From positions 1 to 64,000 of the forward strand of contig LVAA01000014.1 in NCBI GenBank assembly GCA_001603955.1: a stretch of DNA of 64,000 bases. Direction: 5' to 3'. Both the position numbers and the translations under genes were made by a program. The notes below the pieces were generated by a model, which was given only the letters and a program-made list of their open reading frames with translations, was not told where the DNA came from and did no database searches. Shown here in pieces: positions 1-64,000 of this stretch. Source of the DNA: Syntrophobacterales bacterium Delta_02 (GTDB lineage Bacteria > Desulfobacterota > Syntrophorhabdia > Syntrophorhabdales > Syntrophorhabdaceae). Numbering within the stretch: the first letter of the stretch is position 1; every line of letters starts with the position of its first letter.

Positions 1-351
1 CGCGGGCGCCCGAAACGATATATATGTTAATTACGCCCACATCACCAACACACAACCTGCTCTTACCGCTTTTTCCATATATCATATTCCTGCTCTGTAT
101 CCCTCGCTATCAACCATCCACATTATGAAAATATTCTAATATGCTTGTTCCTGTAGACCGTTGATAGGCAAGGGCTGGCAGGCAGTGATGTTTATCGTAG
201 TGTGAATTAACCCGCCTGCCGGTCCCCTTAAAATCGCCTATGTTACGCTCCTTGCCACCTCTACTGCATTTTCTAAAGGTGATGCGGATAGTTGCCCTAA
301 TCGGTGCTTCCAATGCAACCAGTGTCCAAATTCGGGCACATTGTAGAAAAG
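1..351. other. Left edge, no supported gene
   Basis: AT-rich sequence at the window edge. Short open frames exist on both strands, but none has a convincing ribosome binding site or a recognisable product. It probably belongs to the mobile element that continues to the left. Confidence 0.5.
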
Positions 352-561
352 CTACGCGTCGTTGTCGTCGGTGACTTCGTCCACCATCTTGTCACGACCA
401 ACTACCCTGATGATCTCATCGAGGATCTGCACACCGGAATCGACAAAGAACTTCAGTTCTTTCCTGCCGGGTTCATGCTGATCTGACTCAGCGGTTAACG
501 TTGCAACTGTAAACAAAGTGTCTAACCTATCTAATGCGTTTTGAATCTGCTGCTGTGCCAT
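352..561 (-). CDS. Small acidic hypothetical protein behind a structured leader
   Basis: 69-residue protein of unknown function, rich in Asp and Glu, with no membrane segment or signal peptide. The start is chosen because a strong Shine-Dalgarno (GGAGGTG) lies just upstream, within the second copy of a 13-base repeat. Its mRNA would begin about 155 bases upstream and fold into several hairpins (see the leader entry), so expression is probably controlled at the RNA level. It lies at the downstream end of a minus-strand run of small genes but has its own promoter. No family was recognised. Confidence 0.7.
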   Translation of the reverse strand: MAQQQIQNALDRLDTLFTVATLTAESDQHEPGRKELKFFVDSGVQILDEIIRVVGRDKMVDEVTDDNDA

Positions 562-722
562 AAGGGCACCTCCTAAGTTTAGTCTTTGAAGCCATTAAAA
601 GCCCCAGGTGCGACTCGGCCTTAGGAGCCGTCCAGTCCTTGCGGGTTCTGGAACACCTGGGGTAAATTACCCAAGAAAAAATCCCCTGAGGGTGGGGACG
701 ACCCCTAAGTTTAGTCACCTCC
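562..722 (-). promoter_or_regulatory. Structured 5' leader, candidate RNA switch
   Basis: Read on the minus strand, the leader contains in order: a 13-base repeat (704-716), a short C4/G4 hairpin followed by six U (about 676-698), an 11-base palindrome (661-671), then a three-way-junction-like fold. That fold is closed by a perfect 9-bp stem (602-610 with 654-662) and has inner hairpins at 631-635/648-652 and 616-619/627-630. The second copy of the 13-base repeat (572-584) includes part of the Shine-Dalgarno. The loop at 620-627 is complementary over 8 bases to the Shine-Dalgarno region (570-577) and, with one G-U pair, to the first repeat copy. No known riboswitch consensus was recognised. 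Confidence 0.55.
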
Positions 723-751
723 ATTTTCGCTCTAGCGAAGGCCCTTGTCAA
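723..751 (-). promoter_or_regulatory. Promoter for the structured leader
   Basis: On the minus strand TTGACA (751-746) is followed after 17 bases by GAAAAT (728-723). The -35 is a perfect sigma-70 match; the -10 is weak. Predicted transcription would start near 716, at the beginning of the first 13-base repeat. Confidence 0.5.
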
Positions 752-923
752 CTCTTTTTTTGTTGTTGATCGGGTGAATAAATAAGAATGCTCGTATCTA
801 GTGGAATGGCGTCAACACTCACTCTTGGGTAGCCGTGCACAGGCTTGGGTTGTAGTGGAAGGCGGTTCTGAAATGCGTTGTTCTTCGGTGCTAATTAAAA
901 GACTTGATGGTAGGCCATAACTC

Positions 924-1331
924 CTACTTTTCCTTTGCTTCCTTCACTACTTTCCGATACAGGTCGATGTGACCCAAGAACATATTAGCCACCCCCGGAA
1001 TGTTGCGCATACTGTCTATGACTCGCTTCTCCTGGCGGTTAAGAACCATGCCTTTCTTGCTGTCGGAAATAAGTTTGTATAGAATTTTATCACCCCTGGC
1101 TTTCAGTTCTCTTCTTATGTCCTGCGGTGTAAAATCAAGTGCCTGCATCAATATAATGATCTGTTCAAAGTTGATGTTTTGCCGATTGTCGTAGATTGCC
1201 CGTCTGCAAGTTTCAAAAGAAAGTCTGACTTTGGTTTCTCTTACAAACTCGGTTACTTCATCGTAGCCGAGATCCAGCATCCGTTGGTAAAACAGATTGT
1301 TTCGTCGTTCCTTCCTCTCTTCTTTTGTCAT
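924..1331 (-). CDS. Hypothetical protein, possible HTH/phage-type regulator
   Basis: 135-residue basic protein. The N-terminal third (arginine-rich start, then a FET-CRRAIYDNR stretch around residues 38-50) resembles the helical DNA-recognition region of small phage-type repressors, but no definite family could be named. A good Shine-Dalgarno (AAGGAGGG) sits about 8 bases before the ATG. It lies in a minus-strand series of small genes upstream of the structured leader. A DNA-binding role is an inference from composition and context only. Confidence 0.65.
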   Translation of the reverse strand: MTKEERKERRNNLFYQRMLDLGYDEVTEFVRETKVRLSFETCRRAIYDNRQNINFEQIIILMQALDFTPQDIRRELKARGDKILYKLISDSKKGMVLNRQEKRVIDSMRNIPGVANMFLGHIDLYRKVVKEAKEK

Positions 1332-1374
1332 TTGCTTTTCCCTCCTTTGTTTGATTGTGCGGTGCCACTATTCA

Positions 1375-1824
1375 TCATCCCAACCCGCCAAACAACGCTT
1401 TGACTATGGAGTATGAAGCCATTGTGGAAAGAAACAGAATAATCTCAGCTCCTAGGGTACTCCTTGAAAAACTTTCTCGAAATATAAGTTGATCGGCGAC
1501 AAACCAAAAGAACACGAATAAGGCACATCCGATAATCCATTGCATAGCAACCCGCGTCGTGCCCGTTAAGAATGGCAATTTTTCGTAACCCAATGCTTCT
1601 TCATACTGTCGCCTGAATTCTTCCTTGGAGGATTCAAAGGTTTTACCAGTAGATTGTCTGAATGGTTCTTCAGCAGGGCGACTACGGTTTGTCATCTTAA
1701 CGATACGCTGCGCCTCGGCCATTTGGTTTATTGAGTATTCAATAAAATGTCCGCAGGAGTAACACCGTCTCACATCCGCCTCGTTTAACTTTCCGCATTT
1801 GGTACAGGTCCACTTCTTTTCCAT
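1375..1824 (-). CDS. Zinc-ribbon membrane protein
   Basis: 149 residues. The N-terminus has a CxxC-x(9)-CxxC pattern (C7, C10, C20, C23), a zinc ribbon of the RanBP2/zinc_ribbon_2 kind. A charged linker follows, then two hydrophobic segments near residues 90-112 and 122-145 that should span the membrane. The layout (cytosolic zinc ribbon plus C-terminal anchor) is common in small uncharacterised bacterial membrane proteins. A GAGGA ribosome site precedes the start. Function unknown. Confidence 0.75.
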   Translation of the reverse strand: MEKKWTCTKCGKLNEADVRRCYSCGHFIEYSINQMAEAQRIVKMTNRSRPAEEPFRQSTGKTFESSKEEFRRQYEEALGYEKLPFLTGTTRVAMQWIIGCALFVFFWFVADQLIFRESFSRSTLGAEIILFLSTMASYSIVKALFGGLG

Positions 1825-1962
1825 ATCCTCACCAGTTATTTATAAAGATCGGAGTCCGTTTTATCGATTCTGTAGGGGGTCTTTGAAATGTCTGCCGTCG
1901 CAGACAAAACGGTTGCCCTTCCTGCTTGGGTTAATTGTACTTGTTGCTGCCATTTTTCGTAT

Positions 1963-2637
1963 TTACCACCTGTTGTTAATTATATTATCAGTCCTTATGC
2001 GGTCCGCTTCCCATTGCGCTTCACGTTTCGCTTGGTCCGCTTCTCGTCGTGCTTGTTCTGCGTCACGCCTTGCTTCATCGGCATCCCACTTGGCCCGGTC
2101 TCTTTCAGACTCGGCGTTGAGCTTCATCCGTTGGGTTTCCGCCTTTTGTTCTTCCATTTCGTCTTGTTGTCTCCAGGTATCAACGTTGGCAGAACCCTTT
2201 CCATGTGAGGTCATGGGAGCAAGAGCGCGGATAGCGATTTTGAGCGCATTAATCTTTGTCGCTCTTCCAACAGACGGAGAGCCTGAAGAAACGCTAAGTA
2301 ATTCGTCGATTAGGTTGGCGTATTTCTCATCGTTCGGATTGGCCCGCCTCATCTTCACATATGCCGGGTTTTTCGTACCCGTATCGTAAGATCGATAAGA
2401 GCCCGTCCTTGTGTTTCGAGGGGCATTATCTTCGATGGCGTAATTCACATAGCTGTATGCGATAGGGTAGTCATCGACGTTCACATTGCCGTTGGTGAAG
2501 ACGTGGTGTATGTTTCCGCTCGGCAGTAACTCTACTCTGGATAAAAGATCGCCGGCGATTAAATTGAAGCCACAGGAATAGATGATCGAAAGGAAGACAC
2601 AAATTACGAGGACGGCAAGCCTAGCTCTATGGAGCAT
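1963..2637 (-). CDS. Probable lipoprotein with C-terminal coiled coil
   Basis: 224 residues. A hydrophobic N-terminus ends in a lipobox-like IYSC (Cys22), suggesting export and lipidation. The middle part shows no known domain. From about residue 155 to 215 the protein is a highly charged Ala/Glu/Arg/Asp repeat (READQAKREAQ-like) typical of a long coiled coil. A GAGGG site precedes the ATG. It could be a small envelope scaffold or element-encoded surface protein; no function is assigned. Confidence 0.7.
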   Translation of the reverse strand: MLHRARLAVLVICVFLSIIYSCGFNLIAGDLLSRVELLPSGNIHHVFTNGNVNVDDYPIAYSYVNYAIEDNAPRNTRTGSYRSYDTGTKNPAYVKMRRANPNDEKYANLIDELLSVSSGSPSVGRATKINALKIAIRALAPMTSHGKGSANVDTWRQQDEMEEQKAETQRMKLNAESERDRAKWDADEARRDAEQARREADQAKREAQWEADRIRTDNIINNRW

Positions 2638-2756
2638 AACGACCCTCTTGGTTTAGAGGTTCCGATGATGTAATTCTTCTGGATTAACCGACCCTAGTTG
2701 AAAAAGATTATCTGAAACTGATGAAATTATTGCAAGAAGATTAATCATAACGGTTG

Positions 2757-2906
2757 TCATTGGTTCGTCTTGGGCGAGGTTGTCTTCACTTCGGTCACTT
2801 CGTCGTTCTCCAACATTCTCTTGAACTCTTTCAGCGCCTTTAGTTTCTCGTGCCTCTCTTTGATATTCTGCAATCTCTCTTTCGATTTGGGACTCATTGT
2901 AGGCAT
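2757..2906 (-). CDS. Small highly charged hypothetical protein
   Basis: 49 residues starting MPTMSPKSKERLQ, nearly all charged, predicted as one helix. The open frame extends further upstream, but the ATG at 2906 is chosen because it has a clear AAGGGAG ribosome site, and the upstream extension is proline-rich with no start signal. No family recognised. Confidence 0.6.
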   Translation of the reverse strand: MPTMSPKSKERLQNIKERHEKLKALKEFKRMLENDEVTEVKTTSPKTNQ

Positions 2907-3125
2907 CGCGTTTTCTCCCTTCAGGAAGATTGTATCGGAAATTGTCTGAAAAAACCGAAGAAAAATTTTGGAGATTGATTTTGTATGCGAGGTTGAGGTA
3001 AGCAGGGGTAGGGGGGTTCCTCCCTGAAATCCGGGTGGCACCGGGGGGTCCATCAGAAAAAGAATGCTTTTCCCTGGAATTTTTATTTTTTCGCGGAGAG
3101 CAGACAGACTTGGCATGTTATGAAA

Positions 3126-3149
3126 AGGGCCAGGATTACCCCGGCCCCT
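3126..3149 (-). terminator. Rho-independent terminator after the small zinc protein
   Basis: On the minus strand a GC-rich stem (GGGCCGGG with CCTGGCCC, one wobble) with a short loop is followed by TTTTC. It lies just downstream of the 53-residue zinc protein gene. A near copy lies at 3359-3382. Confidence 0.65.
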
Positions 3150-3170
3150 ATTGTTTCCTTATACTTGAGC

Positions 3171-3332
3171 TTATTCGGTCAAGAAGTTGACGCAGACACC
3201 CTTTGAATCAACACTGATCTTGTCGTCCCCGCCGATGCGATGAACGATATCGCACTTACCCCGGCCTTTGTTATGGTTACACTTTGTAGCTCTACAGTAT
3301 ACGATTTCCGGTCTTTTTTCTTCCTTGTACAT
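3171..3332 (-). CDS. Tiny Cys-rich zinc-binding protein, DUF1540-like
   Basis: 53-residue protein read directly from the sequence: an ATG at 3332 follows a near-perfect AAGGAGGTCATC ribosome site and the TAA is at 3171-3173. It contains Cys13, Cys18, Cys27 and Cys47, with an N-H-N run after Cys18 and a C-D-I after Cys27. This spacing is like DUF1540-type small metal-binding proteins. Its role is unknown, and the assignment to that family is by pattern only. Confidence 0.7.
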   Translation of the reverse strand: MYKEEKRPEIVYCRATKCNHNKGRGKCDIVHRIGGDDKISVDSKGVCVNFLTE

Positions 3333-3358
3333 GTTTATGATGACCTCCTTTTTAAGAT

Positions 3359-3382
3359 GGGGTCAGGTGTAACCCCGGCCCC
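3359..3382 (-). terminator. Second copy of the GC-rich hairpin
   Basis: Inverted repeat GGGGCCGGGG / CCTGACCCC on the minus strand, close in sequence to the terminator at 3126-3149, and placed after the HTH gene ending at 3398. The downstream run is ATCTT rather than a clean T tract, so termination is less certain. Confidence 0.5.
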
Positions 3383-3397
3383 TTATTCGACTGAGTT

Positions 3398-3586
3398 TTA
3401 CAATCTTCGCTTTCTGGATTCGATGAATCTGCTAAGTTCATCCATCGAGATACGCCACTGTGAATCGATCTTGATTGCGTCCAGACCATCGTACCTGATA
3501 CCGCGCAAGCATAGATCCCTGACCTTCTTTTCCTTTAAGGCAAGAATCTTGGCAGCTTCTTTCGTTGTAATAAACTGGTCTGCCAT
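3398..3586 (-). CDS. Excisionase-type HTH protein
   Basis: 62 residues with the MerR-like HTH_17 fold of excisionases: a TTKEAAKILALKEKKVRDLC recognition region at residues 7-26 and an RISMDELSRFI wing at the end. Such proteins bind attachment or promoter DNA and steer recombination. It lies 199 bp downstream of the serine recombinase on the same strand, which supports a role as recombination directionality factor or local regulator. Confidence 0.75.
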   Translation of the reverse strand: MADQFITTKEAAKILALKEKKVRDLCLRGIRYDGLDAIKIDSQWRISMDELSRFIESRKRRL

Positions 3587-3589
3587 TAC

Positions 3590-3784
3590 TCAGTTACCCC
3601 CTTTTAAGGTTTTCTCTTTGTTGCCCTGGTTTCTAAGGTATCGCCTTGTACGGGTTCTCTCTTCTTCGGCCATGTCTCCGTCAACCTGAATGAGTTCCTT
3701 CATCGCCGGCTCTTGTGAAATATCCTTGCCCTTCTTTCTGTCAATCACCGGTCGGTGTTTGACAAGATGTTCAATTTTGCCCAT
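3590..3784 (-). CDS. Small basic hypothetical protein coupled to the recombinase
   Basis: 64 residues, highly charged. The ATG at 3784 overlaps the recombinase stop codon (TAATG), with an AAGGCGG ribosome site inside the recombinase end, so the two are translationally coupled. A longer upstream start exists but lies within the recombinase gene. The excisionase-like gene follows 3 bases after its stop. Function unknown; an accessory recombination role is possible from context only. Confidence 0.6.
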   Translation of the reverse strand: MGKIEHLVKHRPVIDRKKGKDISQEPAMKELIQVDGDMAEEERTRTRRYLRNQGNKEKTLKGGN

Positions 3785-4455
3785 TATGCCGCCTTCCTGA
3801 GAATGTTTGAAATGGTCTGAGGGTGCCACGTTTTACCCACGGGCTTGTAACCTTCCTTGTCCAGTTCCCGGCAAATAGCCCGGTACGAATATCCCTTGTC
3901 GTTGAGGTCTTTGATTAAAGATACTGCCTTCTGTTCCCGTTCATTAGGCAGGAGGCTCTTTCCATCATCGGCTAGCTCCCATCCGTAGGGTATCTGCCCG
4001 GCACGTTCGCCTTTATCAATCTTGTGATGCAGGGCATCCCTCGTCCTTTCACTGATCGTGTCTCGCTCCCATTGGTTCATGCTTGCCATGATATTCAGAA
4101 AGAATTTACCCATGGCGCTCTTTGTGTCGATCCTCTCGGTGATGGAATGAAAGGCTATAGATTTCTTCTCTACGAGGTCCATAAGGGTCAACGTGTCCTT
4201 CACCCTTCTTGAGAGCCTATCAAGCTTGTAGACGACAACAGCGTCAATCTGGTGGCTCTTTATCCTGTCCAAGAGGGATCGAATACCCTCCCTGTTCAGG
4301 TCTTTGCCAGACTTGCCGGCGTCCTCGATGATACCGATAAGCTCCAGATCATGCAGGGAACAGTATGACTCAATTTTCGCCCTCTGATTGTCCAAGCTGA
4401 TTCCTTCTCTTGCTTGCTCATCCGTTGATACCCTTACATAACCTATCGCTTTCAT
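3784..4455 (-). CDS. Serine recombinase (resolvase/invertase family)
   Basis: 223 residues. The N-terminal catalytic domain has the family signature YVRVSTDEQ with the nucleophile Ser10, the KLDRLSRR stretch near residue 77-84 that carries the catalytic arginines, and a long E helix after it. A short Recombinase-type (PF07508) DNA-binding region fills residues 150-223 (PYGWELADDG, YSYRAICRELDKEG). It lacks the long C-terminal coiled-coil region of large phage integrases, so it is an intermediate-length element recombinase. A long inverted repeat lies just upstream and probably includes its binding site. The coding order recombinase, small protein, HTH suggests an excision/integration module. 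Confidence 0.9.
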   Translation of the reverse strand: MKAIGYVRVSTDEQAREGISLDNQRAKIESYCSLHDLELIGIIEDAGKSGKDLNREGIRSLLDRIKSHQIDAVVVYKLDRLSRRVKDTLTLMDLVEKKSIAFHSITERIDTKSAMGKFFLNIMASMNQWERDTISERTRDALHHKIDKGERAGQIPYGWELADDGKSLLPNEREQKAVSLIKDLNDKGYSYRAICRELDKEGYKPVGKTWHPQTISNILRKAA

Positions 4456-4497
4456 TTCCTTTTCCCCTTTCCGTTTATAAGCATCTATATGTGTCTA

Positions 4498-4563
4498 TTA
4501 TTGCCCATGATAGTATATATGTCAATAACAAAATGGATATCAGTTGACAGTCATGGACAATAA
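4498..4563. repeat. Inverted repeat between recombinase and divergent HTH gene
   Basis: Two 13-base arms, TTATTGCCCATGA (4498-4510) and TCATGGACAATAA (4551-4563), match in 12 of 13 positions in inverted orientation around a 40-base AT-rich centre. The position between divergent recombinase and HTH genes suits a recombinase or HTH operator, or a res-like site. Confidence 0.6.
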
Positions 4564-4579
4564 TGAGTATCATTAGACT

Positions 4580-4756
4580 ATGGATAAACTATATTCAATT
4601 AAGGATGCATTGAATGTGTTGAAGATATCGCGGGCAAAACTCTACCTTCTCATCAAGGATAAGAATATCAATCCGGTGAAAATAGGCAAGCGCACACTCT
4701 TCAAAGAATCCGAGCTTAACCGTTTCGTTGAAAGCTTGAGCGGGAAGAAAGAATAA
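4580..4756 (+). CDS. Small HTH protein, excisionase-like
   Basis: 58-residue protein, too short for many gene callers. It has the layout of the HTH_17/AlpA family: YSIKDALNVLKISRAKLYLLIKD at the N-terminus (kept here only as a pattern of a helix-turn-helix), then the wing KIGKRTLFKESELNRFVESL. It is divergent from the recombinase and shares its inverted-repeat intergenic region, so it may regulate both directions. Partner to the second HTH gene at 3398-3586. Confidence 0.7.
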   Translation: MDKLYSIKDALNVLKISRAKLYLLIKDKNINPVKIGKRTLFKESELNRFVESLSGKKE

Positions 4757-4912
4757 TCGCGCAGCCCAACAAACCCGTCGCCTTATTAACCATCAGTAGG
4801 TCAAGCCATTTCCCGCAGACTATATAAGCGGCAGAGTCTTTTGTATATCGTACCGATCTCTTAGCGCTTGTTGTTTAACAAAAAATATTATACGATCAAT
4901 AATCTGACCAAC

Positions 4913-5626
4913 ATGAGCAAAATCTTTAACATTTATTGCGACGAAAGCTGTCATCTGCAACACGATCAAAAAAAGGTTATGGTGTTGGGTGCCGTGTGGT
5001 GTCCCTTGGATAAGACACGAGAGATCTCGGTGCACGTACGAGAAATCAAGAAGAAACACGGCATGCCCTCCCCGTTCGAGGTAAAGTGGATCAAAGTATC
5101 CCCTGCCAAAAAAGACCTATATCTCGACCTCATTGACTACTTTTTTGATAATGACGATCTCCATTTCCGGGCGCTGATCGTACCGGATAAGGACAAACTG
5201 AGGCATGATGCCATCCCGGGCCAGGACCACGACACTTGGTATTACAAGATGTACTTCGACATGCTCAAGGTTATCCTCCGACCGGATGCCCGATATAGGA
5301 TCTATCTTGACATCAAAGACACGCAAGGGGCTAAAAAAGCCGCAAAACTGCACGACGTGCTCTGCAATAATATGTACGACTTTTCGCGTGAGGTGATCGA
5401 ACGTTTGCAGCTGGTTGCATCTCATGAAATCGAACAATTGCAGCTGGCGGATTTATTGATCGGGGCAGTTGCTTATCTGAACCGTGCTCTGGAGGGAAAT
5501 GCCGGCAAAGTAGCCCTTATAGAAAGAATACAGCAACGATCCGGATACTGCTTGACGAAAACAACGCTTTTGCGAGAAGAGAAAATCAATCTTTTTCAGT
5601 GGCATGCGGCGGAGATTCAGGAATGA
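4913..5626 (+). CDS. DUF3800 protein
   Basis: 237 residues from the ATG at 4913; an in-frame ATG 45 bases earlier begins with unrelated sequence. DUF3800 has an RNase H-like fold. The conserved acidic positions are visible: CDES at the start (residues 8-11), DIKDT near 140, and LQLADLLIGAV near the C-terminus (about residue 182). The family is frequent in mobile elements and defence islands, often with a small partner gene, but its activity is not established. The stop overlaps the start of the next gene by ATGA, so the two form one translational unit. Confidence 0.85.
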   Translation: MSKIFNIYCDESCHLQHDQKKVMVLGAVWCPLDKTREISVHVREIKKKHGMPSPFEVKWIKVSPAKKDLYLDLIDYFFDNDDLHFRALIVPDKDKLRHDAIPGQDHDTWYYKMYFDMLKVILRPDARYRIYLDIKDTQGAKKAAKLHDVLCNNMYDFSREVIERLQLVASHEIEQLQLADLLIGAVAYLNRALEGNAGKVALIERIQQRSGYCLTKTTLLREEKINLFQWHAAEIQE

Positions 5627-6114
5627 GTGATGCATTCAACTGGTTGCCACCGTTGGTTCTTTTCGAGGATTTCAAGGGAAACTGGGACGCCTATTTGGAC
5701 GCCATCTACATGTACTTCAAACACGATTTCATAGCAAACAAGCCGGTATTCCAGGGTCGACGCTTGGGATTAAAGCGATTTCCGCTGACGTACGGCAAGG
5801 AGGCAACTTTCTGGCACATGACTACGGAAGGACCCAATGAAGAAAATCGAACCCCTGATTTAAGACGATGCGAGCGAATACGATGGCCAAAGCCGGTGAT
5901 CGAGAATGAGAACGACCCAAGAGTGAAATACTGGATATCGGTAAAGCGCAACGAAAATAGAATCCACATCTGGCTGGTAGAGGAGGATTACGTTGTGGTG
6001 CTTGCCGACCGGAAGGGGTTCCTGCTGCCATGGACGGCGTTTTTGGTATCTAGGGAACATACGAAGAAAAAACTGAGGAAAGAACACGATACGTACTGGA
6101 AAAGCACGCTATAA
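5623..6114 (+). CDS. Partner of the DUF3800 protein, hypothetical
   Basis: 163 residues, starting in a 4-base ATGA overlap with the DUF3800 gene. Aromatic and charged, with no signal or membrane segment. The central part (FPLTYGKEATFWHMTTEG near residue 50) and the C-terminal WLVEEDYVVVLADR block resemble uncharacterised proteins called phage P1-related or hypothetical in accessory islands. The tight coupling suggests that the two proteins act together, perhaps as a defence or toxin-antitoxin-like pair; this is an inference. Confidence 0.75.
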   Translation: MSDAFNWLPPLVLFEDFKGNWDAYLDAIYMYFKHDFIANKPVFQGRRLGLKRFPLTYGKEATFWHMTTEGPNEENRTPDLRRCERIRWPKPVIENENDPRVKYWISVKRNENRIHIWLVEEDYVVVLADRKGFLLPWTAFLVSREHTKKKLRKEHDTYWKSTL

Positions 6115-6766
6115 AAGGCTGAAGCCGCCCGGTAAGGACGGCTTCGTAACTCCTTCCACACATGGTAGATGAGCTAATTATAATTATATACTCATAGCTG
6201 GCCGTGTCAACCCTATTTTTTTCACCAGATAACTCCTTGATCTTTTTGGTTGTCTTTCCGTCTTTGGCCACCTCACTCTCCAATCTATCTATTGAGCAGG
6301 AAAAGTATATGGCGCCTGTCTGCTGTGTTGCCCTCTGTTGCACTTTCAAAGCATAGCGCGGCAACAGTGCCTGTTGATGTTTAAAGTACCATTACAGCGG
6401 GAATATGAGGTTCTTTATATGCTGACACCTGCGAGGGGGAAAAGAGCTTTCCTGCTAAAACCACGCTAAAATAATCTAGCGTGAAACTTAAGGCAAGAAT
6501 ATCACTTGTTTACAAAGCGGTAGATGGTTTCGATTCCCATGCACTTCCGCCATTTCTTTGGGGTAGTGTCAAGAATCTTTCGCTCTTTCCATGGCAGCCT
6601 CATGGATCCGGTTATGCCTGAGCGCTTTCGGTGATCGCCTCTTCAAGCCGGTCCATCTTCATGTACTGGTTCTCATCCCCCACGTCGTCCCCTCTATGTG
6701 CCGGAGCCTTGCCGTCACGATCATGAGCGCCGGTTTGCCGTGGGGGAAGGACCCGGCGACCCGGGC
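6115..6766. other. Boundary stretch of the mobile element
   Basis: No supported gene. A GAAGCCG/CGGCTTC hairpin (about 6120-6144) follows the DUF3800 partner gene and may end its transcript. A tRNA 3'-end-like sequence lies at about 6522-6553 (see findings). The sequence then becomes GC-richer and leads into the first copy of the 293-bp direct repeat. Confidence 0.5.
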
Positions 6767-6841
6767 GTTGATGTTGTTGAGTATGGAACACTGCCGAGAT
6801 CGGAGAGGAAGACAAAGAGAGTATCCGCCAGCAGAGACTGA
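6767..6841 (+). pseudogene. 3' remnant of a second PaaK-type CoA ligase
   Basis: The reading frame matching the ligase C-terminus (VDVVEYGTLPRSERKTKRV) is intact here, with its TGA at 6839-6841, but everything upstream is unrelated. It therefore shows that a second ligase gene once stood here and has lost all but its final 24 codons. Confidence 0.8.
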
Positions 6842-7059
6842 GGATGATCTGTTCGCGAGCGGCGAACTTGCTAGGGTCTTTTCGGGAAAAGCGGAAAAAC
6901 CCTCTGCCAGGGCACAAGGGTGAACCTCAGGGAAATCCCGCGATTCTTCCGTCAACATAAATGCCAACTAATTGCCGTTCCGGTTCGCGGCGCGTCCGTT
7001 CGGAACAGTTACTTAACGCGGCAAATACCAAAGGTTTACAGATGCTGAAAACCAGCATT
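6767..7059. repeat. 293-bp direct repeat, copy 1
   Basis: Nearly identical to 13456-13748 at a constant offset of 6689 bases with no net gap and only scattered substitutions. It includes the last codons of a CoA ligase gene followed by the same intergenic sequence, including a GTTCCG/CGGAAC inverted repeat at 6977-7006. It marks one edge of a duplicated and rearranged block. Confidence 0.9.
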
Positions 7060-7126
7060 GCAGGAACCAGGGACGTCCTCAGGCTTGTCAATTGAGTCAC
7101 CGCAATGCCGATGGTATCATCTGTGC

Positions 7127-7666
7127 ATGCCGCGACAGTCCCGTCTCGATGCAGCAGGCACCCTCCATCATGTCATGATCCGCGGCATAGAGAGACGGAA
7201 CATATTCGGGGATGCCCGGGAAAGGAACGACCTCATCGTCAGGTTGTCCACCCTCCTGCCTCAGACACGTACAGCCCGCTACACCTGGCCCTTCATGTCC
7301 AACCACGCCCATTTTCTTCTGAGGAGCGGCCCCTCGGGTGTCCCCAACCTCATGAGGAGACTCCTTACGGGCTATGTCGTCACTTTCAACAAGAGGCACA
7401 AACGGAACGGCAAGGTTTTCCAGAACCGCTACTAGTCCATGCTCTGTGAAGAGGAGGTGTACTTCAGGGAACTCGTCCGCTACATCCACCTCAACCCGGT
7501 TCGTGCCGGCATCGTCTTTTGTCATATCGCGTCACGGGATTTCGGTGTCTCCGTGACGGATCTCGCGAGACTCCTCGGTATGACCCCCTCCGCGGTGATC
7601 TTTGCGGTGCGCAGGGGCGGGAAGACCGCCGGGCAGAAGGGCTTGAAACCGGAACGACATATTTAA
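7127..7666 (+). pseudogene. RAYT (REP-associated tyrosine transposase), broken
   Basis: Y1/IS200-like transposase. The N-terminus (MPRQSRLDAAGTLHHVMIRG), the HUH motif in MSNHAHFLL, the tyrosine region LTGYVVTFNKRHKRNG and the downstream LVRYIHLNPVRAGIV block are all visible. The gene is interrupted by TAG at 7433-7435, where relatives usually have a Lys codon (after FQNRY). The same frame continues to 7666 but jumps directly from the HLNPVRAGIV block to the C-terminal HTH (LARLLGMTPSAVIFAVRRG), missing roughly 100 residues of the usual middle part. Two lesions mean it is very unlikely to be active. RAYTs act on REP palindromes; the flanking repeat contains short palindromes. Confidence 0.85.
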
Positions 7667-7717
7667 GTTCCTACTACCCCCTACCCTTGCCCAACTACCA
7701 GAACACAAAAGAACATC

Positions 7718-7763
7718 TTGACAGGAATACTACGGTACTTCTAGAATGTAGACATAATGTCTA
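7718..7763 (+). promoter_or_regulatory. Promoter and operator of the first tetR gene
   Basis: TTGACA (7718-7723), 18-base spacer, TAGAAT (7742-7747), then the palindrome TAGACATAATGTCTA (7749-7763) with perfect 7-base arms over the expected transcription start. This is the usual layout of an autorepressed TetR-family gene. The same arrangement precedes the second tetR. Confidence 0.75.
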
Positions 7764-7847
7764 ACAAAGGGTGCTGAGTCTGATGGGGTAGCTGAGCGCA
7801 GGAAAAGAGAAAGAGAAGCCAGACGGGAACTGGCCATCGATGCGGCC

Positions 7848-8447
7848 ATGAGCATATACGACAGGGATGGCTACCATGCCATTACTATGGAAAGGATAGC
7901 AGAGCAGTCGGAACTGAGCCGTGCCGCCCTGTATCTTTATTTCAAGAGCAAGGACGAAATACTCATGAACGCGATAGTATCCTTTGCCGACTATTTCGCG
8001 GCCACCCTGCAGGAGCTCTATGATAACCGCGAGAAGATGAAAGACGAGATATTTGACAGGTTGTGGGAATGCTGTGAGAATGCTTACGAAAGAGACCCGG
8101 TAGCCTTCACGGCGTGGCAGTATTTTCACCAGAGCGAGATGATCGGCAACCTCCATCGGGAATTGCGCGACATCCTCTTCGAGTCCGGCGCCAAAGTGGT
8201 TGCTCTTCAACATAAGATAGTCAAGTACGGCCTACAGGAAAAGATATTTGTCGAATGCGATTACAGGACGCTTTCCGAGGTCATCTGGTCATCCTTTCTG
8301 GGCATTGTCTATGTCGAGCGAAGTAAGAACGCACTCTCCCGCAAGAGTCACCTGACTATCACCCAGAATCTGGCAAAACGTGTCCTGTCGCGGGGCATTC
8401 TCAGGCGGCCGAAGGATGACTCTGGAGAAAGTGATAATGGTGAGTAG
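7848..8447 (+). CDS. TetR-family regulator 1, N-terminus apparently frameshifted
   Basis: 199 residues from the first in-frame ATG. The HTH is clear (ITMERIAEQSELSRAALYLYFKSKDEIL) and the whole protein is a close paralog of the regulator at 9862-10563. Homology continues upstream of this ATG (ERRKREREARRELAIDAA, from about 7785), but the natural ATG at 7783 reads ATG GGG TAG; one additional G would restore the frame. Either the gene has lost one base in a G run, leaving a product without its first 20 or so residues, or the sequence has an error. TetR proteins repress nearby transport or catabolic genes until a ligand binds. Confidence 0.75.
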   Translation: MSIYDRDGYHAITMERIAEQSELSRAALYLYFKSKDEILMNAIVSFADYFAATLQELYDNREKMKDEIFDRLWECCENAYERDPVAFTAWQYFHQSEMIGNLHRELRDILFESGAKVVALQHKIVKYGLQEKIFVECDYRTLSEVIWSSFLGIVYVERSKNALSRKSHLTITQNLAKRVLSRGILRRPKDDSGESDNGE

Positions 8448-9794
8448 GGCATGTATTTTTTTGTGCAGCGTTATATACCAATCATACTAACGAGAAGCAA
8501 GAGGCTAAACAATGAAGTGGGTTTTGTCCGGAGATCAGTTGTGGTGTTGGAGATATCTTCGAACAATCTCAAGACCACGGCCGTAACCCTGAATATGACC
8601 GTCACCTGTGTGAAACCGACAACGAAGAACGCCATGCTCCGCGCGGAGTCCAATGAATTGAACAAAGGACGAAAGAGACGGTTGCGTATAAGGTCAAAAT
8701 ACGCGACGACGAAGGTCTGGTGGTTGTCTGGCAGGCTGTCTGAACCCCCTTTCTTCAATGGACGAAGAGCCTGGCAGTTCGAGATCATCGGGCCAGGCAT
8801 CCTTTTGGTGGTAGTTCCGAGGCTAGCGATAGCGTGACAGCGGGCTGACCGCGACCGGGCCCTGAAAGAAGTGAGGCTCCCCGTGAATCAACCGAAGTGA
8901 CTGACCTTCATGCAGAAATACCTGGCCAGAGTGCCGTGAGGCGTGATCGTTTCGTGTATTATCAACCCTGCCCATATGAGTACCCATCCATTGCCCACAT
9001 GAACGTGGAATGTTGGCGCCGCACGTGCCTGCTCATGTCATGAGCCTTTTCGGTGCCGAGTCTTTCGATCCAAGCGGAAATGTTGTTTTTGTAACTCTCA
9101 TCGGAGAACACCGCGCCCACAATGTGCAATCAGCCTCCCCCTCCTCAGGGATGCCGTCTATTCTCCGGAGGGTCCGCTGTTTCCAGAAGTCTGGTAAGTG
9201 GTTGAGGGCAAGACTCGTAGAAACGGCGTCAAGGAGCGCGCCATCTGTCGCCACCGGTGGTGACAGGAATAGAATGTCCCCTCAATGAGACAATCCGGAA
9301 GGGCCCCCGGGATGCCGATGGTGCCCACCCTGGCACAATGGCCTGCCGCCAGCAGAACAAAGGTCTCCGTGCCGCTACCGAAATCGGCGATGACAGGGTT
9401 CCCGCGAAGGCCGAGCCAGGTAATGACGCCCTCGTTCTCATTCTCTATGCTGCGGAACCGGCCGTGTCGTGCATCACAAGCCTCCACGACTCCCGGTCTG
9501 CGAAATTCTTGTCGATCTGGACCATGTCATCGCATTCCCATCAAGGCAGTTCCATCTAGCGCTCTCTTGCCGGTAATAAGGATTTTCCCACTTTGACGCG
9601 ATAAGGGATGGCTGGCAGCAGAGCATCTCTTGCCCTCCCACTGCCACGGTCCGGGCGGCTTCCGATGAGCTTTCTTGATTCTCAACAGAGGCGTTGAGGC
9701 ATTCTTCGATGATCACAACGTCGCTTTTCACCCTTTGCTGGGGCTTGACGGCTATTTGCTTCAGGAACTCTGGAGAGTACAGATCTATTTTTTC
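8448..9794. other. Decayed stretch between two tetR paralogs
   Basis: About 1.35 kb with overlapping open frames of 70-130 codons on both strands, but no clear ribosome sites and no recognisable protein. Minus-strand frames at 9158-9487 and 9474-9815 look protein-like in composition and would join only through frameshifts. The stretch is best read as remnants of genes lost after the duplication. Confidence 0.5.
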
Positions 9795-9840
9795 TTGACA
9801 AGCAAGTGACACCAATTATAACGTATGGACGCCATGTCTA
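9795..9840 (+). promoter_or_regulatory. Promoter and operator of the second tetR gene
   Basis: TTGACA (9795-9800), 16-base spacer, TATAAC (9817-9822), then TGGACGCCATGTCTA (9826-9840). Its right half-site ATGTCTA is identical to that of the first tetR operator, and 10 to 11 of 15 positions agree overall. The shared half-sites suggest that both regulators bind both sites. Confidence 0.7.
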
Positions 9841-9861
9841 TTGAATGGAGGACGAGTCCAT

Positions 9862-10563
9862 ATGGAAGTGATAGAGCGAAAAAGACAGGAAAGAGAGATC
9901 AGGAGGGAACTGGCAATCGATGCCGCCATGGGTATTTACGAGGAGGAAGGATACCACTCGATTACAATGGAAAAGATTGCTGAGCGGTCAAAGTTGAGCA
10001 GGGCCGCGCTTTACCTCTATTTCAGAAACAAGGAGGAGATACTCATTAGCGCCATCGTGGCGCATGCCGACTACCTCGCCGGGTCTCTAAAGGAGCTTTA
10101 TAATAACCGGGAGAATACGAAAGGGGATCTCTTGGAGAAACTGTGGACATGTTTTCAGGAGTCCTATGAAAAAGATCCTGTGACCTTTACGGCCTGGGAG
10201 TATTTCCATCAGAGTGATGTTGTAGACAGTCTATCTCCCGAACTGCGAGATATCCTCCATAGGTCGGCCTCGAAGGTTGTCGGCCTCCAGTTGAAGATAG
10301 TCGAGTATGCCGTTCGAGAGAGGATGTTCATCGAATGCGACCCGAGGGTGCTGTCCGAGGTCGTGTGGTCAACGTTCCTGGGGATCGTGTACGTTGAGCG
10401 AAGCAAGATTATGCTTTCCCACAAGAGCCACATGATCTCGACGCAGGACATCGCCAAAAGAATGCTGGCACGGGGTGTTGCCAATCTATCCCGGCAGAGA
10501 GAGGGAAACACTGCTGGGGGGATGTGCGATGATGAGGTTGGAGCGCAACAAAACGGTCTGTAG
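9862..10563 (+). CDS. TetR-family regulator 2
   Basis: 233 residues from the ATG at 9862, chosen for the GGAGGA ribosome site at 9847-9852. The N-terminal HTH (residues about 30-60: ITMEKIAERSKLSRAALYLYF) is typical, and the C-terminal ligand domain is unassigned. It is the intact paralog of the regulator at 7848-8447 and lies directly upstream of an MFS transporter and a CoA ligase in the same direction. It probably represses itself through the operator at 9826-9840 and may control the transporter and ligase. Confidence 0.9.
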   Translation: MEVIERKRQEREIRRELAIDAAMGIYEEEGYHSITMEKIAERSKLSRAALYLYFRNKEEILISAIVAHADYLAGSLKELYNNRENTKGDLLEKLWTCFQESYEKDPVTFTAWEYFHQSDVVDSLSPELRDILHRSASKVVGLQLKIVEYAVRERMFIECDPRVLSEVVWSTFLGIVYVERSKIMLSHKSHMISTQDIAKRMLARGVANLSRQREGNTAGGMCDDEVGAQQNGL

Positions 10564-10782
10564 CGAGGCGGTCGCCATACGTTCGGCGGTGTCACCACGG
10601 TGCCAGTTCAATTTTACGGGCTGCGCTATAGGTAGATTGTGGGTTCCCTCAGTCCATGTGTGAGCCCGTGCTCTCCATACGGACAAGGAACCACGAGCGG
10701 AAGAAGAAAGATTTCTTTAGTGATTCTTCAGGCGATGGCGAGCGTCGTCGGAAGCGAAGAGTAAGAATCGAGGGTGAATGGG

Positions 10783-12150
10783 ATGAAACAAAAAGTGTCG
10801 TGCGTGTTCGAGCATCGTTGGGTTATCTTAGCCATTCTTTCAGTGCAGTACCTCTTTGTCTATTTTCACCGGGTGTGCCCGGCCGTAGTGGCGCAGGATT
10901 TGGTCGAGGCATTCTCGATCAGCGCCACATCTCTCGGCATACTGGCTTCAGGCTACTTTTACCCCTACGCGATAATGCAGGTACCTGTGGGATTTCTTGC
11001 GGACTCCTGGGGTCCTAGAAAAACCATTACCTTCTTCACATTACCCGCGGCGGCGGGTGCGTTCATGTTCGGGTTGGCACCAAATCTCGAAGTTGCGACG
11101 ATATCGCGCATCGTGGTGGGTTTTGGTCTTGCAGGGATCTTCGTTCCCGCCATGAAGGCACTTGCTGAGTGGTTTCAGCCAAAAGAGTATGCGAGAGTTT
11201 CGGGGATCCTTATGGCCGTAGGCGGGATCGGATGGCTTTCTGCTGCGACACCTCTTGCTCTGGTAAGCAAGAGCTTTGGCTGGCGCACGGGCTTCATCGC
11301 TATCGGGTGCATTACTGTGGTGTTATCGCTTCTCACCTGGTTTTTTGTCTCTGATAAACCAAAGGAAAAGAAGTGTGAAGCGGGCAATAATATCTCTCCA
11401 GGGCGACCGGCTTCGCGACAATGTGTGGGATTATTGGCAGGGGTCCGCAGAGTGGGTTCCACCCCCGATTTCTGGCCGCTGGCAGTATGGTGTTTTTGTG
11501 ATGGGGCTATCCTCTTCAGCTTTACCGGATTGTGGGCCGGCCCCTATCTGAGAGATGTTTATGGTTTTTCAAAGCCCGCCATTGGGAACATACTTTCTAT
11601 GGTGGCGGTGGGGGTAATTGTCGGCAGCCCTTTCCTGGGGTACCTCTCAGATAAAGTCCTCAAAAGCAGGAAAAAGATTCTCTTTGGGTGTGCCTTGGTC
11701 ACGGTTATTGAATGGGTGATCCTCTATGGCTGTCTCGAGTCACTCCCGGTGCCGGTACTGTATGGGTTTTTTCTGATAATAGGCGTCTGCGTCGGTGCTT
11801 CCATTGTAATCTGTTTCACGGCAACCAAGGAAATCTTTCCTGTCGAAATGGCTGGCACTTCCGTGAGTTGTGTGAACCTCTTCGGTTTTTTGGGTGGAGT
11901 CATCTATCAGCCCTTGATTGGGCACTTTCTTGATCTCGCAGGCATGGCAAACGGACAATACGTTACTCGGGGGTACAAGTTGGCCTTTCTGCTACTTCTG
12001 GGCACCAGCCTTGTACACGTTGCCTGCACGTTTTTTGTTAAAGAGAAGCCGCATGGCGAGACGAGCGAAGCAACGGCCTGTACTCGTAGGGAGCGCGTTC
12101 TGCCGCCCGGTCGCTGCTCGGCAAGGTCCGAAGGATTCAAGAGTCAATAA
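10783..12150 (+). CDS. MFS transporter
   Basis: 455 residues from the ATG at 10783, which has a GAGGG site 8 bases upstream; a GTG start 9 bases earlier is possible. Twelve hydrophobic segments in two halves are joined by a charged loop near residues 195-220. The loop between segments 2 and 3 has a degenerate GFLADSWGPRK version of motif A. The fold resembles the organic-anion (ACS/OPA-like) MFS transporters that take up carboxylates. It precedes a CoA ligase, so import of an acid that is then activated is a reasonable inference. The last 30 residues are a polar tail of unclear origin. Confidence 0.9.
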   Translation: MKQKVSCVFEHRWVILAILSVQYLFVYFHRVCPAVVAQDLVEAFSISATSLGILASGYFYPYAIMQVPVGFLADSWGPRKTITFFTLPAAAGAFMFGLAPNLEVATISRIVVGFGLAGIFVPAMKALAEWFQPKEYARVSGILMAVGGIGWLSAATPLALVSKSFGWRTGFIAIGCITVVLSLLTWFFVSDKPKEKKCEAGNNISPGRPASRQCVGLLAGVRRVGSTPDFWPLAVWCFCDGAILFSFTGLWAGPYLRDVYGFSKPAIGNILSMVAVGVIVGSPFLGYLSDKVLKSRKKILFGCALVTVIEWVILYGCLESLPVPVLYGFFLIIGVCVGASIVICFTATKEIFPVEMAGTSVSCVNLFGFLGGVIYQPLIGHFLDLAGMANGQYVTRGYKLAFLLLLGTSLVHVACTFFVKEKPHGETSEATACTRRERVLPPGRCSARSEGFKSQ

Positions 12151-12234
12151 ATATAAGAGACCAGAGCGCGACTGCTGAGTGTGCCGTATCAGGTGTATGG
12201 TCTTGTGAATAATCATCAAGAGGAGGAATGAACT

Positions 12235-13530
12235 ATGACGTCAACCTACATGCCGCGGGTGCGTACCCGCGAGGAACTTGAGTCGCTTCAGTTAAGTGGT
12301 TTGCAGTGGACGGTTAGCCATGCGTATAACGGGTCCAGTTTCTACAGGAACAGGTTCAATGAAGTCGGGGTGAGACCCGAGGACATAAAAACGTTGGAGG
12401 ACATCAGGAAACTGCCATTTGTGACGAGCAAAGATCTTCAGGAGGGATATCCCTTTCCGCTTCTGAGCGTACCTCTTGAGAGTGTGGTAAGAATACATGC
12501 CTCCAGTGGAACAACCGGCAAGAGAAAGGTTCTTTGCTACACTGCAAAGGATATCGACGACTGGGCCAATATGTTTGCACGTTGTTATGCCTTTGCAGGT
12601 TGCGCGCCTGCAGACCGGATCCAGATAGCCGTCGGCTATGGTGTGTGGACAGCTGGAGTGGGGTTTCAGAACGGCTGCGAGCGTTTCGGAGCCATGTCTA
12701 TACCTGTAGGTCCGGGGAATCTCGATATGCAGTGCCAGTTCCTTGAGGATTTTCAGACGACCGTAACCGGCTCCACCGCATCGATGGGTCTGCTACTGGC
12801 TGAAGAGATCGACAGGCGAGGATTGCGTGGAAGACTTGCACTGAATAAGATGATATTTGGGTCGGAGAGGTCGAGCGATGCCATGCGAGTTCGTATCTCT
12901 GACCTTTCAGGAGTGGAGCCTGACCAACTATTCGATATCGCGGGTCTCACCGAATTGTACGGACCAGGGACAGGCATCGATTGCCGGTATCATAAAGGGA
13001 TTCACTACTGGGCTGATTATTACATACTGGAGATATTGAACCCGGATACCTTGCATCCTGTACAGCCGGGAGAGGTAGGTGAGATGGTTGTGACAACACT
13101 CATGAAGGAGGGAGCGCCCCTCGTTCGTTACAGGACCCGGGACCTGACGAGAATCATAACCGAACAGTGTCCATGCGGAAGTATCATGCCGATGCACGAC
13201 AGAATCCTCGGCCGATCCGATGATATGTTCATTTTCAGAGCCGTCAACATCTATCCAAGCCACATTGACCAGTTGCTCTCAAACATTACCGGAGTTGGGT
13301 CCGAATACCAGATTCACCTTACCAGGGAGGCAGATGGCAAGGACGAGATGCTCATCAGAGTGGAGCGGGCAATAGACTGCCCGATCGACGATGCCGGGCG
13401 AATAAAAAAGGCAATTGCGGATGAGATAAAGAAACAAACCCTGGTGAGTTGTACTGTTGATGTTGTTGAGTATGGAACACTGCCGAGATCGGAGAGGAAG
13501 ACAAAGAGAGTATTCGACAGCAGAAACTGA
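12235..13530 (+). CDS. Phenylacetate-CoA ligase family protein (PaaK-type)
   Basis: 431 residues, normal for the PaaK family. It adenylates a carboxylic acid and transfers it to CoA. Visible motifs are the P-loop-like SSGTTGK (about residue 91), AGLTELYGPG near 237 for adenine binding, YRTRDLTRI near 298 with the ribose-binding Asp, and the hinge and C-terminal FRAVNIYPSHID block near 335. A strong AGAGGAGG site precedes the ATG. The actual acid is unknown; aromatic acids are usual for the family. The gene end lies inside the second copy of the 293-bp repeat, and a remnant of a second copy is at 6767-6841. Confidence 0.9.
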   Translation: MTSTYMPRVRTREELESLQLSGLQWTVSHAYNGSSFYRNRFNEVGVRPEDIKTLEDIRKLPFVTSKDLQEGYPFPLLSVPLESVVRIHASSGTTGKRKVLCYTAKDIDDWANMFARCYAFAGCAPADRIQIAVGYGVWTAGVGFQNGCERFGAMSIPVGPGNLDMQCQFLEDFQTTVTGSTASMGLLLAEEIDRRGLRGRLALNKMIFGSERSSDAMRVRISDLSGVEPDQLFDIAGLTELYGPGTGIDCRYHKGIHYWADYYILEILNPDTLHPVQPGEVGEMVVTTLMKEGAPLVRYRTRDLTRIITEQCPCGSIMPMHDRILGRSDDMFIFRAVNIYPSHIDQLLSNITGVGSEYQIHLTREADGKDEMLIRVERAIDCPIDDAGRIKKAIADEIKKQTLVSCTVDVVEYGTLPRSERKTKRVFDSRN

Positions 13531-13748
13531 GGATGATTTGTTCGCGAGCGGCGAACTTGCGAGGGTCTTTTCGGGAAAAGCGGAAAGACCCTCTGCCAGG
13601 GGACAAGGGTGAACCTCGGGGAAATCCCGCGATTCTTCCGCCAACATAAATGCCAACTAATTGCCGTTCCGGTTCGCGGCGCGTCCGTTCGGAACAGGTA
13701 CTTAACGCAACAAATACCAACGCTTTACAGATGCTGAAAACCAACATT
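13456..13748. repeat. 293-bp direct repeat, copy 2
   Basis: Copy of 6767-7059. It covers the last 25 codons of the intact ligase and 218 bases of downstream intergenic sequence, ending just before the upstream region of the next operon. The pair could recombine to delete or amplify the 6.7-kb block between them. Confidence 0.9.
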
Positions 13749-13832
13749 ATTCAGTCAACGCGCGTAAGATTCCTGTATATTCGTTAATCTTTTTTCTTCC
13801 CCGGAAGCGAGAAAATGACGGTTTTCCGCTAT

Positions 13833-13860
13833 TTGCAGCCTTAAGGTTTTTCTCTATAAT
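13833..13860 (+). promoter_or_regulatory. Promoter of the envelope/catabolic cluster
   Basis: TTGCAG (13833-13838), 16-base spacer, perfect TATAAT (13855-13860). It lies 108 bases before the YCF48-like gene. Immediately downstream is a TGAACAGAAAC direct repeat (two copies within 13870-13896) that could bind a regulator. Confidence 0.6.
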
Positions 13861-13968
13861 CGAAACCGTTGAACAGAAACTCTGAACAGAAACAGAAGTG
13901 GGTGTGACCAAGTTTCGGCGGAACGATCTGGTCATCTCAGACTGTTCGCTACGACAGGAGGGATTGCT

Positions 13969-14997
13969 ATGCAGAAGCAAAATCGTTTGCGCGCAACCCT
14001 GAAAACAATATGTCTCGGCCTCATGTTCCTTCTTATCTTTTGCACGCCGGCTACGTCGGCGGAAAAACGCAAAGACACTCACGGTCATGTTAGCGAAGAT
14101 TTGTTTTCAGTTGTTTTTCCCACGCAAAAAGACGGTTGGGCGTGTGGGCGCTGGGGTACCGTGATCCGTACCGCGGATGGCGGCAAAACATGGGAATACC
14201 AGGCGACCGACACGGATTTCACGCTTAGCTCAATATATTTCAGGGACTCCAAGAATGGATGGGCAGTTGGAGACGAGGGAATAATCATCCACACACAGGA
14301 TGGGGGAAAGACCTGGGTGAAACAGAAAAGCCCTGTCAGCTATTTCTTGATGGGAGTCTATTTTGCCGACACAACTAACGGCTGGATAGCCACGGAAAGA
14401 ACCACCATCCTGCACACTCAAGACGGGGGAAAGACCTGGGCGAAGCAGTTCAGCGACCGAGACTTCATCCTGAAAAGTGTTTCCTTCAGTGACCAAAGGA
14501 ACGGTTGGGCCGTTGGCGAATATGGCTTCATCTACCACACGGAAGACGCCGGGGTGACGTGGAAGAAGCAGGCGGGCGAGTTCAAGGTCTCAGAGGAGAC
14601 AGGCGAGGTGGTAGGTGGGAACATACTCTTCGGTGTCTTTGCCGAAAGCCCCCAGAGAGCGTGGGTTGTGGGTATTGATGGTTATGTGGCCAGGACAACT
14701 GATGGCGGGAAGACATGGAATCGGGTAAGCGTGCCTGTGTCCAGGACTCATCTCTACTCTGTAGGGTCAAGCAAGACGGGCGTAATTGCCATCGGGGGCG
14801 ATGGCGTATTCCTATGGTCCGGCGATGGTGGCGCAACATGGAAAAACCCTGAATTCAAACCGTCCATCAGATATGGGTGGATCTACGGGCTTGCACCGCG
14901 GGGAGAGACCGATTTTGCCGCTGTTGGCCTTGGTGGGGCGGTCTATCTCAGCGATAGCAACAAGACACCGCCGTCTTTTTCACGGATCGCGTATTGA
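13969..14997 (+). CDS. Exported YCF48/BNR-repeat beta-propeller protein
   Basis: 342 residues with a signal peptide (cleavage probably after TPATSA, residue 31). The rest is a series of about seven blades marked by the pattern NGWAVG...GxIxHTxDGGKTW, the YCF48/photosystem II stability-like (BNR/Asp-box) repeat. Members next to RND pumps and DUF1302/DUF1329 genes are thought to be periplasmic assembly or partner proteins. Here it is the first gene of exactly that set, separated by 31 bases from the RND gene. A GGAGGG site precedes the ATG. Confidence 0.88.
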   Translation: MQKQNRLRATLKTICLGLMFLLIFCTPATSAEKRKDTHGHVSEDLFSVVFPTQKDGWACGRWGTVIRTADGGKTWEYQATDTDFTLSSIYFRDSKNGWAVGDEGIIIHTQDGGKTWVKQKSPVSYFLMGVYFADTTNGWIATERTTILHTQDGGKTWAKQFSDRDFILKSVSFSDQRNGWAVGEYGFIYHTEDAGVTWKKQAGEFKVSEETGEVVGGNILFGVFAESPQRAWVVGIDGYVARTTDGGKTWNRVSVPVSRTHLYSVGSSKTGVIAIGGDGVFLWSGDGGATWKNPEFKPSIRYGWIYGLAPRGETDFAAVGLGGAVYLSDSNKTPPSFSRIAY

Positions 14998-15028
14998 TTT
15001 ACTCTGAGGAGTTGACGAGGCAGGCACT

Positions 15029-17440
15029 ATGAAACAGGAAGAGAAAAAAACATTGTTAGATCGTCTCAGCTGGTTTTTGACAGGCCACAGACGGGTGGTT
15101 TTTGTACTTATCCTTGTACTAACCGCCGTCTTTCTCTTTGGCGCATTCAGGATCAAAGGTGAGGTGATTCTTACCGACATGCTTCCCTACGACCATCCTT
15201 TCCTGAAACTTCACGCGACCTTTTCAAAGATCTTTGGAAGTGGAGGCTCCGGGGCGGTAATCGCGGTGAAGGCCAGGAGCGGGGACATCTTTAATGAGAC
15301 AAACCTGACGAAAGTCAAGAAGATGACCCAGGAGATAGAACTCTGGGACGAAGTACACAGGGTTCTGACCGTATCGATCGCGAGTCATTCTGTAAAAGTG
15401 GTGACGGCAAGGTCCAAAGGAGAGATCAGCACGGTGCCGCTGATGTTCCCGGACGTACCCAAGAATTCCGAAGAAATGGAACGGCTGAAGAAGAATATAT
15501 TCTCCAATCCGGCCTATAACGGCACCCTGGTTTCGAAGGACGGTACGGGAACCCTCATCCTGACCGAGTTCAAGGAAAATATCTCCTACGCGAGGGCCTT
15601 TCAGCTGTTGCAGAAACTGAAGAAAGACTACGAAGATGATCGGGTTTCGATCCATATCACCGGTTATCCCATGCTTATGGGCTGGATATATAGTCTGAAA
15701 CCTCAGATGTACAAGGTGTTTGGCATCAGCGTGATCGGCATTGCCATTATCCTCTTTATTGTCTTCCGTAATGTTCTGGGCATAATCGCGCCTCTCACCA
15801 ATGCTGGTGTCCTCACTATATGGGGGCTTGGATTCATCGGTTTTACCGGAATAAACTTCAACCCCATGCTCTATGTCCTTGCCTTTCTTGTGGGATCGAG
15901 GATGATAGGCAACTCGGTGCAGATAATACATCGATATTTTGAAGAGTTGAGCGCCGGCAATAATGACAGATCCCGGGCCTGCTACGAGACCATGCGGACG
16001 ATGTTCATACCTAACTTTGCTGCAGTCGCAACAGATGCGGCGGGGTTTCTTGTCCTGCTTGTAGCAAAGATTGTCCTCATGCAGCACCTTGCCGTGATCA
16101 TGACCTTCTGGATGATGAGTATTGTGCTGACGGGTTTTATGGTCCCCGTTGTGTGCACATTGCTGCCGTTTCGGGTGGCAACCGGGCCGAAAGAGAAGGC
16201 TCAGCTGGACATGCTGTCCAGGATTATGATGAAGATAACGCATTTCTCCATCTCCCCCCGCGGCAAGTATGTCGTGGGGGCCGTCATCGTCTGCATAGCG
16301 GTGCTGTGCACCTGGCAGACGACCAAGTTGAAGATAGGGGACCCCAGCGCCGGTTCGCCAGTCTTTTACAGTAACCATCCGTACAACAAGGACCAGGCGT
16401 TGATCAATAAAACATTCGACGCGTCGTCGGAGAACCTTATGCTCTTTTACGAAGGGCAAAAGGATTCAGTCTATGACCCGGATGTGCTTAATACCTTTGA
16501 GGGATTTGCCAGGCATATGCAACGGGCGCTCCCCGACATATATAAATCGTCCAGCTCGATCATCGATACGATGAAGATGACGAACGTGACGTATCACGAT
16601 GGAGACAAGCTGTGGTACCAACTCCCGCGCAATCAGGCCATGTCAACAGGCCTCATGAATATGGTGAAACAGAATACATCGCGTGGTACCTACGAACGTT
16701 TTCTGGACACGACGTGTGAGCGCGGCCAGATAACACTCTTCTTCTCCGATCACATATCTGAAAACCTCATCAGAATCCGTGACGCGGCATACGACTTTTT
16801 CAAGACGCGGCCGATGAAGATCGACAAAGGGGAATTCAAACTTGCCGGTGGGAGGATCGGCATGGAAATAGCCCTGAATGAGGAGATGAAGAGGGCCCAT
16901 GTGGTTATCGACTGCATAGTCCTTGGGGCAATATTCGTTCTGTGCGTGTTCAGTTTCAGATCTATTGTGGCAGCCCTGATGCTCACGCTGCCGCTTCTTC
17001 TGGCGAATAGTGTTGCGGCGGCGTACATGGGGCTGAAGGGTATTGGCCTTTCTATCAATACGCTTCCTGTTGCCGCCATAGGGGTCGGTGTTGGTGTAGA
17101 CTTTGCGATTTACCTTTACAGCCGGTGCATCGAGGAGTTCCCCCTCCAAAAAGGGAACTGGATGGCGACGATCACACAGGCAATCTGCAGTTGCGGTAAG
17201 GCAGTTGTGTTTACGGGGATAACCGTCATATTACCGATACTTAGCTGGTATGTTTTTTCGGACATGAAGTTTCAGGCAGAGGTCGGTTTCTTCCTTGCAA
17301 TGATAATGGGGACGAATGTATTGCTGACGCTGTCGTTGCATCCCTTGATGATCTACGTAATCAAACCGAAGTTCATAAGCAGGAATCTTGTCGAACGGGA
17401 GGAGACTCGGGTAAGGGAAGGAGTGTTGGTTGCGGACTAA
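15029..17440 (+). CDS. RND/MMPL-family transporter
   Basis: 803 residues. Membrane segment 1 near residue 25-45, a large periplasmic loop, a six-segment bundle at about 225-430, a second periplasmic loop, and a final bundle at about 630-790. This is the duplicated layout of the MMPL/HAE3-like RND proteins. The AIGVGVGVDFAIYLYSR motif near residue 685-700 is typical of the conserved proton-relay helix. The family moves lipids or hydrophobic compounds. With YCF48, DUF1302 and DUF1329 genes it forms a recurrent envelope module, often beside catabolism of hydrophobic substrates. Confidence 0.92.
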   Translation: MKQEEKKTLLDRLSWFLTGHRRVVFVLILVLTAVFLFGAFRIKGEVILTDMLPYDHPFLKLHATFSKIFGSGGSGAVIAVKARSGDIFNETNLTKVKKMTQEIELWDEVHRVLTVSIASHSVKVVTARSKGEISTVPLMFPDVPKNSEEMERLKKNIFSNPAYNGTLVSKDGTGTLILTEFKENISYARAFQLLQKLKKDYEDDRVSIHITGYPMLMGWIYSLKPQMYKVFGISVIGIAIILFIVFRNVLGIIAPLTNAGVLTIWGLGFIGFTGINFNPMLYVLAFLVGSRMIGNSVQIIHRYFEELSAGNNDRSRACYETMRTMFIPNFAAVATDAAGFLVLLVAKIVLMQHLAVIMTFWMMSIVLTGFMVPVVCTLLPFRVATGPKEKAQLDMLSRIMMKITHFSISPRGKYVVGAVIVCIAVLCTWQTTKLKIGDPSAGSPVFYSNHPYNKDQALINKTFDASSENLMLFYEGQKDSVYDPDVLNTFEGFARHMQRALPDIYKSSSSIIDTMKMTNVTYHDGDKLWYQLPRNQAMSTGLMNMVKQNTSRGTYERFLDTTCERGQITLFFSDHISENLIRIRDAAYDFFKTRPMKIDKGEFKLAGGRIGMEIALNEEMKRAHVVIDCIVLGAIFVLCVFSFRSIVAALMLTLPLLLANSVAAAYMGLKGIGLSINTLPVAAIGVGVGVDFAIYLYSRCIEEFPLQKGNWMATITQAICSCGKAVVFTGITVILPILSWYVFSDMKFQAEVGFFLAMIMGTNVLLTLSLHPLMIYVIKPKFISRNLVEREETRVREGVLVAD

Positions 17441-17447
17441 GGGCAGT

Positions 17448-17469
17448 TACCCGTGCGAAAGCACGGGTA
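17448..17469 (+). other. GNRA hairpin between RND and DUF1302 genes
   Basis: Perfect 9-bp stem TACCCGTGC/GCACGGGTA closed by a GAAA tetraloop, 8 bases after the RND stop and 26 bases before the next start. There is no T tract, so it may be an mRNA stability or processing element that sets the levels of pump and barrel apart. Confidence 0.65.
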
Positions 17470-17494
17470 GCAATAAAGAAGGGAGGTAATATCT

Positions 17495-19042
17495 ATGAGG
17501 ATGCGGTCAGGTGTCCGGGAGAAGGATTTCGGTGTGCTTCTGTGTGTCATTGTTGCCTTAAGTGTGATGATTCTGTATTTTGCGAATCCTGCTGCTGCAA
17601 TAAATACGGAGTTGGGGGGCAAGCCCTTCACTTTTACGGGTGTTATCAAGCAGGGGGTGGGCTATGGCGTCTCGGGAGACCAGTACGATACTAAAGAGGG
17701 GTTCCAGTCGTTTCTCACACAGATAGTGCTCGAGGGAAAATACGAACCGAGCCCGTATACGAGCATTTTCTTAAGTGGCAAGTATAATGCGGATCAGGCT
17801 TACCCGGTCTTTTCCAATGATACTAAATGGAGGGAGAAGGGGTTCAACAAGTCACGGAATCACCTGGGCGTTCTGGACGATTGGCAGGATATCCTTGGCG
17901 AAGCCCACCTTACGTACAAAAAGGGTGATTTCTATCTGCGGGTTGGTAAACAGCTCGTCAGGTGGGGTGAGACTGACGGATTTCGTCTGATGGATCAGAT
18001 CAATCCTGTGGACAACAGACGGGGCATTACGGATGTTGAGTATGAAAATACGATCATCCCCACCTGGCTTATAAGAGCAGAGTATCGTGTGCCGACCGTG
18101 CCGTACTGGATGCAGGACCTTAGCCTGCAATTTATTTTCAACCCCAATCCGAAGTTCCGCGGGAATGAGAATATCGTAACCGGAAACGAGAGAATGGGCA
18201 TCTGGGCTCCAATGGTTGATATTGGACTGGGAGGTGCGTACCCGTTCGATTATGCACATCTGGGTGAGTACATTACCGACATTGACAAACCAAACGACTT
18301 TAGCCCGGAAGGGTTTGGCTATGCCGGGAGAATAACTGCGAACGTCTGGGATGCAAGGTTTACGCTGAATGGTTATTACGGGCGCAGTCTTGACTACGTT
18401 TCAAGGGCCACCGGCGCAGCCATCATGACGACCTCTGATTATGACGGGAGGATGATCCTTTCACCGATGTATGAGGGTTATTATCCCTATTTCAAATTCG
18501 TGGGCGCTACATTCACAAGAGACCTCTCTTCCTTGAGGGCGGATTGCCTTGGGGGTGTTTCCCCGGTGTTACGCTTTGAAAGTTTTTATGCCTTCAACAG
18601 CACGTTTGTGAACAGTCGTGGCGAGTATGTGAAACACGATGAATTTCGCGGAGCCACGGGCATGGACTGGAAGGTGAAAATACCGCTTCTTAATGAAAAA
18701 GCATACTTCAGCATATCACCGCAAATCTACCTGCAAAAGATTCTGAGCTACCCATCGGAAAGGTACGGGCTGTCGGGTTCGAGTCTGTACGAGAACAACT
18801 GGACAACCACACTCATGATAAGTACTTCGTATTTTCACACAAAGCTTCAACCCTCGTTCTTCTGGTACAAAGACTGGACGAACAAGTCCGAGTTTTATCG
18901 CTATCAGTTGATATGGGAACACAGCAGTGCGTGGAAATATACCCTGGGGGCGCTGTTCGTAGATGGTGAGAAGGAGGGTATAGGCTATGAGCCCATCAAG
19001 CATAAAGACCACGTATACTTCAATGTTGCCTATAGATTCTAG
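17495..19042 (+). CDS. DUF1302 outer-membrane protein
   Basis: 515 residues with a signal peptide (hydrophobic residues 13-34, ending ANPAAA). The mature part is a long series of amphipathic beta strands ending in a C-terminal aromatic (YFNVAYRF), as expected for an outer-membrane barrel. The VGKQLVRWGETDGFRLMDQI block and the NPVDNR stretch near 160-175 are characteristic of DUF1302. The usual partners, RND pump and DUF1329 protein, flank it. A role in movement of a hydrophobic molecule across the outer membrane is inferred. A GGGAGG site precedes the ATG. Confidence 0.9.
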   Translation: MRMRSGVREKDFGVLLCVIVALSVMILYFANPAAAINTELGGKPFTFTGVIKQGVGYGVSGDQYDTKEGFQSFLTQIVLEGKYEPSPYTSIFLSGKYNADQAYPVFSNDTKWREKGFNKSRNHLGVLDDWQDILGEAHLTYKKGDFYLRVGKQLVRWGETDGFRLMDQINPVDNRRGITDVEYENTIIPTWLIRAEYRVPTVPYWMQDLSLQFIFNPNPKFRGNENIVTGNERMGIWAPMVDIGLGGAYPFDYAHLGEYITDIDKPNDFSPEGFGYAGRITANVWDARFTLNGYYGRSLDYVSRATGAAIMTTSDYDGRMILSPMYEGYYPYFKFVGATFTRDLSSLRADCLGGVSPVLRFESFYAFNSTFVNSRGEYVKHDEFRGATGMDWKVKIPLLNEKAYFSISPQIYLQKILSYPSERYGLSGSSLYENNWTTTLMISTSYFHTKLQPSFFWYKDWTNKSEFYRYQLIWEHSSAWKYTLGALFVDGEKEGIGYEPIKHKDHVYFNVAYRF

Positions 19043-19066
19043 GTACTTACAAGAGGAGGACTGCAT

Positions 19067-20521
19067 ATGAAATGTTTGAAGAGGTCGGTTGTGTGTTTTG
19101 CTGCGGTATTCATGATAGGGCTATGTCTACAGGGGACATTGTGGGCGTATGACCCACCGGACCCCAAGACGTACGTCCCGACGTTCACGGATTTCCAGAA
19201 GGCAAAGAAGTTTTATGATGATCCGCGGTCAGTCTACGCAGGTCCACTTTCAATAAAGAAACGGGTGCCGAAAGAGCTCTATGAGAAGCTTGTGCATCCC
19301 GTGAGCGAGATGAAGAAGGAATGGGCTGATGTAGTGGGGTTTAAGTCGCCCGATTTGGTAGGAAAAAAGGTCCCGGAGGTTAAGCCCGGAAAGTATACAT
19401 ATAAGGATCTGGAAAAGAGCCCCGGTTTTAAGTCGTTGTTCTGGCCTACGCTGCAAAGCAGGATAAGACCGGGCGCTGCACCCTTCGCCGGCAACATCCC
19501 GGCGTTCGAGATAATAGCCACACAGCAGCTTTATCATTCCCTGCCTGTTGCTAGGTATACAAAACAGAATGCTTCGAAGATCAAGACCGAGAGCAACGGA
19601 TATCTGGTACCGGAATCCTGGGAAGGAGGGCTTCCTTTCCCGAAACCGTCAGGGAAGTTCAAGGCGTTGCAGATCATGTACAACGTCGAGAAGAGATATT
19701 TCTCCTTTGACGCCAGCTTTCTTCTCTTTCAGAACGTTCGTGGTTATCGCAAGGATTTGTCCACAGATTTTGATGGCGCTATTCAGGTAAGAAGTCTCAA
19801 GGCTGCAGGACGCCTGGCGCTGGAGCCGTATGGTGTGCTGGACGAGCGCGCGAGAAAAAGAGGCGAAATAAGAAACTTCGTGATGGATTATCTCAAACCG
19901 AGAGATTCGGTTGGAACCGCAATGTCGGCCCTGTACTACAACGATCCCAAGAAGTCAGATCTGCTGATGGTTTATGTGCCGAGCCTGAGGCGTATACGCA
20001 TGCTCACCTCGTCTGATAGCCAGGATCCGATTCAGGGTCAGGACCTGATCTATGACGACAACGACGGTTTCCTTCAGAAGCTTTCACCGACACGTTTTCC
20101 CTACGAGTGGAAAGTTGTTGAAGAAACGGAATACCTTGCCCCGTTTTTTGACGGAACGGAATACGTGACGGAAAAGGGGCTGGAATACCGGAATGTGAAG
20201 TTCATGAGGCGGCCCGTATACGTGGTCGAGGGAAAGCAGTTGGATAAGAACTATGTATACAGCAAACGGGTGTTCTACATAGACCGTGAAACGTTCATGT
20301 TCTACGCGGTCATGAACTACGATCAGAAGGGGAGATTATACAGAACCTTTGAAGCGGGTTTTAAGTTTGAGCCGGAACTGGGAGTGTTCCATACCGGTGG
20401 AGCAAGCACCCTGTTGAAAGACCACGTAGATGTTCATTCGTGTATCTTAACCTCGTATGACATTCCGGCCTTCTGGAAGAGGAGAGATGTCTCGCTCGAA
20501 GGGTATATGGGAGCGAAATAA
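19067..20521 (+). CDS. DUF1329 periplasmic/outer-membrane protein
   Basis: 484 residues with a signal peptide (cleavage near LWA, residue 27). DUF1329 proteins have a LolA/LolB-like half-barrel suited to carrying lipids. Features typical of the family are the RRIRMLTSSDSQDPIQGQD run near residue 305 and the RxVYVVEGK and YIDRETFMF blocks near 385-410. It lies 24 bases after the DUF1302 gene and completes the pump, barrel and carrier set. Substrate unknown. Confidence 0.9.
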   Translation: MKCLKRSVVCFAAVFMIGLCLQGTLWAYDPPDPKTYVPTFTDFQKAKKFYDDPRSVYAGPLSIKKRVPKELYEKLVHPVSEMKKEWADVVGFKSPDLVGKKVPEVKPGKYTYKDLEKSPGFKSLFWPTLQSRIRPGAAPFAGNIPAFEIIATQQLYHSLPVARYTKQNASKIKTESNGYLVPESWEGGLPFPKPSGKFKALQIMYNVEKRYFSFDASFLLFQNVRGYRKDLSTDFDGAIQVRSLKAAGRLALEPYGVLDERARKRGEIRNFVMDYLKPRDSVGTAMSALYYNDPKKSDLLMVYVPSLRRIRMLTSSDSQDPIQGQDLIYDDNDGFLQKLSPTRFPYEWKVVEETEYLAPFFDGTEYVTEKGLEYRNVKFMRRPVYVVEGKQLDKNYVYSKRVFYIDRETFMFYAVMNYDQKGRLYRTFEAGFKFEPELGVFHTGGASTLLKDHVDVHSCILTSYDIPAFWKRRDVSLEGYMGAK

Positions 20522-20574
20522 GATACTGGAGGGGCGAAGTAAGAGCCCCCGGATGATTAGGGAAGGAGTTAGAG

Positions 20575-21552
20575 ATGGCCGGTTACGTTAATACAGTCCT
20601 CGGCAAGATCAGCACAGACGCGATGGGACCAACGCTCATCCACGAGCATGTTAATTTTGGCTTTGCCGGCTGGTACGCCGATAGCACAGTGGCTCCGTTC
20701 GAGCGAAAGGCATGTCTGAACAGAGTGGTTGAGGTGCTTAAGGAAGTGAAGGAGTCGGGAGTGAGGACATACATTGATTGCACTCCCAATGATTCGGGAA
20801 GAGACGCGCGCTTTCTGAGAGATGCCGCTCAGGCATCGGAAATGAACATTGTTTGTTCAACGGGTCTTTATAATGAAGCGCAGGGAGGATCAGCCTATTT
20901 CAGGTTCCGTAGCGCGTTGCCGTTTACGAATGTCACGGAGGAGATCCGGGAACTGTTTTTCAAAGAGGTTACGGAAGGCATCGAGAATACGGCTATCAAG
21001 GCCGGTGTTATTAAAGTGGTTATCGGGAATGAGTCCATTTCGCCCTACGAGGAGACGGTAGCGAGAGCCGCTGCTGACGTATCGAAAGAGACAGGAGTGC
21101 CCATTATTACTCATACCCATGGTGGAAGGCTGGCTGTTGAGCTGGCCGATTTCCTCATTTCGGAAGGGGCAAACCCGTCTCAAGTGCTGATCGGGCACGT
21201 GGGCGGCACCACTGACGTTGATTACCATGCCGCTGTTCTGTCCAGGGGTGTCTATATCGGTTTCGACAGGTTTGGGGCGGACATGCCGCCGGAGAAACCG
21301 GATTCGGACAATATCGCCTGCATACTGGAGCTGATTCGACGGGGTTACGCGGGACGGATACTGCTTTCCCATGATTTCACCATTAATATGCTCGGAAGAC
21401 AGGTAGCGGAGCTTCTGGCCAATCTTCCGGATTGGTATCCGACGCACGTGTTTAAAAACATTCTTCCCACCCTGAAAGCCAAGGGAGTAAGTGACGAACA
21501 GATCGCGGAGATGACGGTTGGAAATCCGCGGAGACTGTTTGAGGGCGGATGA
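20575..21552 (+). CDS. Phosphotriesterase-family metal hydrolase
   Basis: 325 residues, amidohydrolase superfamily, PTE branch (OPH, lactonases, PHP). The binuclear metal site can be followed: HEH in LIHEHVNF near residue 22-24, the bridging Lys in GVIKVVIGN (about 147), His in ITHTHGG (about 180), His in IGHVGGTTD (about 209), and Asp in LSHDFT (about 266). Natural substrates in this group are often lactones or amides. In this cluster a lactone or ester opening step before oxidation is plausible but not proven. A GGAAGGAG site precedes the ATG. Confidence 0.88.
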   Translation: MAGYVNTVLGKISTDAMGPTLIHEHVNFGFAGWYADSTVAPFERKACLNRVVEVLKEVKESGVRTYIDCTPNDSGRDARFLRDAAQASEMNIVCSTGLYNEAQGGSAYFRFRSALPFTNVTEEIRELFFKEVTEGIENTAIKAGVIKVVIGNESISPYEETVARAAADVSKETGVPIITHTHGGRLAVELADFLISEGANPSQVLIGHVGGTTDVDYHAAVLSRGVYIGFDRFGADMPPEKPDSDNIACILELIRRGYAGRILLSHDFTINMLGRQVAELLANLPDWYPTHVFKNILPTLKAKGVSDEQIAEMTVGNPRRLFEGG

Positions 21553-21706
21553 GAATGCGCACGAAGACAGTCCCGCACGACGAACGCCTGAGACAGGCAT
21601 ATGCCATCGGAAGGGCCAGTAAGCGGCCGTTCTGGCAGGCGGGCAGAAAACGGGTTTGTGACGGAATTATACAGGCCTAGTGTATCAGCGAAAAGGAGAG
21701 TATTCC

Positions 21707-22474
21707 ATGACAAGACAGTTTGAAAACAAAGTTGCTTTAGTGACCGGCGCCGGTTCTGGTATCGGAAGAGCGGCTGCTCTCGCCTTTGGCCGGGAGGGGG
21801 CAAAGGTCGTTGTGGTGGATATAGTGGAGGCCGGGGGTGCCGAGACGGTGAAGCTCATCGAGGAGGCAGGCGGGCAGGCGACCTTTGTTCGCTGTGATAT
21901 TTCCAATGCGCAGGAAGTAGAGGCAATGGTAAAAGCGGCGGTTGACAAATACGGACGCCTGGACTGCGCGTTCAATAACGCGGGTGCTGGAACCCTCACA
22001 TCGACGGTCGATTGTACAGACGAAGTGTTTGATCTGACGGTTCGGGTCAATCTCAAGGGTGCCTGGCTATGTATGAAATATGAGATTTTGCAGATGGAAA
22101 AACAAGGAGGAGGAGCGATTGTGAATACGGCGTCCGCAGCGGGGGTCGTAGCGCAGGAAGGACATTCGCCCTATAGCGGCGCGAAAGCGGGACTGATCCA
22201 GTTGACTAAGGTGGCGGCGCTTGAGTGCGGAATGAAAAATATACGGGTGAACGCGCTGTCCCCAGGGCCGATCCGTACCCCGATGCTGGAGCCGCTTCTT
22301 AATGATCCGGCGATTAAGGAGCAGATTACGAAGACTGTGCCAATGCACAGGGCGGGTACTCCGGAAGAAGTCGCGGCGGTGGCGCTATTTCTCTGTTCGG
22401 ATGGGGCGTCCTTCGTCAACGGAGTGATGATACCCGTGGATGGCGGCAAGACAGCGGGTTTTCTGAGGCTGTAA
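21707..22474 (+). CDS. Short-chain dehydrogenase/reductase
   Basis: 255 residues from the ATG at 21707 (AAAGGAGAG upstream; an earlier in-frame ATG lacks a site). Classical SDR: TGAGSGIGRAAA cofactor loop near residue 12-23, Asp after the second strand (VVDIV) favouring NAD, NNAGAG near 85, catalytic Ser in ASAAG (about 142), and YSGAK with Tyr/Lys near 155-159. It should interconvert a secondary alcohol and ketone. Neighbours suggest oxidation of a hydroxy acid or alcohol toward the BKACE substrate. Confidence 0.92.
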   Translation: MTRQFENKVALVTGAGSGIGRAAALAFGREGAKVVVVDIVEAGGAETVKLIEEAGGQATFVRCDISNAQEVEAMVKAAVDKYGRLDCAFNNAGAGTLTSTVDCTDEVFDLTVRVNLKGAWLCMKYEILQMEKQGGGAIVNTASAAGVVAQEGHSPYSGAKAGLIQLTKVAALECGMKNIRVNALSPGPIRTPMLEPLLNDPAIKEQITKTVPMHRAGTPEEVAAVALFLCSDGASFVNGVMIPVDGGKTAGFLRL

Positions 22475-22667
22475 AGAGATAGGGACACTGTTCAGGCGGG
22501 AGATTGACAAATGGAGACTCCCAGCTATGGGCGCAATGGGCGGGGGGCCGACAGGCCCTTCCCGTTCGTGCGCGTGTGTACGGGGATGATCAGGGACGTT
22601 GGAAATTAAGAACAGAAGAAGACAATGCAATTTACCAAAGGGTAAACGGCAGGGAGGCAGGTCAATA

Positions 22668-23651
22668 ATGAAGAACAGGTTCAGCAAGGAAGAAGTCGTC
22701 AGGTTGTACGTTAATCTTGTGCGTACCAGGGCACTCGATAAAGTCATGACCGAAGGATTGGTTGGAGGAAGAGTTGGCGGTCACTGGACGAGCCAGTTTG
22801 GGCAGGAGGCGGTCGGTGTGGGATCCTGCACTTTTCTGCGCAAGGACGATTATATCCTGTATGGTCACAGGGGCCACGGGATTACTACCGCGATACCAAA
22901 AGGTCTACCGCCGGAGGCATTGATCGGCGAGCACTATGGAAGAATGATAGGCGGTTGTTGTGGTGTGGGTTTCTTCCGGGAATTTGACCCTGATCTGGGG
23001 ATAGTCGGACTGAGTGGTACACTTGGAGGAAACTTTGTTGTGGCCGCCGGCCTGGGAATCGGTGCGAAGATGAGGGGGAAGGGCCAGGTTGTGATCTGCA
23101 CCGAGGGGGATGGGACTTATGGCCGGGGTACGTTTCACGAGTGTGCACTAATGTCCGCGAACTGGAAGCTTCCTATTATCTGGGGAATCGAGAACAATCA
23201 GTACATGATCTACTCACACGTAAGCGAGCTTTACCCCAAAGATAATCTTGCGGATCTGGCATTTGGTTACGGTATACCTGGCATTGTCGTGGACGGACAG
23301 GATGTGGTGGCGGTCGCTGAGGCGTACGCCACGGCCGTTGAACGGGCAAGGGCCGGGGAAGGCCCGACTGTGATTGAGTCCAAGACGTATCGTATTGAAC
23401 CCCACGTTTTTGGTATGTCGGATTTGAAAGGGTGGACGCCGCGGCCGCAGGAGGAAATCGATGCCTGGAGAAAAAGAGATCCGATCAAGTTGCTCCAGGA
23501 GAGACTTCTCAAGGAAAAGGTGCTGAGTGCGGCAGACATTGAACGTATTGAGCGCGAGGCAAAAGATGAGATGGAGAAGGCTGAAAGAATTGCAGGCGAA
23601 AGCCTACCACCGGAGCCTGAAATCCTGGATCGATCCCTCTACGCAGAGTAA
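22668..23651 (+). CDS. 2-oxo acid/acetoin dehydrogenase E1 alpha subunit
   Basis: 327 residues from the ATG at 22668; the upstream in-frame ATG at 22599 lacks a ribosome site. Thiamine diphosphate-dependent. Motifs are GQEAVGVGSC near residue 45, HRGHGITTAIPKG near 70, and the TPP/Mg signature EGDGTYGRGTFHE...ENNQY near 145-180. It resembles the acetoin/branched-chain type of E1 alpha. Only the Gly-Asp-Gly and Asn-Asn ends of the TPP motif are fully standard. It pairs with the E1 beta gene 18 bases downstream; the E2 and E3 genes lie 6.5 kb further on, after inserted genes. Confidence 0.92.
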   Translation: MKNRFSKEEVVRLYVNLVRTRALDKVMTEGLVGGRVGGHWTSQFGQEAVGVGSCTFLRKDDYILYGHRGHGITTAIPKGLPPEALIGEHYGRMIGGCCGVGFFREFDPDLGIVGLSGTLGGNFVVAAGLGIGAKMRGKGQVVICTEGDGTYGRGTFHECALMSANWKLPIIWGIENNQYMIYSHVSELYPKDNLADLAFGYGIPGIVVDGQDVVAVAEAYATAVERARAGEGPTVIESKTYRIEPHVFGMSDLKGWTPRPQEEIDAWRKRDPIKLLQERLLKEKVLSAADIERIEREAKDEMEKAERIAGESLPPEPEILDRSLYAE

Positions 23652-23669
23652 AGAGAAAGGAGTGCAATA

Positions 23670-24722
23670 ATGAGAGAAGTCGCTTTTTGGCAGGCTATAA
23701 ATGAGGCATTAATGGAAGAAATGGCCAGGGATGAAACGGTTTTCGTTATGGGCGAATGCGTGAGAGGCGCGCTCTTCGGAACGACGAAAGGACTGGTGGA
23801 CAAGTTTGGCGCGGGCAGGGTGCTGGATACCGCGATAAGCGAGAACGCGATCGGAGGAACCCCTGTTGGAGCGGCGATAGCAGGCTACCGGCCGGTCGCG
23901 GACCTTATGTTCAGTGATTTCTTCCTTATCGCGGGAGATGAAATATGCAACAAGGCGGCCAAATGGCGTTTCTGCCACGGCGGAAAACCAAGACTGCCGA
24001 TTGTGTATATGGCATCAACGGGTGGGTATATGGGGAGTGATGCCGAACACTCACAGTGCAACGAGGCTCTTATTATGCACACTCCGGGCCTGAAGCTTGC
24101 CTTCCCCTCGACGCCTTATGACGCGAAGGGGCTTTTGAAAACGGCGATCAGAGACGACAACCCTGTTGTTTTTCTGTATCACAAGCAGTTGCTGGCGAAT
24201 AAAGGAGAGATACCCGAGGAGGAGTACACAATTCCCTTCGGTTTGGCGGATATCAAGAGAGAAGGAACGGATGTCACGGTAATCGCGACGGGATATATGG
24301 TCTCGATGGTATTGGGCGCGGCGAAGCACGCGGAGGCGAATGGAGTCAGCGTTGAGGTAATCGACACAAGGACGCTCGAGCCTCTCGATATCGGCACCAT
24401 AGTTGCGTCGGTAAAAAAGACGGGGCGCGCAATAATCGTGGACGAAGACACGGAGCGGTGCAGTGTCGCCGGAGAGGTCGCGATGCAGATCATGGAACAC
24501 GCCTTCGACAGCCTTGATGCGCCGATCAAGAGAGTTGCCGCGGCAAATTACCCGATCCCTGCGAATAGGTTCCTGGAAAAAGTGGTGATGCCTCAGCCTA
24601 ACGATATAGTTGACGCTATCCGTGAGGTGACAGGCAAGGACCTCGGGGGGCCGATGGAGGTTGAGGCTGCGGTGGACTTCAGGAAACTAACGGGCGATCT
24701 GGGGATTTCGAAGAAGGTGTGA
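23670..24722 (+). CDS. 2-oxo acid/acetoin dehydrogenase E1 beta subunit
   Basis: 350 residues, slightly longer than usual for the C-terminal tail. The transketolase central domain is clear: MARDETVFVMGECV near 16, DTAISENAIGG with the catalytic Glu near 55, then the C-terminal transketolase domain (VTVIATGYMVSMVLGAA near 210, VEVIDTRTLEPLD near 235). It forms the alpha2beta2 E1 with the preceding gene. AAAGGAG lies before the ATG. Substrate could be acetoin, pyruvate or a branched 2-oxo acid; the sequence alone does not decide this. Confidence 0.92.
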   Translation: MREVAFWQAINEALMEEMARDETVFVMGECVRGALFGTTKGLVDKFGAGRVLDTAISENAIGGTPVGAAIAGYRPVADLMFSDFFLIAGDEICNKAAKWRFCHGGKPRLPIVYMASTGGYMGSDAEHSQCNEALIMHTPGLKLAFPSTPYDAKGLLKTAIRDDNPVVFLYHKQLLANKGEIPEEEYTIPFGLADIKREGTDVTVIATGYMVSMVLGAAKHAEANGVSVEVIDTRTLEPLDIGTIVASVKKTGRAIIVDEDTERCSVAGEVAMQIMEHAFDSLDAPIKRVAAANYPIPANRFLEKVVMPQPNDIVDAIREVTGKDLGGPMEVEAAVDFRKLTGDLGISKKV

Positions 24723-25199
24723 TGTCAGCGAGGAACAGGGCGCGCATCTTTGGATGTGTGTGGAGATCGTTGAGACGGTATGCGACAGCTTTTGAATGTT
24801 CGATCTTGCAGCCCTTTGCTAGTTGATGGGGGGTGTGTCGGCAATTGGTCCTGGGGACGGGCGGTGGTTCCTTACCGGTAAGATCGGGAATGGAACGGCG
24901 GATATGCCTTACATCGTAGACCGTGAGCGGGACCTATTGACGCACCCGGAGTCTAGTGCGGGGGGTTTGAGAAGATGGTCGGAAGTCACCTAATGTGCAT
25001 AGGTCTTATCTGAGGTCGGGATTTACCGGCCTTAACGGCGCGGGTTGCTCTTCTTATGCCCGGAGGCGGCCCGCGCCCAGGGGGGTTATGGAGGTACCGG
25101 ATACCCTGTTGCATATACCTCGTGAGAGCACGTGATTTCGCGGCAAGCCGATGGATGCGAATTGGCTGAGTCAACATGAATAAGGAGGATTAACATATT
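24723..25199. other. 477-bp intergenic stretch in the cluster
   Basis: No gene supported; frames are short and lack start signals. It contains the perfect 12-base palindrome CTTACCGGTAAG (24871-24882) and a good AAGGAGG site just before the next gene. Such a long gap suggests a separate transcription start for the acetoacetate ligase gene. Confidence 0.5.
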
Positions 25200-27188
25200 A
25201 TGAAGAAACCACTGTGGATACCATCTGCAGAGAGAATAGAGAGCGCGAACATTACGCGGTTCATGAAGGAAGTGAATCGGAGGTTCGGAAAGTCCTTTTC
25301 CAGCTATTTCGAGCTCTATGAATGGTCTGTTGAAGCCATCCCGGATTTCTGGACGAGTGTATGGGACTTTGTGGATATAAGGGCATCGAAGACAGCTGAC
25401 CGCGCGGTGGAAGATTTGAATCGATTCCCCGGCACGAAGTGGTTCCCGGGAGCACAGCTCAACTTTGCCGAGAACCTCCTCCGGTACCGCGATGACCGTG
25501 ATGCGTTCGTCTTCAAGTGCGAGAGAAAACCCGCGGTGCGCATGACGTACGGGGAGCTATACCGGATCGTAGGGCGACTCGCCGGTTCCCTGAAACGCAT
25601 GGGGATCACAAGGAATGACCGGGTGGGGGCGTATATGCCCAATATTACGGAGACGGCGATCGCCATGCTTGCCACCACGTCCGCGGGGGCCACGTTTGCG
25701 TCCTGCGGTTCGGAACTGGGTGCCCGAGCGGTTATCGACCGGCTGGGCCAGATCCAGCCGAAGGTCCTTTTCACCGTGGATGGTTACGTGTACAAGGACA
25801 AGCCTTTCAGCATGCTCTCGGATGTGAAGGCCATAGTGGAGGCGGTCCCGTCCATCGAGAAAGTGGTCATTGTCCCCTATGCGAGTGAGGCACCCGACAT
25901 CGCCGGTATACCCAAGGCTGCTCTCTACAGTGAGTTTTTGGGAGATGAGGCTGAGCTTGTCTTTGAACAGGTCCCCTTCGACCACCCTGCTTACATCATG
26001 TTCTCTTCGGGGACGACGGGCAAGCCGAAGTGCATGGTCCAGAGTGTAGGGGGAGTCTTGATCAACCAGATGAAGGAGCTTATCCTTCACGCAGATCTCA
26101 CCCGTGAGGATACCATCATGTACATGACCGCTCCATCTTGGATGATGTGGAACTGGCTCATGGCATCCCTCTCGGTGGGTGCCACCGTCGTCCTTTTCGA
26201 CGGAAATCCCGGATACCCCGACCTGGGAACCATGTGGAGGCTCGTGGAGGAGGAGAAGATCACCTTCTTCGGAACGAGTGCTACCTACCTGAACATGCTC
26301 AAGAGCCGGAACCACGTTCCGAAGGATCATTTCGACCTGTCTTCGTTGAAATCGATGGGACAGACAGGCTCCGCACTCTCGGCGGACGGCTTCGAGTATG
26401 TGTACCGTTCGATCAAGAGCGATATTCACTTCAACTCGCTGGCCGGGGGTACCGACATCAACGGTTGCTTTGTCATGGGTTGCCCGATCCTGCCCGTCTA
26501 CGCGGGTGAGTTACAGGCACCCGCCCTGGGCATGAAGGTCAAGGCCTACGACGAGAAAGGAAAACATATCTTGGACACCCAGGGAGAATTGGTCTGTGAA
26601 GCGCCCGCTCCTTCGATGCCGCTTCACTACTGGGACGATCCGGATATGATCCGGTACAGGGACACTTATTTCGCGGTTTACCCGGACGTGTGGTGTCATG
26701 GTGACTATGTACAGTTCTACAGCGACACAAGAGGCGTCACCTTCTTCGGCCGCTCGGATGCCGTTCTGAAGCCCTCAGGGGTCCGGATCGGGACCGCCGA
26801 GATCTACAACGTGCTGGACGAGTTCCCTGAGGTGGCGGACAGCGTCGCCATCGGCCAGAACTGGGAGAGCGACCAGCGAATCCTGCTCTTCGTCAAACTG
26901 GCTCCAGGCGCTAGTCTCGTTGACGACCTGAAGGGGCGGATCAGGAGAGCCTTGAGGGACAAGGCATCCCCCAGGCACGTGCCGGCCATGATCCTGGAAG
27001 TGCCGGATATCCCTTATACCCACAGCATGAAGAAGGTGGAGAGTGCCATTACGAACATCATCAATGGCAGAGAGGTTACGAACAGAGTCGCGCTGGCCAA
27101 CCCGGAGTCGCTGGATTATTTTGAGGAGATACTGCCACTGGTGGGGATGGAGCCGAGAATGAACGCCACTGCCGATATGGGTAGATAA
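25200..27188 (+). CDS. Acetoacetate-CoA ligase (acetoacetyl-CoA synthetase)
   Basis: 662 residues, the usual length. ANL superfamily: the N-terminal ACAS-type region (FWTSVWDFVDI near residue 52), P-loop FSSGTTGKPK near 268, LAGGTDINGCF near 415, GDYVQ with ribose-binding Asp near 502, FFGRSDAVLKPSGVRIG hinge near 520 and the catalytic Lys in THSMKK near 612. It converts acetoacetate, ATP and CoA to acetoacetyl-CoA. Next to it is a BKACE gene whose product makes acetoacetate, so the two are functionally linked. Confidence 0.9.
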   Translation: MKKPLWIPSAERIESANITRFMKEVNRRFGKSFSSYFELYEWSVEAIPDFWTSVWDFVDIRASKTADRAVEDLNRFPGTKWFPGAQLNFAENLLRYRDDRDAFVFKCERKPAVRMTYGELYRIVGRLAGSLKRMGITRNDRVGAYMPNITETAIAMLATTSAGATFASCGSELGARAVIDRLGQIQPKVLFTVDGYVYKDKPFSMLSDVKAIVEAVPSIEKVVIVPYASEAPDIAGIPKAALYSEFLGDEAELVFEQVPFDHPAYIMFSSGTTGKPKCMVQSVGGVLINQMKELILHADLTREDTIMYMTAPSWMMWNWLMASLSVGATVVLFDGNPGYPDLGTMWRLVEEEKITFFGTSATYLNMLKSRNHVPKDHFDLSSLKSMGQTGSALSADGFEYVYRSIKSDIHFNSLAGGTDINGCFVMGCPILPVYAGELQAPALGMKVKAYDEKGKHILDTQGELVCEAPAPSMPLHYWDDPDMIRYRDTYFAVYPDVWCHGDYVQFYSDTRGVTFFGRSDAVLKPSGVRIGTAEIYNVLDEFPEVADSVAIGQNWESDQRILLFVKLAPGASLVDDLKGRIRRALRDKASPRHVPAMILEVPDIPYTHSMKKVESAITNIINGREVTNRVALANPESLDYFEEILPLVGMEPRMNATADMGR

Positions 27189-27461
27189 GAGAAACGGAGG
27201 CATGGAGAAATGATCCCGAGGGCCGTGTGAGCCGCCAAGGTGAGGACCGGTCTTACCTGCTCCGCGCCAGAGGGTGATCAAGGGCCCTGTGGATAAGAGC
27301 CTGTGTATGAGACACAAACACTGCAGTTGGGGCCGGCGGTCTTTTGATGTTTGGAAAGCTTGTCGATCATGCGACAGGCAATGAAGTGGAGTCGTAACGC
27401 GCGAGAGACGGCAAAGGATGAAGCAGAGGCCGCTCCGTTCACAAGTTCAAGAGGTGCATGC

Positions 27462-28391
27462 ATGGAAAAGCTAATGATCACGGCAGCCATAACAGGGGGA
27501 TCATCGCCGCAAGCTAACCCGTACCTTCCAAAGAACCCGAAGGAACAGATTGAGGCAGCCGTTGATGCATGGAACGCGGGAGCGTCTATTATTCATATCC
27601 ATGGCCGAAATCCTGAAACGGGAATGCCGGACCACGAGGCAGAGTATATCGCTGAAGCGATCGCGGGAATAAGGGAAAGATGTGATGTTCTTATAAACGT
27701 CACTACCGGCGGGACGGCACACCGGGTCGACCTCGACTGGCTGTACAGGGAGATCCCGAAGGAGAGCGTGAAAGGGAGGTTTCAGGTGATCGCCGACCTT
27801 TCGAAGGATCCCGTTACGCGACCCGATCTTGCTTCTTTTAACGCGGGCTCACCCGTTATTGATATCTACAGCAAAAACAAGGATGAGTTTCTCCTGAAAT
27901 TCGTCATGGTGCACAGTTTTGACGACATGAGGTACGGTGCCAGGATCCTGAAGGAATGGGGTGTGAAACCCGAAATAGAATGCTATGACGTGGGTATGGT
28001 CAATAATGGTGCCACGCTCCGTGAAATCGGCGATATTGGAGGCCCGCTTTATTTTGATTTTGTCATGGGTGTGCTTGGCCAGATACCCGCGACGGTGGAG
28101 AACGTTATAGCAATGCGCCGTACCATGCCCGAAGATTCGATATGGTCTGCTTGCGGAATCGGACTCAGCGAATGGCCGATGATCACTACGGCCATGTTAC
28201 TCGGCGGGCATGTCAGGGTGGGTTTTGAAGACAACATCTACCTGTCCAGGGGGGTTGTCGCAAAAAGCAATGCGGAGCTGGTGGAGAAGGCGGTGCGGCT
28301 GGCCGGAGAGCTTGGAAGAGAAGTGGCGACTCCGAACGAGGCCCGCAGGTTGCTTGGCCTCGATGCGGATGTGAGGTCTGCTGGAGGCTGA
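27462..28391 (+). CDS. Beta-keto acid cleavage enzyme (BKACE, DUF849)
   Basis: 309 residues from the ATG at 27462 (AGAGG upstream), matching family length. BKACE enzymes are Zn-dependent TIM barrels that condense a beta-keto acid with acetyl-CoA and split it to acetoacetate plus a new acyl-CoA. The N-terminal ITAAITGG, the zinc pair HIHGR near residue 46-48, INVTTGG near 83, PEIECYDVGM near 175 and the C-terminal GGHVRVGFEDN stretch near 250 with the substrate-binding Glu are present. Neighbouring acetoacetate-CoA ligase would recover the acetoacetate. The beta-keto acid is not known. Confidence 0.92.
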   Translation: MEKLMITAAITGGSSPQANPYLPKNPKEQIEAAVDAWNAGASIIHIHGRNPETGMPDHEAEYIAEAIAGIRERCDVLINVTTGGTAHRVDLDWLYREIPKESVKGRFQVIADLSKDPVTRPDLASFNAGSPVIDIYSKNKDEFLLKFVMVHSFDDMRYGARILKEWGVKPEIECYDVGMVNNGATLREIGDIGGPLYFDFVMGVLGQIPATVENVIAMRRTMPEDSIWSACGIGLSEWPMITTAMLLGGHVRVGFEDNIYLSRGVVAKSNAELVEKAVRLAGELGREVATPNEARRLLGLDADVRSAGG

Positions 28392-28455
28392 GAAGCGGCT
28401 GGAGCCGCGTGAGGGGCTGTCCTGTGGCGGTTGCCTCGCTGATTTCCAGCCAGGG

Positions 28456-28484
28456 TTGATTTTGCTGGATTTTAAATTTATAAT
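28456..28484 (+). promoter_or_regulatory. Promoter of the LuxR-type regulator gene
   Basis: TTGATT (28456-28461), 17-base spacer, TATAAT (28479-28484). The ATG used for the regulator is at 28496, only about five bases after the predicted transcription start, so the mRNA may be nearly leaderless. Confidence 0.6.
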
Positions 28485-28495
28485 GTGCTCCCATA

Positions 28496-29611
28496 ATGTT
28501 AAAAGCGCGAGAGTTACTGCACATCTTTGAGATTGGCCAGACTGCTATGGGATGCGACGAAGTGGATAAGCTTCGCGCAACGGTGGTGAAACTCGTGCTT
28601 GAGACATTTGATGTCGAGCGCGCCAACTTCTTTCTCGTTCGTTCTCACCCATCTCCAAGGTTAGACCTGGACCATATTATCGCCGAGGGGATAGACCGGA
28701 AGTATTTAGATCTGTACCGGCAACGGTACAGTCAGATGGATCCCCTTCTAAAAACTCTTCTGGCTTCGGACCGGGTGGTGACGACGAAGGACGTCATATC
28801 CGCTCGTGCTCTAGACAGAAGTGAATACTACAATGATTTCCTCAGGCCGCAGTCTATTCATCACCAGATGGTCATATATCTGCGGTCAGGCGTACAAACA
28901 CTTGGCCTTTTGGGCCTGTGTCGTTCCAGGGGCGAAAGGAATTTTTCTTCTACAGATTTTGAGAAAGGTGAACTGCTTGGATCTTACCTTGCGGGAGCTC
29001 TCGAAAGGGCGATCTTCATGGGTAAGGTTACCAAATCAAGCGAGATCATACATTCTATATGTCCGGATCTTCCCTATAGGGGATTGATGGTTCTTGATGA
29101 GCGGCTTGACCTGGTGTATGCGAGCGAAGGGGCGCTGGAAACGATTTCATGTTTAACCGGAGACGAGCAGACAGCCAGCGATCCGACGCCGCCTCTGCCG
29201 GAAGAGTTGTGTGCCGTGAGCCAGAATCTCCTGGAGAGCAGCGCGGGGAAATCAGTCGGAGCGCCTTCTGTTGAAGTTGATCTGAGAGCCAGAGGCACCG
29301 GACGGCCTGTTTCTTCAAGCCTTCGTGTCGTAGATTGTCCGCAAAATCAACGTCTGTGCCTGATTCATTTCGGCGAGAATGAATCAACAGATCTCTTACG
29401 CGCGCAATTGGAGAAACTCGGGCTTAGCCGCAGGGAGTTAGAAGTGGCCGATCTTGTCTGCGAAGGGCTTAAGAACAGCGAAATAAGCAAGAAATTATTT
29501 ATCAGTGAATACACGGTTGAAAATCATTTGAGATCAATTTACGAAAAATTGGAAGTAAAAAACCGTACGGCCATGGCGCATAAAGTAATGAGCCTGACCG
29601 GCCGGAGATAG
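28496..29611 (+). CDS. LuxR-type regulator with N-terminal sensor domain
   Basis: 371 residues. The C-terminal LuxR HTH is clear (LSRRELEVADLVCEGLKNSEISKKLFISEYTVENHLRSIYEKL, spread over residues 305-350). The N-terminal 170 residues look like a GAF-type sensor (DVERANFFLV, MVIYLRSGVQTLGLLGL). There is no receiver domain, so it should sense a small molecule. It is placed between the E1/BKACE block and the E2/E3 block and probably controls this cluster. No Shine-Dalgarno precedes the ATG. Whether it activates or represses is not visible. Confidence 0.88.
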   Translation: MLKARELLHIFEIGQTAMGCDEVDKLRATVVKLVLETFDVERANFFLVRSHPSPRLDLDHIIAEGIDRKYLDLYRQRYSQMDPLLKTLLASDRVVTTKDVISARALDRSEYYNDFLRPQSIHHQMVIYLRSGVQTLGLLGLCRSRGERNFSSTDFEKGELLGSYLAGALERAIFMGKVTKSSEIIHSICPDLPYRGLMVLDERLDLVYASEGALETISCLTGDEQTASDPTPPLPEELCAVSQNLLESSAGKSVGAPSVEVDLRARGTGRPVSSSLRVVDCPQNQRLCLIHFGENESTDLLRAQLEKLGLSRRELEVADLVCEGLKNSEISKKLFISEYTVENHLRSIYEKLEVKNRTAMAHKVMSLTGRR

Positions 29612-29766
29612 CCAGACCCTCCTTCATATCCAGATCAAAATTGACGAGTTTCCGCTATTGTTATTTGTCCCCATATTTTCGATAATCTCCACCAGATAAC
29701 GATCAACAAAAGTCATGCGAAAGACCGATGGAAGAGAAGAAACCGTGTTTTGGGAGAGGAGAAAAA

Positions 29767-30153
29767 ATGAATCCGGATGAGTTCAAGTACAATGAAGAGC
29801 ATACCTGGCTTCTCGTTGAGGATGCAAAACTGGGAAGGGTTGGCATAACCCACTATGCACAGGAACAGTTGAAGGATGTTGTCTTCATAGAGCTTCCCGA
29901 GGTGGGTACCGAAGTAGTGCGCATGGAACCTTTCGGGGTAATTGAGTCTGTTAAGGCGACAAATGACCTCTTTAGTCCGGTGAGCGGTGTGGTGACAGAG
30001 GTAAACGATACCTTGAAAGATAATCCTGCTATCGTGAATCAGGACCCTTACGGGAACGGCTGGATGATCATCGTTAATATGACAGACTCTTCGGAACTTG
30101 ACTCCCTCATGTCAGCGGAAAAATACGGGGCACTTGTTGAAGGCAGCATATGA
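29767..30153 (+). CDS. gcvH: GcvH-like lipoyl carrier protein
   Basis: 128 residues, standard length for glycine-cleavage H protein; start chosen at the ATG following GGAGAGGAG. The lipoyl-lysine is in ESVKATND (about residue 61), with EEHTW near the start and SxxEYDxL-like end partly replaced by SAEKYGAL. There are no gcvT or gcvP genes here. It sits immediately before E2, E3, lipB and lipA, so it may act as a lipoyl acceptor or donor for the dehydrogenase rather than in glycine cleavage. That reading is an inference. Confidence 0.9.
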   Translation: MNPDEFKYNEEHTWLLVEDAKLGRVGITHYAQEQLKDVVFIELPEVGTEVVRMEPFGVIESVKATNDLFSPVSGVVTEVNDTLKDNPAIVNQDPYGNGWMIIVNMTDSSELDSLMSAEKYGALVEGSI

Positions 30154-30174
30154 ATATCCTGGGAGGTTAATTAC

Positions 30175-31410
30175 ATGGTGGCACAGATAGCAATACCCAA
30201 ACTCAGCATGGTTGTTGATGAAGTAAATATCGTGGAATGGAAGATAAAAGAAGGGGGCAATGTTGAGAAAGGCAGCGTTGTCCTTGTCATTGAGACCCAG
30301 AAGACGGAATGGAATGTTGAGGCCGAAGCAGCAGGCTTCGTCCATATCCTTGTAGCGGAAGGAAACAAGGCAAAGGCAAACGGTGTGGTGGGCCTTATCG
30401 CGGAAACAAAAGAGGAGTACGAGGCCATCCTGAAAGAGGCCCCCGGGAGTGCGCATGGCACCTCTTCAGAGGATGTGAAGGCCGAGGGTGAAGCGCAGCC
30501 TGCCGCGGTTGGCTCAGATAGACCGGCGGATCGAATCAGGATCACACCTGTAGCTCGTAAGATGGCAGAGGAACATATGATTGACATAACGAAGATACAG
30601 GGGACGGGTCCTGGAGGCAGGATTACCAAGGAAGATATCCAGAAAGCAATGGAGGAACAGCAGAAAACAACACCTCCTCCCGCGGACATGGCATTGGAAA
30701 CCTTCCAGGGCAAGAAGGTAAGGGAATCGATACCCCTCAAAGGAATGAAAAAGTCGATTGCCGAGCATATGCACAGAAGCCTCTCTGTCGCGGCGCAGAT
30801 GACGGTCATGGGTGAACTTGACATGACGGAGATGGTGAAGTTCAGGGAGTCCCTGGTGCGGCAGGAGAGTATCGTTGGAGTGAGAGTCGGCTACATGGAT
30901 ATACTGGTTTTCGCGGTAGCGAGGGCCCTCAGAGATCACCGTGATATGAATTGCAGCTTGATCGAAAATGAACTGAAGATCTGGGAAGACATCAATATCG
31001 GAGTCGCTGTTGCCGTTGGAATTGATGGCCTGATCGTGCCGGTAGTGAAGAACGCCGACCAGAAATCCCTTGTTGAGGTATCACGGGCAGTGAAGCTGCA
31101 AACGGAGAAGGGGCAAACGGGAAAGCTCGCGCCCGATGATCTTGCAGGCGGGACTTTCACGCTTACCAGCCTGGGGAAGGGAGGCACGAGTTCCTTTCAA
31201 ACCCCCATCATCAATCAGCCGGAATCAGCAATCCTGGGAACCGGGCCGATGAAAGATAAACCGGTTGTAGAAAACGGGCAAATCGTTGTTGCCTCTATTA
31301 TACCCTACAGCCTTACCTTTGATCACAGGGCGATAAACGGTTTTGGAGCAGAGCAGTTCATGGGAACACTCCAGAAACTCATGAAGACGCCGAGCCTGCT
31401 CCTGCTTTAG
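30175..31410 (+). CDS. Dihydrolipoamide acyltransferase (E2)
   Basis: 411 residues. One lipoyl domain at 1-80 with the lipoyl Lys in ETQKTEWNV (about residue 43), a linker, the E3-binding domain near 118-155 (ITPVARKMAEEH...GTGPGGRITKEDI), and the catalytic acyltransferase domain from about 185, ending with YSLTFDHRAINGFGA (catalytic His-x-x-x-Asp variant DHRAINGF). The core of the 2-oxo acid/acetoin dehydrogenase complex. It is 21 bases after gcvH and 27 bases before the E3 gene. Confidence 0.93.
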   Translation: MVAQIAIPKLSMVVDEVNIVEWKIKEGGNVEKGSVVLVIETQKTEWNVEAEAAGFVHILVAEGNKAKANGVVGLIAETKEEYEAILKEAPGSAHGTSSEDVKAEGEAQPAAVGSDRPADRIRITPVARKMAEEHMIDITKIQGTGPGGRITKEDIQKAMEEQQKTTPPPADMALETFQGKKVRESIPLKGMKKSIAEHMHRSLSVAAQMTVMGELDMTEMVKFRESLVRQESIVGVRVGYMDILVFAVARALRDHRDMNCSLIENELKIWEDINIGVAVAVGIDGLIVPVVKNADQKSLVEVSRAVKLQTEKGQTGKLAPDDLAGGTFTLTSLGKGGTSSFQTPIINQPESAILGTGPMKDKPVVENGQIVVASIIPYSLTFDHRAINGFGAEQFMGTLQKLMKTPSLLLL

Positions 31411-31437
31411 TTCGGGAATGACAGAAAGGACGATATT

Positions 31438-32844
31438 ATGGAAGAAAGAGATGTGGTAATCATTGGAGGCGGCCCGGCAGGATATGCTGCGGCGATTCGG
31501 GTGTCTCAACTTGGCGGCAAGGCTACACTGATCGAAAACGGAAACGTGGGCGGTACCTGCCTCAATCATGGATGTATTCCGACAAGGTCGCTTGCACGGG
31601 CGGCGGAGTTGTTCGATATGGGAAAAGACGCAAATGACTATGGCATTGCTTATGATGGCATATCGGTTAATTTTGCGAAAATGATGGCACGGAAGGACAC
31701 GGTTGTAAAAACGCTTGTAGCCGGTGTGAAACTTCTTCTCGGTGCGAACAAGGTGGAGCTTATAGAAGGGACGGGAAGATTTCTCACAGACTCGCAGATA
31801 GAAGTGGAAGCAAAGGACAAGACGAAGAAAACGCTCAAGGCGCGGAGAGTCATTATAGCCTCCGGGTCGCGCTGCAAAGACATATCGGCTCATGGTGGCG
31901 GAGAGAGGGTTATCAATACGACCCAGGCGCTCGGGCTCACCGAGTTGCCAAAGTCCTTGCTGGTTGTGGGGGGTGGGTTTATCGGTGTCACCCTTGCGAC
32001 AATCTTTTCAAAGTTGGGCGCGGCGGTAAGTATTGCGGAAGAATCATCCCGCATACTGCCCCAGATCGACGGCGAGGTAACGGCTATTCTTGAAAAAGAG
32101 CTCAAGGGCAACAGGATCAAGACATACACGGACGCGCGCCTTATGGCAATAAAGGACGGTGACGACGGCGACCTGCGTGTCGATATAGAAGCGAAAGGGC
32201 AGCCGGTGACGGTTTCCGCGCGATACGTCCTTATGGCAGAGGCGCGTGAGGCAAACATCGACGGACTCGATCTCGACAAGGCAGGGGTGCAGACCAGCGG
32301 GAAAGGCGGTATTGCTGTAAATGCAAAAATGGAGACAAACGTCTCGGGCATACTCGCAGCGGGAGATGTTACGATGGAGCATATGTGGACGCCTGTTGCC
32401 TATGTGGAAGGAATTACTGCCGCCGACAACGCTATGGGGTTGAACAAAGAAGTTGACTACAGCGCGGTGCCCCACTGGGTTAGCACAGTCCCTGAAATAT
32501 CCTGTGTAGGTATGACAGAGGAAGAGGCGGTCGGAAAGGGATACACGGTAAATGTCGGAAGGTTTCCTTTTGCCGCAAATGGAATGGCAACAATACTGGG
32601 GCAGAGGACAGGAGTGGTGAAGATCGTAGTGGATCAACGATATCAGCAGATTCTTGGTGTTCATATCGTAGGTCCCGGCGCTACTGACCTTATTGCGGGT
32701 GCCGCACTTGCCATGCGGCTTGACGTGACCCCTGAAGATATCGGTGCAACACTCCATGCCCATCCCTCACTTTCAGAGGCTGTATGGGAGGCGGCAAGGG
32801 ATGTAACCGGTGAGGCGATCCACTACCTTACGCAACGCAAATAG
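31438..32844 (+). CDS. lpdA: Dihydrolipoamide dehydrogenase (E3)
   Basis: 468 residues, the standard length. FAD site GGGPAGYAAA near residue 10-19, redox-active disulfide in GGTCLNHGCIPTR (Cys43 and Cys48), NAD-binding VVGGGFIGV near 177, second FAD segment AAGDVTM near 305, and the active-site His-Glu pair in HAHPSLSEAVWEAA near the C-terminus. It reoxidises the lipoyl groups of E2 and possibly of the GcvH-like protein. A His replaces the usual Val between the two cysteines' flank (LNHGC), a mild variation. Confidence 0.95.
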   Translation: MEERDVVIIGGGPAGYAAAIRVSQLGGKATLIENGNVGGTCLNHGCIPTRSLARAAELFDMGKDANDYGIAYDGISVNFAKMMARKDTVVKTLVAGVKLLLGANKVELIEGTGRFLTDSQIEVEAKDKTKKTLKARRVIIASGSRCKDISAHGGGERVINTTQALGLTELPKSLLVVGGGFIGVTLATIFSKLGAAVSIAEESSRILPQIDGEVTAILEKELKGNRIKTYTDARLMAIKDGDDGDLRVDIEAKGQPVTVSARYVLMAEAREANIDGLDLDKAGVQTSGKGGIAVNAKMETNVSGILAAGDVTMEHMWTPVAYVEGITAADNAMGLNKEVDYSAVPHWVSTVPEISCVGMTEEEAVGKGYTVNVGRFPFAANGMATILGQRTGVVKIVVDQRYQQILGVHIVGPGATDLIAGAALAMRLDVTPEDIGATLHAHPSLSEAVWEAARDVTGEAIHYLTQRK

Positions 32845-32868
32845 ATAGCAGAATGGAAGGGTGCTAAG

Positions 32869-33510
32869 ATGAGCCTTGTGTGGGAACTTGGGTTGGTTGA
32901 GTACGATAAAGCGTATCAGTTGCAGCGGAAGTTGCACCGTCAACGGCTGATGGAAGAGATTCCCGACGTACTCCTCCTGCTGGAACATCCGCCTACCATC
33001 ACCATCGGTAAATCCGGATGCATTGAAAATGTCCTTGTATCCAGGGAGGCGCTTTCCAAACAGGGTATATCCCTTTTCTTTATAGACAGGGGAGGGGATG
33101 CCACATACCATGGGCCCGGGCAGATCGTAGGCTATCCTATTGTTGACCTGAAGCAGAGGGGAAAGGATATACGCAGATTTGTCCATGACATTGAAGAGGT
33201 GATCATCCGCACCATGGCAGATTTCTCGATCAAGGCAAGCAGGGATGAAACACACCCGGGGGTATGGGTGGACGGAGACGAGCTTGCCGCTATTGGGCTC
33301 GCTGTCAGGCGGTGGGTCAGCATGCATGGGTTTGCCATCAATGTGAACGCCGATCTAGAGCATTTTTTTCTCATCAACCCTTGCGGTTTCTCTAACAGAA
33401 AGGCCACATCGATGATCAAGCTGCTCGGGCACAAGGTGTCGATGAAAGAGGTGACAGGCAGTCTGATCAGTCATTTTTCGGAGGTTTTCGGTGTCCTCAG
33501 TGCGTCATAG
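32869..33510 (+). CDS. lipB: Octanoyltransferase LipB
   Basis: 213 residues. Transfers octanoyl groups from acyl carrier protein to lipoyl domains. The signature RGGDATYHGPGQIVGYP near residue 75-90 and the catalytic Cys/Lys in NPCGFSNRKATSM near 170-185 are present. Its end overlaps the start of lipA by 20 bases, so the two are coupled. Together with lipA it gives this cluster its own lipoylation capacity. Confidence 0.95.
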   Translation: MSLVWELGLVEYDKAYQLQRKLHRQRLMEEIPDVLLLLEHPPTITIGKSGCIENVLVSREALSKQGISLFFIDRGGDATYHGPGQIVGYPIVDLKQRGKDIRRFVHDIEEVIIRTMADFSIKASRDETHPGVWVDGDELAAIGLAVRRWVSMHGFAINVNADLEHFFLINPCGFSNRKATSMIKLLGHKVSMKEVTGSLISHFSEVFGVLSAS

Positions 33511-34378
33511 ACTCCCCCCGTGGTTCAAACAGAAGCTCCCGGATCCTGCGGAACTGCGCAGTCTGGAGAGGCTCCTGAGGGAAAAGCAACTCCATACGGT
33601 TTGCGAGAGTGCTCTCTGCCCCAATCTGGGACAGTGCTTCAGCCGTAAAACGGCGACATTTATGATCCTGGGAGATACCTGCACGAGACGATGCAGATTC
33701 TGTGCGGTGAAGAAAGGGATACCCGGTGCGCCGGATGTGGAAGAACCCTCTCATATCCGTGAGGCGGTAATAACACTGGGGCTTAGGTATGTCGTCATCA
33801 CCTCCGTGACGAGGGATGACCTTGCTGATGGCGGTGCTTCACAGTTTGTGCGAACAGTTGAGGCGCTTCATCAGGAAGACAGGGGTATCGGCACCGAGAT
33901 TCTGATCCCTGATTTTCAGGGTTCGGTAGAGGCGTTAGGAGCGGTTGTCCGATCAGGTCCCAACGTGGTCAACCACAATGTGGAAACTGCTCCGCGCCTC
34001 TACAATAAGGTGAGACCGCAGGCAGATTATGCCCGTTCCGTAAGGCTTCTCTCCGCAGTGAAGGAATTGGACCCGAATATCGTTACCAAATCGGGATTAA
34101 TGGTGGGTCTGGGAGAAACAAAAGACGAGGTCGTAAAAGTTATGGAAGATCTTCGAGGGGCCCGGTGCGATCTCCTGACTATTGGCCAATACCTTCAACC
34201 CTCTGATGAACACCATCCCGTGCTCAATTTCGTTTCGCCTGAGGAGTTCGATGAATACAAACAGATCGGGATGGATATAGGTTTCGTTGCAGTGGCATCG
34301 GGCCCTCTCGTAAGAAGCTCGTACAGGGCCGCCGATCTCTACAGAGATGCGGGACGGTCTCAAAGCTTTCTATCATAA
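33491..34378 (+). CDS. lipA: Lipoyl synthase LipA
   Basis: 295 residues, radical SAM enzyme that inserts two sulfur atoms into protein-bound octanoyl groups. The start is GTG with CGGAGG six bases upstream, inside lipB. The auxiliary cluster cysteines are CESALCPNLGQC (about 38-49) and the radical SAM motif is CTRRCRFC (about 65-72). Standard length and motif order indicate an active enzyme. The final RSSYRAADLY block with its Ser ligand is also present. Confidence 0.95.
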   Translation: MSSVRHRLPPWFKQKLPDPAELRSLERLLREKQLHTVCESALCPNLGQCFSRKTATFMILGDTCTRRCRFCAVKKGIPGAPDVEEPSHIREAVITLGLRYVVITSVTRDDLADGGASQFVRTVEALHQEDRGIGTEILIPDFQGSVEALGAVVRSGPNVVNHNVETAPRLYNKVRPQADYARSVRLLSAVKELDPNIVTKSGLMVGLGETKDEVVKVMEDLRGARCDLLTIGQYLQPSDEHHPVLNFVSPEEFDEYKQIGMDIGFVAVASGPLVRSSYRAADLYRDAGRSQSFLS

Positions 34379-34394
34379 CCCCCCCCTAAAACCC

Positions 34395-34428
34395 CTCCTG
34401 CCCTCCCCTTCAACGGGGAGGGCAGGAG
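34395..34428 (+). other. Perfect 14-bp hairpin between lipA and the FAD/Fe-S gene
   Basis: Arms CTCCTGCCCTCCCC (34395-34408) and its exact complement (34415-34428) around a TTCAAC loop. No T run follows on the plus strand. It could be a transcript-separating or mRNA-stabilising hairpin, or a dispersed repeat copy. Confidence 0.7.
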
Positions 34429-34461
34429 AAGGCTCGGAGGCAAGTCGGAATTATTACGGAG

Positions 34462-37068
34462 ATGAGTATGAGTTCCCTGAAGGAAGACCTCGTTGCGATT
34501 GTCGGTGAAAAGGTTACGACGAGCGAGTTTGAGAGGTGGTTTTATACGAGCGACTTTGTGTCCATCCCCCGGTGGGTGAAGTCCTTTTTCAAAACCATGC
34601 CTCTTGCCGTGGTAAAACCGTGCAGTGTGGAGGAGGTCAGTGGTCTCCTGCGATACTGCAACGACAGAAGCATACCTGTAATCGCGCGGGGTGGAGGCAC
34701 CTCGGGATTGTTCGGGGCGGTGCCGAAGAAAGGAGGCGTGGTTCTGGACCTCCGGGACCTGTCAGCGGTCAGAGGCATCGATGTGGGATCGAAGCAGGTT
34801 ATGGTTGAGGCTGGACTGACGTGGTGGGAATTGGACCGCCGACTAAGAGAGGAAGGCTTGGCCTTGAAGAGCTACCCTTCGAGCGCGCGTTCAGCCACGA
34901 TAGGCGGCTGGGTGATGGGCAGTGGTCTGGGTATCGGCAGCCTCATTTACGGGCCGTTGCGTGAGCAATTGCTCAGCGTGGAGGTGGTCTTCGCCGACGG
35001 GACGATGAGGACGTTGACGCGGGACGGGGGGCTTGAACGATTGTGCGAGACCGAGGGGATACTGGGTGTTGTCACGGGAGTGTCACTCACGATCCGAACG
35101 GAGCCGGAAGGCACTTTCCCGGAACTGGTGCATTTCGGCGACGTGAAGGAACTCTTTGATTTTGTTCGGATGTTGGTGAACGCGGAGGTGCGTCCGTACG
35201 CTGTTGAGATATTCGACGACAGGTATCTTTCCCTTGCGGGGCAATCAGGGTGCAAGGGGACCGACAGGGCGGGCCGCGGTGGAAGCGTGCTGGCCACGTG
35301 GGAGGACGGCGGAGGAAAATCGGAAACGGGGAGAAAGGCGATTGAGGCCCTGGCAAAGCGTTATCACGGCGAGATGCGCGACGGTGCCTTGCACGAATGG
35401 AACAATCGTTTCAACATGTTGAGGATCGGACGGGCTGTGCCCACCGTCATACCTGTGGGGGCGCATGTCCCTGTGGACAAACTGGAGCGTTTCTACAGGG
35501 GAATTCAGGGCCTTCGGAAGAGAACAATAGGGTTCATGGGCCACGTGGTAAGCCCAGAGGACTGCATGACGATGTCCATGCTCGTGACGGACCAGGATGA
35601 GCCGGTGGAGTTTGCGCTTGCGCTCCACGTGCCAAGCAGGATTTTCTCGATCGCGCGCTCTGTCGGAGGCAGGCCGGCGGGGGGCATAGGCGTTTGGAAT
35701 GCACCGTACAGGAAGGAGGTGTTGTCTCTCGACAGGATTGAGGATATCGAAAGGCAGAAGAAAGAGGTTGATCCAAGAGGTATTCTTAACCCGGGCATGT
35801 GGTCGGGGGTCCCCTTCATGTTTAAGCCGGGCATCAATGATCTGGGAATGAAGGTCTTCTCCATTCTCGACAGGATCTGTGCGGGGAGAACCTCGGGACC
35901 TGGTGCGCAGAATGAATTCAAGGAGTGCGTGCAGTGCGGGTATTGCATGAACTACTGCCCCACGAGAGGGCAGTGGATATCTTCAACACCACGCGGAAGG
36001 ATCCTGATGACGAAGGAGGTTTTTCGGGATGGATCGCTCGATCCGGCAAAGATCACCCCTGAGTACGTGAGGAGTGTTTTTGACTGCAGCCTTTGCGGCA
36101 GGTGTTCCGTTGACTGCAGCGTGTCTATTGGTTCTCCCGCGATGTGGGTGGAACTGCGCAAACAACTTGTGGAGAACGGTATCGAACTTTCCTGTCTGAA
36201 GGGCGTGGCGACGGTGGTTGGCGAAACGCACAACACTGCGGGAAAGCCAAACAGCGACAGAGCAAACTGGGCTAAGAGGGTGAACCTTCGTTCGGGTGGA
36301 GTGGAAAAGAACGGCAGGATCATTTATTTCACCGGTTGCGTGACGTCGTTTTTTCCGATGGTGCAGGACATCGCCCGCTCCTTCGTACGTATAGCGGACT
36401 ATGCTGGTTTCGATGTCACTCTTCTGGGAGGCGAAGAGTGGTGCTGCGGTTACCCCCTGATATCCGCCGGCCACATTGATGCGGCGGCGGGGTCGATGAG
36501 GCATAACATTGAGGCGGTTGCCGCGACGGGCCTCAAGACCCTTGTCGTGACTTGCCCCGGGTGCTACCGGATGTGGAATGAGGAGTATTTTCACATCACG
36601 GGAGAGAAGCCCCCCATTGAAGTCCTTCATTCCACGGAGTTCATAAGCCGGCTTATCAAGGACGGGCGCGTATCCTTTAAGAACATGGACATGTCAGTGA
36701 CGTACCACGATCCGTGCGATCTCGGTCGGCTGAGCGGTGTATTCGATGAACCTCGTTCCATCCTCGAAAAGATACCGGGGTTTCGCTTTAGAGAGTTCCG
36801 GGATAACCGGGAGCACAGCAATTGCTGCGGTTCCGGAGGCGACCTTCTTGTGTCGAACCAGGAGCTTTCTCTCGGGATTGCGAGACGGCGCCTCGACGAG
36901 GCCATTGAGACCGGTGCGGAGACAGTCGTGACGGCTTGTCCTTCATGTGTCAGGTCTCTTATGATGGCAAAGAACGCGGGGAAGGCGCCGGTTGGGGTCA
37001 AGGATATCACGCAGGTAGTCTGGGAAGCTATGGTAAAGACAGAGAGATCGGAGGTGGGGCGTGGCTGA
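34462..37068 (+). CDS. FAD-linked 2-hydroxy acid dehydrogenase fused to Fe-S/CCG domains
   Basis: 868 residues, a GlcD-GlcF type fusion. Residues about 45-220 form the FAD-binding (PCMH) domain (VIARGGGTSGLFGAV near 75; SARSATIGGWVMGSGLGIGS near 140); 220-455 the FAD-linked oxidase C-terminal part. Then two 4Fe-4S motifs, CVQCGYCMNYCPT near 493 and CSLCGRCSVDCSV near 545, and two CCG (DUF3483-like) domains with EEWCCGYPL near 660 and SNCCGSGGD near 790. Such proteins oxidise 2-hydroxy acids (glycolate, D-lactate) to 2-oxo acids and pass electrons to quinone or other carriers. It could feed the 2-oxo acid dehydrogenase upstream. Confidence 0.92.
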   Translation: MSMSSLKEDLVAIVGEKVTTSEFERWFYTSDFVSIPRWVKSFFKTMPLAVVKPCSVEEVSGLLRYCNDRSIPVIARGGGTSGLFGAVPKKGGVVLDLRDLSAVRGIDVGSKQVMVEAGLTWWELDRRLREEGLALKSYPSSARSATIGGWVMGSGLGIGSLIYGPLREQLLSVEVVFADGTMRTLTRDGGLERLCETEGILGVVTGVSLTIRTEPEGTFPELVHFGDVKELFDFVRMLVNAEVRPYAVEIFDDRYLSLAGQSGCKGTDRAGRGGSVLATWEDGGGKSETGRKAIEALAKRYHGEMRDGALHEWNNRFNMLRIGRAVPTVIPVGAHVPVDKLERFYRGIQGLRKRTIGFMGHVVSPEDCMTMSMLVTDQDEPVEFALALHVPSRIFSIARSVGGRPAGGIGVWNAPYRKEVLSLDRIEDIERQKKEVDPRGILNPGMWSGVPFMFKPGINDLGMKVFSILDRICAGRTSGPGAQNEFKECVQCGYCMNYCPTRGQWISSTPRGRILMTKEVFRDGSLDPAKITPEYVRSVFDCSLCGRCSVDCSVSIGSPAMWVELRKQLVENGIELSCLKGVATVVGETHNTAGKPNSDRANWAKRVNLRSGGVEKNGRIIYFTGCVTSFFPMVQDIARSFVRIADYAGFDVTLLGGEEWCCGYPLISAGHIDAAAGSMRHNIEAVAATGLKTLVVTCPGCYRMWNEEYFHITGEKPPIEVLHSTEFISRLIKDGRVSFKNMDMSVTYHDPCDLGRLSGVFDEPRSILEKIPGFRFREFRDNREHSNCCGSGGDLLVSNQELSLGIARRRLDEAIETGAETVVTACPSCVRSLMMAKNAGKAPVGVKDITQVVWEAMVKTERSEVGRG

Positions 37069-38305
37069 GAGGACAGTTTATCCATCTTACAGATGGTTCA
37101 TTCTTGTAGTCTGCTGTTGTTCGATCGTGGCATATTCAGTAGACATGATCGTCTACGCGCCTATATTGGAAGAAGTTGCCGGCGATCTGAATGTGGATAT
37201 GGGGGCAGCGATCAACCTTTCAATGGCCTTTGCTGTGTCCGCCGCCTTTGCCATGATGTTCGGAGGGATGATTGTTGACAGGTTGGGGCTCAGGACGGTG
37301 TTCGTCGCGAGCCTGCTATGCGCGTCGGTCCCCACGGTGCTCATGCCCTGGATAGGCCACAACTACATGGTCGTGTTTGTGGGGAGACTTGTTCAGGGAG
37401 TTGTGGCGATAGCATTCGCGACCATCGGTCCCATCCTGGCGCTGTGGTTTCCTCGCAAGGAACACGGTCTCGCCGGGGGGCTCATGATGTGTTCGCTGTC
37501 CATAGGCCCGGCGCTCGGTGTGATGATCTCGCCTGATGTCTTCGCGATGGCCGGCACATGGCAGAGGACGGTTGCGATACTCTCCGTGCCCGGCTGGATA
37601 GCAATGCTGTTGGCGATTATGATAAGGAGACGGCCTCCTGATCCTGATCCGGCCGACCTGCCGCCGGGTGAGGCAGGGTCGCCCGCGACCGAGATGACCT
37701 ATAGAAAGATATTTGCCATGCCCATGACGTGGGTGGGGACATTCATCACCTTCTTCAACACCTGGGGCATCTATGGCCTGTACAATCTAATCCCTCCATA
37801 CTTCGCGGCTGCCAGTCCCATCGGAGTGGGACTGGGGGCCGCTACGGCGGGAAAGCTTTCTCTGGTCCTCGGTCTTGGCGGTATCCCTGCCTTTATCTGC
37901 GGCGGGATATTTTTCGATAAGGTCGCAAAGGGCAGGCACAAGCCGGCCATTCTGGGCGGTTTTGCGATGACGGGAATATTTACGTACCTTCTCCTGGTTC
38001 CCTCCATATATCAGAGCATGCCAATTCTTGCCGCATGCCTTGTCCTTGCGGGATGGGGCATGTCATTCATGGCACCTTCGCTGAGTGCGTTCATTGCTTC
38101 AAATTATCCCCCGGCCTTTGTGGGGAGTATGGTGGGCTGGTGGTTCGGGTTCGGCACTTTCGGTGGCGCCGCCGGGACATGTCTGGCGGGGATAGCGACA
38201 AGGCAGTCGGGAACATTCTACTGGGCCTTGACTCCGATCTCGTTAGCCGCATGCGTGGGCCTGATACTGGGAGTTTTTCTCAACTCCCGGAACAGAGCCG
38301 GTTGA
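37061..38305 (+). CDS. MFS transporter
   Basis: 414 residues with 12 hydrophobic segments and a short charged central loop near residue 190-215. Motif A-like DRLGLRTVFVAS near 75. GTG start overlapping the previous stop by 8 bases with an AGGTGGGG site, so it is translated with the dehydrogenase and probably moves that enzyme's substrate or a related acid. It is not closely similar to the transporter at 10783-12150 by eye. Confidence 0.9.
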   Translation: MAERTVYPSYRWFILVVCCCSIVAYSVDMIVYAPILEEVAGDLNVDMGAAINLSMAFAVSAAFAMMFGGMIVDRLGLRTVFVASLLCASVPTVLMPWIGHNYMVVFVGRLVQGVVAIAFATIGPILALWFPRKEHGLAGGLMMCSLSIGPALGVMISPDVFAMAGTWQRTVAILSVPGWIAMLLAIMIRRRPPDPDPADLPPGEAGSPATEMTYRKIFAMPMTWVGTFITFFNTWGIYGLYNLIPPYFAAASPIGVGLGAATAGKLSLVLGLGGIPAFICGGIFFDKVAKGRHKPAILGGFAMTGIFTYLLLVPSIYQSMPILAACLVLAGWGMSFMAPSLSAFIASNYPPAFVGSMVGWWFGFGTFGGAAGTCLAGIATRQSGTFYWALTPISLAACVGLILGVFLNSRNRAG

Positions 38306-38837
38306 TTACAACGGAAGGATTATTCATGGGGAGGCCTTATGAATCACGGAAATGTTCGTGGCGACCAGTTCTGAAAAGGTGGCGACGAGTCACTCAGATG
38401 CCAGCTCGGAAGATGTGTTGCCGGAGTATGTTAATGTCATGTTGACGTGGCTTTTCTTTACCTGGTTTTCAGCGGTTTCATGACACAGCGTCATGTGCTT
38501 TACGTCCCTCTCGCGGCGCCTCCGGCCAGCAAGGCGGAGGTGCCGCGAGTCCAGCACTTCTTTTCTGCCTGAGCCAGTAGCTATGTCCGTTGACGTTGAG
38601 GGTCGAGCAATGGTGGAAAAGCCAGGTCGGGCGGATAGCGTTCATTGTCCCGGAGTCGCTCTTCTTCTACGGTCACATTTCCGTTATGAACGTTTCTTCT
38701 CTCAGGGTCTCTTCCACCTGTGCGGTGTCCTTCAGGATGAAATCGGTGTTTCGTTCTCATCCATGAGGCGCTTGAGAATGGTCCCAACGTCATGTTGTAG
38801 AGTTCGGCTGATCGATATGCAAGAAGGAGGTATCAGA
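38306..38837. other. Intergenic stretch with a strong hairpin
   Basis: No supported gene. It contains a 15-bp stem with one G-T wobble (38510-38524 with 38535-38549, 10-base loop), likely a transcription end or a repeat element. The rest is unremarkable. Confidence 0.55.
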
Positions 38838-39131
38838 GTGATCACGCTTATCGCGAAGTTGCCGATTATAGAAGGACAAATAGATGAAGCACTGAGGGCG
38901 TTCAGGGAGTTGATAGCCAAGGTAGCCAAAGAAGAGGGAACTGTATTGTACTCTTTGAATGCAGAGAAGGGGAACCCCAATATGCTGGTTGTGGTCGAAC
39001 AGTACAAGGACGAAGATTCTTTGAAATATCATTCATCCACATCTTATTTCAGAGAATTCTCTGCGAAGAGCGTTTCATTTGCGAGTGGAAAGCCGGAAGT
39101 TGTCCTGATGGAAGAGATAGGAAGAACCTGA
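38838..39131 (+). CDS. Antibiotic biosynthesis monooxygenase (ABM) domain protein
   Basis: 97 residues. GTG start at 38838 is chosen because AAGGAGG lies seven bases upstream; longer frames upstream have no start signal. The ABM dimeric ferredoxin-like fold is suggested by the sequence pattern (IITLIAKLP-like strand, a helix FRELIAKVAKEEG, then YSLNAEKGNPNMLVVVEQYKD, and HSSTSYFREF). Family members include quinone monooxygenases and small heme-degrading enzymes; many are of unknown role. It is the last gene in the cluster direction. Confidence 0.85.
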   Translation: MITLIAKLPIIEGQIDEALRAFRELIAKVAKEEGTVLYSLNAEKGNPNMLVVVEQYKDEDSLKYHSSTSYFREFSAKSVSFASGKPEVVLMEEIGRT

Positions 39132-39763
39132 GGGATTAACTGAATCAATGTTGGCTGCTGACTTCACCTGCAAGCTAGGCAAAGATTGCGAAGAAAGGCT
39201 GCAGAGAACCTGAGAAAGCCTAGCACGACGAAAAGTCGAGCCGGAGCGACCCGGGGAATACCGGACTCTCTCGTTGGCGGGAGAGTTTGTTCCGGCGATC
39301 CGGTAACGAGATGGCCAGCGCTGGCAGAGGTTTGTCTGGCTCCTTAAAAAGGTTTCCGGGATGGATCGCGGCTTGCATTGTGTGCGTGCTGCAATGATAC
39401 ATCAACGGGAGTATGTCCTCAAGCTGGCCATCTCCCGGGGTGTCTTTATTGCCTTTTCCACCTGTTTCAGCCAGAAGGCAGTGTTGAGGCGCAAGCAGTT
39501 CCGGAAGTTGCGGTCTACAGTGAGGATGGGTCAGGGAGCAACGGAAATTCTCTTCTGCAGGGTACGCTCCTGGAGACTGAAGGTGTCAAAGTCTTGAGGT
39601 ATCTCAACCCGAAGGACGCACTTCTGCCATTTCTTTGTTATCAACGGGTCACAGACCATTATCGATTTGGTCGGCAATTCTACCTAGATACTGCTTTTCG
39701 TAGAACAGTCAATGGATGAACCTGGACTGGAAATGCCGTGGTTCTTTACCGATCGAATGGTTT
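39132..39763. other. Intergenic stretch without supported gene
   Basis: Overlapping short frames on both strands without ribosome sites. An ACTCTCTC/GGGAGAGT hairpin at 39265-39286 may terminate the cluster. A plus-strand frame ending at 39719 looks partly protein-like but is not recognised and may be a gene remnant. Confidence 0.45.
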
Positions 39764-40090
39764 TCATCCCTCATGAGATATTTCCTTATGTCGTTCGCCA
39801 TCGGGCAGCCACTCGAAATCGTGGATTGCTTCGTTCCAGAAAAGCGCACGTGTCGGGCCGGACGACGGATTCCAGCCGTTATTCAGGGCCCATCTTACGG
39901 CTTTCGCGACCGTTGCCGGGCGCATCTCAAATTCCCAGGGGTACGGGTCGATGTATAATACATAACGCTTTCCTGCCTGACCGATTGTGAAGACATCAGT
40001 ACTGCAAAGGGGGCAATGGGCATCGTAATGCCACAGGTATTCCTCACCGTCTATAGCAAGTTTCCGTGTTCCCTTTTTCGGCCAGGCCAT
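39764..40090 (-). CDS. Hypothetical protein with CxxC motif
   Basis: 108 residues, soluble, starting with basic MAWPKKGTRKLAIDGEEYLWHYD. A CPLC pair near residue 26-29 could bind a metal together with nearby His. The IDPYPWEFEMRPATVAKAV region and a GWNPSS turn look like a conserved small-protein family of unknown function. A GAGG site lies about 10 bases before the ATG. No neighbours clarify its role. Confidence 0.7.
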   Translation of the reverse strand: MAWPKKGTRKLAIDGEEYLWHYDAHCPLCSTDVFTIGQAGKRYVLYIDPYPWEFEMRPATVAKAVRWALNNGWNPSSGPTRALFWNEAIHDFEWLPDGERHKEISHEG

Positions 40091-40408
40091 TTTTCGAATC
40101 CGTTCCTCTATTTTACACCGCGACGTTGAAAATCAAAACTCAATCGCCCCTCTTGACAAAACTACTGAGAGGTCAAGGAGATCTCATTACAGCCGCAAGT
40201 GACTGAAAAACAGTTCATATCGTTCCGCGTTTGATTGCTTATTTACAATTTTGTCATCTCATAGTATTGTGCAAAATGGTATCGGGACGGCAATGGGCAG
40301 AATTCCAACTCCAGACGCTGTACAAGTGTCAACATGGGTAGCGAGCTCAAAAGAGGCCGCGTATATATTGCCGGCAACCATTTTAGGAGTCGATCACGGG
40401 AGGGCTTG
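40091..40408. other. Intergenic stretch upstream of the metalloprotease-like gene
   Basis: AT-rich, with no gene seen. It contains a TTGAC/GTCAA inverted repeat (about 40154-40178) that could be part of a promoter or operator, but no convincing -10 box pairs with it. Confidence 0.4.
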
Positions 40409-42121
40409 ATGCGATCATTGATGTTTCTTGTTACCTTTTTTTTCACTTCTCTTGTAGTAACCGGAATGATGCAGCCCTGTGTTGCGGCTGGAATAAAGAT
40501 AGAGCCATGTTACGCAAAGAATATGATGAAGCGGTATGCTATGCCACCGGAAACCGAGATCATCGATCTCTTTGGCCATACCTTCCAGACGAAAGACTCC
40601 TGTGTTCCTTTGCGCGTCAAAGTGACATGGCAGGAACACTTTCAGAACATGAGCGACAATTTCTATGAGTTCAAGTATCAACAGTCCTACCTGGGCGAGC
40701 TGTGGTACAAGAGAGACAAGAGGATACTCGCCCTTCACGGGTCGGCCCAGGTGTTCAAAGGCGAAGATTTACTGAGATTAATGAGAGGTTTTGGAAGAAG
40801 TTGCCAGAATCCCCGGGGCAGGACGTGTAGAAAATGGATCGATTATTCATTTCACGACCTTTCCGCGAAGAAACTTATGGGAGCCAATTCCGGGGCCATT
40901 CAGTTCCATACTCCCCATGTCAGCGAAGATCCCTTTTTCGTCACGGGCGCCAGGCTTGTTTTCGGGCAGGGAACGAACGAATGGAATATCGGCCCCCTTA
41001 TCTTGAATAACGAAATGCTGGCGTCGATGGATTATGACCGTATCGTCGAAGCCATTCAAAAGAAGGAAAAGTACAGAACAACGGTTGTCTACAATGGAGA
41101 TAACGATAGAGACGAGGAACAGAGCCACAAACACGGAGATATAGAGATCGAACTTGATTTCTTTCCGGCCTGCGATATGAAGCTGGATGTGGTGAGCCCT
41201 GCATTCGACCATAAGTATCTTTTTGATTCGGAGACCAGGAGTGTACGAATTGAGGCTCGTGTAAACGATGATTTCCCTGAAAAGTATGCAAAGGATCTGG
41301 TCTGGTCGGCTCCGGAAAAGACCGGCTCTTCGGTCCGGTTCATACCGGAAGACAGGAAGGGCAGCCAGATCACGATTATCTACGAGGGGCTCCCCGAGTT
41401 CAATAAGGATCTCGGCAACACGTTGATAACAGTGGAAGGCGATGCCGGTACGATCTGCGGAAGGCTCACAGCCCGGCAGAACGTCCGGCTTTTCTTTGAA
41501 AGAGATAAACAAAGCAGCTTCGATCCTCACCAGCCCAATTGGTTCTATTACTGGATGCAAACCTCGGCGGGGCACGGACAAAAGGTCGGGAAAGATGTTG
41601 TTTATCGAGGGAATGCGAAAGGCTGTGAGCCGGAGAGAAGAATTCAAGGCTACTATGATCAAAGAATGGATGACGATGGCAGATTTCATGGCGACTCTTA
41701 CGTGAACATATGTAACCTGGTCACCAATTTGAACAAGGACCTGATATACAGTTATGTCCTTGATTCTTCGAAGTCGGCTTCCGGAATTGATGCCTTTGCA
41801 ATTGTCGTTCTGCACGAGCTTTCCCATAGAAAGCACTGGACAGAGTGGTGGAATCCAAGGGGAGGACGGCCGATAGCGGGAAGGTATACCGATGAGAGTG
41901 GTCACGTGATCTATGTTGATAAGGATGAGGACTATATTCCCGACGAATTGGAGGCCGCTCTCGGTTACGACAAAACCAAGTATTCAACCTTTCCACCATG
42001 GGTCGATACCATGTTTGATGAGCACCATCTGACCTACAAAACAGCCGAGGGGTGGGCGGTTGGTTCGGCCGATCATGAGGACTGGGCCTATCCCGGAAAA
42101 CAGTGGCCCAAGGGCGACTAA
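40409..42121 (+). CDS. Exported HELSH metalloprotease-like protein
   Basis: 570 residues from the ATG at 40409, giving a clean signal peptide (cleavage probably after QPCVAA, near residue 28). Most of the mature protein is not recognised. Near residue 469 the sequence VVLHELSHRKHW has the HExxH zinc-protease form, followed about 30 residues later by DKDEDYIPDELEAALGYD (a calcium-binding-like Asp-rich turn) and a C-terminal DHEDWAYPG. A secreted zinc protease is likely, but its family is not identified. The next gene, also exported, could be a substrate or partner. Confidence 0.8.
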   Translation: MRSLMFLVTFFFTSLVVTGMMQPCVAAGIKIEPCYAKNMMKRYAMPPETEIIDLFGHTFQTKDSCVPLRVKVTWQEHFQNMSDNFYEFKYQQSYLGELWYKRDKRILALHGSAQVFKGEDLLRLMRGFGRSCQNPRGRTCRKWIDYSFHDLSAKKLMGANSGAIQFHTPHVSEDPFFVTGARLVFGQGTNEWNIGPLILNNEMLASMDYDRIVEAIQKKEKYRTTVVYNGDNDRDEEQSHKHGDIEIELDFFPACDMKLDVVSPAFDHKYLFDSETRSVRIEARVNDDFPEKYAKDLVWSAPEKTGSSVRFIPEDRKGSQITIIYEGLPEFNKDLGNTLITVEGDAGTICGRLTARQNVRLFFERDKQSSFDPHQPNWFYYWMQTSAGHGQKVGKDVVYRGNAKGCEPERRIQGYYDQRMDDDGRFHGDSYVNICNLVTNLNKDLIYSYVLDSSKSASGIDAFAIVVLHELSHRKHWTEWWNPRGGRPIAGRYTDESGHVIYVDKDEDYIPDELEAALGYDKTKYSTFPPWVDTMFDEHHLTYKTAEGWAVGSADHEDWAYPGKQWPKGD

Positions 42122-42338
42122 CCAGTTTCCAGGCCCTGATCCCGGATTTTGCGGTGTTTCTCAGCGAATTTTGCCTGAGCATTGACCGACTGAGAGCCAC
42201 ATCGGAGTCGAATATGGCAGGAAAGAGATAGCGGAATCACACCTCAGAGGCAACTCTGGCCTTTCCCTATTTGACTCAAGAGGCGGCTGTTTGGTATACA
42301 TCAAGATACCGCACGTTACTACACCACGGGAGGATACA

Positions 42339-42788
42339 ATGAATCATAAGCTGGTCTTGAGTTCCTTTGTTGTGTTTCTTGCAGTGCTCTATGTTGCTTT
42401 ATGTTCCACTGCTGAAAGCGCGCCTTACGTCCAGTCACCCTACGTCCAGTCACCCTACGTCCAGTCGCCTTACGTTCAATCACCTTACGTTCAATCACCC
42501 TACTCGGGCCACAGGTGTAATCCCGGGTTCCGCCTCACCCCGTACAACGGCCGGAATTCGTGCATAAAGTGCAACCCCGGGTTTAACTACACCAGGTACC
42601 GGGGTCAGGAGAAGTGCATAAAGTGCAACCCCGGGTTTCACTACACCAGGTACCGGGGTCAGGAGAAGTGCATAAAGTGCAACCCCGGATTCCACTATAC
42701 CAGCTACCGGGGTGAGGAGAAGTGCATAAAGTGCAACCCCGGGTTTAACTACACCAGGTACCGGGGTCAGGAGAAGTGCGTGAAATAG
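42339..42788 (+). CDS. Exported tandem-repeat Cys-rich protein
   Basis: 149 residues. Signal peptide (residues 1-29, ending ESA), then five PYVQS repeats, then five exact-length 18-residue units of the form CNPGFxYTRYRGQEKCIK. Each unit has two cysteines, so each may form one disulfide-stabilised turn, as in EGF-like or knot-like repeats. The ATG has a GGGAGG site. The near identity of the units at DNA level shows recent tandem duplication. Probably a surface or secreted structural or adhesive protein; function unknown. Confidence 0.85.
   Translation: MNHKLVLSSFVVFLAVLYVALCSTAESAPYVQSPYVQSPYVQSPYVQSPYVQSPYSGHRCNPGFRLTPYNGRNSCIKCNPGFNYTRYRGQEKCIKCNPGFHYTRYRGQEKCIKCNPGFHYTSYRGEEKCIKCNPGFNYTRYRGQEKCVK
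42423..42497 (+). repeat. 15-bp tandem repeat, five units
   Basis: Five copies of a 15-base unit encoding PYVQS, differing mostly at third codon positions (CC A/C/T, GTC/GTT, CAG/CAA). Length variation by slippage would keep the frame. Confidence 0.95.
42516..42785 (+). repeat. 54-bp tandem repeat, five units
   Basis: Five 54-base units encoding the CNPGF...CIK module. Units 2 to 5 are almost identical; unit 1 is diverged. The array ends exactly at the stop codon. Confidence 0.95.
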
Positions 42789-42831
42789 TCGAGCGGAATG
42801 CTTACGGAAAGGCAAACAGCGTTCAAAGAAC

Positions 42832-42860
42832 AAGGTGGGCGGGACTGACCTGCCCACCTT
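42832..42860. terminator. Terminator hairpin between convergent genes
   Basis: Perfect 9-bp stem AAGGTGGGC/GCCCACCTT with an 11-base loop, between the plus-strand repeat-protein gene and the minus-strand TPR gene. It is followed by CCTGTT on the plus strand and preceded by TTGTTC in reverse, so it may act in both directions. Confidence 0.6.
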
Positions 42861-42864
42861 CCTG

Positions 42865-42888
42865 TTGACCAAACGTTTAGTCGGTCAA
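42865..42888. promoter_or_regulatory. Operator-like palindrome
   Basis: TTGACC and GGTCAA outer arms enclose a near-perfect inner palindrome (GACCAAACGTTTAGTC). It resembles TetR-family operators, but there is no promoter nearby that it clearly controls. Confidence 0.4.
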
Positions 42889-42997
42889 ATGATCATTTTA
42901 CGGGAATTGTGTCCCAGTTATGGCTTAAGGCGGCACTCAGTGATAGATGAAGGTCGATGTTGACAACGGACTGTCAAGCTTCAGGGTAAAACGACCA

Positions 42998-43651
42998 TCA
43001 TTCCCTATTCAGTTTTCCAAGTTCGTCCCTTGCTATATTGACGATGAAATCTTGCGCTTTTTCTCCGAAGGAAATGACCTTGTTATATACTGAAGCTGCC
43101 TTTTGGCGGTCTCCGGTTGCGGCAAGAGCCTTCGCGTACCCCAGCATGTACGCAGCCAGTTTGGGATCGTTCAAGGTCTCAGGGTGTTGAACGAAGATCT
43201 CTTCGTATAGCGGGAGGGTCTTCTTCGTATTGCCTGTTTCTTCATAGGCCCTCAGCAGGCGCTGTTTCGCGTTGGGTATATAGCGTGAATCAGGATATCG
43301 TTCGATGAGGTATTCCATAAGCTCTATGATCTTGGGGTAGTCAGGTTTATCTCCTGAAGAAAGATAAAGGTTTGAAAGGCGCCAGAGGGATATTTGCGCC
43401 TTTACCGTATCGGGACATTCCTCTATCACACGGCCGTAAAGGTCTATGAAGGTCTTGAGATCGTATTTATCCGTTTTGACCATGATAGCGAAAAGTTTCC
43501 TGGCCCGCTCTTCCTGTTCCGGCAAGGTCAGCTTGGTGCCTTGCGCCGGAACAGGGTCAGGGAGTTTCTCCCCATAGGAAAGCACACAGGGAGACAAGAA
43601 CAAAGCAAGGAGAATGGCCGGGAACCAAAAGCCTTTTGCGATCATTTTCAT
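42998..43651 (-). CDS. Exported TPR-repeat protein
   Basis: 217 residues from the ATG at 43651, chosen because it gives a signal peptide (hydrophobic WFPAILLALFLSPCVLS) and has a GAGGG site; the frame continues further upstream without one. The mature part has helical repeats of the TPR/YbgF-like kind (IIELMEYLIERYPDS, TLPLYEEIFVQHPET, AASVYNKVISFGEKA). Such periplasmic proteins act as scaffolds in envelope complexes. Partner unknown. Confidence 0.8.
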   Translation of the reverse strand: MKMIAKGFWFPAILLALFLSPCVLSYGEKLPDPVPAQGTKLTLPEQEERARKLFAIMVKTDKYDLKTFIDLYGRVIEECPDTVKAQISLWRLSNLYLSSGDKPDYPKIIELMEYLIERYPDSRYIPNAKQRLLRAYEETGNTKKTLPLYEEIFVQHPETLNDPKLAAYMLGYAKALAATGDRQKAASVYNKVISFGEKAQDFIVNIARDELGKLNRE

Positions 43652-43994
43652 ATACACCCTCGCTAGATCACCCCGCGCTCCGTTGGACGGGGAGGCAGTT
43701 ATGACTGAAGAAAAACAATGCCGGCAATGTGTCTTCTTATGGTTTAGTAAACACATTTCCTGAATTATCGTTATCATACTACCAATACTTTACGCAAGGC
43801 TTGCGTGCAGTTCTTTGGGCAGGACCATGATTGAGAAACCAACTTTAGAAGTGCTACAATGGACGGAGGCAGATCATGGATCTCGAAGGATGATGGCAGA
43901 CGTGGCATGGAGGCGCGGGGAGCGCTGTTTGAGCTGTCGCGATGAAGACCATGCACCGGGTTGGAGCATGCAAGAAGAGAATAGGACGGGTACT
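43652..43994. other. Divergent intergenic region before the AbiV gene
   Basis: Open on the plus strand in the AbiV frame from 43815, but that extension has unusual composition and no ribosome site. Promoters for both flanking genes are expected here; no clear boxes were identified. Confidence 0.4.
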
Positions 43995-44693
43995 ATGCGG
44001 AAGAGGAGAGGGTACGTCCTTACCGTGGAACTCCTGGATGCATATCAAAATGCCGCTCTGGCGAACGCACGAGAACTGCTTGCAGAGGCCCAGTTACTCA
44101 TGTCAGGGAAGCATCATGCGAGGGCCTATGCCCTGGCCCTGGCCTGTATCGAGGAAACCGGGAAAGCCTATCTGGCATTTGATGCCAGGGGCAGAAATCT
44201 CAATGATGATGCTGTTTGCACGAAGGTCAAGGAGAAGTTCGAAGACCATTCCGGCAAAATAGTATCTGCCTTCAGGGCCTGGTCGATGTCTGCCGATGTG
44301 TCCAAGGAAACCCTGAGGATCGCCGTCGGCCTTGTCACTGACATAAGGGATGGACGGGAAAGATCCCTGTACGTCGACGTGAATGAGGACGGGAGATGCT
44401 TGTCGGTTCCTAGTGACATGGTTCGTCCCACAGCCGCCACGGATTGCGTTAAATTGGCGGCGCTTTGTTTGCACCACACGGAATCATACGTAGAAAAGAA
44501 CGTTCCGCCGCAAAGAACCTTGTACCAGGATAAGTTGCTGCACGTAGAGACAAGCACCCTTAAATCGATGGTCGGCAAGACTGATTTCTGGGAGTATTAC
44601 GTTGATCAATGCAATAAGGGAGAAACGGACCTGTACAGGGCGATGGCAACATATCACGATGCTTACTATCAAAGGAAGAAACAGTACGGGTAG
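43995..44693 (+). CDS. AbiV-family abortive infection protein
   Basis: 232 residues from the ATG at 43995. The start could instead be at 43968 or earlier, but homology begins here. The family hallmark is the helical N-terminal block ARELLAEAQLL...ARAYALALACIEETGKAYLAF (residues about 22-60). AbiV of lactococci blocks phage protein synthesis after infection. AbiV-like genes are common in defence islands of many phyla. Here it stands alone, followed 68 bases later by a small gene of unknown function. Confidence 0.8.
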   Translation: MRKRRGYVLTVELLDAYQNAALANARELLAEAQLLMSGKHHARAYALALACIEETGKAYLAFDARGRNLNDDAVCTKVKEKFEDHSGKIVSAFRAWSMSADVSKETLRIAVGLVTDIRDGRERSLYVDVNEDGRCLSVPSDMVRPTAATDCVKLAALCLHHTESYVEKNVPPQRTLYQDKLLHVETSTLKSMVGKTDFWEYYVDQCNKGETDLYRAMATYHDAYYQRKKQYG

Positions 44694-44761
44694 GGGACAT
44701 TCTTAGACAATCAGGAGACGTGGGCCGTTCAGGTGTCATGGATAAAAGAGGGAGTGAGATT

Positions 44762-44956
44762 ATGACGGAAAGTACATTCAAAGCGTCAGATGTTGCAAAA
44801 GGCTTTCACCCGGAAGGTTATCGCATAGACAAGACCGCCTCGCCGCTGGATTTCTATACGAAATGGGAGATCACACCGGAGGGCAAATGGACAAACCCCA
44901 AGCCGGTGAGCTTCGATTCAATGCCACGGGAAGGCTGGTATAAAGAGGAGCATTGA
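44762..44956 (+). CDS. Small hypothetical protein after AbiV
   Basis: 64 residues from the ATG at 44762 with GGGAG upstream. Hydrophilic, with several Trp/Tyr/Pro (WEITPEGKWTNPKPVSF). No known domain. It may form a unit with the AbiV gene just upstream on the same strand, or be independent. Confidence 0.6.
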   Translation: MTESTFKASDVAKGFHPEGYRIDKTASPLDFYTKWEITPEGKWTNPKPVSFDSMPREGWYKEEH

Positions 44957-45089
44957 GATCAAGGCGAAGAAAAGGGGCCGATCGAAACGCCGATGGCCGG
45001 TTGGAGGTTGGCGGAGAAGACCTTCTTGAAGGCCGCTGTGTCTGTACGTCGAGTTTCGCGGCGGAACGCCTGATGTTGCGCCAATGAGC

Positions 45090-45434
45090 TCATCGCGGCT
45101 CCCGATGATGTTGAGGGCACAACTCTGACGACCCGGGAACGAAACCACGGCATACCTTTGTGCGCGTCTCGTAGATCTCGCAGGAAGCGGATGGGCCGTC
45201 CCATTTGAGGTAAACGCAGCTCATCCGGCAGGTTGCGATGTTCGATCCGAACCTGTTCGTGAACCCGTCGCGCGACCACGTCACCCCATTGGCACGCACG
45301 TGGGCAAGGATATCATGGCGCCCCTCTCTCTCCCATCGCTCAATATCCTCGCGAGCGACATAGGCGGCCACGTCTACGTGACAGCAATTGCCACATCGAC
45401 GACAGGTAATATCTCTGTTCTTTGCGCTGTTCAT
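45090..45434 (-). CDS. YkgJ-family cysteine-cluster protein
   Basis: 114 residues. The CxBC cysteine cluster is visible: CRRCGNCC near residue 11-18, then CRMSCVYL near 69-73, C near 85 and the end pattern CRGF...CP. This zinc- or Fe-S-binding small protein family (UPF0153) is widespread, and its biochemical role is not settled. It is monocistronic. Confidence 0.85.
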   Translation of the reverse strand: MNSAKNRDITCRRCGNCCHVDVAAYVAREDIERWEREGRHDILAHVRANGVTWSRDGFTNRFGSNIATCRMSCVYLKWDGPSASCEIYETRTKVCRGFVPGSSELCPQHHREPR

Positions 45435-45552
45435 GATGGGATATCGAGCAGGATCTCGTCCATTGTACTTCAGGAGAGAAGCCGTGTAAAGCCACTATCC
45501 GCTGTTGTATCCGCTGTTGTTTCTACTTGAGTTGTTTTTCTATCCGCACGCC

Positions 45553-45960
45553 TTAAGGGCAGGCTTCCCTTACCTTGCCGGACATGAGTATTTCCCACGC
45601 TGTCAGGATATCTTCGTTCTTCGCGACCCGGGTTTGTATCCGCAAGACCGCTCTTGTTCCTGTTGATTCGGGCGAAAGTCGTATCGTGCCCATGAGGGTC
45701 TTTGCGTTTCCTGCGGCAGGGTTGGTGTACACATCGCAGAGGATATCCCCGTTCTTTTCGGGCGGCCTGCAGTTCAGGGCTCCGATATTGGCGAAGTCGC
45801 AATACCTGAAACCCTGCCGGAGATTTTCGAATGTCCTGGCCACAGGCAGGCTTGTCGTAACGTGCTTCGTGAGGAAGGCGGTATCTTTTGGCTGTCGCTG
45901 GGGGGTGGCACACCCGGCCAGCATGGCGACGACGGTCAGCACCAGTATCGGTAGCTTCAC
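45553..45960 (-). CDS. Probable lipoprotein
   Basis: 135 residues from a GTG start at 45960, which gives a standard lipoprotein signal (VKLPILVLTVVAMLAGC) and a GGGGG run just before it; an ATG at 46029 would give a longer N-terminus that is not signal-like. Lipobox LAGC at residues 14-17. The mature part (TRAVLRIQTRVAKNED) has no identified domain. It lies 126 bp beyond the stop of the sensor kinase on the same strand. Confidence 0.7.
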   Translation of the reverse strand: MKLPILVLTVVAMLAGCATPQRQPKDTAFLTKHVTTSLPVARTFENLRQGFRYCDFANIGALNCRPPEKNGDILCDVYTNPAAGNAKTLMGTIRLSPESTGTRAVLRIQTRVAKNEDILTAWEILMSGKVREACP

Positions 45961-46086
45961 GGTTCCCCCGTTTCTTGAAATCGAGGATCGGTTCTCTTCA
46001 ATTCTGCCCTTGTTCCTTGTGTTTTGCAAGGCGTAATCTGTGGTTTTTGTTACGGGAGACTTGGCAGTCGTACGGTCTCTCCGCGC

Positions 46087-48411
46087 TCAGAGCGGTAGAC
46101 TGAAGTAGAAGGTGGCGCCCTCGCCGGGACTTGCCTCTGCCCATACTTCTCCACCATGTTTTTCGATGATCTGCTTGACGAGGGCGAGACCGATCCCGGT
46201 TCCCTGGAACGATTCCGGACTGTGGAGTCTTTCAAATACCTCAAAGATCCTGCGGGCCTGATCCCCGGGAAACCCGATGCCGTTGTCCTTCACATAGTAT
46301 ACATTCCTTCCTTCTTCGGCCTTTCCGCCGATCTCGATGACAACAGACCCTTTGGGTTTGCTGTACTTGATCGCGTTGTCGATGAGATTGAAGAGGACCT
46401 GCCTGAGCATCTTCACGTCGGCCCGCGCCGGAGGAGGGGCCTTCATTTCCATCCGAAAATCATGATCGGGGAGGATCGTCTTGAAATCAAGCATGATGTC
46501 GTTCACCAGTCTTTCCATATCAGTGGTCGAGTAATTTATCGTTCCTTGTCCCAGACTGAAGAAGGCGAGAAGATCGCTGATGAGCTCGTCCATCCTCTTC
46601 GCACTTTCCTTGATGATCTCGATATAATGCCGTCCCTTGGGGCCCAGGAGGTGGGAGTGTTTTTCCGAAAGGATCCGGGCAAACCCTTCGAGCGTGACAA
46701 GGGGTGTGCGCAGGTCATGGGAGATCGAAAAATTGAGGATCTCCAGTTGCCGGTTCATGGAATCCAGTTCGACGACTCTGCGCCCGAGCTCCCCGTTGAG
46801 TTCCTCGATCTCCTCCTCGTAACGCTTCCGATCGGTAATGTCGAGGGCGATACCGCCGACGTATCTGCGGCCCGCTGCGTCACGAAAGGGGAATTTGAAG
46901 GTCCACCACTGGGTATGGCTACCGTCAGGATTTTCCGTTTCCTCCTCGATCTGGGTGAGCTGGTTGGAGTTGAGGACGCTCTGATCGTTCTTCCAGAATA
47001 GTTCGGCTACATCCTGGGACCAGAGCTCGAAGTCCGTCTTCCCGTACCAGTCGGCGAGCCTCACGCCGAAGTGGTCCTCATAGGCCCGATTGAGGTATAT
47101 GCAGCGGCCCTGGTCGTCTTTGGCCCACGCAATGAAAGGGCTGTTGTCCATGAAGGCGCGGAAACGCTCCTGGGTTTCCCACAGGGCCGTTTCCGCCTGC
47201 TTTCGCGAGGTAATATCGGTGCAGGCGCCAACCATTCTGAACGCGTTCCCCTCCTCATCGAGCATGGCGACACCGCGGTCTGTCCAGTAGCGGGTGCTTC
47301 CGTCCTTATGTATCACGCGATATTCTTCCTCGTAGGGAGCCTGCGCGCTCAAATGGTGCCCTAACGCCGACATTACCCGGTCGTGGTCTTCCGGATGGAT
47401 CACCTTTTCCCAGGCCTCGATGGTCCTGGGAAATTCCCCGGTATCGTAGCCGATCATCGCATCTACGTCACCGAACCATTCGAGACTGCCTTCGGCGATA
47501 TTCCAATCCCAGACGGCGTCCGTAGTGGAGAGTGAGGCTATAAAGAATCGTTCCTCGCTTTCCCTCAGCGCCTGTTCCGCCTCTTTCCGCGGAGTGATGT
47601 CGGCGATGAACCCTTCAATATTGGGCGACTCTTTCCCGGAATGGGATAGCCGGGCATTTATGACGGCCCAGAAAACGGTTCCGTCCCTCCGTTTCAAAGG
47701 GCATTCATAGTTGTTGAGGCACCCCTTTTCCAGCAAGAGGCCTACGACTTTGTTCCTGTCCTCCGGATCGGCGTACAACTGGTTTGCCAGATCGGTCATG
47801 TTGCTGACGGCTTCTTGCGGCGATCCGTAACCGAGCATTTGGGCGAATGCAAGATTAGCATCGATCAACGAGCCGTCAAGGCTTGTGTGGTATGCACCTT
47901 CAACGGCGTTGTCGAAGAGACTGCGGAACTTTTCCTCGCTCTCCCTGAGACCCTCTTCGACCCTTTTCCTTTCCGTGATGTCCCCGACCGAGATCACGGC
48001 GGCGGGTCGCCCTCCTATCATTGTGGACGCTCCTGACAGGTCCATCCATTTTTCAGTGCCATCTTTCGTAATGATCTTGAATTCATAGCGGCTCGTCGTT
48101 TCCTGGCCTTGCTGACGTTTCCGCCCGCGTTCCGTCACCAACTCCCTGTGATCAGGGTGAACGATGTCCCAGAAATTCATCATGAGGAGTTCATCGGCGG
48201 AATAGCCGGTGATAGCCTCGGCAGCTTTGTTGACGAAGATCCAGCGGTTGTCCTGGAACAGCATTATCGCGACGGGTGTTGAATCGGCGAGGGCCCGGAA
48301 CCTCTCCTCGCTCTCTTGCAGGGCGTCACGAACCTTGCTTGTCTCGTCGATCACTCTTTCAAGCGCCCGGATTCTCTGTTCCAGGTCCTTGTATGAAGGT
48401 TTCTTACTCAT
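46087..48411 (-). CDS. Multi-PAS sensor histidine kinase
   Basis: 774 residues without a membrane segment, thus cytosolic. It has a short coiled coil, then four PAS/PAC units (about 35-150, 160-280, 290-415, 425-545), each ending in DITxRK-like PAC motifs. HisKA with the phosphorylated His565 in SISHDLRTP, followed by the HATPase: N-box [12 protein letters not shown] near 680, G1 DNGIGF near 715, G2 [10 protein letters not shown] near 743. It has no receiver domain and no adjacent response regulator, so its partner lies elsewhere. The PAS units may sense redox state or ligands. Confidence 0.92.
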
Positions 48412-48819
48412 GGGCGAGAGGTTCTTGTCCGTTCAGGCTATGGAGTCTTGCCGGGGGGAGAAATTGAAACGGATCAACTCGCCATGTCTCCCTGAAGGTC
48501 ATCGCAGTGACCGCGAACCGGGCGGGATGCCTTACTAAATCTAATTATAGCAGGCTTTACAGAATATGCGACACTTCGAGCCGCCCGGGTATACCAGGAC
48601 CCGGAAACGAGACCCCCACTGGAGCGGGAGCACCCCGGGCGGACCCGCATGCTCCATAGTTCCACCGGATGGTGTTTGAGTCGATCGCCTCCGTGCCGGC
48701 TTTTGCCATCGGCAGTTTTCTATTGCGCTGGAACGGGGATTTGATTAAGAATAGGGAAATAGCGCAGATCATGGAACGCATGTGTCCACACAGCTCGACA
48801 GGAGCAAGAGAGGCAGAAG
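48412..48819. other. Intergenic stretch, no gene seen
   Basis: Divergent region between the kinase and a small plus-strand gene. Short frames only, no convincing signals. Confidence 0.45.
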
Positions 48820-49116
48820 ATGGGTAAGGCCGATAATACCACGTATCATTTTGAGGGAGAGGTACTTCTCGTGTACCTGATGAACGCCTCCGAGGGTTTC
48901 ACGGGGGGCATCGCGATCAAGAAGCCACGGATACGAGAACTGTTTGGTCGAAGTTTCATTGTAGGCGAGGTGCCTGCCGACATCAATGACTGGGCTTCGG
49001 GGCTGAAGACGGCCGTTGCCGTCGATCAGGTCGTCCATTTCCTCGAATTCCCTGACGAAAAGGAGTATTTCCAGAGGATCTCCTCGATAAGCTGTTCGGG
49101 CGGGCTTGTATCCTGA
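48820..49116 (+). CDS. Hypothetical protein, 98 residues
   Basis: Begins MGKADNTTYHFEGEVLLVYLMNASEGFTGG and contains DINDWASGLKTAVAVDQVVHFLEF. The fold looks alpha/beta and soluble. An AGAGG-containing site lies before the ATG. It has no recognised family and no operon partner. Confidence 0.6.
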   Translation: MGKADNTTYHFEGEVLLVYLMNASEGFTGGIAIKKPRIRELFGRSFIVGEVPADINDWASGLKTAVAVDQVVHFLEFPDEKEYFQRISSISCSGGLVS

Positions 49117-49371
49117 CAGGGGACGCGGGAAATCCGCATCATGGAGAAAGACAGGATGGCCGGTCTTCCGTCCGGGCCGGAGAGGGATCACGCCACAAGT
49201 CCCGGTACGTTTTCCCGGTCTCACCATCTGGTCGCCAGAGATCGTTCAAGGCAGTGAAATTTGAAGCACCAGACTGATGGGAAACGACTGCTATCTGACG
49301 GGTATTTTTGCTTGACCGATCTTTCGCTCTCGGATAAGATATCGAAACTATAAGCCAATTCGAAGGTGCGC

Positions 49372-49827
49372 ATGAAACAGAAGTCCCTTGACCATGACGA
49401 AGAGATCCTGACCCAGATCAACGCGCGCATCAGGAGGGGTGTTGTCAACCCCGACGAGGCGGCACTGGATGTCAACAAGATCGTCAAGACGGCAAGCGAT
49501 GCCATCATAGAGGTCAACAAGGAACTGGGCAGCGGTTTCCCGGACAAGGTGTACCAGAACGCGCTGATGCTGGAGTTGAGGAAACAGGGGTTGAGGGGTA
49601 GAAGCCACGTGCCGGTGAAGGTAAAGTACAAAGGAGTCGATGTGGGTGAGTACTTTGCCGATGTCATTGTCGAAGACCTGGTCGTTATCGATATCATGAC
49701 CGTGGAGAAGGTACAGAAACAGCACGAAGTGGACCTTATCGGCATACTCAAGGCGACGAATTACAAGATCGGGCTCATCGTGAACTTCGTCAACCAGAAG
49801 GCAGAGATACGCAGAATAGTCGTATAG
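49372..49827 (+). CDS. GxxExxY-family protein
   Basis: 151 residues from the ATG at 49372 (GAAGG upstream); a GTG start at 49366 is possible. The GxxExxY pattern appears as GSGFPDKVYQNALMLELRKQG near residue 60, with Pro-Asp in place of the Glu pair. The PDDEXK-like core is YFADVIVEDLVVIDIM near 94, where relatives usually read E-L-K after the strand; here it is D-I-M, so the catalytic Glu and Lys positions are altered. The family is related to small nuclease folds with unclear function. An N-terminal extension of 35 residues is also unusual. Confidence 0.8.
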   Translation: MKQKSLDHDEEILTQINARIRRGVVNPDEAALDVNKIVKTASDAIIEVNKELGSGFPDKVYQNALMLELRKQGLRGRSHVPVKVKYKGVDVGEYFADVIVEDLVVIDIMTVEKVQKQHEVDLIGILKATNYKIGLIVNFVNQKAEIRRIVV

Positions 49828-49891
49828 ATGATACTGCCGATCCCTGGGCTCTCCCGGTATACCTCCCGGAAATGACGCGCGGTATTCCCTG

Positions 49892-50293
49892 TCAGTCCCG
49901 GGACCGTACCAGGAACATCTCGAAGGCGTGGAGAAGGCCTCCGAACCTCGTGCGGGCGATACAGAACCCCGAAGCGACGCCGATGGTGTTTGCCGTGATA
50001 TCCGTGTATTCGAACGTCCGGTAGCCGCTCTGGCCCTGAAGGAACTCAAGAAGTATGCCCAGCATGACAAGCCCCGAAGCAATGAAAAGAGCGACAGGCC
50101 GTTCATGGTATATCTGGCCAAACCATAGCATCAGGAACGCGTAGGCGGAGAAATGCACGGCCTTGTCGACCTGGGGAAAAGGCAGGACATCGGTCGGCGG
50201 TGCGGGCGCCAGCGACATGTAAACGACCACGGCGACGTAGACCAGCCCGAGAACGGTCCAGTACGTCGAGAACCTGAGCCTGTCCTCATTCAT
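49892..50293 (-). CDS. VanZ-like membrane protein
   Basis: 133 residues from the ATG at 50293. Four hydrophobic segments, with the VanZ-like signature DKAVHFSAYAFLMLWFG near residue 43 and ELLEFLQGQSGYRTFEYTDITANTIGV-like stretch (split here: GILLEFLQG, then EYTDITANT) near 82-105. VanZ was found in teicoplanin resistance clusters, but most chromosomal copies are of unknown role. Monocistronic. Confidence 0.88.
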   Translation of the reverse strand: MNEDRLRFSTYWTVLGLVYVAVVVYMSLAPAPPTDVLPFPQVDKAVHFSAYAFLMLWFGQIYHERPVALFIASGLVMLGILLEFLQGQSGYRTFEYTDITANTIGVASGFCIARTRFGGLLHAFEMFLVRSRD

Positions 50294-50371
50294 CACGGGC
50301 GATCCCCGAGGTGCGAGACCATGCCGGCGCTCCGAACCTCCGGGATCGGGCTTTAAGGCTGCGTAACTCGA

Positions 50372-50554
50372 TCAGTGCCCGCCTCTCAATGTGCCGTTTT
50401 CATTGGAGATGCTTCTGTAACTGCGGGCGTTGGGCAAAGATGTCCAGTGGGACGTGTTTCTCCTCGTTATGCAGTAGCAGCTGAGCGTGTTGCCCTCCAT
50501 CCTGCAGCAAAAACAGGACCTCTTGTAAGAGCCGACGTTGGGAATGCCGATGCC
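50372..50554 (-). pseudogene. Duplicate of the CVNH protein's C-terminal domain, out of frame
   Basis: The frame 50554-50372 encodes about 60 residues (GIPNVGSYKRSCFCCRMEG..., LSCYC, WTSLPNARSYRSISNENGTL) clearly homologous to the last 60 residues of the gene at 50560-51030. It directly follows that gene's stop but in another frame and has no start codon or ribosome site. It is the relic of a tandem domain duplication, or a third domain cut off by a frameshift. Confidence 0.75.
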
Positions 50555-50559
50555 GGTGC

Positions 50560-51030
50560 TTATTTGCCTTTCAGTTTTCCGTTATCGTTCCAGATGTCTG
50601 AATAGTTGCCGGCATTGCTCAGGGTGGTCCATTTCGACGTGCCTTTCTTTGGTTTACAGTAGCAGCCAAGCGTGGAGCCCACCATTTTGCAGCAGAAGCA
50701 CGATCTCTGATAGGAGCCCACGTTGGGAAGGTTGACGCCCGTGCATTCGAGCGTTCCGTCACAGTTCGAAATATCACCGCCCTGGTTGATGCACCCATTG
50801 CAGTTGTGGTACTGCGTCGTATTCCATTTACCGTTCATCTTCTTGCAGCTTGCGCTGGTTATCCTGTCCGCGCTGGCGTTATAGTTGATGCTCTTGCATG
50901 TCTTCTTGTAGCTGCCGTTGGGCGCGTCCGCGAAGAGGTAATTCGCTCCAAGCATTGAAGCAGCAACAAAGCAGACAGCAACGATCGAGATCTTGAACAC
51001 ACCGCAAAACATCTCCCTCGCTTTTCGCAT
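50560..51030 (-). CDS. Exported CyanoVirin-N homology (CVNH) protein
   Basis: 156 residues from the ATG at 51030 (GGAGG seven bases upstream). Signal peptide ends near LFADA (residue 35). The mature part has two CVNH-like repeats: GSYKKTCKSINYNA...SCKKMNGKWNTTQYHNC...NCDGTLECTG and GSYQRSCFCCKMVGSTLGCYC...WTTLSNAGNYSDIWNDNGKLKG (shown in pieces). Each has the GSY..C start and the N-G-L end of the fold. CVNH domains bind mannose-rich glycans in characterised members. Extra cysteines in the second repeat are unusual. Function here may be a secreted lectin. Confidence 0.8.
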   Translation of the reverse strand: MRKAREMFCGVFKISIVAVCFVAASMLGANYLFADAPNGSYKKTCKSINYNASADRITSASCKKMNGKWNTTQYHNCNGCINQGGDISNCDGTLECTGVNLPNVGSYQRSCFCCKMVGSTLGCYCKPKKGTSKWTTLSNAGNYSDIWNDNGKLKGK

Positions 51031-51280
51031 GACCATGCCTCCATTCTTTTTTTATAAATCTTCGTACGCGAATGCCGGGCATGTCAAGTCTTTTGCTCTC
51101 CGTGGATTTCAAGAGGCTCGCGGTTTTCCTCTTGTCATCCGTTCCATGTTGTCCGAAGTAGAAGAACGTTCAAGTCGATCAAACCGCCCTCATCTCTTTT
51201 CTCTTGCATCTGGGTGTTGATTCGGAGAAAATGAAGCTACAGAATTCATTTAAAGCGGAGAAAGAAGAGGAGGGACCTCA

Positions 51281-51829
51281 ATGAAAAGATTTGTTCTGTT
51301 CCTGATGTGTGCGGTTTTGTCCGGTCTGTGTGCGTGCCAGACCCTCGGGCCCATTGGATCGCCCGCCCCGAGCGCTCCGCCGCCGCAGGCCTACACCTGC
51401 GACAGGAAGGATGTTGTTCCTGTGAGAGCCAGAACGCAGTACAGCGATGACTACGGAACGATGATGACCAGCGACGCCGCTGCGCTGAGCACCCCGGCTA
51501 GGAATTACCGATGGGGCATAAAGAACTCAAAGACCCTGTCCTTGGCCTACTTTACCTTTTATCTCAGACCCGAGGGCAGGTACAGGTATTTCAGGACATC
51601 CATATACATAGACAGGGGCGTGAAGGCTCCCATGACATTCCTTGTAAGGAACAACGACAGGAAGGGAGATGTCCTGAAAAGCGTGACAGTCTACCCGGGC
51701 CAGACGGTGGACGTTGATGTCGAGATCGGGGGAGTCAGGAGACTGAATGTGCGGTCGGAACTCAGGATAAACCACGACAAGGCCGAAAAGATCATCATCG
51801 GCGAACCCGAGTTCTATAACTGCAGATAA
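51281..51829 (+). CDS. Lipoprotein of unknown function
   Basis: 182 residues. Signal with lipobox LCAC (Cys19), then a Pro/Ala-rich linker (SPAPSAPPPQ) and a beta-rich domain (LAYFTFYLRPEGRYRYFRTSIYIDRGVK, given in part) of unrecognised family. A GGAGGG site precedes the ATG. It has no operon partner: the ClC gene starts 261 bases later. Confidence 0.75.
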   Translation: MKRFVLFLMCAVLSGLCACQTLGPIGSPAPSAPPPQAYTCDRKDVVPVRARTQYSDDYGTMMTSDAAALSTPARNYRWGIKNSKTLSLAYFTFYLRPEGRYRYFRTSIYIDRGVKAPMTFLVRNNDRKGDVLKSVTVYPGQTVDVDVEIGGVRRLNVRSELRINHDKAEKIIIGEPEFYNCR

Positions 51830-52090
51830 CGCTGCTTGGTATTGCCGCATCTTTCAGAAATCTCTCTTGAGGCTTCGGAAGCTGCATATCTTTGCGCGAG
51901 GGCGGAACCGATCCACCGGGACGCCTCCTCTACCGGTTATCCAATCGTGTGAACGCGGATCCGTTGCGGCAGGGCGCGGGCGGGGTACCGGGGATCCCGC
52001 CGGATGAGCGGCTTGCGAAGACCCGTTTATGTAGCGACCGGTGTGCCGCGATAATACAATACTGGATCGATACATGAGGAGTGCCTCGGC

Positions 52091-53446
52091 ATGAAGAGGG
52101 AGTTTGAAGAAGAATCCGCCATATTCGCCAGCATAGCCAAATGGTTCTTCCTTGCGACGTTGACCGGAGCGGTCATCGGTCTCGTGTCGGCGGGTTTCCT
52201 GAAGGCATTGAGTTTCAGCATTCAGGCGGGAGAAAGATACCCTTATTACTTCTTCCTCCTCCCCGCGGGTCTTCTTGTCAGCGTTTTCATCAGGAAGATG
52301 ACGGGTGACGAGACGAAAGGCTTGGGTGCGGAGATCGAGGCGGTGCATAAGAAATCCGGCAAGATCAAGCCCCGTGCCGTTTTCCTGAAGCTTGTCGCAA
52401 CGATAGTGACGGTGGCGACCGGGGGGTCGGCGGGAAAGGAAGGGCCTTGCGCGGAAATAGGGGCCGGCATTTCGTCGGTCCTGTCCGATGTTCTGAGGCT
52501 CAGCAAGTACGACAGGAAGAAACTCGTCATATGCGGGATAAGCGCCGGTCTGGCGGCGGTCTTCGGTACGCCGGTCTCGGGGGCCGTTTATGGCATAGAG
52601 GTCCTGGCTGTCGGCAGCATCCTTTACGATGTGCTCATGCCCGCCTTTGTTGCCGGGGTGACCGCCTACCATGTGTCGTCCGCTCTCGGGATCCAGTACT
52701 TCTCGTACAAGATCACCGTGGTGCCGGTGTTTGCCGAGGCATTCATGTTGAAGGTCGTAGCCGCGGGACTCTTCTTTGGACTTTGTTCTTTCTTGTTGAT
52801 CTATTCCTTGCGCATAGGGAAAGACATTACCGACAGGATAAAACTGAGCGAGCCGTTCGTGGCGGTGATAGGAGGTGCTGTCCTTGCGGGTCTCGCCTTT
52901 GCCGTGTCTCCCCAATATCTCGGTCTTGGCCTGAAGACGACGGAAAACGTGCTCAAAGGGGGGGATATCATCTGGTACGCTTTCCTGCTGAAGATCATCT
53001 TTACAAGCGTGACATTCAACAGCGGCGGGTGCGGGGGCATAGTGACCCCCATATTCTTCATCGGCGCGGCGGCGGGATCGGTGTTCGCGAAGGCCTTCGG
53101 GCTGGATCCGGCGACATTCGCAGCCCTCGGGGCGCTTTCGGTCATGGCGGGGGCGACAAATACCCCCATCGCCGCGAGCATCATGGCACTGGAGCTCTTC
53201 GGAACAGCCATAGCGCCCTACGCAACGATCGCGTGCGCGATGAGCTTTTTGATGACAGGGCACCGCAGTGTCTACCCTTACCAATTGCTGGGCGTGCAGA
53301 AATCGCACCTGCTTAAGGTCGACCTGGGAACGGAGATGGAGAATGTCCACGTTGAGGTCGACGAGAAGGTCGAAAATCTCGCTTCCCGCTTGCTGGCCCG
53401 CCTCAGGAGTTTCCGGAAGGCATTTTACCCGGATAAAGAGAAGTGA
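52091..53446 (+). CDS. ClC-family chloride channel/antiporter
   Basis: 451 residues with about 10-12 hydrophobic helices and a short cytosolic C-terminus. Filter-related motifs are GGSAGKEGPCAEIG near residue 116-129 (GKEGP in place of GREGP; the gating Glu is kept), FGTPVSGAVYGIE near 157, and the GGCGGIVTPIFFIGAAAG stretch near 315 that corresponds to GxFxP. The Arg to Lys change in the first motif is seen in some bacterial ClCs. Channel versus H+ antiporter activity cannot be decided by eye. GAGGAG precedes the ATG. Confidence 0.92.
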   Translation: MKREFEEESAIFASIAKWFFLATLTGAVIGLVSAGFLKALSFSIQAGERYPYYFFLLPAGLLVSVFIRKMTGDETKGLGAEIEAVHKKSGKIKPRAVFLKLVATIVTVATGGSAGKEGPCAEIGAGISSVLSDVLRLSKYDRKKLVICGISAGLAAVFGTPVSGAVYGIEVLAVGSILYDVLMPAFVAGVTAYHVSSALGIQYFSYKITVVPVFAEAFMLKVVAAGLFFGLCSFLLIYSLRIGKDITDRIKLSEPFVAVIGGAVLAGLAFAVSPQYLGLGLKTTENVLKGGDIIWYAFLLKIIFTSVTFNSGGCGGIVTPIFFIGAAAGSVFAKAFGLDPATFAALGALSVMAGATNTPIAASIMALELFGTAIAPYATIACAMSFLMTGHRSVYPYQLLGVQKSHLLKVDLGTEMENVHVEVDEKVENLASRLLARLRSFRKAFYPDKEK

Positions 53447-53559
53447 TGACACCGGCGAGACAAGGAATCTGGGCAAGTTCGGTGAAGACTGCTACAATTA
53501 TATAAGGTGGAAGGTAGGTCAGGGATTACGGGACCGATTCGTCAAGGAGGTTTTTCGAC

Positions 53560-54060
53560 ATGAAAACCCGCACATTCTTCCTGGTGGTCATCATTGCGGC
53601 GGTTGCCGTCTTCGTCGCTCTCAACTGGAACTCGTTTCTTGCGCCGACAACCCTTTCTCTGGGAGTGACCGCTGTTCAGGCGCCTTTAGGGTTGGTCATG
53701 CTTGGGCTTCTGGTCTTTCTCGCAGCGTTGTTCCTCATATTCGTGGTCTACCTGCAGACGTCCTTTCTCATCGAAGCCCGCCGCAATGCGAAGGAACTGC
53801 AGGCAAAACGGGAGCTTGCGGATAACGCCGAGGCCTCTCGCCTGACCGAATTGCGCGGGTACCTGGAAGCGGAGCTAAAGAGACAGGCAGACCTTGACGT
53901 CGAGTCGAGGGCCGCGGTGCTGACGAGGCTGGACCAGCTCGACCGCGATCTGCGTTCCGCGCTGGAACAGACGGGGAACGGTCTTTCCGCATACCTGGAT
54001 GAACTGGAAGACCGGCTGGAAAGACAGGGTTCGGCGTCGAGGCAGGACAGGTCCGAATAA
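53560..54060 (+). CDS. LapA-domain membrane protein
   Basis: 166 residues. Two membrane segments (about 5-22 and 43-66) form the LapA (DUF1049) domain, followed by a long coiled-coil tail (about 70-160) rich in Leu/Glu/Arg. LapA/YciS proteins work with LapB in regulating lipopolysaccharide synthesis in E. coli; this one lacks a lapB neighbour and has a much longer tail. AAGGAGG precedes the ATG. Confidence 0.8.
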   Translation: MKTRTFFLVVIIAAVAVFVALNWNSFLAPTTLSLGVTAVQAPLGLVMLGLLVFLAALFLIFVVYLQTSFLIEARRNAKELQAKRELADNAEASRLTELRGYLEAELKRQADLDVESRAAVLTRLDQLDRDLRSALEQTGNGLSAYLDELEDRLERQGSASRQDRSE

Positions 54061-54249
54061 CCGGCCCTCGGGTACTCCGACCTGCGTGCGCATTTCTTCT
54101 CAGTCCTTCTTGACACGATCGGCGTTCGTGCCAATAGCAGCTTGCCGGGGACAGACCTTCCGGCTCATTATCCTTGAAATCGTGAAAGGCCTGTAGGACA
54201 ATTGGGAGAAGCAGCGGGCAGCTTTCCGACGGTCCCAGAGACATGGCCT

Positions 54250-55542
54250 ATGATCAAAAGACTTCTCAAAAGATGCCTTCCTGGCGTTCTTGCATGTTTT
54301 TTGATATTCTGCGGCTTTGCCTGCAGAGAGACATCGACGGGCGTCCAGAAGGAAGATGGTGTCACCATTGTCTTCAAGCATGGAAAGATACCGGGTGACG
54401 CGGAACATTTCAGACAGCTTCTGCACCAATTCGAAAAGGAGAACCCGGACATACGGGTGGTGAGCGAGGCGCTGCCTTCCTCGACGGACGAGCAACATCA
54501 GTTCTACGTCATTAACCTCGACGCGAACTCTGCCGATTTCGACGTGCTCAGCATGGATGTCATATGGGTGCCGGAGTTTGCACGGGCCGGATGGCTGCGC
54601 GACTTGAGCAGTCTTCTGCCCGAGGCCGAGCGGCGGGATATCTTTCCCGGTCCCCTGAAGGCGGTGACTGCAAACGGCAGGGTATTTGCGATCCCATGGT
54701 ATATAGACGCGGGGCTCCTTTACTACAGGAAGGACCTGCTCGACGGCATCGGGGCAAGACCCCCGGCTACCTGGGGACAACTTGTCAGGCTCGCCGGCAA
54801 GATAACGAAGAACTCGGAAGGCATATACGGATTTATCTGGCAGGGCAAACAGTACGAGGGGCTTGTCTGCAATGTTCTGGAATACCTGTGGAGCCATGGG
54901 GGCGACGTGCTCGAGGACGGAAAGGTCGTGCTCAACAGTCCCGAAAATATCGCGGCGCTGACCCTGATGAGGGACCTCATCGCGAAGTACCGGGTTTCGC
55001 CCCCCCTTGTCACCACTCTCGTGGAAGAGTCTTCCCGGCACATTTTCGGAAACGGCAGGGCGGTTTTCATGAGGAACTGGCCGTATGCGTGGAACATCTT
55101 TCAAAGGGATGGGTCCCCGGTGAAGGGAAGGATCGCCGTCGCCCCGCTGCCGGCGGCACCTGGCAAATCCTCCGCTTCCACCCTGGGCGGCTGGCAGATA
55201 GGGGTGAACAGGAACTCGAGACATCCCCGGGCGGCAGAGCGTTTTGTCCGTTTCATCACCTCTCCGAAATCACAGAAAATCCTGGCGCTGACGATAGGAT
55301 ACAAGCCGACCCGCAGGTCGCTTTACCGCGACCCGGATCTGGTGAGGCACCAACCCTTCATCACCGGCCTTCACGACATCTTCATGAACGCTCGGCCCCG
55401 GCCGGTATCGCCTTATTACATGATGATGACCCAGGTCCTGCAGCCGGAGTTCAGCGCCGTTATCTCCGGCATCAAGACGCCAGCCGAGGCCCTGGCGTCC
55501 GCGGACAGGCAGATACGACACGTCCTTGGAGATGAACGGTGA
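54250..55542 (+). CDS. ABC importer substrate-binding lipoprotein (carbohydrate type)
   Basis: 430 residues from the ATG at 54250, giving a lipoprotein signal (LACFLIFCGFAC). SBP_bac_1 family: GVTIVFKHGKIPGDAEHFRQLLHQFEKENPDI-like start (in part), the YDVLSMDVIWVPEFARAGWL form near 100, and KDLLDGIGARPPATWGQL near 160, as in maltose/trehalose/glycerol-3-phosphate binders. First gene of a four-gene importer operon. Likely ligand: a sugar or trehalose-like compound, inferred from the two permease types. Confidence 0.92.
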   Translation: MIKRLLKRCLPGVLACFLIFCGFACRETSTGVQKEDGVTIVFKHGKIPGDAEHFRQLLHQFEKENPDIRVVSEALPSSTDEQHQFYVINLDANSADFDVLSMDVIWVPEFARAGWLRDLSSLLPEAERRDIFPGPLKAVTANGRVFAIPWYIDAGLLYYRKDLLDGIGARPPATWGQLVRLAGKITKNSEGIYGFIWQGKQYEGLVCNVLEYLWSHGGDVLEDGKVVLNSPENIAALTLMRDLIAKYRVSPPLVTTLVEESSRHIFGNGRAVFMRNWPYAWNIFQRDGSPVKGRIAVAPLPAAPGKSSASTLGGWQIGVNRNSRHPRAAERFVRFITSPKSQKILALTIGYKPTRRSLYRDPDLVRHQPFITGLHDIFMNARPRPVSPYYMMMTQVLQPEFSAVISGIKTPAEALASADRQIRHVLGDER

Positions 55543-56393
55543 GGCGCGTCGAGACCGGCACCTGGTTCGTGATGCCCGCTGTCCTCCTCCTGGCGGCGGT
55601 CACCATCTACCCGATCATTCACGTCATCTATCTCAGCCTCCATCGGAAGCTTCTCATCTTCGGCATATCCGAATTCACCGGGTTACAGAACTACCGTTTC
55701 CTCCTGCAGGACGAGCGTTTCTGGAGAGCCCTGGGAAACACCGCCTACTTCACCGGGCTTTCCGTTGTGATGGAGATCGTCCTGGGACTTGCCCTGGCCC
55801 TTCTCATGAACAGGGCCTTCAGGGGGAAAGGGTTGATGAGGGCACTGGTACTGGTACCCTGGGCCATTCCCACCGTTGTTTCCGCAAAGATGTGGGAATG
55901 GATATATAATGGTGATTTCGGGATCCTGAACTACCTTCTCGGGACAAAGGTGAACTGGCTGGGGGACCCTTTCTGGGCCCTCCACGCGGCGATCATGATG
56001 GACGTCTGGAAGACTACGCCCTTTGCGGCGATCCTCATTTTGGCCGGGCTGCAGCTCATTCCTGTCGACCTTTACAGCGCGGCCAGCATTGACGGGGCCG
56101 GTCCGGTCCGGCTGTTCCGGCACGTCACCCTCCCGCTTCTCAAGCCGGTGATACTGATAGTTCTCATCTTCCGTTCCCTCGATGCCTTCCGGGTCTTTGA
56201 CGCCGTGTACGTGCTCACGGGCGGGGGTCCGGCCAACACGACGGAAACCCTTTCGGTCTATGCCTACAAGGTGCTCTTCCAGACCCTCCAGATCGGTTAC
56301 GGCTCGGCCCTCGCCATCACGGTCTTCGTCTGCGTGGGCCTCATCGCGACGGGTTATATCCTGCTCATGGGCAGGAAGGCGGGGCTTCGATGA
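55539..56393 (+). CDS. ABC importer permease 1 (MalF/UgpA type)
   Basis: 284 residues, GTG start overlapping the SBP stop by 4 bases (GTGA). Six membrane segments. The EAA loop EAA---G appears as YSAASIDGAGPVRLFRHVTLPLLKP near residue 180. Forms the membrane dimer with the next gene product. Confidence 0.93.
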   Translation: MRRVETGTWFVMPAVLLLAAVTIYPIIHVIYLSLHRKLLIFGISEFTGLQNYRFLLQDERFWRALGNTAYFTGLSVVMEIVLGLALALLMNRAFRGKGLMRALVLVPWAIPTVVSAKMWEWIYNGDFGILNYLLGTKVNWLGDPFWALHAAIMMDVWKTTPFAAILILAGLQLIPVDLYSAASIDGAGPVRLFRHVTLPLLKPVILIVLIFRSLDAFRVFDAVYVLTGGGPANTTETLSVYAYKVLFQTLQIGYGSALAITVFVCVGLIATGYILLMGRKAGLR

Positions 56394-57202
56394 GAAAAGG
56401 CATGCTGTATCTCGCCGCACTTATTGTTGTCTCCTACTCTGTTGCACCCCTGGTGTGGCAATTCCTGACGAGCCTGAAGATGGATTACGAACTGACGCGG
56501 ATACCACCCCTGGTTCCCGAGATGCCCAGCCTGGCGCATTACATCGCCATATTCAGAGGCAGGATGTTCCTCAGGATCATCGCGAACAGCGCGCTCGTGG
56601 CATCGTGTACCACCATTCTGGCCCTTGCCGTCGGGTCGCTGTGTTCCTTCGGGCTCGCCAGGCTTGAAATACGGTACAAGGCACTGATCCTCGGGTTCGT
56701 CCTTTCCATATCCATGTTCCCGCCCATAGCCACCGTGAGCCCCCTGTACCTGATCATCAGGGCGGCGGGGCTTCGGGATACATGGCTGGCCCTCATCATC
56801 ACGTACACCACGTTTTCCCTTCCGCTGTCGATCTGGATCCTGACGAGCTTTTTCAGGGAGCTTCCCGATGAGATATATCGTGCATCCAGGGTCGACGGGT
56901 GCACGGTCTTTCAATCGTTCCTCAGGGTCGTTCTGCCCCTGGCCGCACCGGGGTTCTTCGCAACGGCCATCCTGGTGTTCATCTTTTCATGGAACGAGTT
57001 TCTCTACGCCCTGACCTTCACGTCAACGGAGGCCTCCCGCACCATTCCTGTCGCGATCGCCCTTTTCCCCGGACTCTACGAGATCCCGTGGGGGGAAATA
57101 GCCGCCGCGTCGGTCACCGTGACCGCCCCGCTGGTGGTGCTTGTTCTTGTTTTTCAGAGGAGGATCATCGAGGGGCTCACGGGAGGGGCCGTAAAAGGAT
57201 AG
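56390..57202 (+). CDS. ABC importer permease 2 (MalG/UgpE type)
   Basis: 270 residues, ATG in a 4-base overlap with permease 1. Six membrane segments; EAA loop IYRASRVDGCTVFQSFLRVVLPLAAPG near residue 162. The pair order (F then G type) and length are typical for carbohydrate importers. The ATPase gene follows 3 bases later. Confidence 0.93.
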   Translation: MRKGMLYLAALIVVSYSVAPLVWQFLTSLKMDYELTRIPPLVPEMPSLAHYIAIFRGRMFLRIIANSALVASCTTILALAVGSLCSFGLARLEIRYKALILGFVLSISMFPPIATVSPLYLIIRAAGLRDTWLALIITYTTFSLPLSIWILTSFFRELPDEIYRASRVDGCTVFQSFLRVVLPLAAPGFFATAILVFIFSWNEFLYALTFTSTEASRTIPVAIALFPGLYEIPWGEIAAASVTVTAPLVVLVLVFQRRIIEGLTGGAVKG

Positions 57203-57205
57203 ACC

Positions 57206-58273
57206 ATGGCAGGGATACGTCTTGAAAATGTGCAGAAAAGGTTCGGGAGCGTGACGGTCATCGGGGGTATGGACCTCTCCATTCACGATGGCGAGTTCTT
57301 CACCTTCGTGGGGCCGAGCGGATGCGGGAAGTCGACGATACTTAACATGCTCGCGGGGCTCGAGAGTGTCAGCGGCGGTGCGATCTACTTCGACGACGTT
57401 GCGGTGACGGACCTTTCGCCGCGCGAGCGCGACGTGGCCATGGTCTTTCAGAGCTACGCGCTCTATCCTCACATGACCGTCTACGACAACATGGCGTTCC
57501 CCCTCCGGATGAGGAAAAACGAACGGTCCCGGATAGAATCGGAGGTGACGCGGGCCGCGTCGATGCTCGGCCTTGCGGAGCTTCTTGAACGAAAACCCCG
57601 GGAGCTTTCAGGGGGGCAGAGGCAGCGCGTTGCCCTTGGGAGGGCCCTCGTCAGGTCGCCGAAGGTCTTCCTGATGGATGAGCCCCTGTCCAATCTCGAC
57701 GCCCGCCTGAGGCTGGAGACAAGGGGAGAGCTGAAGAGGCTGCACAAGCAGCTGGGGACGACGACCGTCTACGTCACCCATGACCAGGCCGAGGCGCTCA
57801 GTCTCTCCGACAGGATAGCAGTGCTGGACCGCGGCGATATCCGCCAGGTCGGGACGCCCCGGGAGGTGTATTCGGACCCGGCCAACACGTTCGTGGCAGG
57901 GTTCATGGGCAGCCCTTCGATGAACTTTGTACCTGCCGTCGTGAAACGGAAGGAGCCGCTCACGGTCGAGTGCAACGGTCTCGTCCTGTCTCCTGCGGTG
58001 AAACGGGTGCCGGAGGAAGACGGTGTCCTTGTCGGTGTGAGACCGGAGGACATCTCTGTATCGAAAAGGGTGAACGATGAGGGGATAACGGTCAGCGTAC
58101 TGCTCGTCGAACCCGCCGGCCCCTTTCACTGGGTGGATGTGGCATGGGGCCCGGCGGTCCTGAGGGGTATGGCTGAGGCGCAGGAGGACCTTGCGCCCGG
58201 CGACCGGGCACGCATGGCCTTTCGTTCAGATCAGACCCTTCTTTTTGAGGCGGCATCGGGTCTAAGGGTATGA
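57206..58273 (+). CDS. ABC importer ATPase (MalK/UgpC type)
   Basis: 355 residues. Walker A GPSGCGKST near residue 37-45, Q-loop VFQSYALYPHMTV near 80, signature LSGGQRQRVALGRAL near 133, Walker B VFLMDEPLSNLDA near 153 and H-loop VTHDQAEA near 190. A C-terminal TOBE/regulatory domain follows from about 235. Complete ATPase, last gene of the importer operon. Confidence 0.95.
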   Translation: MAGIRLENVQKRFGSVTVIGGMDLSIHDGEFFTFVGPSGCGKSTILNMLAGLESVSGGAIYFDDVAVTDLSPRERDVAMVFQSYALYPHMTVYDNMAFPLRMRKNERSRIESEVTRAASMLGLAELLERKPRELSGGQRQRVALGRALVRSPKVFLMDEPLSNLDARLRLETRGELKRLHKQLGTTTVYVTHDQAEALSLSDRIAVLDRGDIRQVGTPREVYSDPANTFVAGFMGSPSMNFVPAVVKRKEPLTVECNGLVLSPAVKRVPEEDGVLVGVRPEDISVSKRVNDEGITVSVLLVEPAGPFHWVDVAWGPAVLRGMAEAQEDLAPGDRARMAFRSDQTLLFEAASGLRV

Positions 58274-58478
58274 CGGGATGGCGTCAAGGGTGATATAATG
58301 GATTTGTCAAAAGCATGCATCGAATACAATCGGCAATGGGAAGCCCCGGTAGAAGAGAACAGGCAGCTAATATCTTGCAAATTATCTGAGATTACAGGAG
58401 AATTGGAGAGGCGGCGGCACAGTCGGGGGCCGGTCCGTCAAATGGATCGAGGGATTTGAGACCTCAGGGGGGTTGATC

Positions 58479-59390
58479 ATGCCGCAGATTCCACCGCTCT
58501 ACCTGGAGATACTGCAGAAGCTGGCCATTTCGGTCATTATCGCCTGCCTCGCCGTTGTCGTCAGCCGCATTGCCTCAAGGCTCCTGAGAAAGCGCGTCAA
58601 GGACGATCCTCAAATGCAGACATTGAGTGTGCTCGTCCGCAAGATCACCTACATTTCAGCCGTCGTGATCATTCTCGTGGTGGTCTTTGAGCTGGGCAGC
58701 AACTTCGGCACCGTTCTGGGTATCCTGGGGGCCGGCGTCGCCTTTGCCTCGCAGGAGGTGATAGGCTCCTTTGCCGGGTACCTGAACATAATCACCGGAA
58801 GCATATTCAGGATCGGCGACAGGATACGGATAGGCAATGTCGTCGGTGACGTTCTCGACATCAGCCTTCTGCGGACCACGGTTATGGAGATCGGGGAGTG
58901 GGTGAAGGCGGACCAGTACACGGGCAGGATAGTGAGCCTGGCGAACCGCGTGGTCTTCTCGGACCCCGTTTTCAACTACACCCAGCATTCGCGATACCTC
59001 TGGGACGAGATAATGATCCCCGTGACGTATGATACGAACTGGCGGCGCGCCATCGAGATCATTCTCGCAAAGGGGCAGGAACTGACCCTGAGGTTTCATG
59101 CCGAGGCGAGGGCGGAGTTCGAAGAGATGGCGAAGAAGTATCCCTCGCTCCCCGCGGTTCCCGTAGAGCCGGCCGTCTACATTGCCATGACGGACAACTG
59201 GATCGAGCTGACATTGCGCTACATCGTGGAAGCGAGAGAGCGCAGATCGATAAAAGGACAGATCCATGGGGAACTGCTCAAGTCTTTCGGCGAAGAGACG
59301 GACATCGCCGTGGCCTCGACGACCATTGATGTCGTGAAGTTCCCGCCATTGAGGATGAACGGCCCCGCCGCGGAGCCCCCGGTCCCCTGA
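58479..59390 (+). CDS. MscS-family mechanosensitive channel
   Basis: 303 residues from the ATG at 58479 (GGGGGG upstream); a TTG at 58473 is possible. Two to three N-terminal hydrophobic segments, then the pore helix GILGAGVAFASQEVIGSFAGYLNI near residue 80-103 (in part), and the cytosolic beta domain with RIGDRIRIG near 113. It should release solutes on osmotic downshock or carry a small regulatory flux. The C-terminal 100 residues are longer than in MscS of E. coli, as in larger YbdG-like members. Confidence 0.88.
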   Translation: MPQIPPLYLEILQKLAISVIIACLAVVVSRIASRLLRKRVKDDPQMQTLSVLVRKITYISAVVIILVVVFELGSNFGTVLGILGAGVAFASQEVIGSFAGYLNIITGSIFRIGDRIRIGNVVGDVLDISLLRTTVMEIGEWVKADQYTGRIVSLANRVVFSDPVFNYTQHSRYLWDEIMIPVTYDTNWRRAIEIILAKGQELTLRFHAEARAEFEEMAKKYPSLPAVPVEPAVYIAMTDNWIELTLRYIVEARERRSIKGQIHGELLKSFGEETDIAVASTTIDVVKFPPLRMNGPAAEPPVP

Positions 59391-59413
59391 TACAGACGCC
59401 CATGCAGCACCTC

Positions 59414-59677
59414 TCACCGGCCAGGATCGCGGATGGTTCCCGTACGGTTCCAGTTTCGGTCGTAGATACGGTCTTCCTTGATATAGCCCTGGAGGTCCCA
59501 GTTCTTGTCGTAGATCTTCTTCGTCGTTCCTCCGTCATCCCGGATGTATCCCTTGATGTTCCAGTTCCGGTCGTATATCTTCGTCGTTTCCCCGGCGGAT
59601 CCCGCAGCGACCGATCCGGCAAGGATCACCGAAGCTGCAAGACACGCCTGCCACAGCCTTCCGTGCGCTGTTTTCAC
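59414..59677 (-). CDS. Small exported protein with YDRNWN repeats
   Basis: 87 residues, GTG start with GGAGGAGG just upstream. Signal peptide (cleavage near AGSAG, residue 28). The mature part consists of three repeats of the form KIYDRNWNIKGYIRDDG. Such short tyrosine/tryptophan repeats are found in small secreted proteins of unknown role. Repetition suggests a binding or structural function. Confidence 0.75.
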   Translation of the reverse strand: MKTAHGRLWQACLAASVILAGSVAAGSAGETTKIYDRNWNIKGYIRDDGGTTKKIYDKNWDLQGYIKEDRIYDRNWNRTGTIRDPGR

Positions 59678-59882
59678 CTTGTCCTCCTCCTATCCATAGA
59701 CAGTTTTTCCGTCGTCGAGCGACGTCTACGAGGACGGCAACGAGAAAGATCCTGCAGTGAGCGCAAAGACCGATCACCCCCCTGCCCGGCACAAAGAACA
59801 CTCCCGCAGCCTCCTCCTGCCCGCACCAGTCACACAAAACACCCTCCTCACCATCACACCTCCCCGCATCGATCATGGCCAT
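59535..59882 (-). CDS. Possible small zinc-ribbon protein
   Basis: 115 residues if the full frame is used, with AAGGAG before the ATG. Two CxxC pairs (C17-C20, C40-C43) resemble a zinc ribbon, and a hydrophobic segment follows (FLVAVLVDV). The last half overlaps the repeat-protein gene in another frame, so the true protein may be shorter or the frame may be disturbed. Low certainty. Confidence 0.4.
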   Translation of the reverse strand: MAMIDAGRCDGEEGVLCDWCGQEEAAGVFFVPGRGVIGLCAHCRIFLVAVLVDVARRRKNCLWIGGGQGENSARKAVAGVSCSFGDPCRIGRCGIRRGNDEDIRPELEHQGIHPG

Positions 59883-59972
59883 CGCTCCTTTTGCTTATAT
59901 TCTAATGATGTGATGTGACAGCAGGGTGTCAGAAGGAAAAAAAACCAGACAAGGGTGTAGGGAGATCGTGTG

Positions 59973-60908
59973 CTATCCCTTTTTGCCGTGTTTCTCCATG
60001 GCGTTCTCGAGGTCATCCAGGAATGCGTCGCGCAATTCTTTCGGCTTTACGACCTCCACGTGGGGGATCCACTGGTGGATCCAGTTGCCGATCCCCAGAA
60101 AGCCGTTCACCCTGAAGGTCATCTCGATACGGCCGTCGGGGAGTTCGCGGTGCTGTTGGCTTGGGTGCCAGGTCTTTCTCAGGATGAGGGGCCTGTACGT
60201 TTCGTCGAATCTCAGGACCACATCGACGGGGTCGCCATCGATGAAGGCGCCGAAGCCTCCGGAGACCTCCTCTTCCGGGGTGAGCTGAGGGGGAACAAAA
60301 TACCTGTCCAGTACGGTCAGGGACTGGATGCGGTCGAGGGCAAAGGTCCTTGCCGCCTTGTCGGCGTGGTAATAGCCCCGGAAGTACCAGATGCCATTCG
60401 AGAAGAAAAGGTAATAGGGATCGACCTCGCTCCGGGTGGCGTTCTTCGCGTGGAAGCCCTTGTAGGTCATCTCGATCCTCTGGCGGTTGATGATCGCCCG
60501 GTGGATGGGCGTGATATAATGCTCCGTACCGGGTGAAACCGTATCGGGCGAGAGGACGATGTGATTAAGATCCAGTTTGTGCGCGACTGCAAGTTTCTCC
60601 TCGATGCTTCCCAGGCTTTTTTCCATCCCGGGACCGAAGTTGCCGAGCATCTTCCGGGCGAGGGAAAAGGCCAGGGTTTCCTCGATGGAGAGGTTTGGCT
60701 TCTTCAGGGTATACCCGCCGGTAAAGGCGTAGGTCCTCTTCTCGCGGTCATATTCGATGGGGAAGTTCGCGGTCTGCAGGGTGGTGATGTACCTGTGCAC
60801 GGTCCGCTTGCTCACTTCCAGCTCTTCCGTGAGCGAATCGGCCGTGACCCGTGTCCCGCCGTCTATTCTGTTCAGGATGATCAACAGTGAATCGAATTTG
60901 TACGACAT
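59973..60908 (-). CDS. WYL-domain transcriptional regulator
   Basis: 311 residues. N-terminal DeoR-like winged HTH (TADSLTEELEVSKRTVHRYITTL near residue 22-44) and a WYL domain from about 140 (RIEMTYKGF near 143; the YYLFFSNGIWYFRGYY block near 163 carries the W-Y-x variant), followed by a WCX part. Such regulators often bind nucleic-acid or nucleotide ligands and control defence or stress genes. No partner gene is directly adjacent. Confidence 0.9.
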   Translation of the reverse strand: MSYKFDSLLIILNRIDGGTRVTADSLTEELEVSKRTVHRYITTLQTANFPIEYDREKRTYAFTGGYTLKKPNLSIEETLAFSLARKMLGNFGPGMEKSLGSIEEKLAVAHKLDLNHIVLSPDTVSPGTEHYITPIHRAIINRQRIEMTYKGFHAKNATRSEVDPYYLFFSNGIWYFRGYYHADKAARTFALDRIQSLTVLDRYFVPPQLTPEEEVSGGFGAFIDGDPVDVVLRFDETYRPLILRKTWHPSQQHRELPDGRIEMTFRVNGFLGIGNWIHQWIPHVEVVKPKELRDAFLDDLENAMEKHGKKG

Positions 60909-61054
60909 TCATGCCCCCTTTTCGCCATCCCCAGCTTATAATAGCCGAGTGACAGCGTAATGTCACTATCTAAGACCATTTTTTCATTCTCTACCTCCGG
61001 GCCGGGACAAGCAAATACTTGTTTTTTTTATTGTTATGGCGGTATATTAATACA

Positions 61055-61519
61055 ATGAGAGACATTAACGTTATACAAAGGCTGTGTGTCCTCTGTCTCA
61101 TGATGACGGTTTTCTTCCCATGCCTCGTCATGGGAGAAGGGTTGTCGATAGGGAAAGCCAAGACGGGAAAGGGTGATGTTGTCGTTGTGCGCGCCGGCCA
61201 GAACATTCCCCTCAAGGTCGGCGACCGGCTTTACCAGAAGGATATCATACGGACGGGGAAGGATAGTGTTGTCGGGATCATTTTCGAGGACAATACGGTC
61301 CTGTCGCTGGGACCGAACAGCGAGATAGTCATCGATGAATATATCTTTGCCCCCGAGAAAGGCATACTGTCCATGGTTGCCCGTATGCTGAAAGGTACTG
61401 CTTCGTATCTGTCAGGCATCATAGGCAGGCAGTCGCCGGAGTCGGTGAAGTTCCATACCCCCGATGCCACGATCGGTATCCGTGGAACGCAATTCCTGGT
61501 CAGGGCTGAAGGCGGGTAA
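61055..61519 (+). CDS. FecR-domain exported protein
   Basis: 154 residues from the ATG at 61055. Signal peptide (residues 1-25), then a FecR domain (VRAGQNIPLKVGDRLYQKDIIRTGKDSVVGIIFEDNTVLSLGPNSEI, in part) ending with TPDATIGIRGTQFLV. This family often occurs with OmpA-like and CHASE2 genes, as here, in signalling or surface assemblies. It is short compared with many FecR proteins that continue with LysM or cyclic repeats. Confidence 0.85.
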   Translation: MRDINVIQRLCVLCLMMTVFFPCLVMGEGLSIGKAKTGKGDVVVVRAGQNIPLKVGDRLYQKDIIRTGKDSVVGIIFEDNTVLSLGPNSEIVIDEYIFAPEKGILSMVARMLKGTASYLSGIIGRQSPESVKFHTPDATIGIRGTQFLVRAEGG

Positions 61520-61571
61520 CCCGCGGTCCGGTAAGTTTCGGCAATATGCTGTTGTATCTGGCGGGACGAAC

Positions 61572-62174
61572 ATGAACAAGGTCGTTATTTCCCTTGTCGG
61601 CTTAGGTGCTCTTGTGTTCCTGGCGGGTTGCGCTGCCAGGAGCACGGTCGTGTTGCTCCCTGATCCCGATGGCAATGTGGGACAGGTGGTCGTGGCGAAC
61701 GCGCGGGGACAGCAGGTCCTGAACAAAGCGAATCAGTCGGTGACCGTGGCGGGCAGGGATGCGCAGCCCGGTGACGTGAGGACCATGACTCCCGAGGAGA
61801 TCCGCTCTGTTTTTTCGGACGCCCTGGCCGCGCGTCCGCTGCCACCGGCGCGGTTCATCCTCTATTTCCTGATGGATTCAGACGAGCTGACCCGTGAATC
61901 AAAGGCGATCGTTCCCGAGGTCCTCCATACCATCCGAAAGAGGGGTTCTGTCGACATAGTCATATCGGGTCACACGGACACGGTCGCCACGCAGGAGTAC
62001 AACTACAAGCTCGGCCTTGACCGAACGAAAGCGATCTACGACATCCTGGTGGCAAAAGGCGTAGCCGCCTCAAGCATCACCGCCACCTCGCACGGCGAAG
62101 GAAACCCTCTCGTCAAGACGGACGACAACGTTCCGGAACCGAGGAACCGAAGAGTCGAGATAGTGATAAAGTAG
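61572..62174 (+). CDS. OmpA-family lipoprotein
   Basis: 200 residues from the ATG at 61572. Lipobox LAGC at residues 17-20. C-terminal OmpA-like peptidoglycan-binding domain with ISGHTDTVATQEYNYKLGLDRTKAIYDIL (in part) near residue 135 and the final NRRVEIVIK. It should anchor to peptidoglycan. The ATG is 53 bases beyond the FecR stop; the CHASE2 gene follows 29 bases later. Confidence 0.88.
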   Translation: MNKVVISLVGLGALVFLAGCAARSTVVLLPDPDGNVGQVVVANARGQQVLNKANQSVTVAGRDAQPGDVRTMTPEEIRSVFSDALAARPLPPARFILYFLMDSDELTRESKAIVPEVLHTIRKRGSVDIVISGHTDTVATQEYNYKLGLDRTKAIYDILVAKGVAASSITATSHGEGNPLVKTDDNVPEPRNRRVEIVIK

Positions 62175-62203
62175 TCTCTGATACCGGCGCGGCAAAGTCA
62201 TCG

Positions 62204-64000
62204 ATGAGAACAAGATCGGGCAAACCTCCAGCAGACGATTTCAATGCACCCCTGTCGGGCGGTGGGTCGGGAAGCCGTAAGATCCTTGCCTGGGGGCTCC
62301 TGGCCACCCTGTTCTTCGCCGTGCTCTACATGTTCACGCCAAACCTGTTCCGGCAGATCGATCTCATGAACTACGACCTGCTTATCAGGCACCTCCCCGG
62401 CAATCACGATAGCGGCAGGGTGGTGATCGTCGATCTTGACGAAAGGACGCTCCGGCGATACGGGCAGTGGCCCTGGCCGCGATACCGGTTGGCCGGTCTG
62501 CTCGAGAGGATCGCGGCTGCGAAGCCGGCGGTCATAGGCCTCGACATGATCTTTCCCGAACCTGACAGGACATCCGCGCGAAGGGTGCTTGATGATCTCG
62601 ACACCTTCCACGGACGCAGGGTGACAACCGTCCGCCCCCCCGCGGAGCTGAGCGATAACGACCGTGTCCTGGCCGAAACGCTGTCGCGGGGAACTTTTGT
62701 CCTGGGCAACCAGTTCCATTTCGATGGCTCCGGGAACAGCGCGGAGCAATGTGTTCTGCATCCCCTGAGAGTTTCCTTTCTGCAGGGCGGTGGAATAGAG
62801 GGGGACCCGGGGATACCCGAGGGCACCGGTGTCCTGTGCAGCCTGCCGATGCTTTCGGAGAAGGCCGCCGCGACGGGGTTTCTGAATTTCAGTCCTGACG
62901 CCAACGGCACGGTGAGGCGCCTGCCGTTGCTCATCCGGTACAAGGGGAATGTCCATGCCAGCCTGGCCCTCGCCGTCGTTCTGAGGTTGGGGGGAGCGGA
63001 CAACCTTCTCCTGAAGAAGGATGGAAACAGCCTGCGGTCACTGCGTTACGGGGCAACCTCGATACCTGTCGACGAACATGGCCGGTTGCTTGTCAGGTTC
63101 CGGGGTCCGAAGAAAACCCACACTTACGTGTCGGCGGCCGATGTCATGGACGGCGGTGTTCCATCGGGCAAGCTGCAGGGAAGGGTGGTCCTTGTCGGTA
63201 CCTCGGCGGCGGGCATGGCGGAATGGCTGGCGACGCCTTTCGGGTCTACCTTTCCGGGAATAGAGGCACATGCCGCCGTGGTCGACAATCTGCTGACGGG
63301 CGATCTCATTTCCGAGCCGGCCTGGTCGAAGGGTCTTGTTCTCCTGCTCGTTGTCATTCCCGGCGCGGCCTTGACCCTGCTCTTCCGCTTCAAGGGCACC
63401 GTCTTCTGCCTTGTCGCCATGGTGCTCTTTGCTGCCGCCCTGTGGCTGACAACACAGCAGGTCTTCCTTCACGGCGGTCTGTTTGTGGGGACGACATTCC
63501 CGATCGCGTCCACCGTCTGCAGCTACGTGTTCCTTGGGGCGCTCAAACACCGTGAGCAGCAGAAACGGGCGGAATACGCGCTGAAAGAGAGCGAGGCACG
63601 CTTCCGCACCCTCTTTACGATGGCTCCCATCCCGCTTGCGAACATATCCCGGGACGGAAGGGTCCTCGAGGTGAACAACGGCCTTACACGTGTAATGGGG
63701 TATACCGTGGGTGATCTTCCCACCATGGAGCAGGCGTGGGATCTTTGCATACCCGACCCCGGGACCAGGAGCAGTCTGGCGGCGCAATGGCGCGCGGCGG
63801 TGGACGGCTCGATGACCGGCAAGCCGGGCATGGAGCCCTTCGAATGTCCGGTGCTGTGCAAGGATAAAACGTTACGCACCATGGTTGTCGCGACAGAATC
63901 GATCGGCGAAAGCATCATCGTGGCTTTTTTTGACATCACCGAGCGCAAGAAGGCGGAGGAAGACCGCCAGAGACTGGAACGCCAGTTGCTTCAGGCCCAG
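62204..64000 (+). CDS. CHASE2-PAS sensor protein (partial, runs off the right end)
   Basis: 599 codons without a stop, starting with ATG at 62204. N-terminal membrane segment (about 27-45), a periplasmic CHASE2 domain (DLDERTLRRYGQWPWPRYRLA near 78; IGLDMIFPEPD near 113), three or more membrane segments near 383-455, then a PAS domain with PAC end SIIVAFFDITERKKAEEDRQ, leading to a probable kinase or cyclase output beyond the window. Forms a FecR-OmpA-CHASE2 unit. The downstream output domain is not visible, so kinase is a guess. Confidence 0.9.
   Translation, partial: MRTRSGKPPADDFNAPLSGGGSGSRKILAWGLLATLFFAVLYMFTPNLFRQIDLMNYDLLIRHLPGNHDSGRVVIVDLDERTLRRYGQWPWPRYRLAGLLERIAAAKPAVIGLDMIFPEPDRTSARRVLDDLDTFHGRRVTTVRPPAELSDNDRVLAETLSRGTFVLGNQFHFDGSGNSAEQCVLHPLRVSFLQGGGIEGDPGIPEGTGVLCSLPMLSEKAAATGFLNFSPDANGTVRRLPLLIRYKGNVHASLALAVVLRLGGADNLLLKKDGNSLRSLRYGATSIPVDEHGRLLVRFRGPKKTHTYVSAADVMDGGVPSGKLQGRVVLVGTSAAGMAEWLATPFGSTFPGIEAHAAVVDNLLTGDLISEPAWSKGLVLLLVVIPGAALTLLFRFKGTVFCLVAMVLFAAALWLTTQQVFLHGGLFVGTTFPIASTVCSYVFLGALKHREQQKRAEYALKESEARFRTLFTMAPIPLANISRDGRVLEVNNGLTRVMGYTVGDLPTMEQAWDLCIPDPGTRSSLAAQWRAAVDGSMTGKPGMEPFECPVLCKDKTLRTMVVATESIGESIIVAFFDITERKKAEEDRQRLERQLLQAQ

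Follow-up and report, generated by a model that had tools for sequence, protein, structure and literature searches.

A probable divergent c4-type antisense RNA leader before a 69-residue gene of Syntrophobacterales bacterium Delta_02

What is the role of an mRNA leader that carries, at its very beginning, a second copy of the segment covering its own ribosome-binding site? This question is raised by the window (the whole stretch of 64,000 nucleotides that was analysed), where a predicted 155-base leader on the minus strand precedes a gene of 69 residues. The leader had been regarded in a preliminary description as an undescribed RNA switch of no known class. All the minus-strand elements and positions given there were found again, but the claim of novelty does not hold, since the leader is laid out like the c4 leader of P1/P7 and the Rfam c4-2 model matches it below its cut-off. 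The locus is most probably (at about 0.83) a divergent c4-type antisense RNA leader, belonging to an immunity operon of a phage or prophage, with the organization of P1/P7 immI. The class is thus already known; what is new is the size of a branch missed by current models, together with the constancy of its a1/b1 site.

The leader, read along the minus strand, follows a sigma-70-like promoter, TTGACA-17-GAAAAT (751-723, 10 of 12 consensus matches), from which a transcript start near 716 is predicted; TTGACA is found at a nearly equal distance in most relatives. The 5' end of the predicted transcript is formed by the first target copy, a1/b1 (716-702, GACTAAACTTAGGGG), composed of a1, GACU (716-713), and b1, CUUAGGGG (709-702). 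A terminator-like C4/G4 hairpin followed by U6 comes next (feature at 699-675, hairpin and U run at 699-681). It lies between the two copies, as previously described, and is the sole terminator-like site of the region; its position is the same in most relatives and also in phage P1. The c4-type three-way junction (662-602) is supported by the c4-2 match, a shared fold and covariation. Its closing stem P1 (662-653/611-602), already recognized as that of a closed junction, is accompanied by stem P2 (652-648/635-631), with its cap CC-GCAA-GG, and by stem P3 (630-627/619-616). The P3 loop, CUCCUAAG (627-620), which can pair with b1 and b2, corresponds to the b' antisense segment, and the junction strand AGUC (615-612) to the a' segment. 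A short U run, CUUUU (601-597), lies 3' of stem P1 and may make the c4-type unit a weak terminator; a U run of 4-7 occupies the same place in most relatives. The second target copy, a2/b2 (584-570, GACTAAACTTAGGAG), overlaps the Shine-Dalgarno AGGAGG (574-569). The gene itself (561-352), placed like icd in P1, has no family match. Only 351 bases of the contig remain beyond it, which leaves any following ant gene out of view. A small hairpin, GUGCC-CUUAU-GGCAC (569-555), lies over the start codon and is kept in a relative of the same family (G023), although the two proteins are unrelated beyond their first three residues (MAQ). Elsewhere in the window, positions 3398-4455 hold an HTH_17 gene of excisionase type and a serine recombinase of only 223 aa, with the resolvase domain and a portion of the recombinase domain; the pair suggests a prophage or mobile element at the contig end.

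The two copies share the 13-mer GACTAAACTTAGG, at 716-704 (the transcript start) and 584-572 (over the Shine-Dalgarno). These are its only two sites in the 4.0-Mb genome, even when one mismatch is allowed, and an exact 13-base repeat was seen in none of 2000 dinucleotide shuffles of the 155-base leader. The single loop at 627-620 does have two competing partners, with 8 of 8 bases paired to b2 (CUUAGGAG, 577-570) and 8 pairs, one of them G-U, to b1 (709-702). A further partner had been overlooked: both repeats begin with GACU, to which the junction strand AGUC is complementary, and the whole 13-mer is therefore a merged a/b target. Judged by energy alone, the loop is set apart from shuffles in its pairing with the first copy (1/300 and 1/200) and less so in that with the second (73/300 and 8/200). 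The strong support for these pairings comes from the relatives.

The class assignment rests first on a permissive Rfam search, in which the window core matched c4-2 (RF02944) over the full model length with 31.4 bits and an E-value of 5.4e-5, short of the 41-bit cut-off of this family. No match was obtained up to E 10 with C4 antisense RNA (RF01695, cut-off 45 bits) or with IsrK (RF01394), and the c4-a1b1 model (RF03163) was not matched either. A member of the same genus (G010) does pass the c4-2 cut-off, at 41.3 bits, ahead of a gene of roughly 70 residues. Several features that characterize C4 are present in the window, namely the three-way junction with a tetraloop arm, a b' hairpin loop and an a' junction strand, an a2/b2 target that covers the ribosome site of the following gene within the same predicted transcript, and another target, a1/b1, located 5' of the RNA. 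C4 is further characterized by its control of an antirepressor gene and by RNase P processing to about 77 nt. An antirepressor gene follows the c4-type RNA in three relatives (G023, L157 and L158). The window contig stops before that point, and no Bro-N antirepressor gene was found in the whole source assembly.

The P1 record shows the order a1, b1, C4 RNA, a2, b2, icd and ant, with a terminator-like hairpin and U run between b1 and c4. In P1, where the C4 RNA silences the antirepressor gene, the b' segment forms the loop of P3, and a' (CUGUCAA) is a junction strand complementary to both a1 and a2. The window shares with P1/P7 the succession of promoter, a1/b1, terminator-like hairpin, three-way junction, a2/b2 over the Shine-Dalgarno and small gene, as well as the capped P2, the b' segment in the P3 loop and the a' segment in the junction. 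It differs in its a' of just 4 nt, in its a and b targets merged into a 15-nt stretch, in its a1/b1 placed right at the transcript start and in the U run that follows the junction, the P1 c4 stem being devoid of one. C4 antisense RNAs have been listed from Proteobacteria and phages (Weinberg et al. 2010, PMC2864571). The C4 RNA is processed from a longer transcript and can act in trans; its b' segment partly covers ribosome sites, and a' confers specificity (PMC5320573). Another relevant system is isrK-orf45-anrP of Gifsy-1, where a read-through mRNA bears a small ORF and then the antirepressor, and its ribosome site is made accessible by a short terminator-ended RNA, IsrK, with competing structures that hide or free this site (PMC4825925). 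The window looks similar in its predicted short terminator-ended RNA, its small ORF on a predicted read-through mRNA and its competing structures, but it differs from IsrK in sequence, no antirepressor is visible in it, and its mechanism is putative.

More informative insights were obtained from the relatives. The closest one, G023, has a leader 69% identical to that of the window (E 2.6e-10), located directly before a Bro-N antirepressor gene (Pfam 3e-6, PHROG 6.5e-10) that is unrelated to the 69-residue gene. The core fold is alike in both. The loop changes from CUCCUAAG in the window to CUCCUUGAA in G023 while the repeats change from CUUAGGAG and CUUAGGGG to UUCAAGGAG and UUCAAGGGG, and the G023 loop pairs with UUCAAGGAG. 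Loop and both repeats have thus changed together, in a three-way covariation. Such compensatory changes, which had been proposed as a check, are seen in other relatives too. Over seven sequences, 92% of the cells in stems P1-P3 are paired and 13 pairs show two-sided changes, a result equalled by none of 500 shuffles.

A first covariance model was built from the window and G023, leaving out P3, which was misaligned by pairwise MAFFT. Its matches in the phylum were G159, G152 and G236, for which Rfam gave no match at E 0.05. A second model, built from the seven sequences, matched 27 of 395 phylum genomes at E ≤ 0.01; in the same genomes, 6 are matched by Rfam C4 and 5 by c4-2. The P1/P7 antisense immunity device extends thus far past its described members. 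Only 2 of 20 newly found loci are above the c4-2 cut-off, most relatives being unmatched by this family, and the second model itself does not match P1 c4. Most members have TTGACA about 84-111 bases 5' of the core and U runs on both sides of it, the first immediately preceding the core. Low-scoring hits with neither promoter nor target were set aside as doubtful (e.g., L034, L038-L042, L162, L166, L168, L169). Searches at the DNA level were less productive: junction patterns gave only chance coding matches in viral contigs, and the leader gave a single chance match among phage records and nothing among plasmid records. No relative of the 69-residue gene was detected in viral contigs, phages or 99 related genomes. 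Several c4-type RNAs are directly followed by a small gene of 65-89 residues (L153, L164, L149, L026 and the window at 352-561); these genes stand in the place of P1 icd and are too diverged to be called related; the 69-residue protein gave no BLASTP match to such genes, with weak alignment only.

The specificity of the antisense-target pairing was analysed across species. Among seven species including P1, the mean energy of a1/b1 with its own P3-junction segment is -22.5 kcal/mol, versus -10.4 with those of the others, and the true assignment ranks first among 5040 permutations. For 18 held-out members, absent from model building and chosen after the hits had been seen, the own pairing was reached by 0 of 20,000 permutations upstream and 7 of 20,000 downstream. 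The upstream value is also 0 of 20,000 for all 30 members with enough upstream sequence. A good partner is missing in some single members. Downstream, the signal comes from a subset of members, including two new ones (L157 and L158) with strong downstream pairing, which, like G023, precede antirepressors. Several relatives carry a1/b1 but lack a clear a2/b2 close to the gene that follows, so that cis repression is not universal in the branch. The a1/b1 site is the most constant partner throughout. This site is annotated as putative in P1, and it gains a testable account from this constancy. As a separate observation, the c4-type RNA and a1/b1 are found with no a2/b2 near the next gene at L036, L035 and L037 (in G152, G159 and G236), the next gene in G152 resembling a phage replication initiation protein.

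How could such a leader work? In the mechanism proposed here, promoter use, processing, action in trans, repression and an antirepressor as final target are all putative. Through b' and a', the c4-type RNA (662-602) would bind a2/b2 (584-570) and mask the Shine-Dalgarno ahead of the 69-residue gene, which would stop translation of this gene and probably of an antirepressor further down. The a1/b1 site (716-702), being the same target, would take up a' and b' and free the Shine-Dalgarno, whether in cis or on a separate short RNA. In line with this, the part of the leader upstream of the core increases the computed accessibility of the Shine-Dalgarno, clearly in G023 and modestly in the window. 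The terminator between the two copies could indeed release a short 5' RNA with a1/b1 alone, like IsrK of Gifsy-1. The earlier reading as a control switch stands as far as a structured RNA with competing partners, a Shine-Dalgarno overlap and a terminator is concerned; nothing in the locus indicates a ligand-sensing riboswitch.

A purely cis-acting switch, with one molecule alternating between a1/b1-loop (on) and loop-Shine-Dalgarno (off) pairings and no separate antisense RNA, is a rather unlikely variant, although both pairings exist and are mutually exclusive. The computed folds alternate with leader length, and a1/b1 alters the accessibility of the Shine-Dalgarno in silico: deleting the part upstream of the core in G023 lowers it from 0.7-0.95 to 0-0.24 (the last of the six bases excepted), and in the window the effect is weaker but goes for the most part the same way. 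In Salmonella, such behaviour is shown by structures A and B of isrK-orf45-anrP (PMC4825925). However, the architecture matches the processed, trans-acting RNA of P1/P7. Several relatives also keep the RNA and a1/b1 with no a2/b2 in cis, and a cis Shine-Dalgarno switch is therefore not the common function.

Transcription attenuation appears unlikely, with two terminators (the early C4/G4 hairpin and the U run 3' of the junction) and read-through permitted by the pairing of a1/b1 with the nascent junction. In most relatives, even where a2/b2 is lacking, each of the two hairpins does precede a U run. Nevertheless, the first hairpin folds before the loop is made, so that the a1/b1-loop pairing cannot decide the first terminator; moreover, the second U run is short in the window (CUUUU) and missing after the P1 c4 stem. 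A metabolite riboswitch of a new class, which the compact three-way junction, the GNRA-capped arm and the loop paired to the Shine-Dalgarno might evoke, is highly improbable in view of the c4-2 match, of phage gene contexts with no metabolic gene right after the members examined, and of loop and junction sequences that vary with their target and do not form a conserved pocket. Transposon ends and an IS-type guide RNA were also considered and find no support in the context.

Beyond the antisense leader favoured for the window, a broader generalization can be put forward tentatively. The branch of c4-type RNAs, mostly missed by Rfam, might be widespread in phages of the phylum, with a1/b1 at the transcript start as its constant partner, and not the target over the next gene. 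Its members could then be self-contained timers or attenuators of phage early operons, or antisense RNAs acting on distant prophage targets, and the P1-like a2/b2 of the window would be one use among several. Two minor observations concern individual loci. At L167, a low-scoring hit (23.6 bits), AATCAAACGAGGC flanks the core on both sides (at about 1578-1600 and upstream of the core) and matches its own P3 loop. At L172, a sub-threshold match to the int-alpA RNA (186-253, 33 of 35.8 bits) lies about 1.3 kb from the c4-type RNA.
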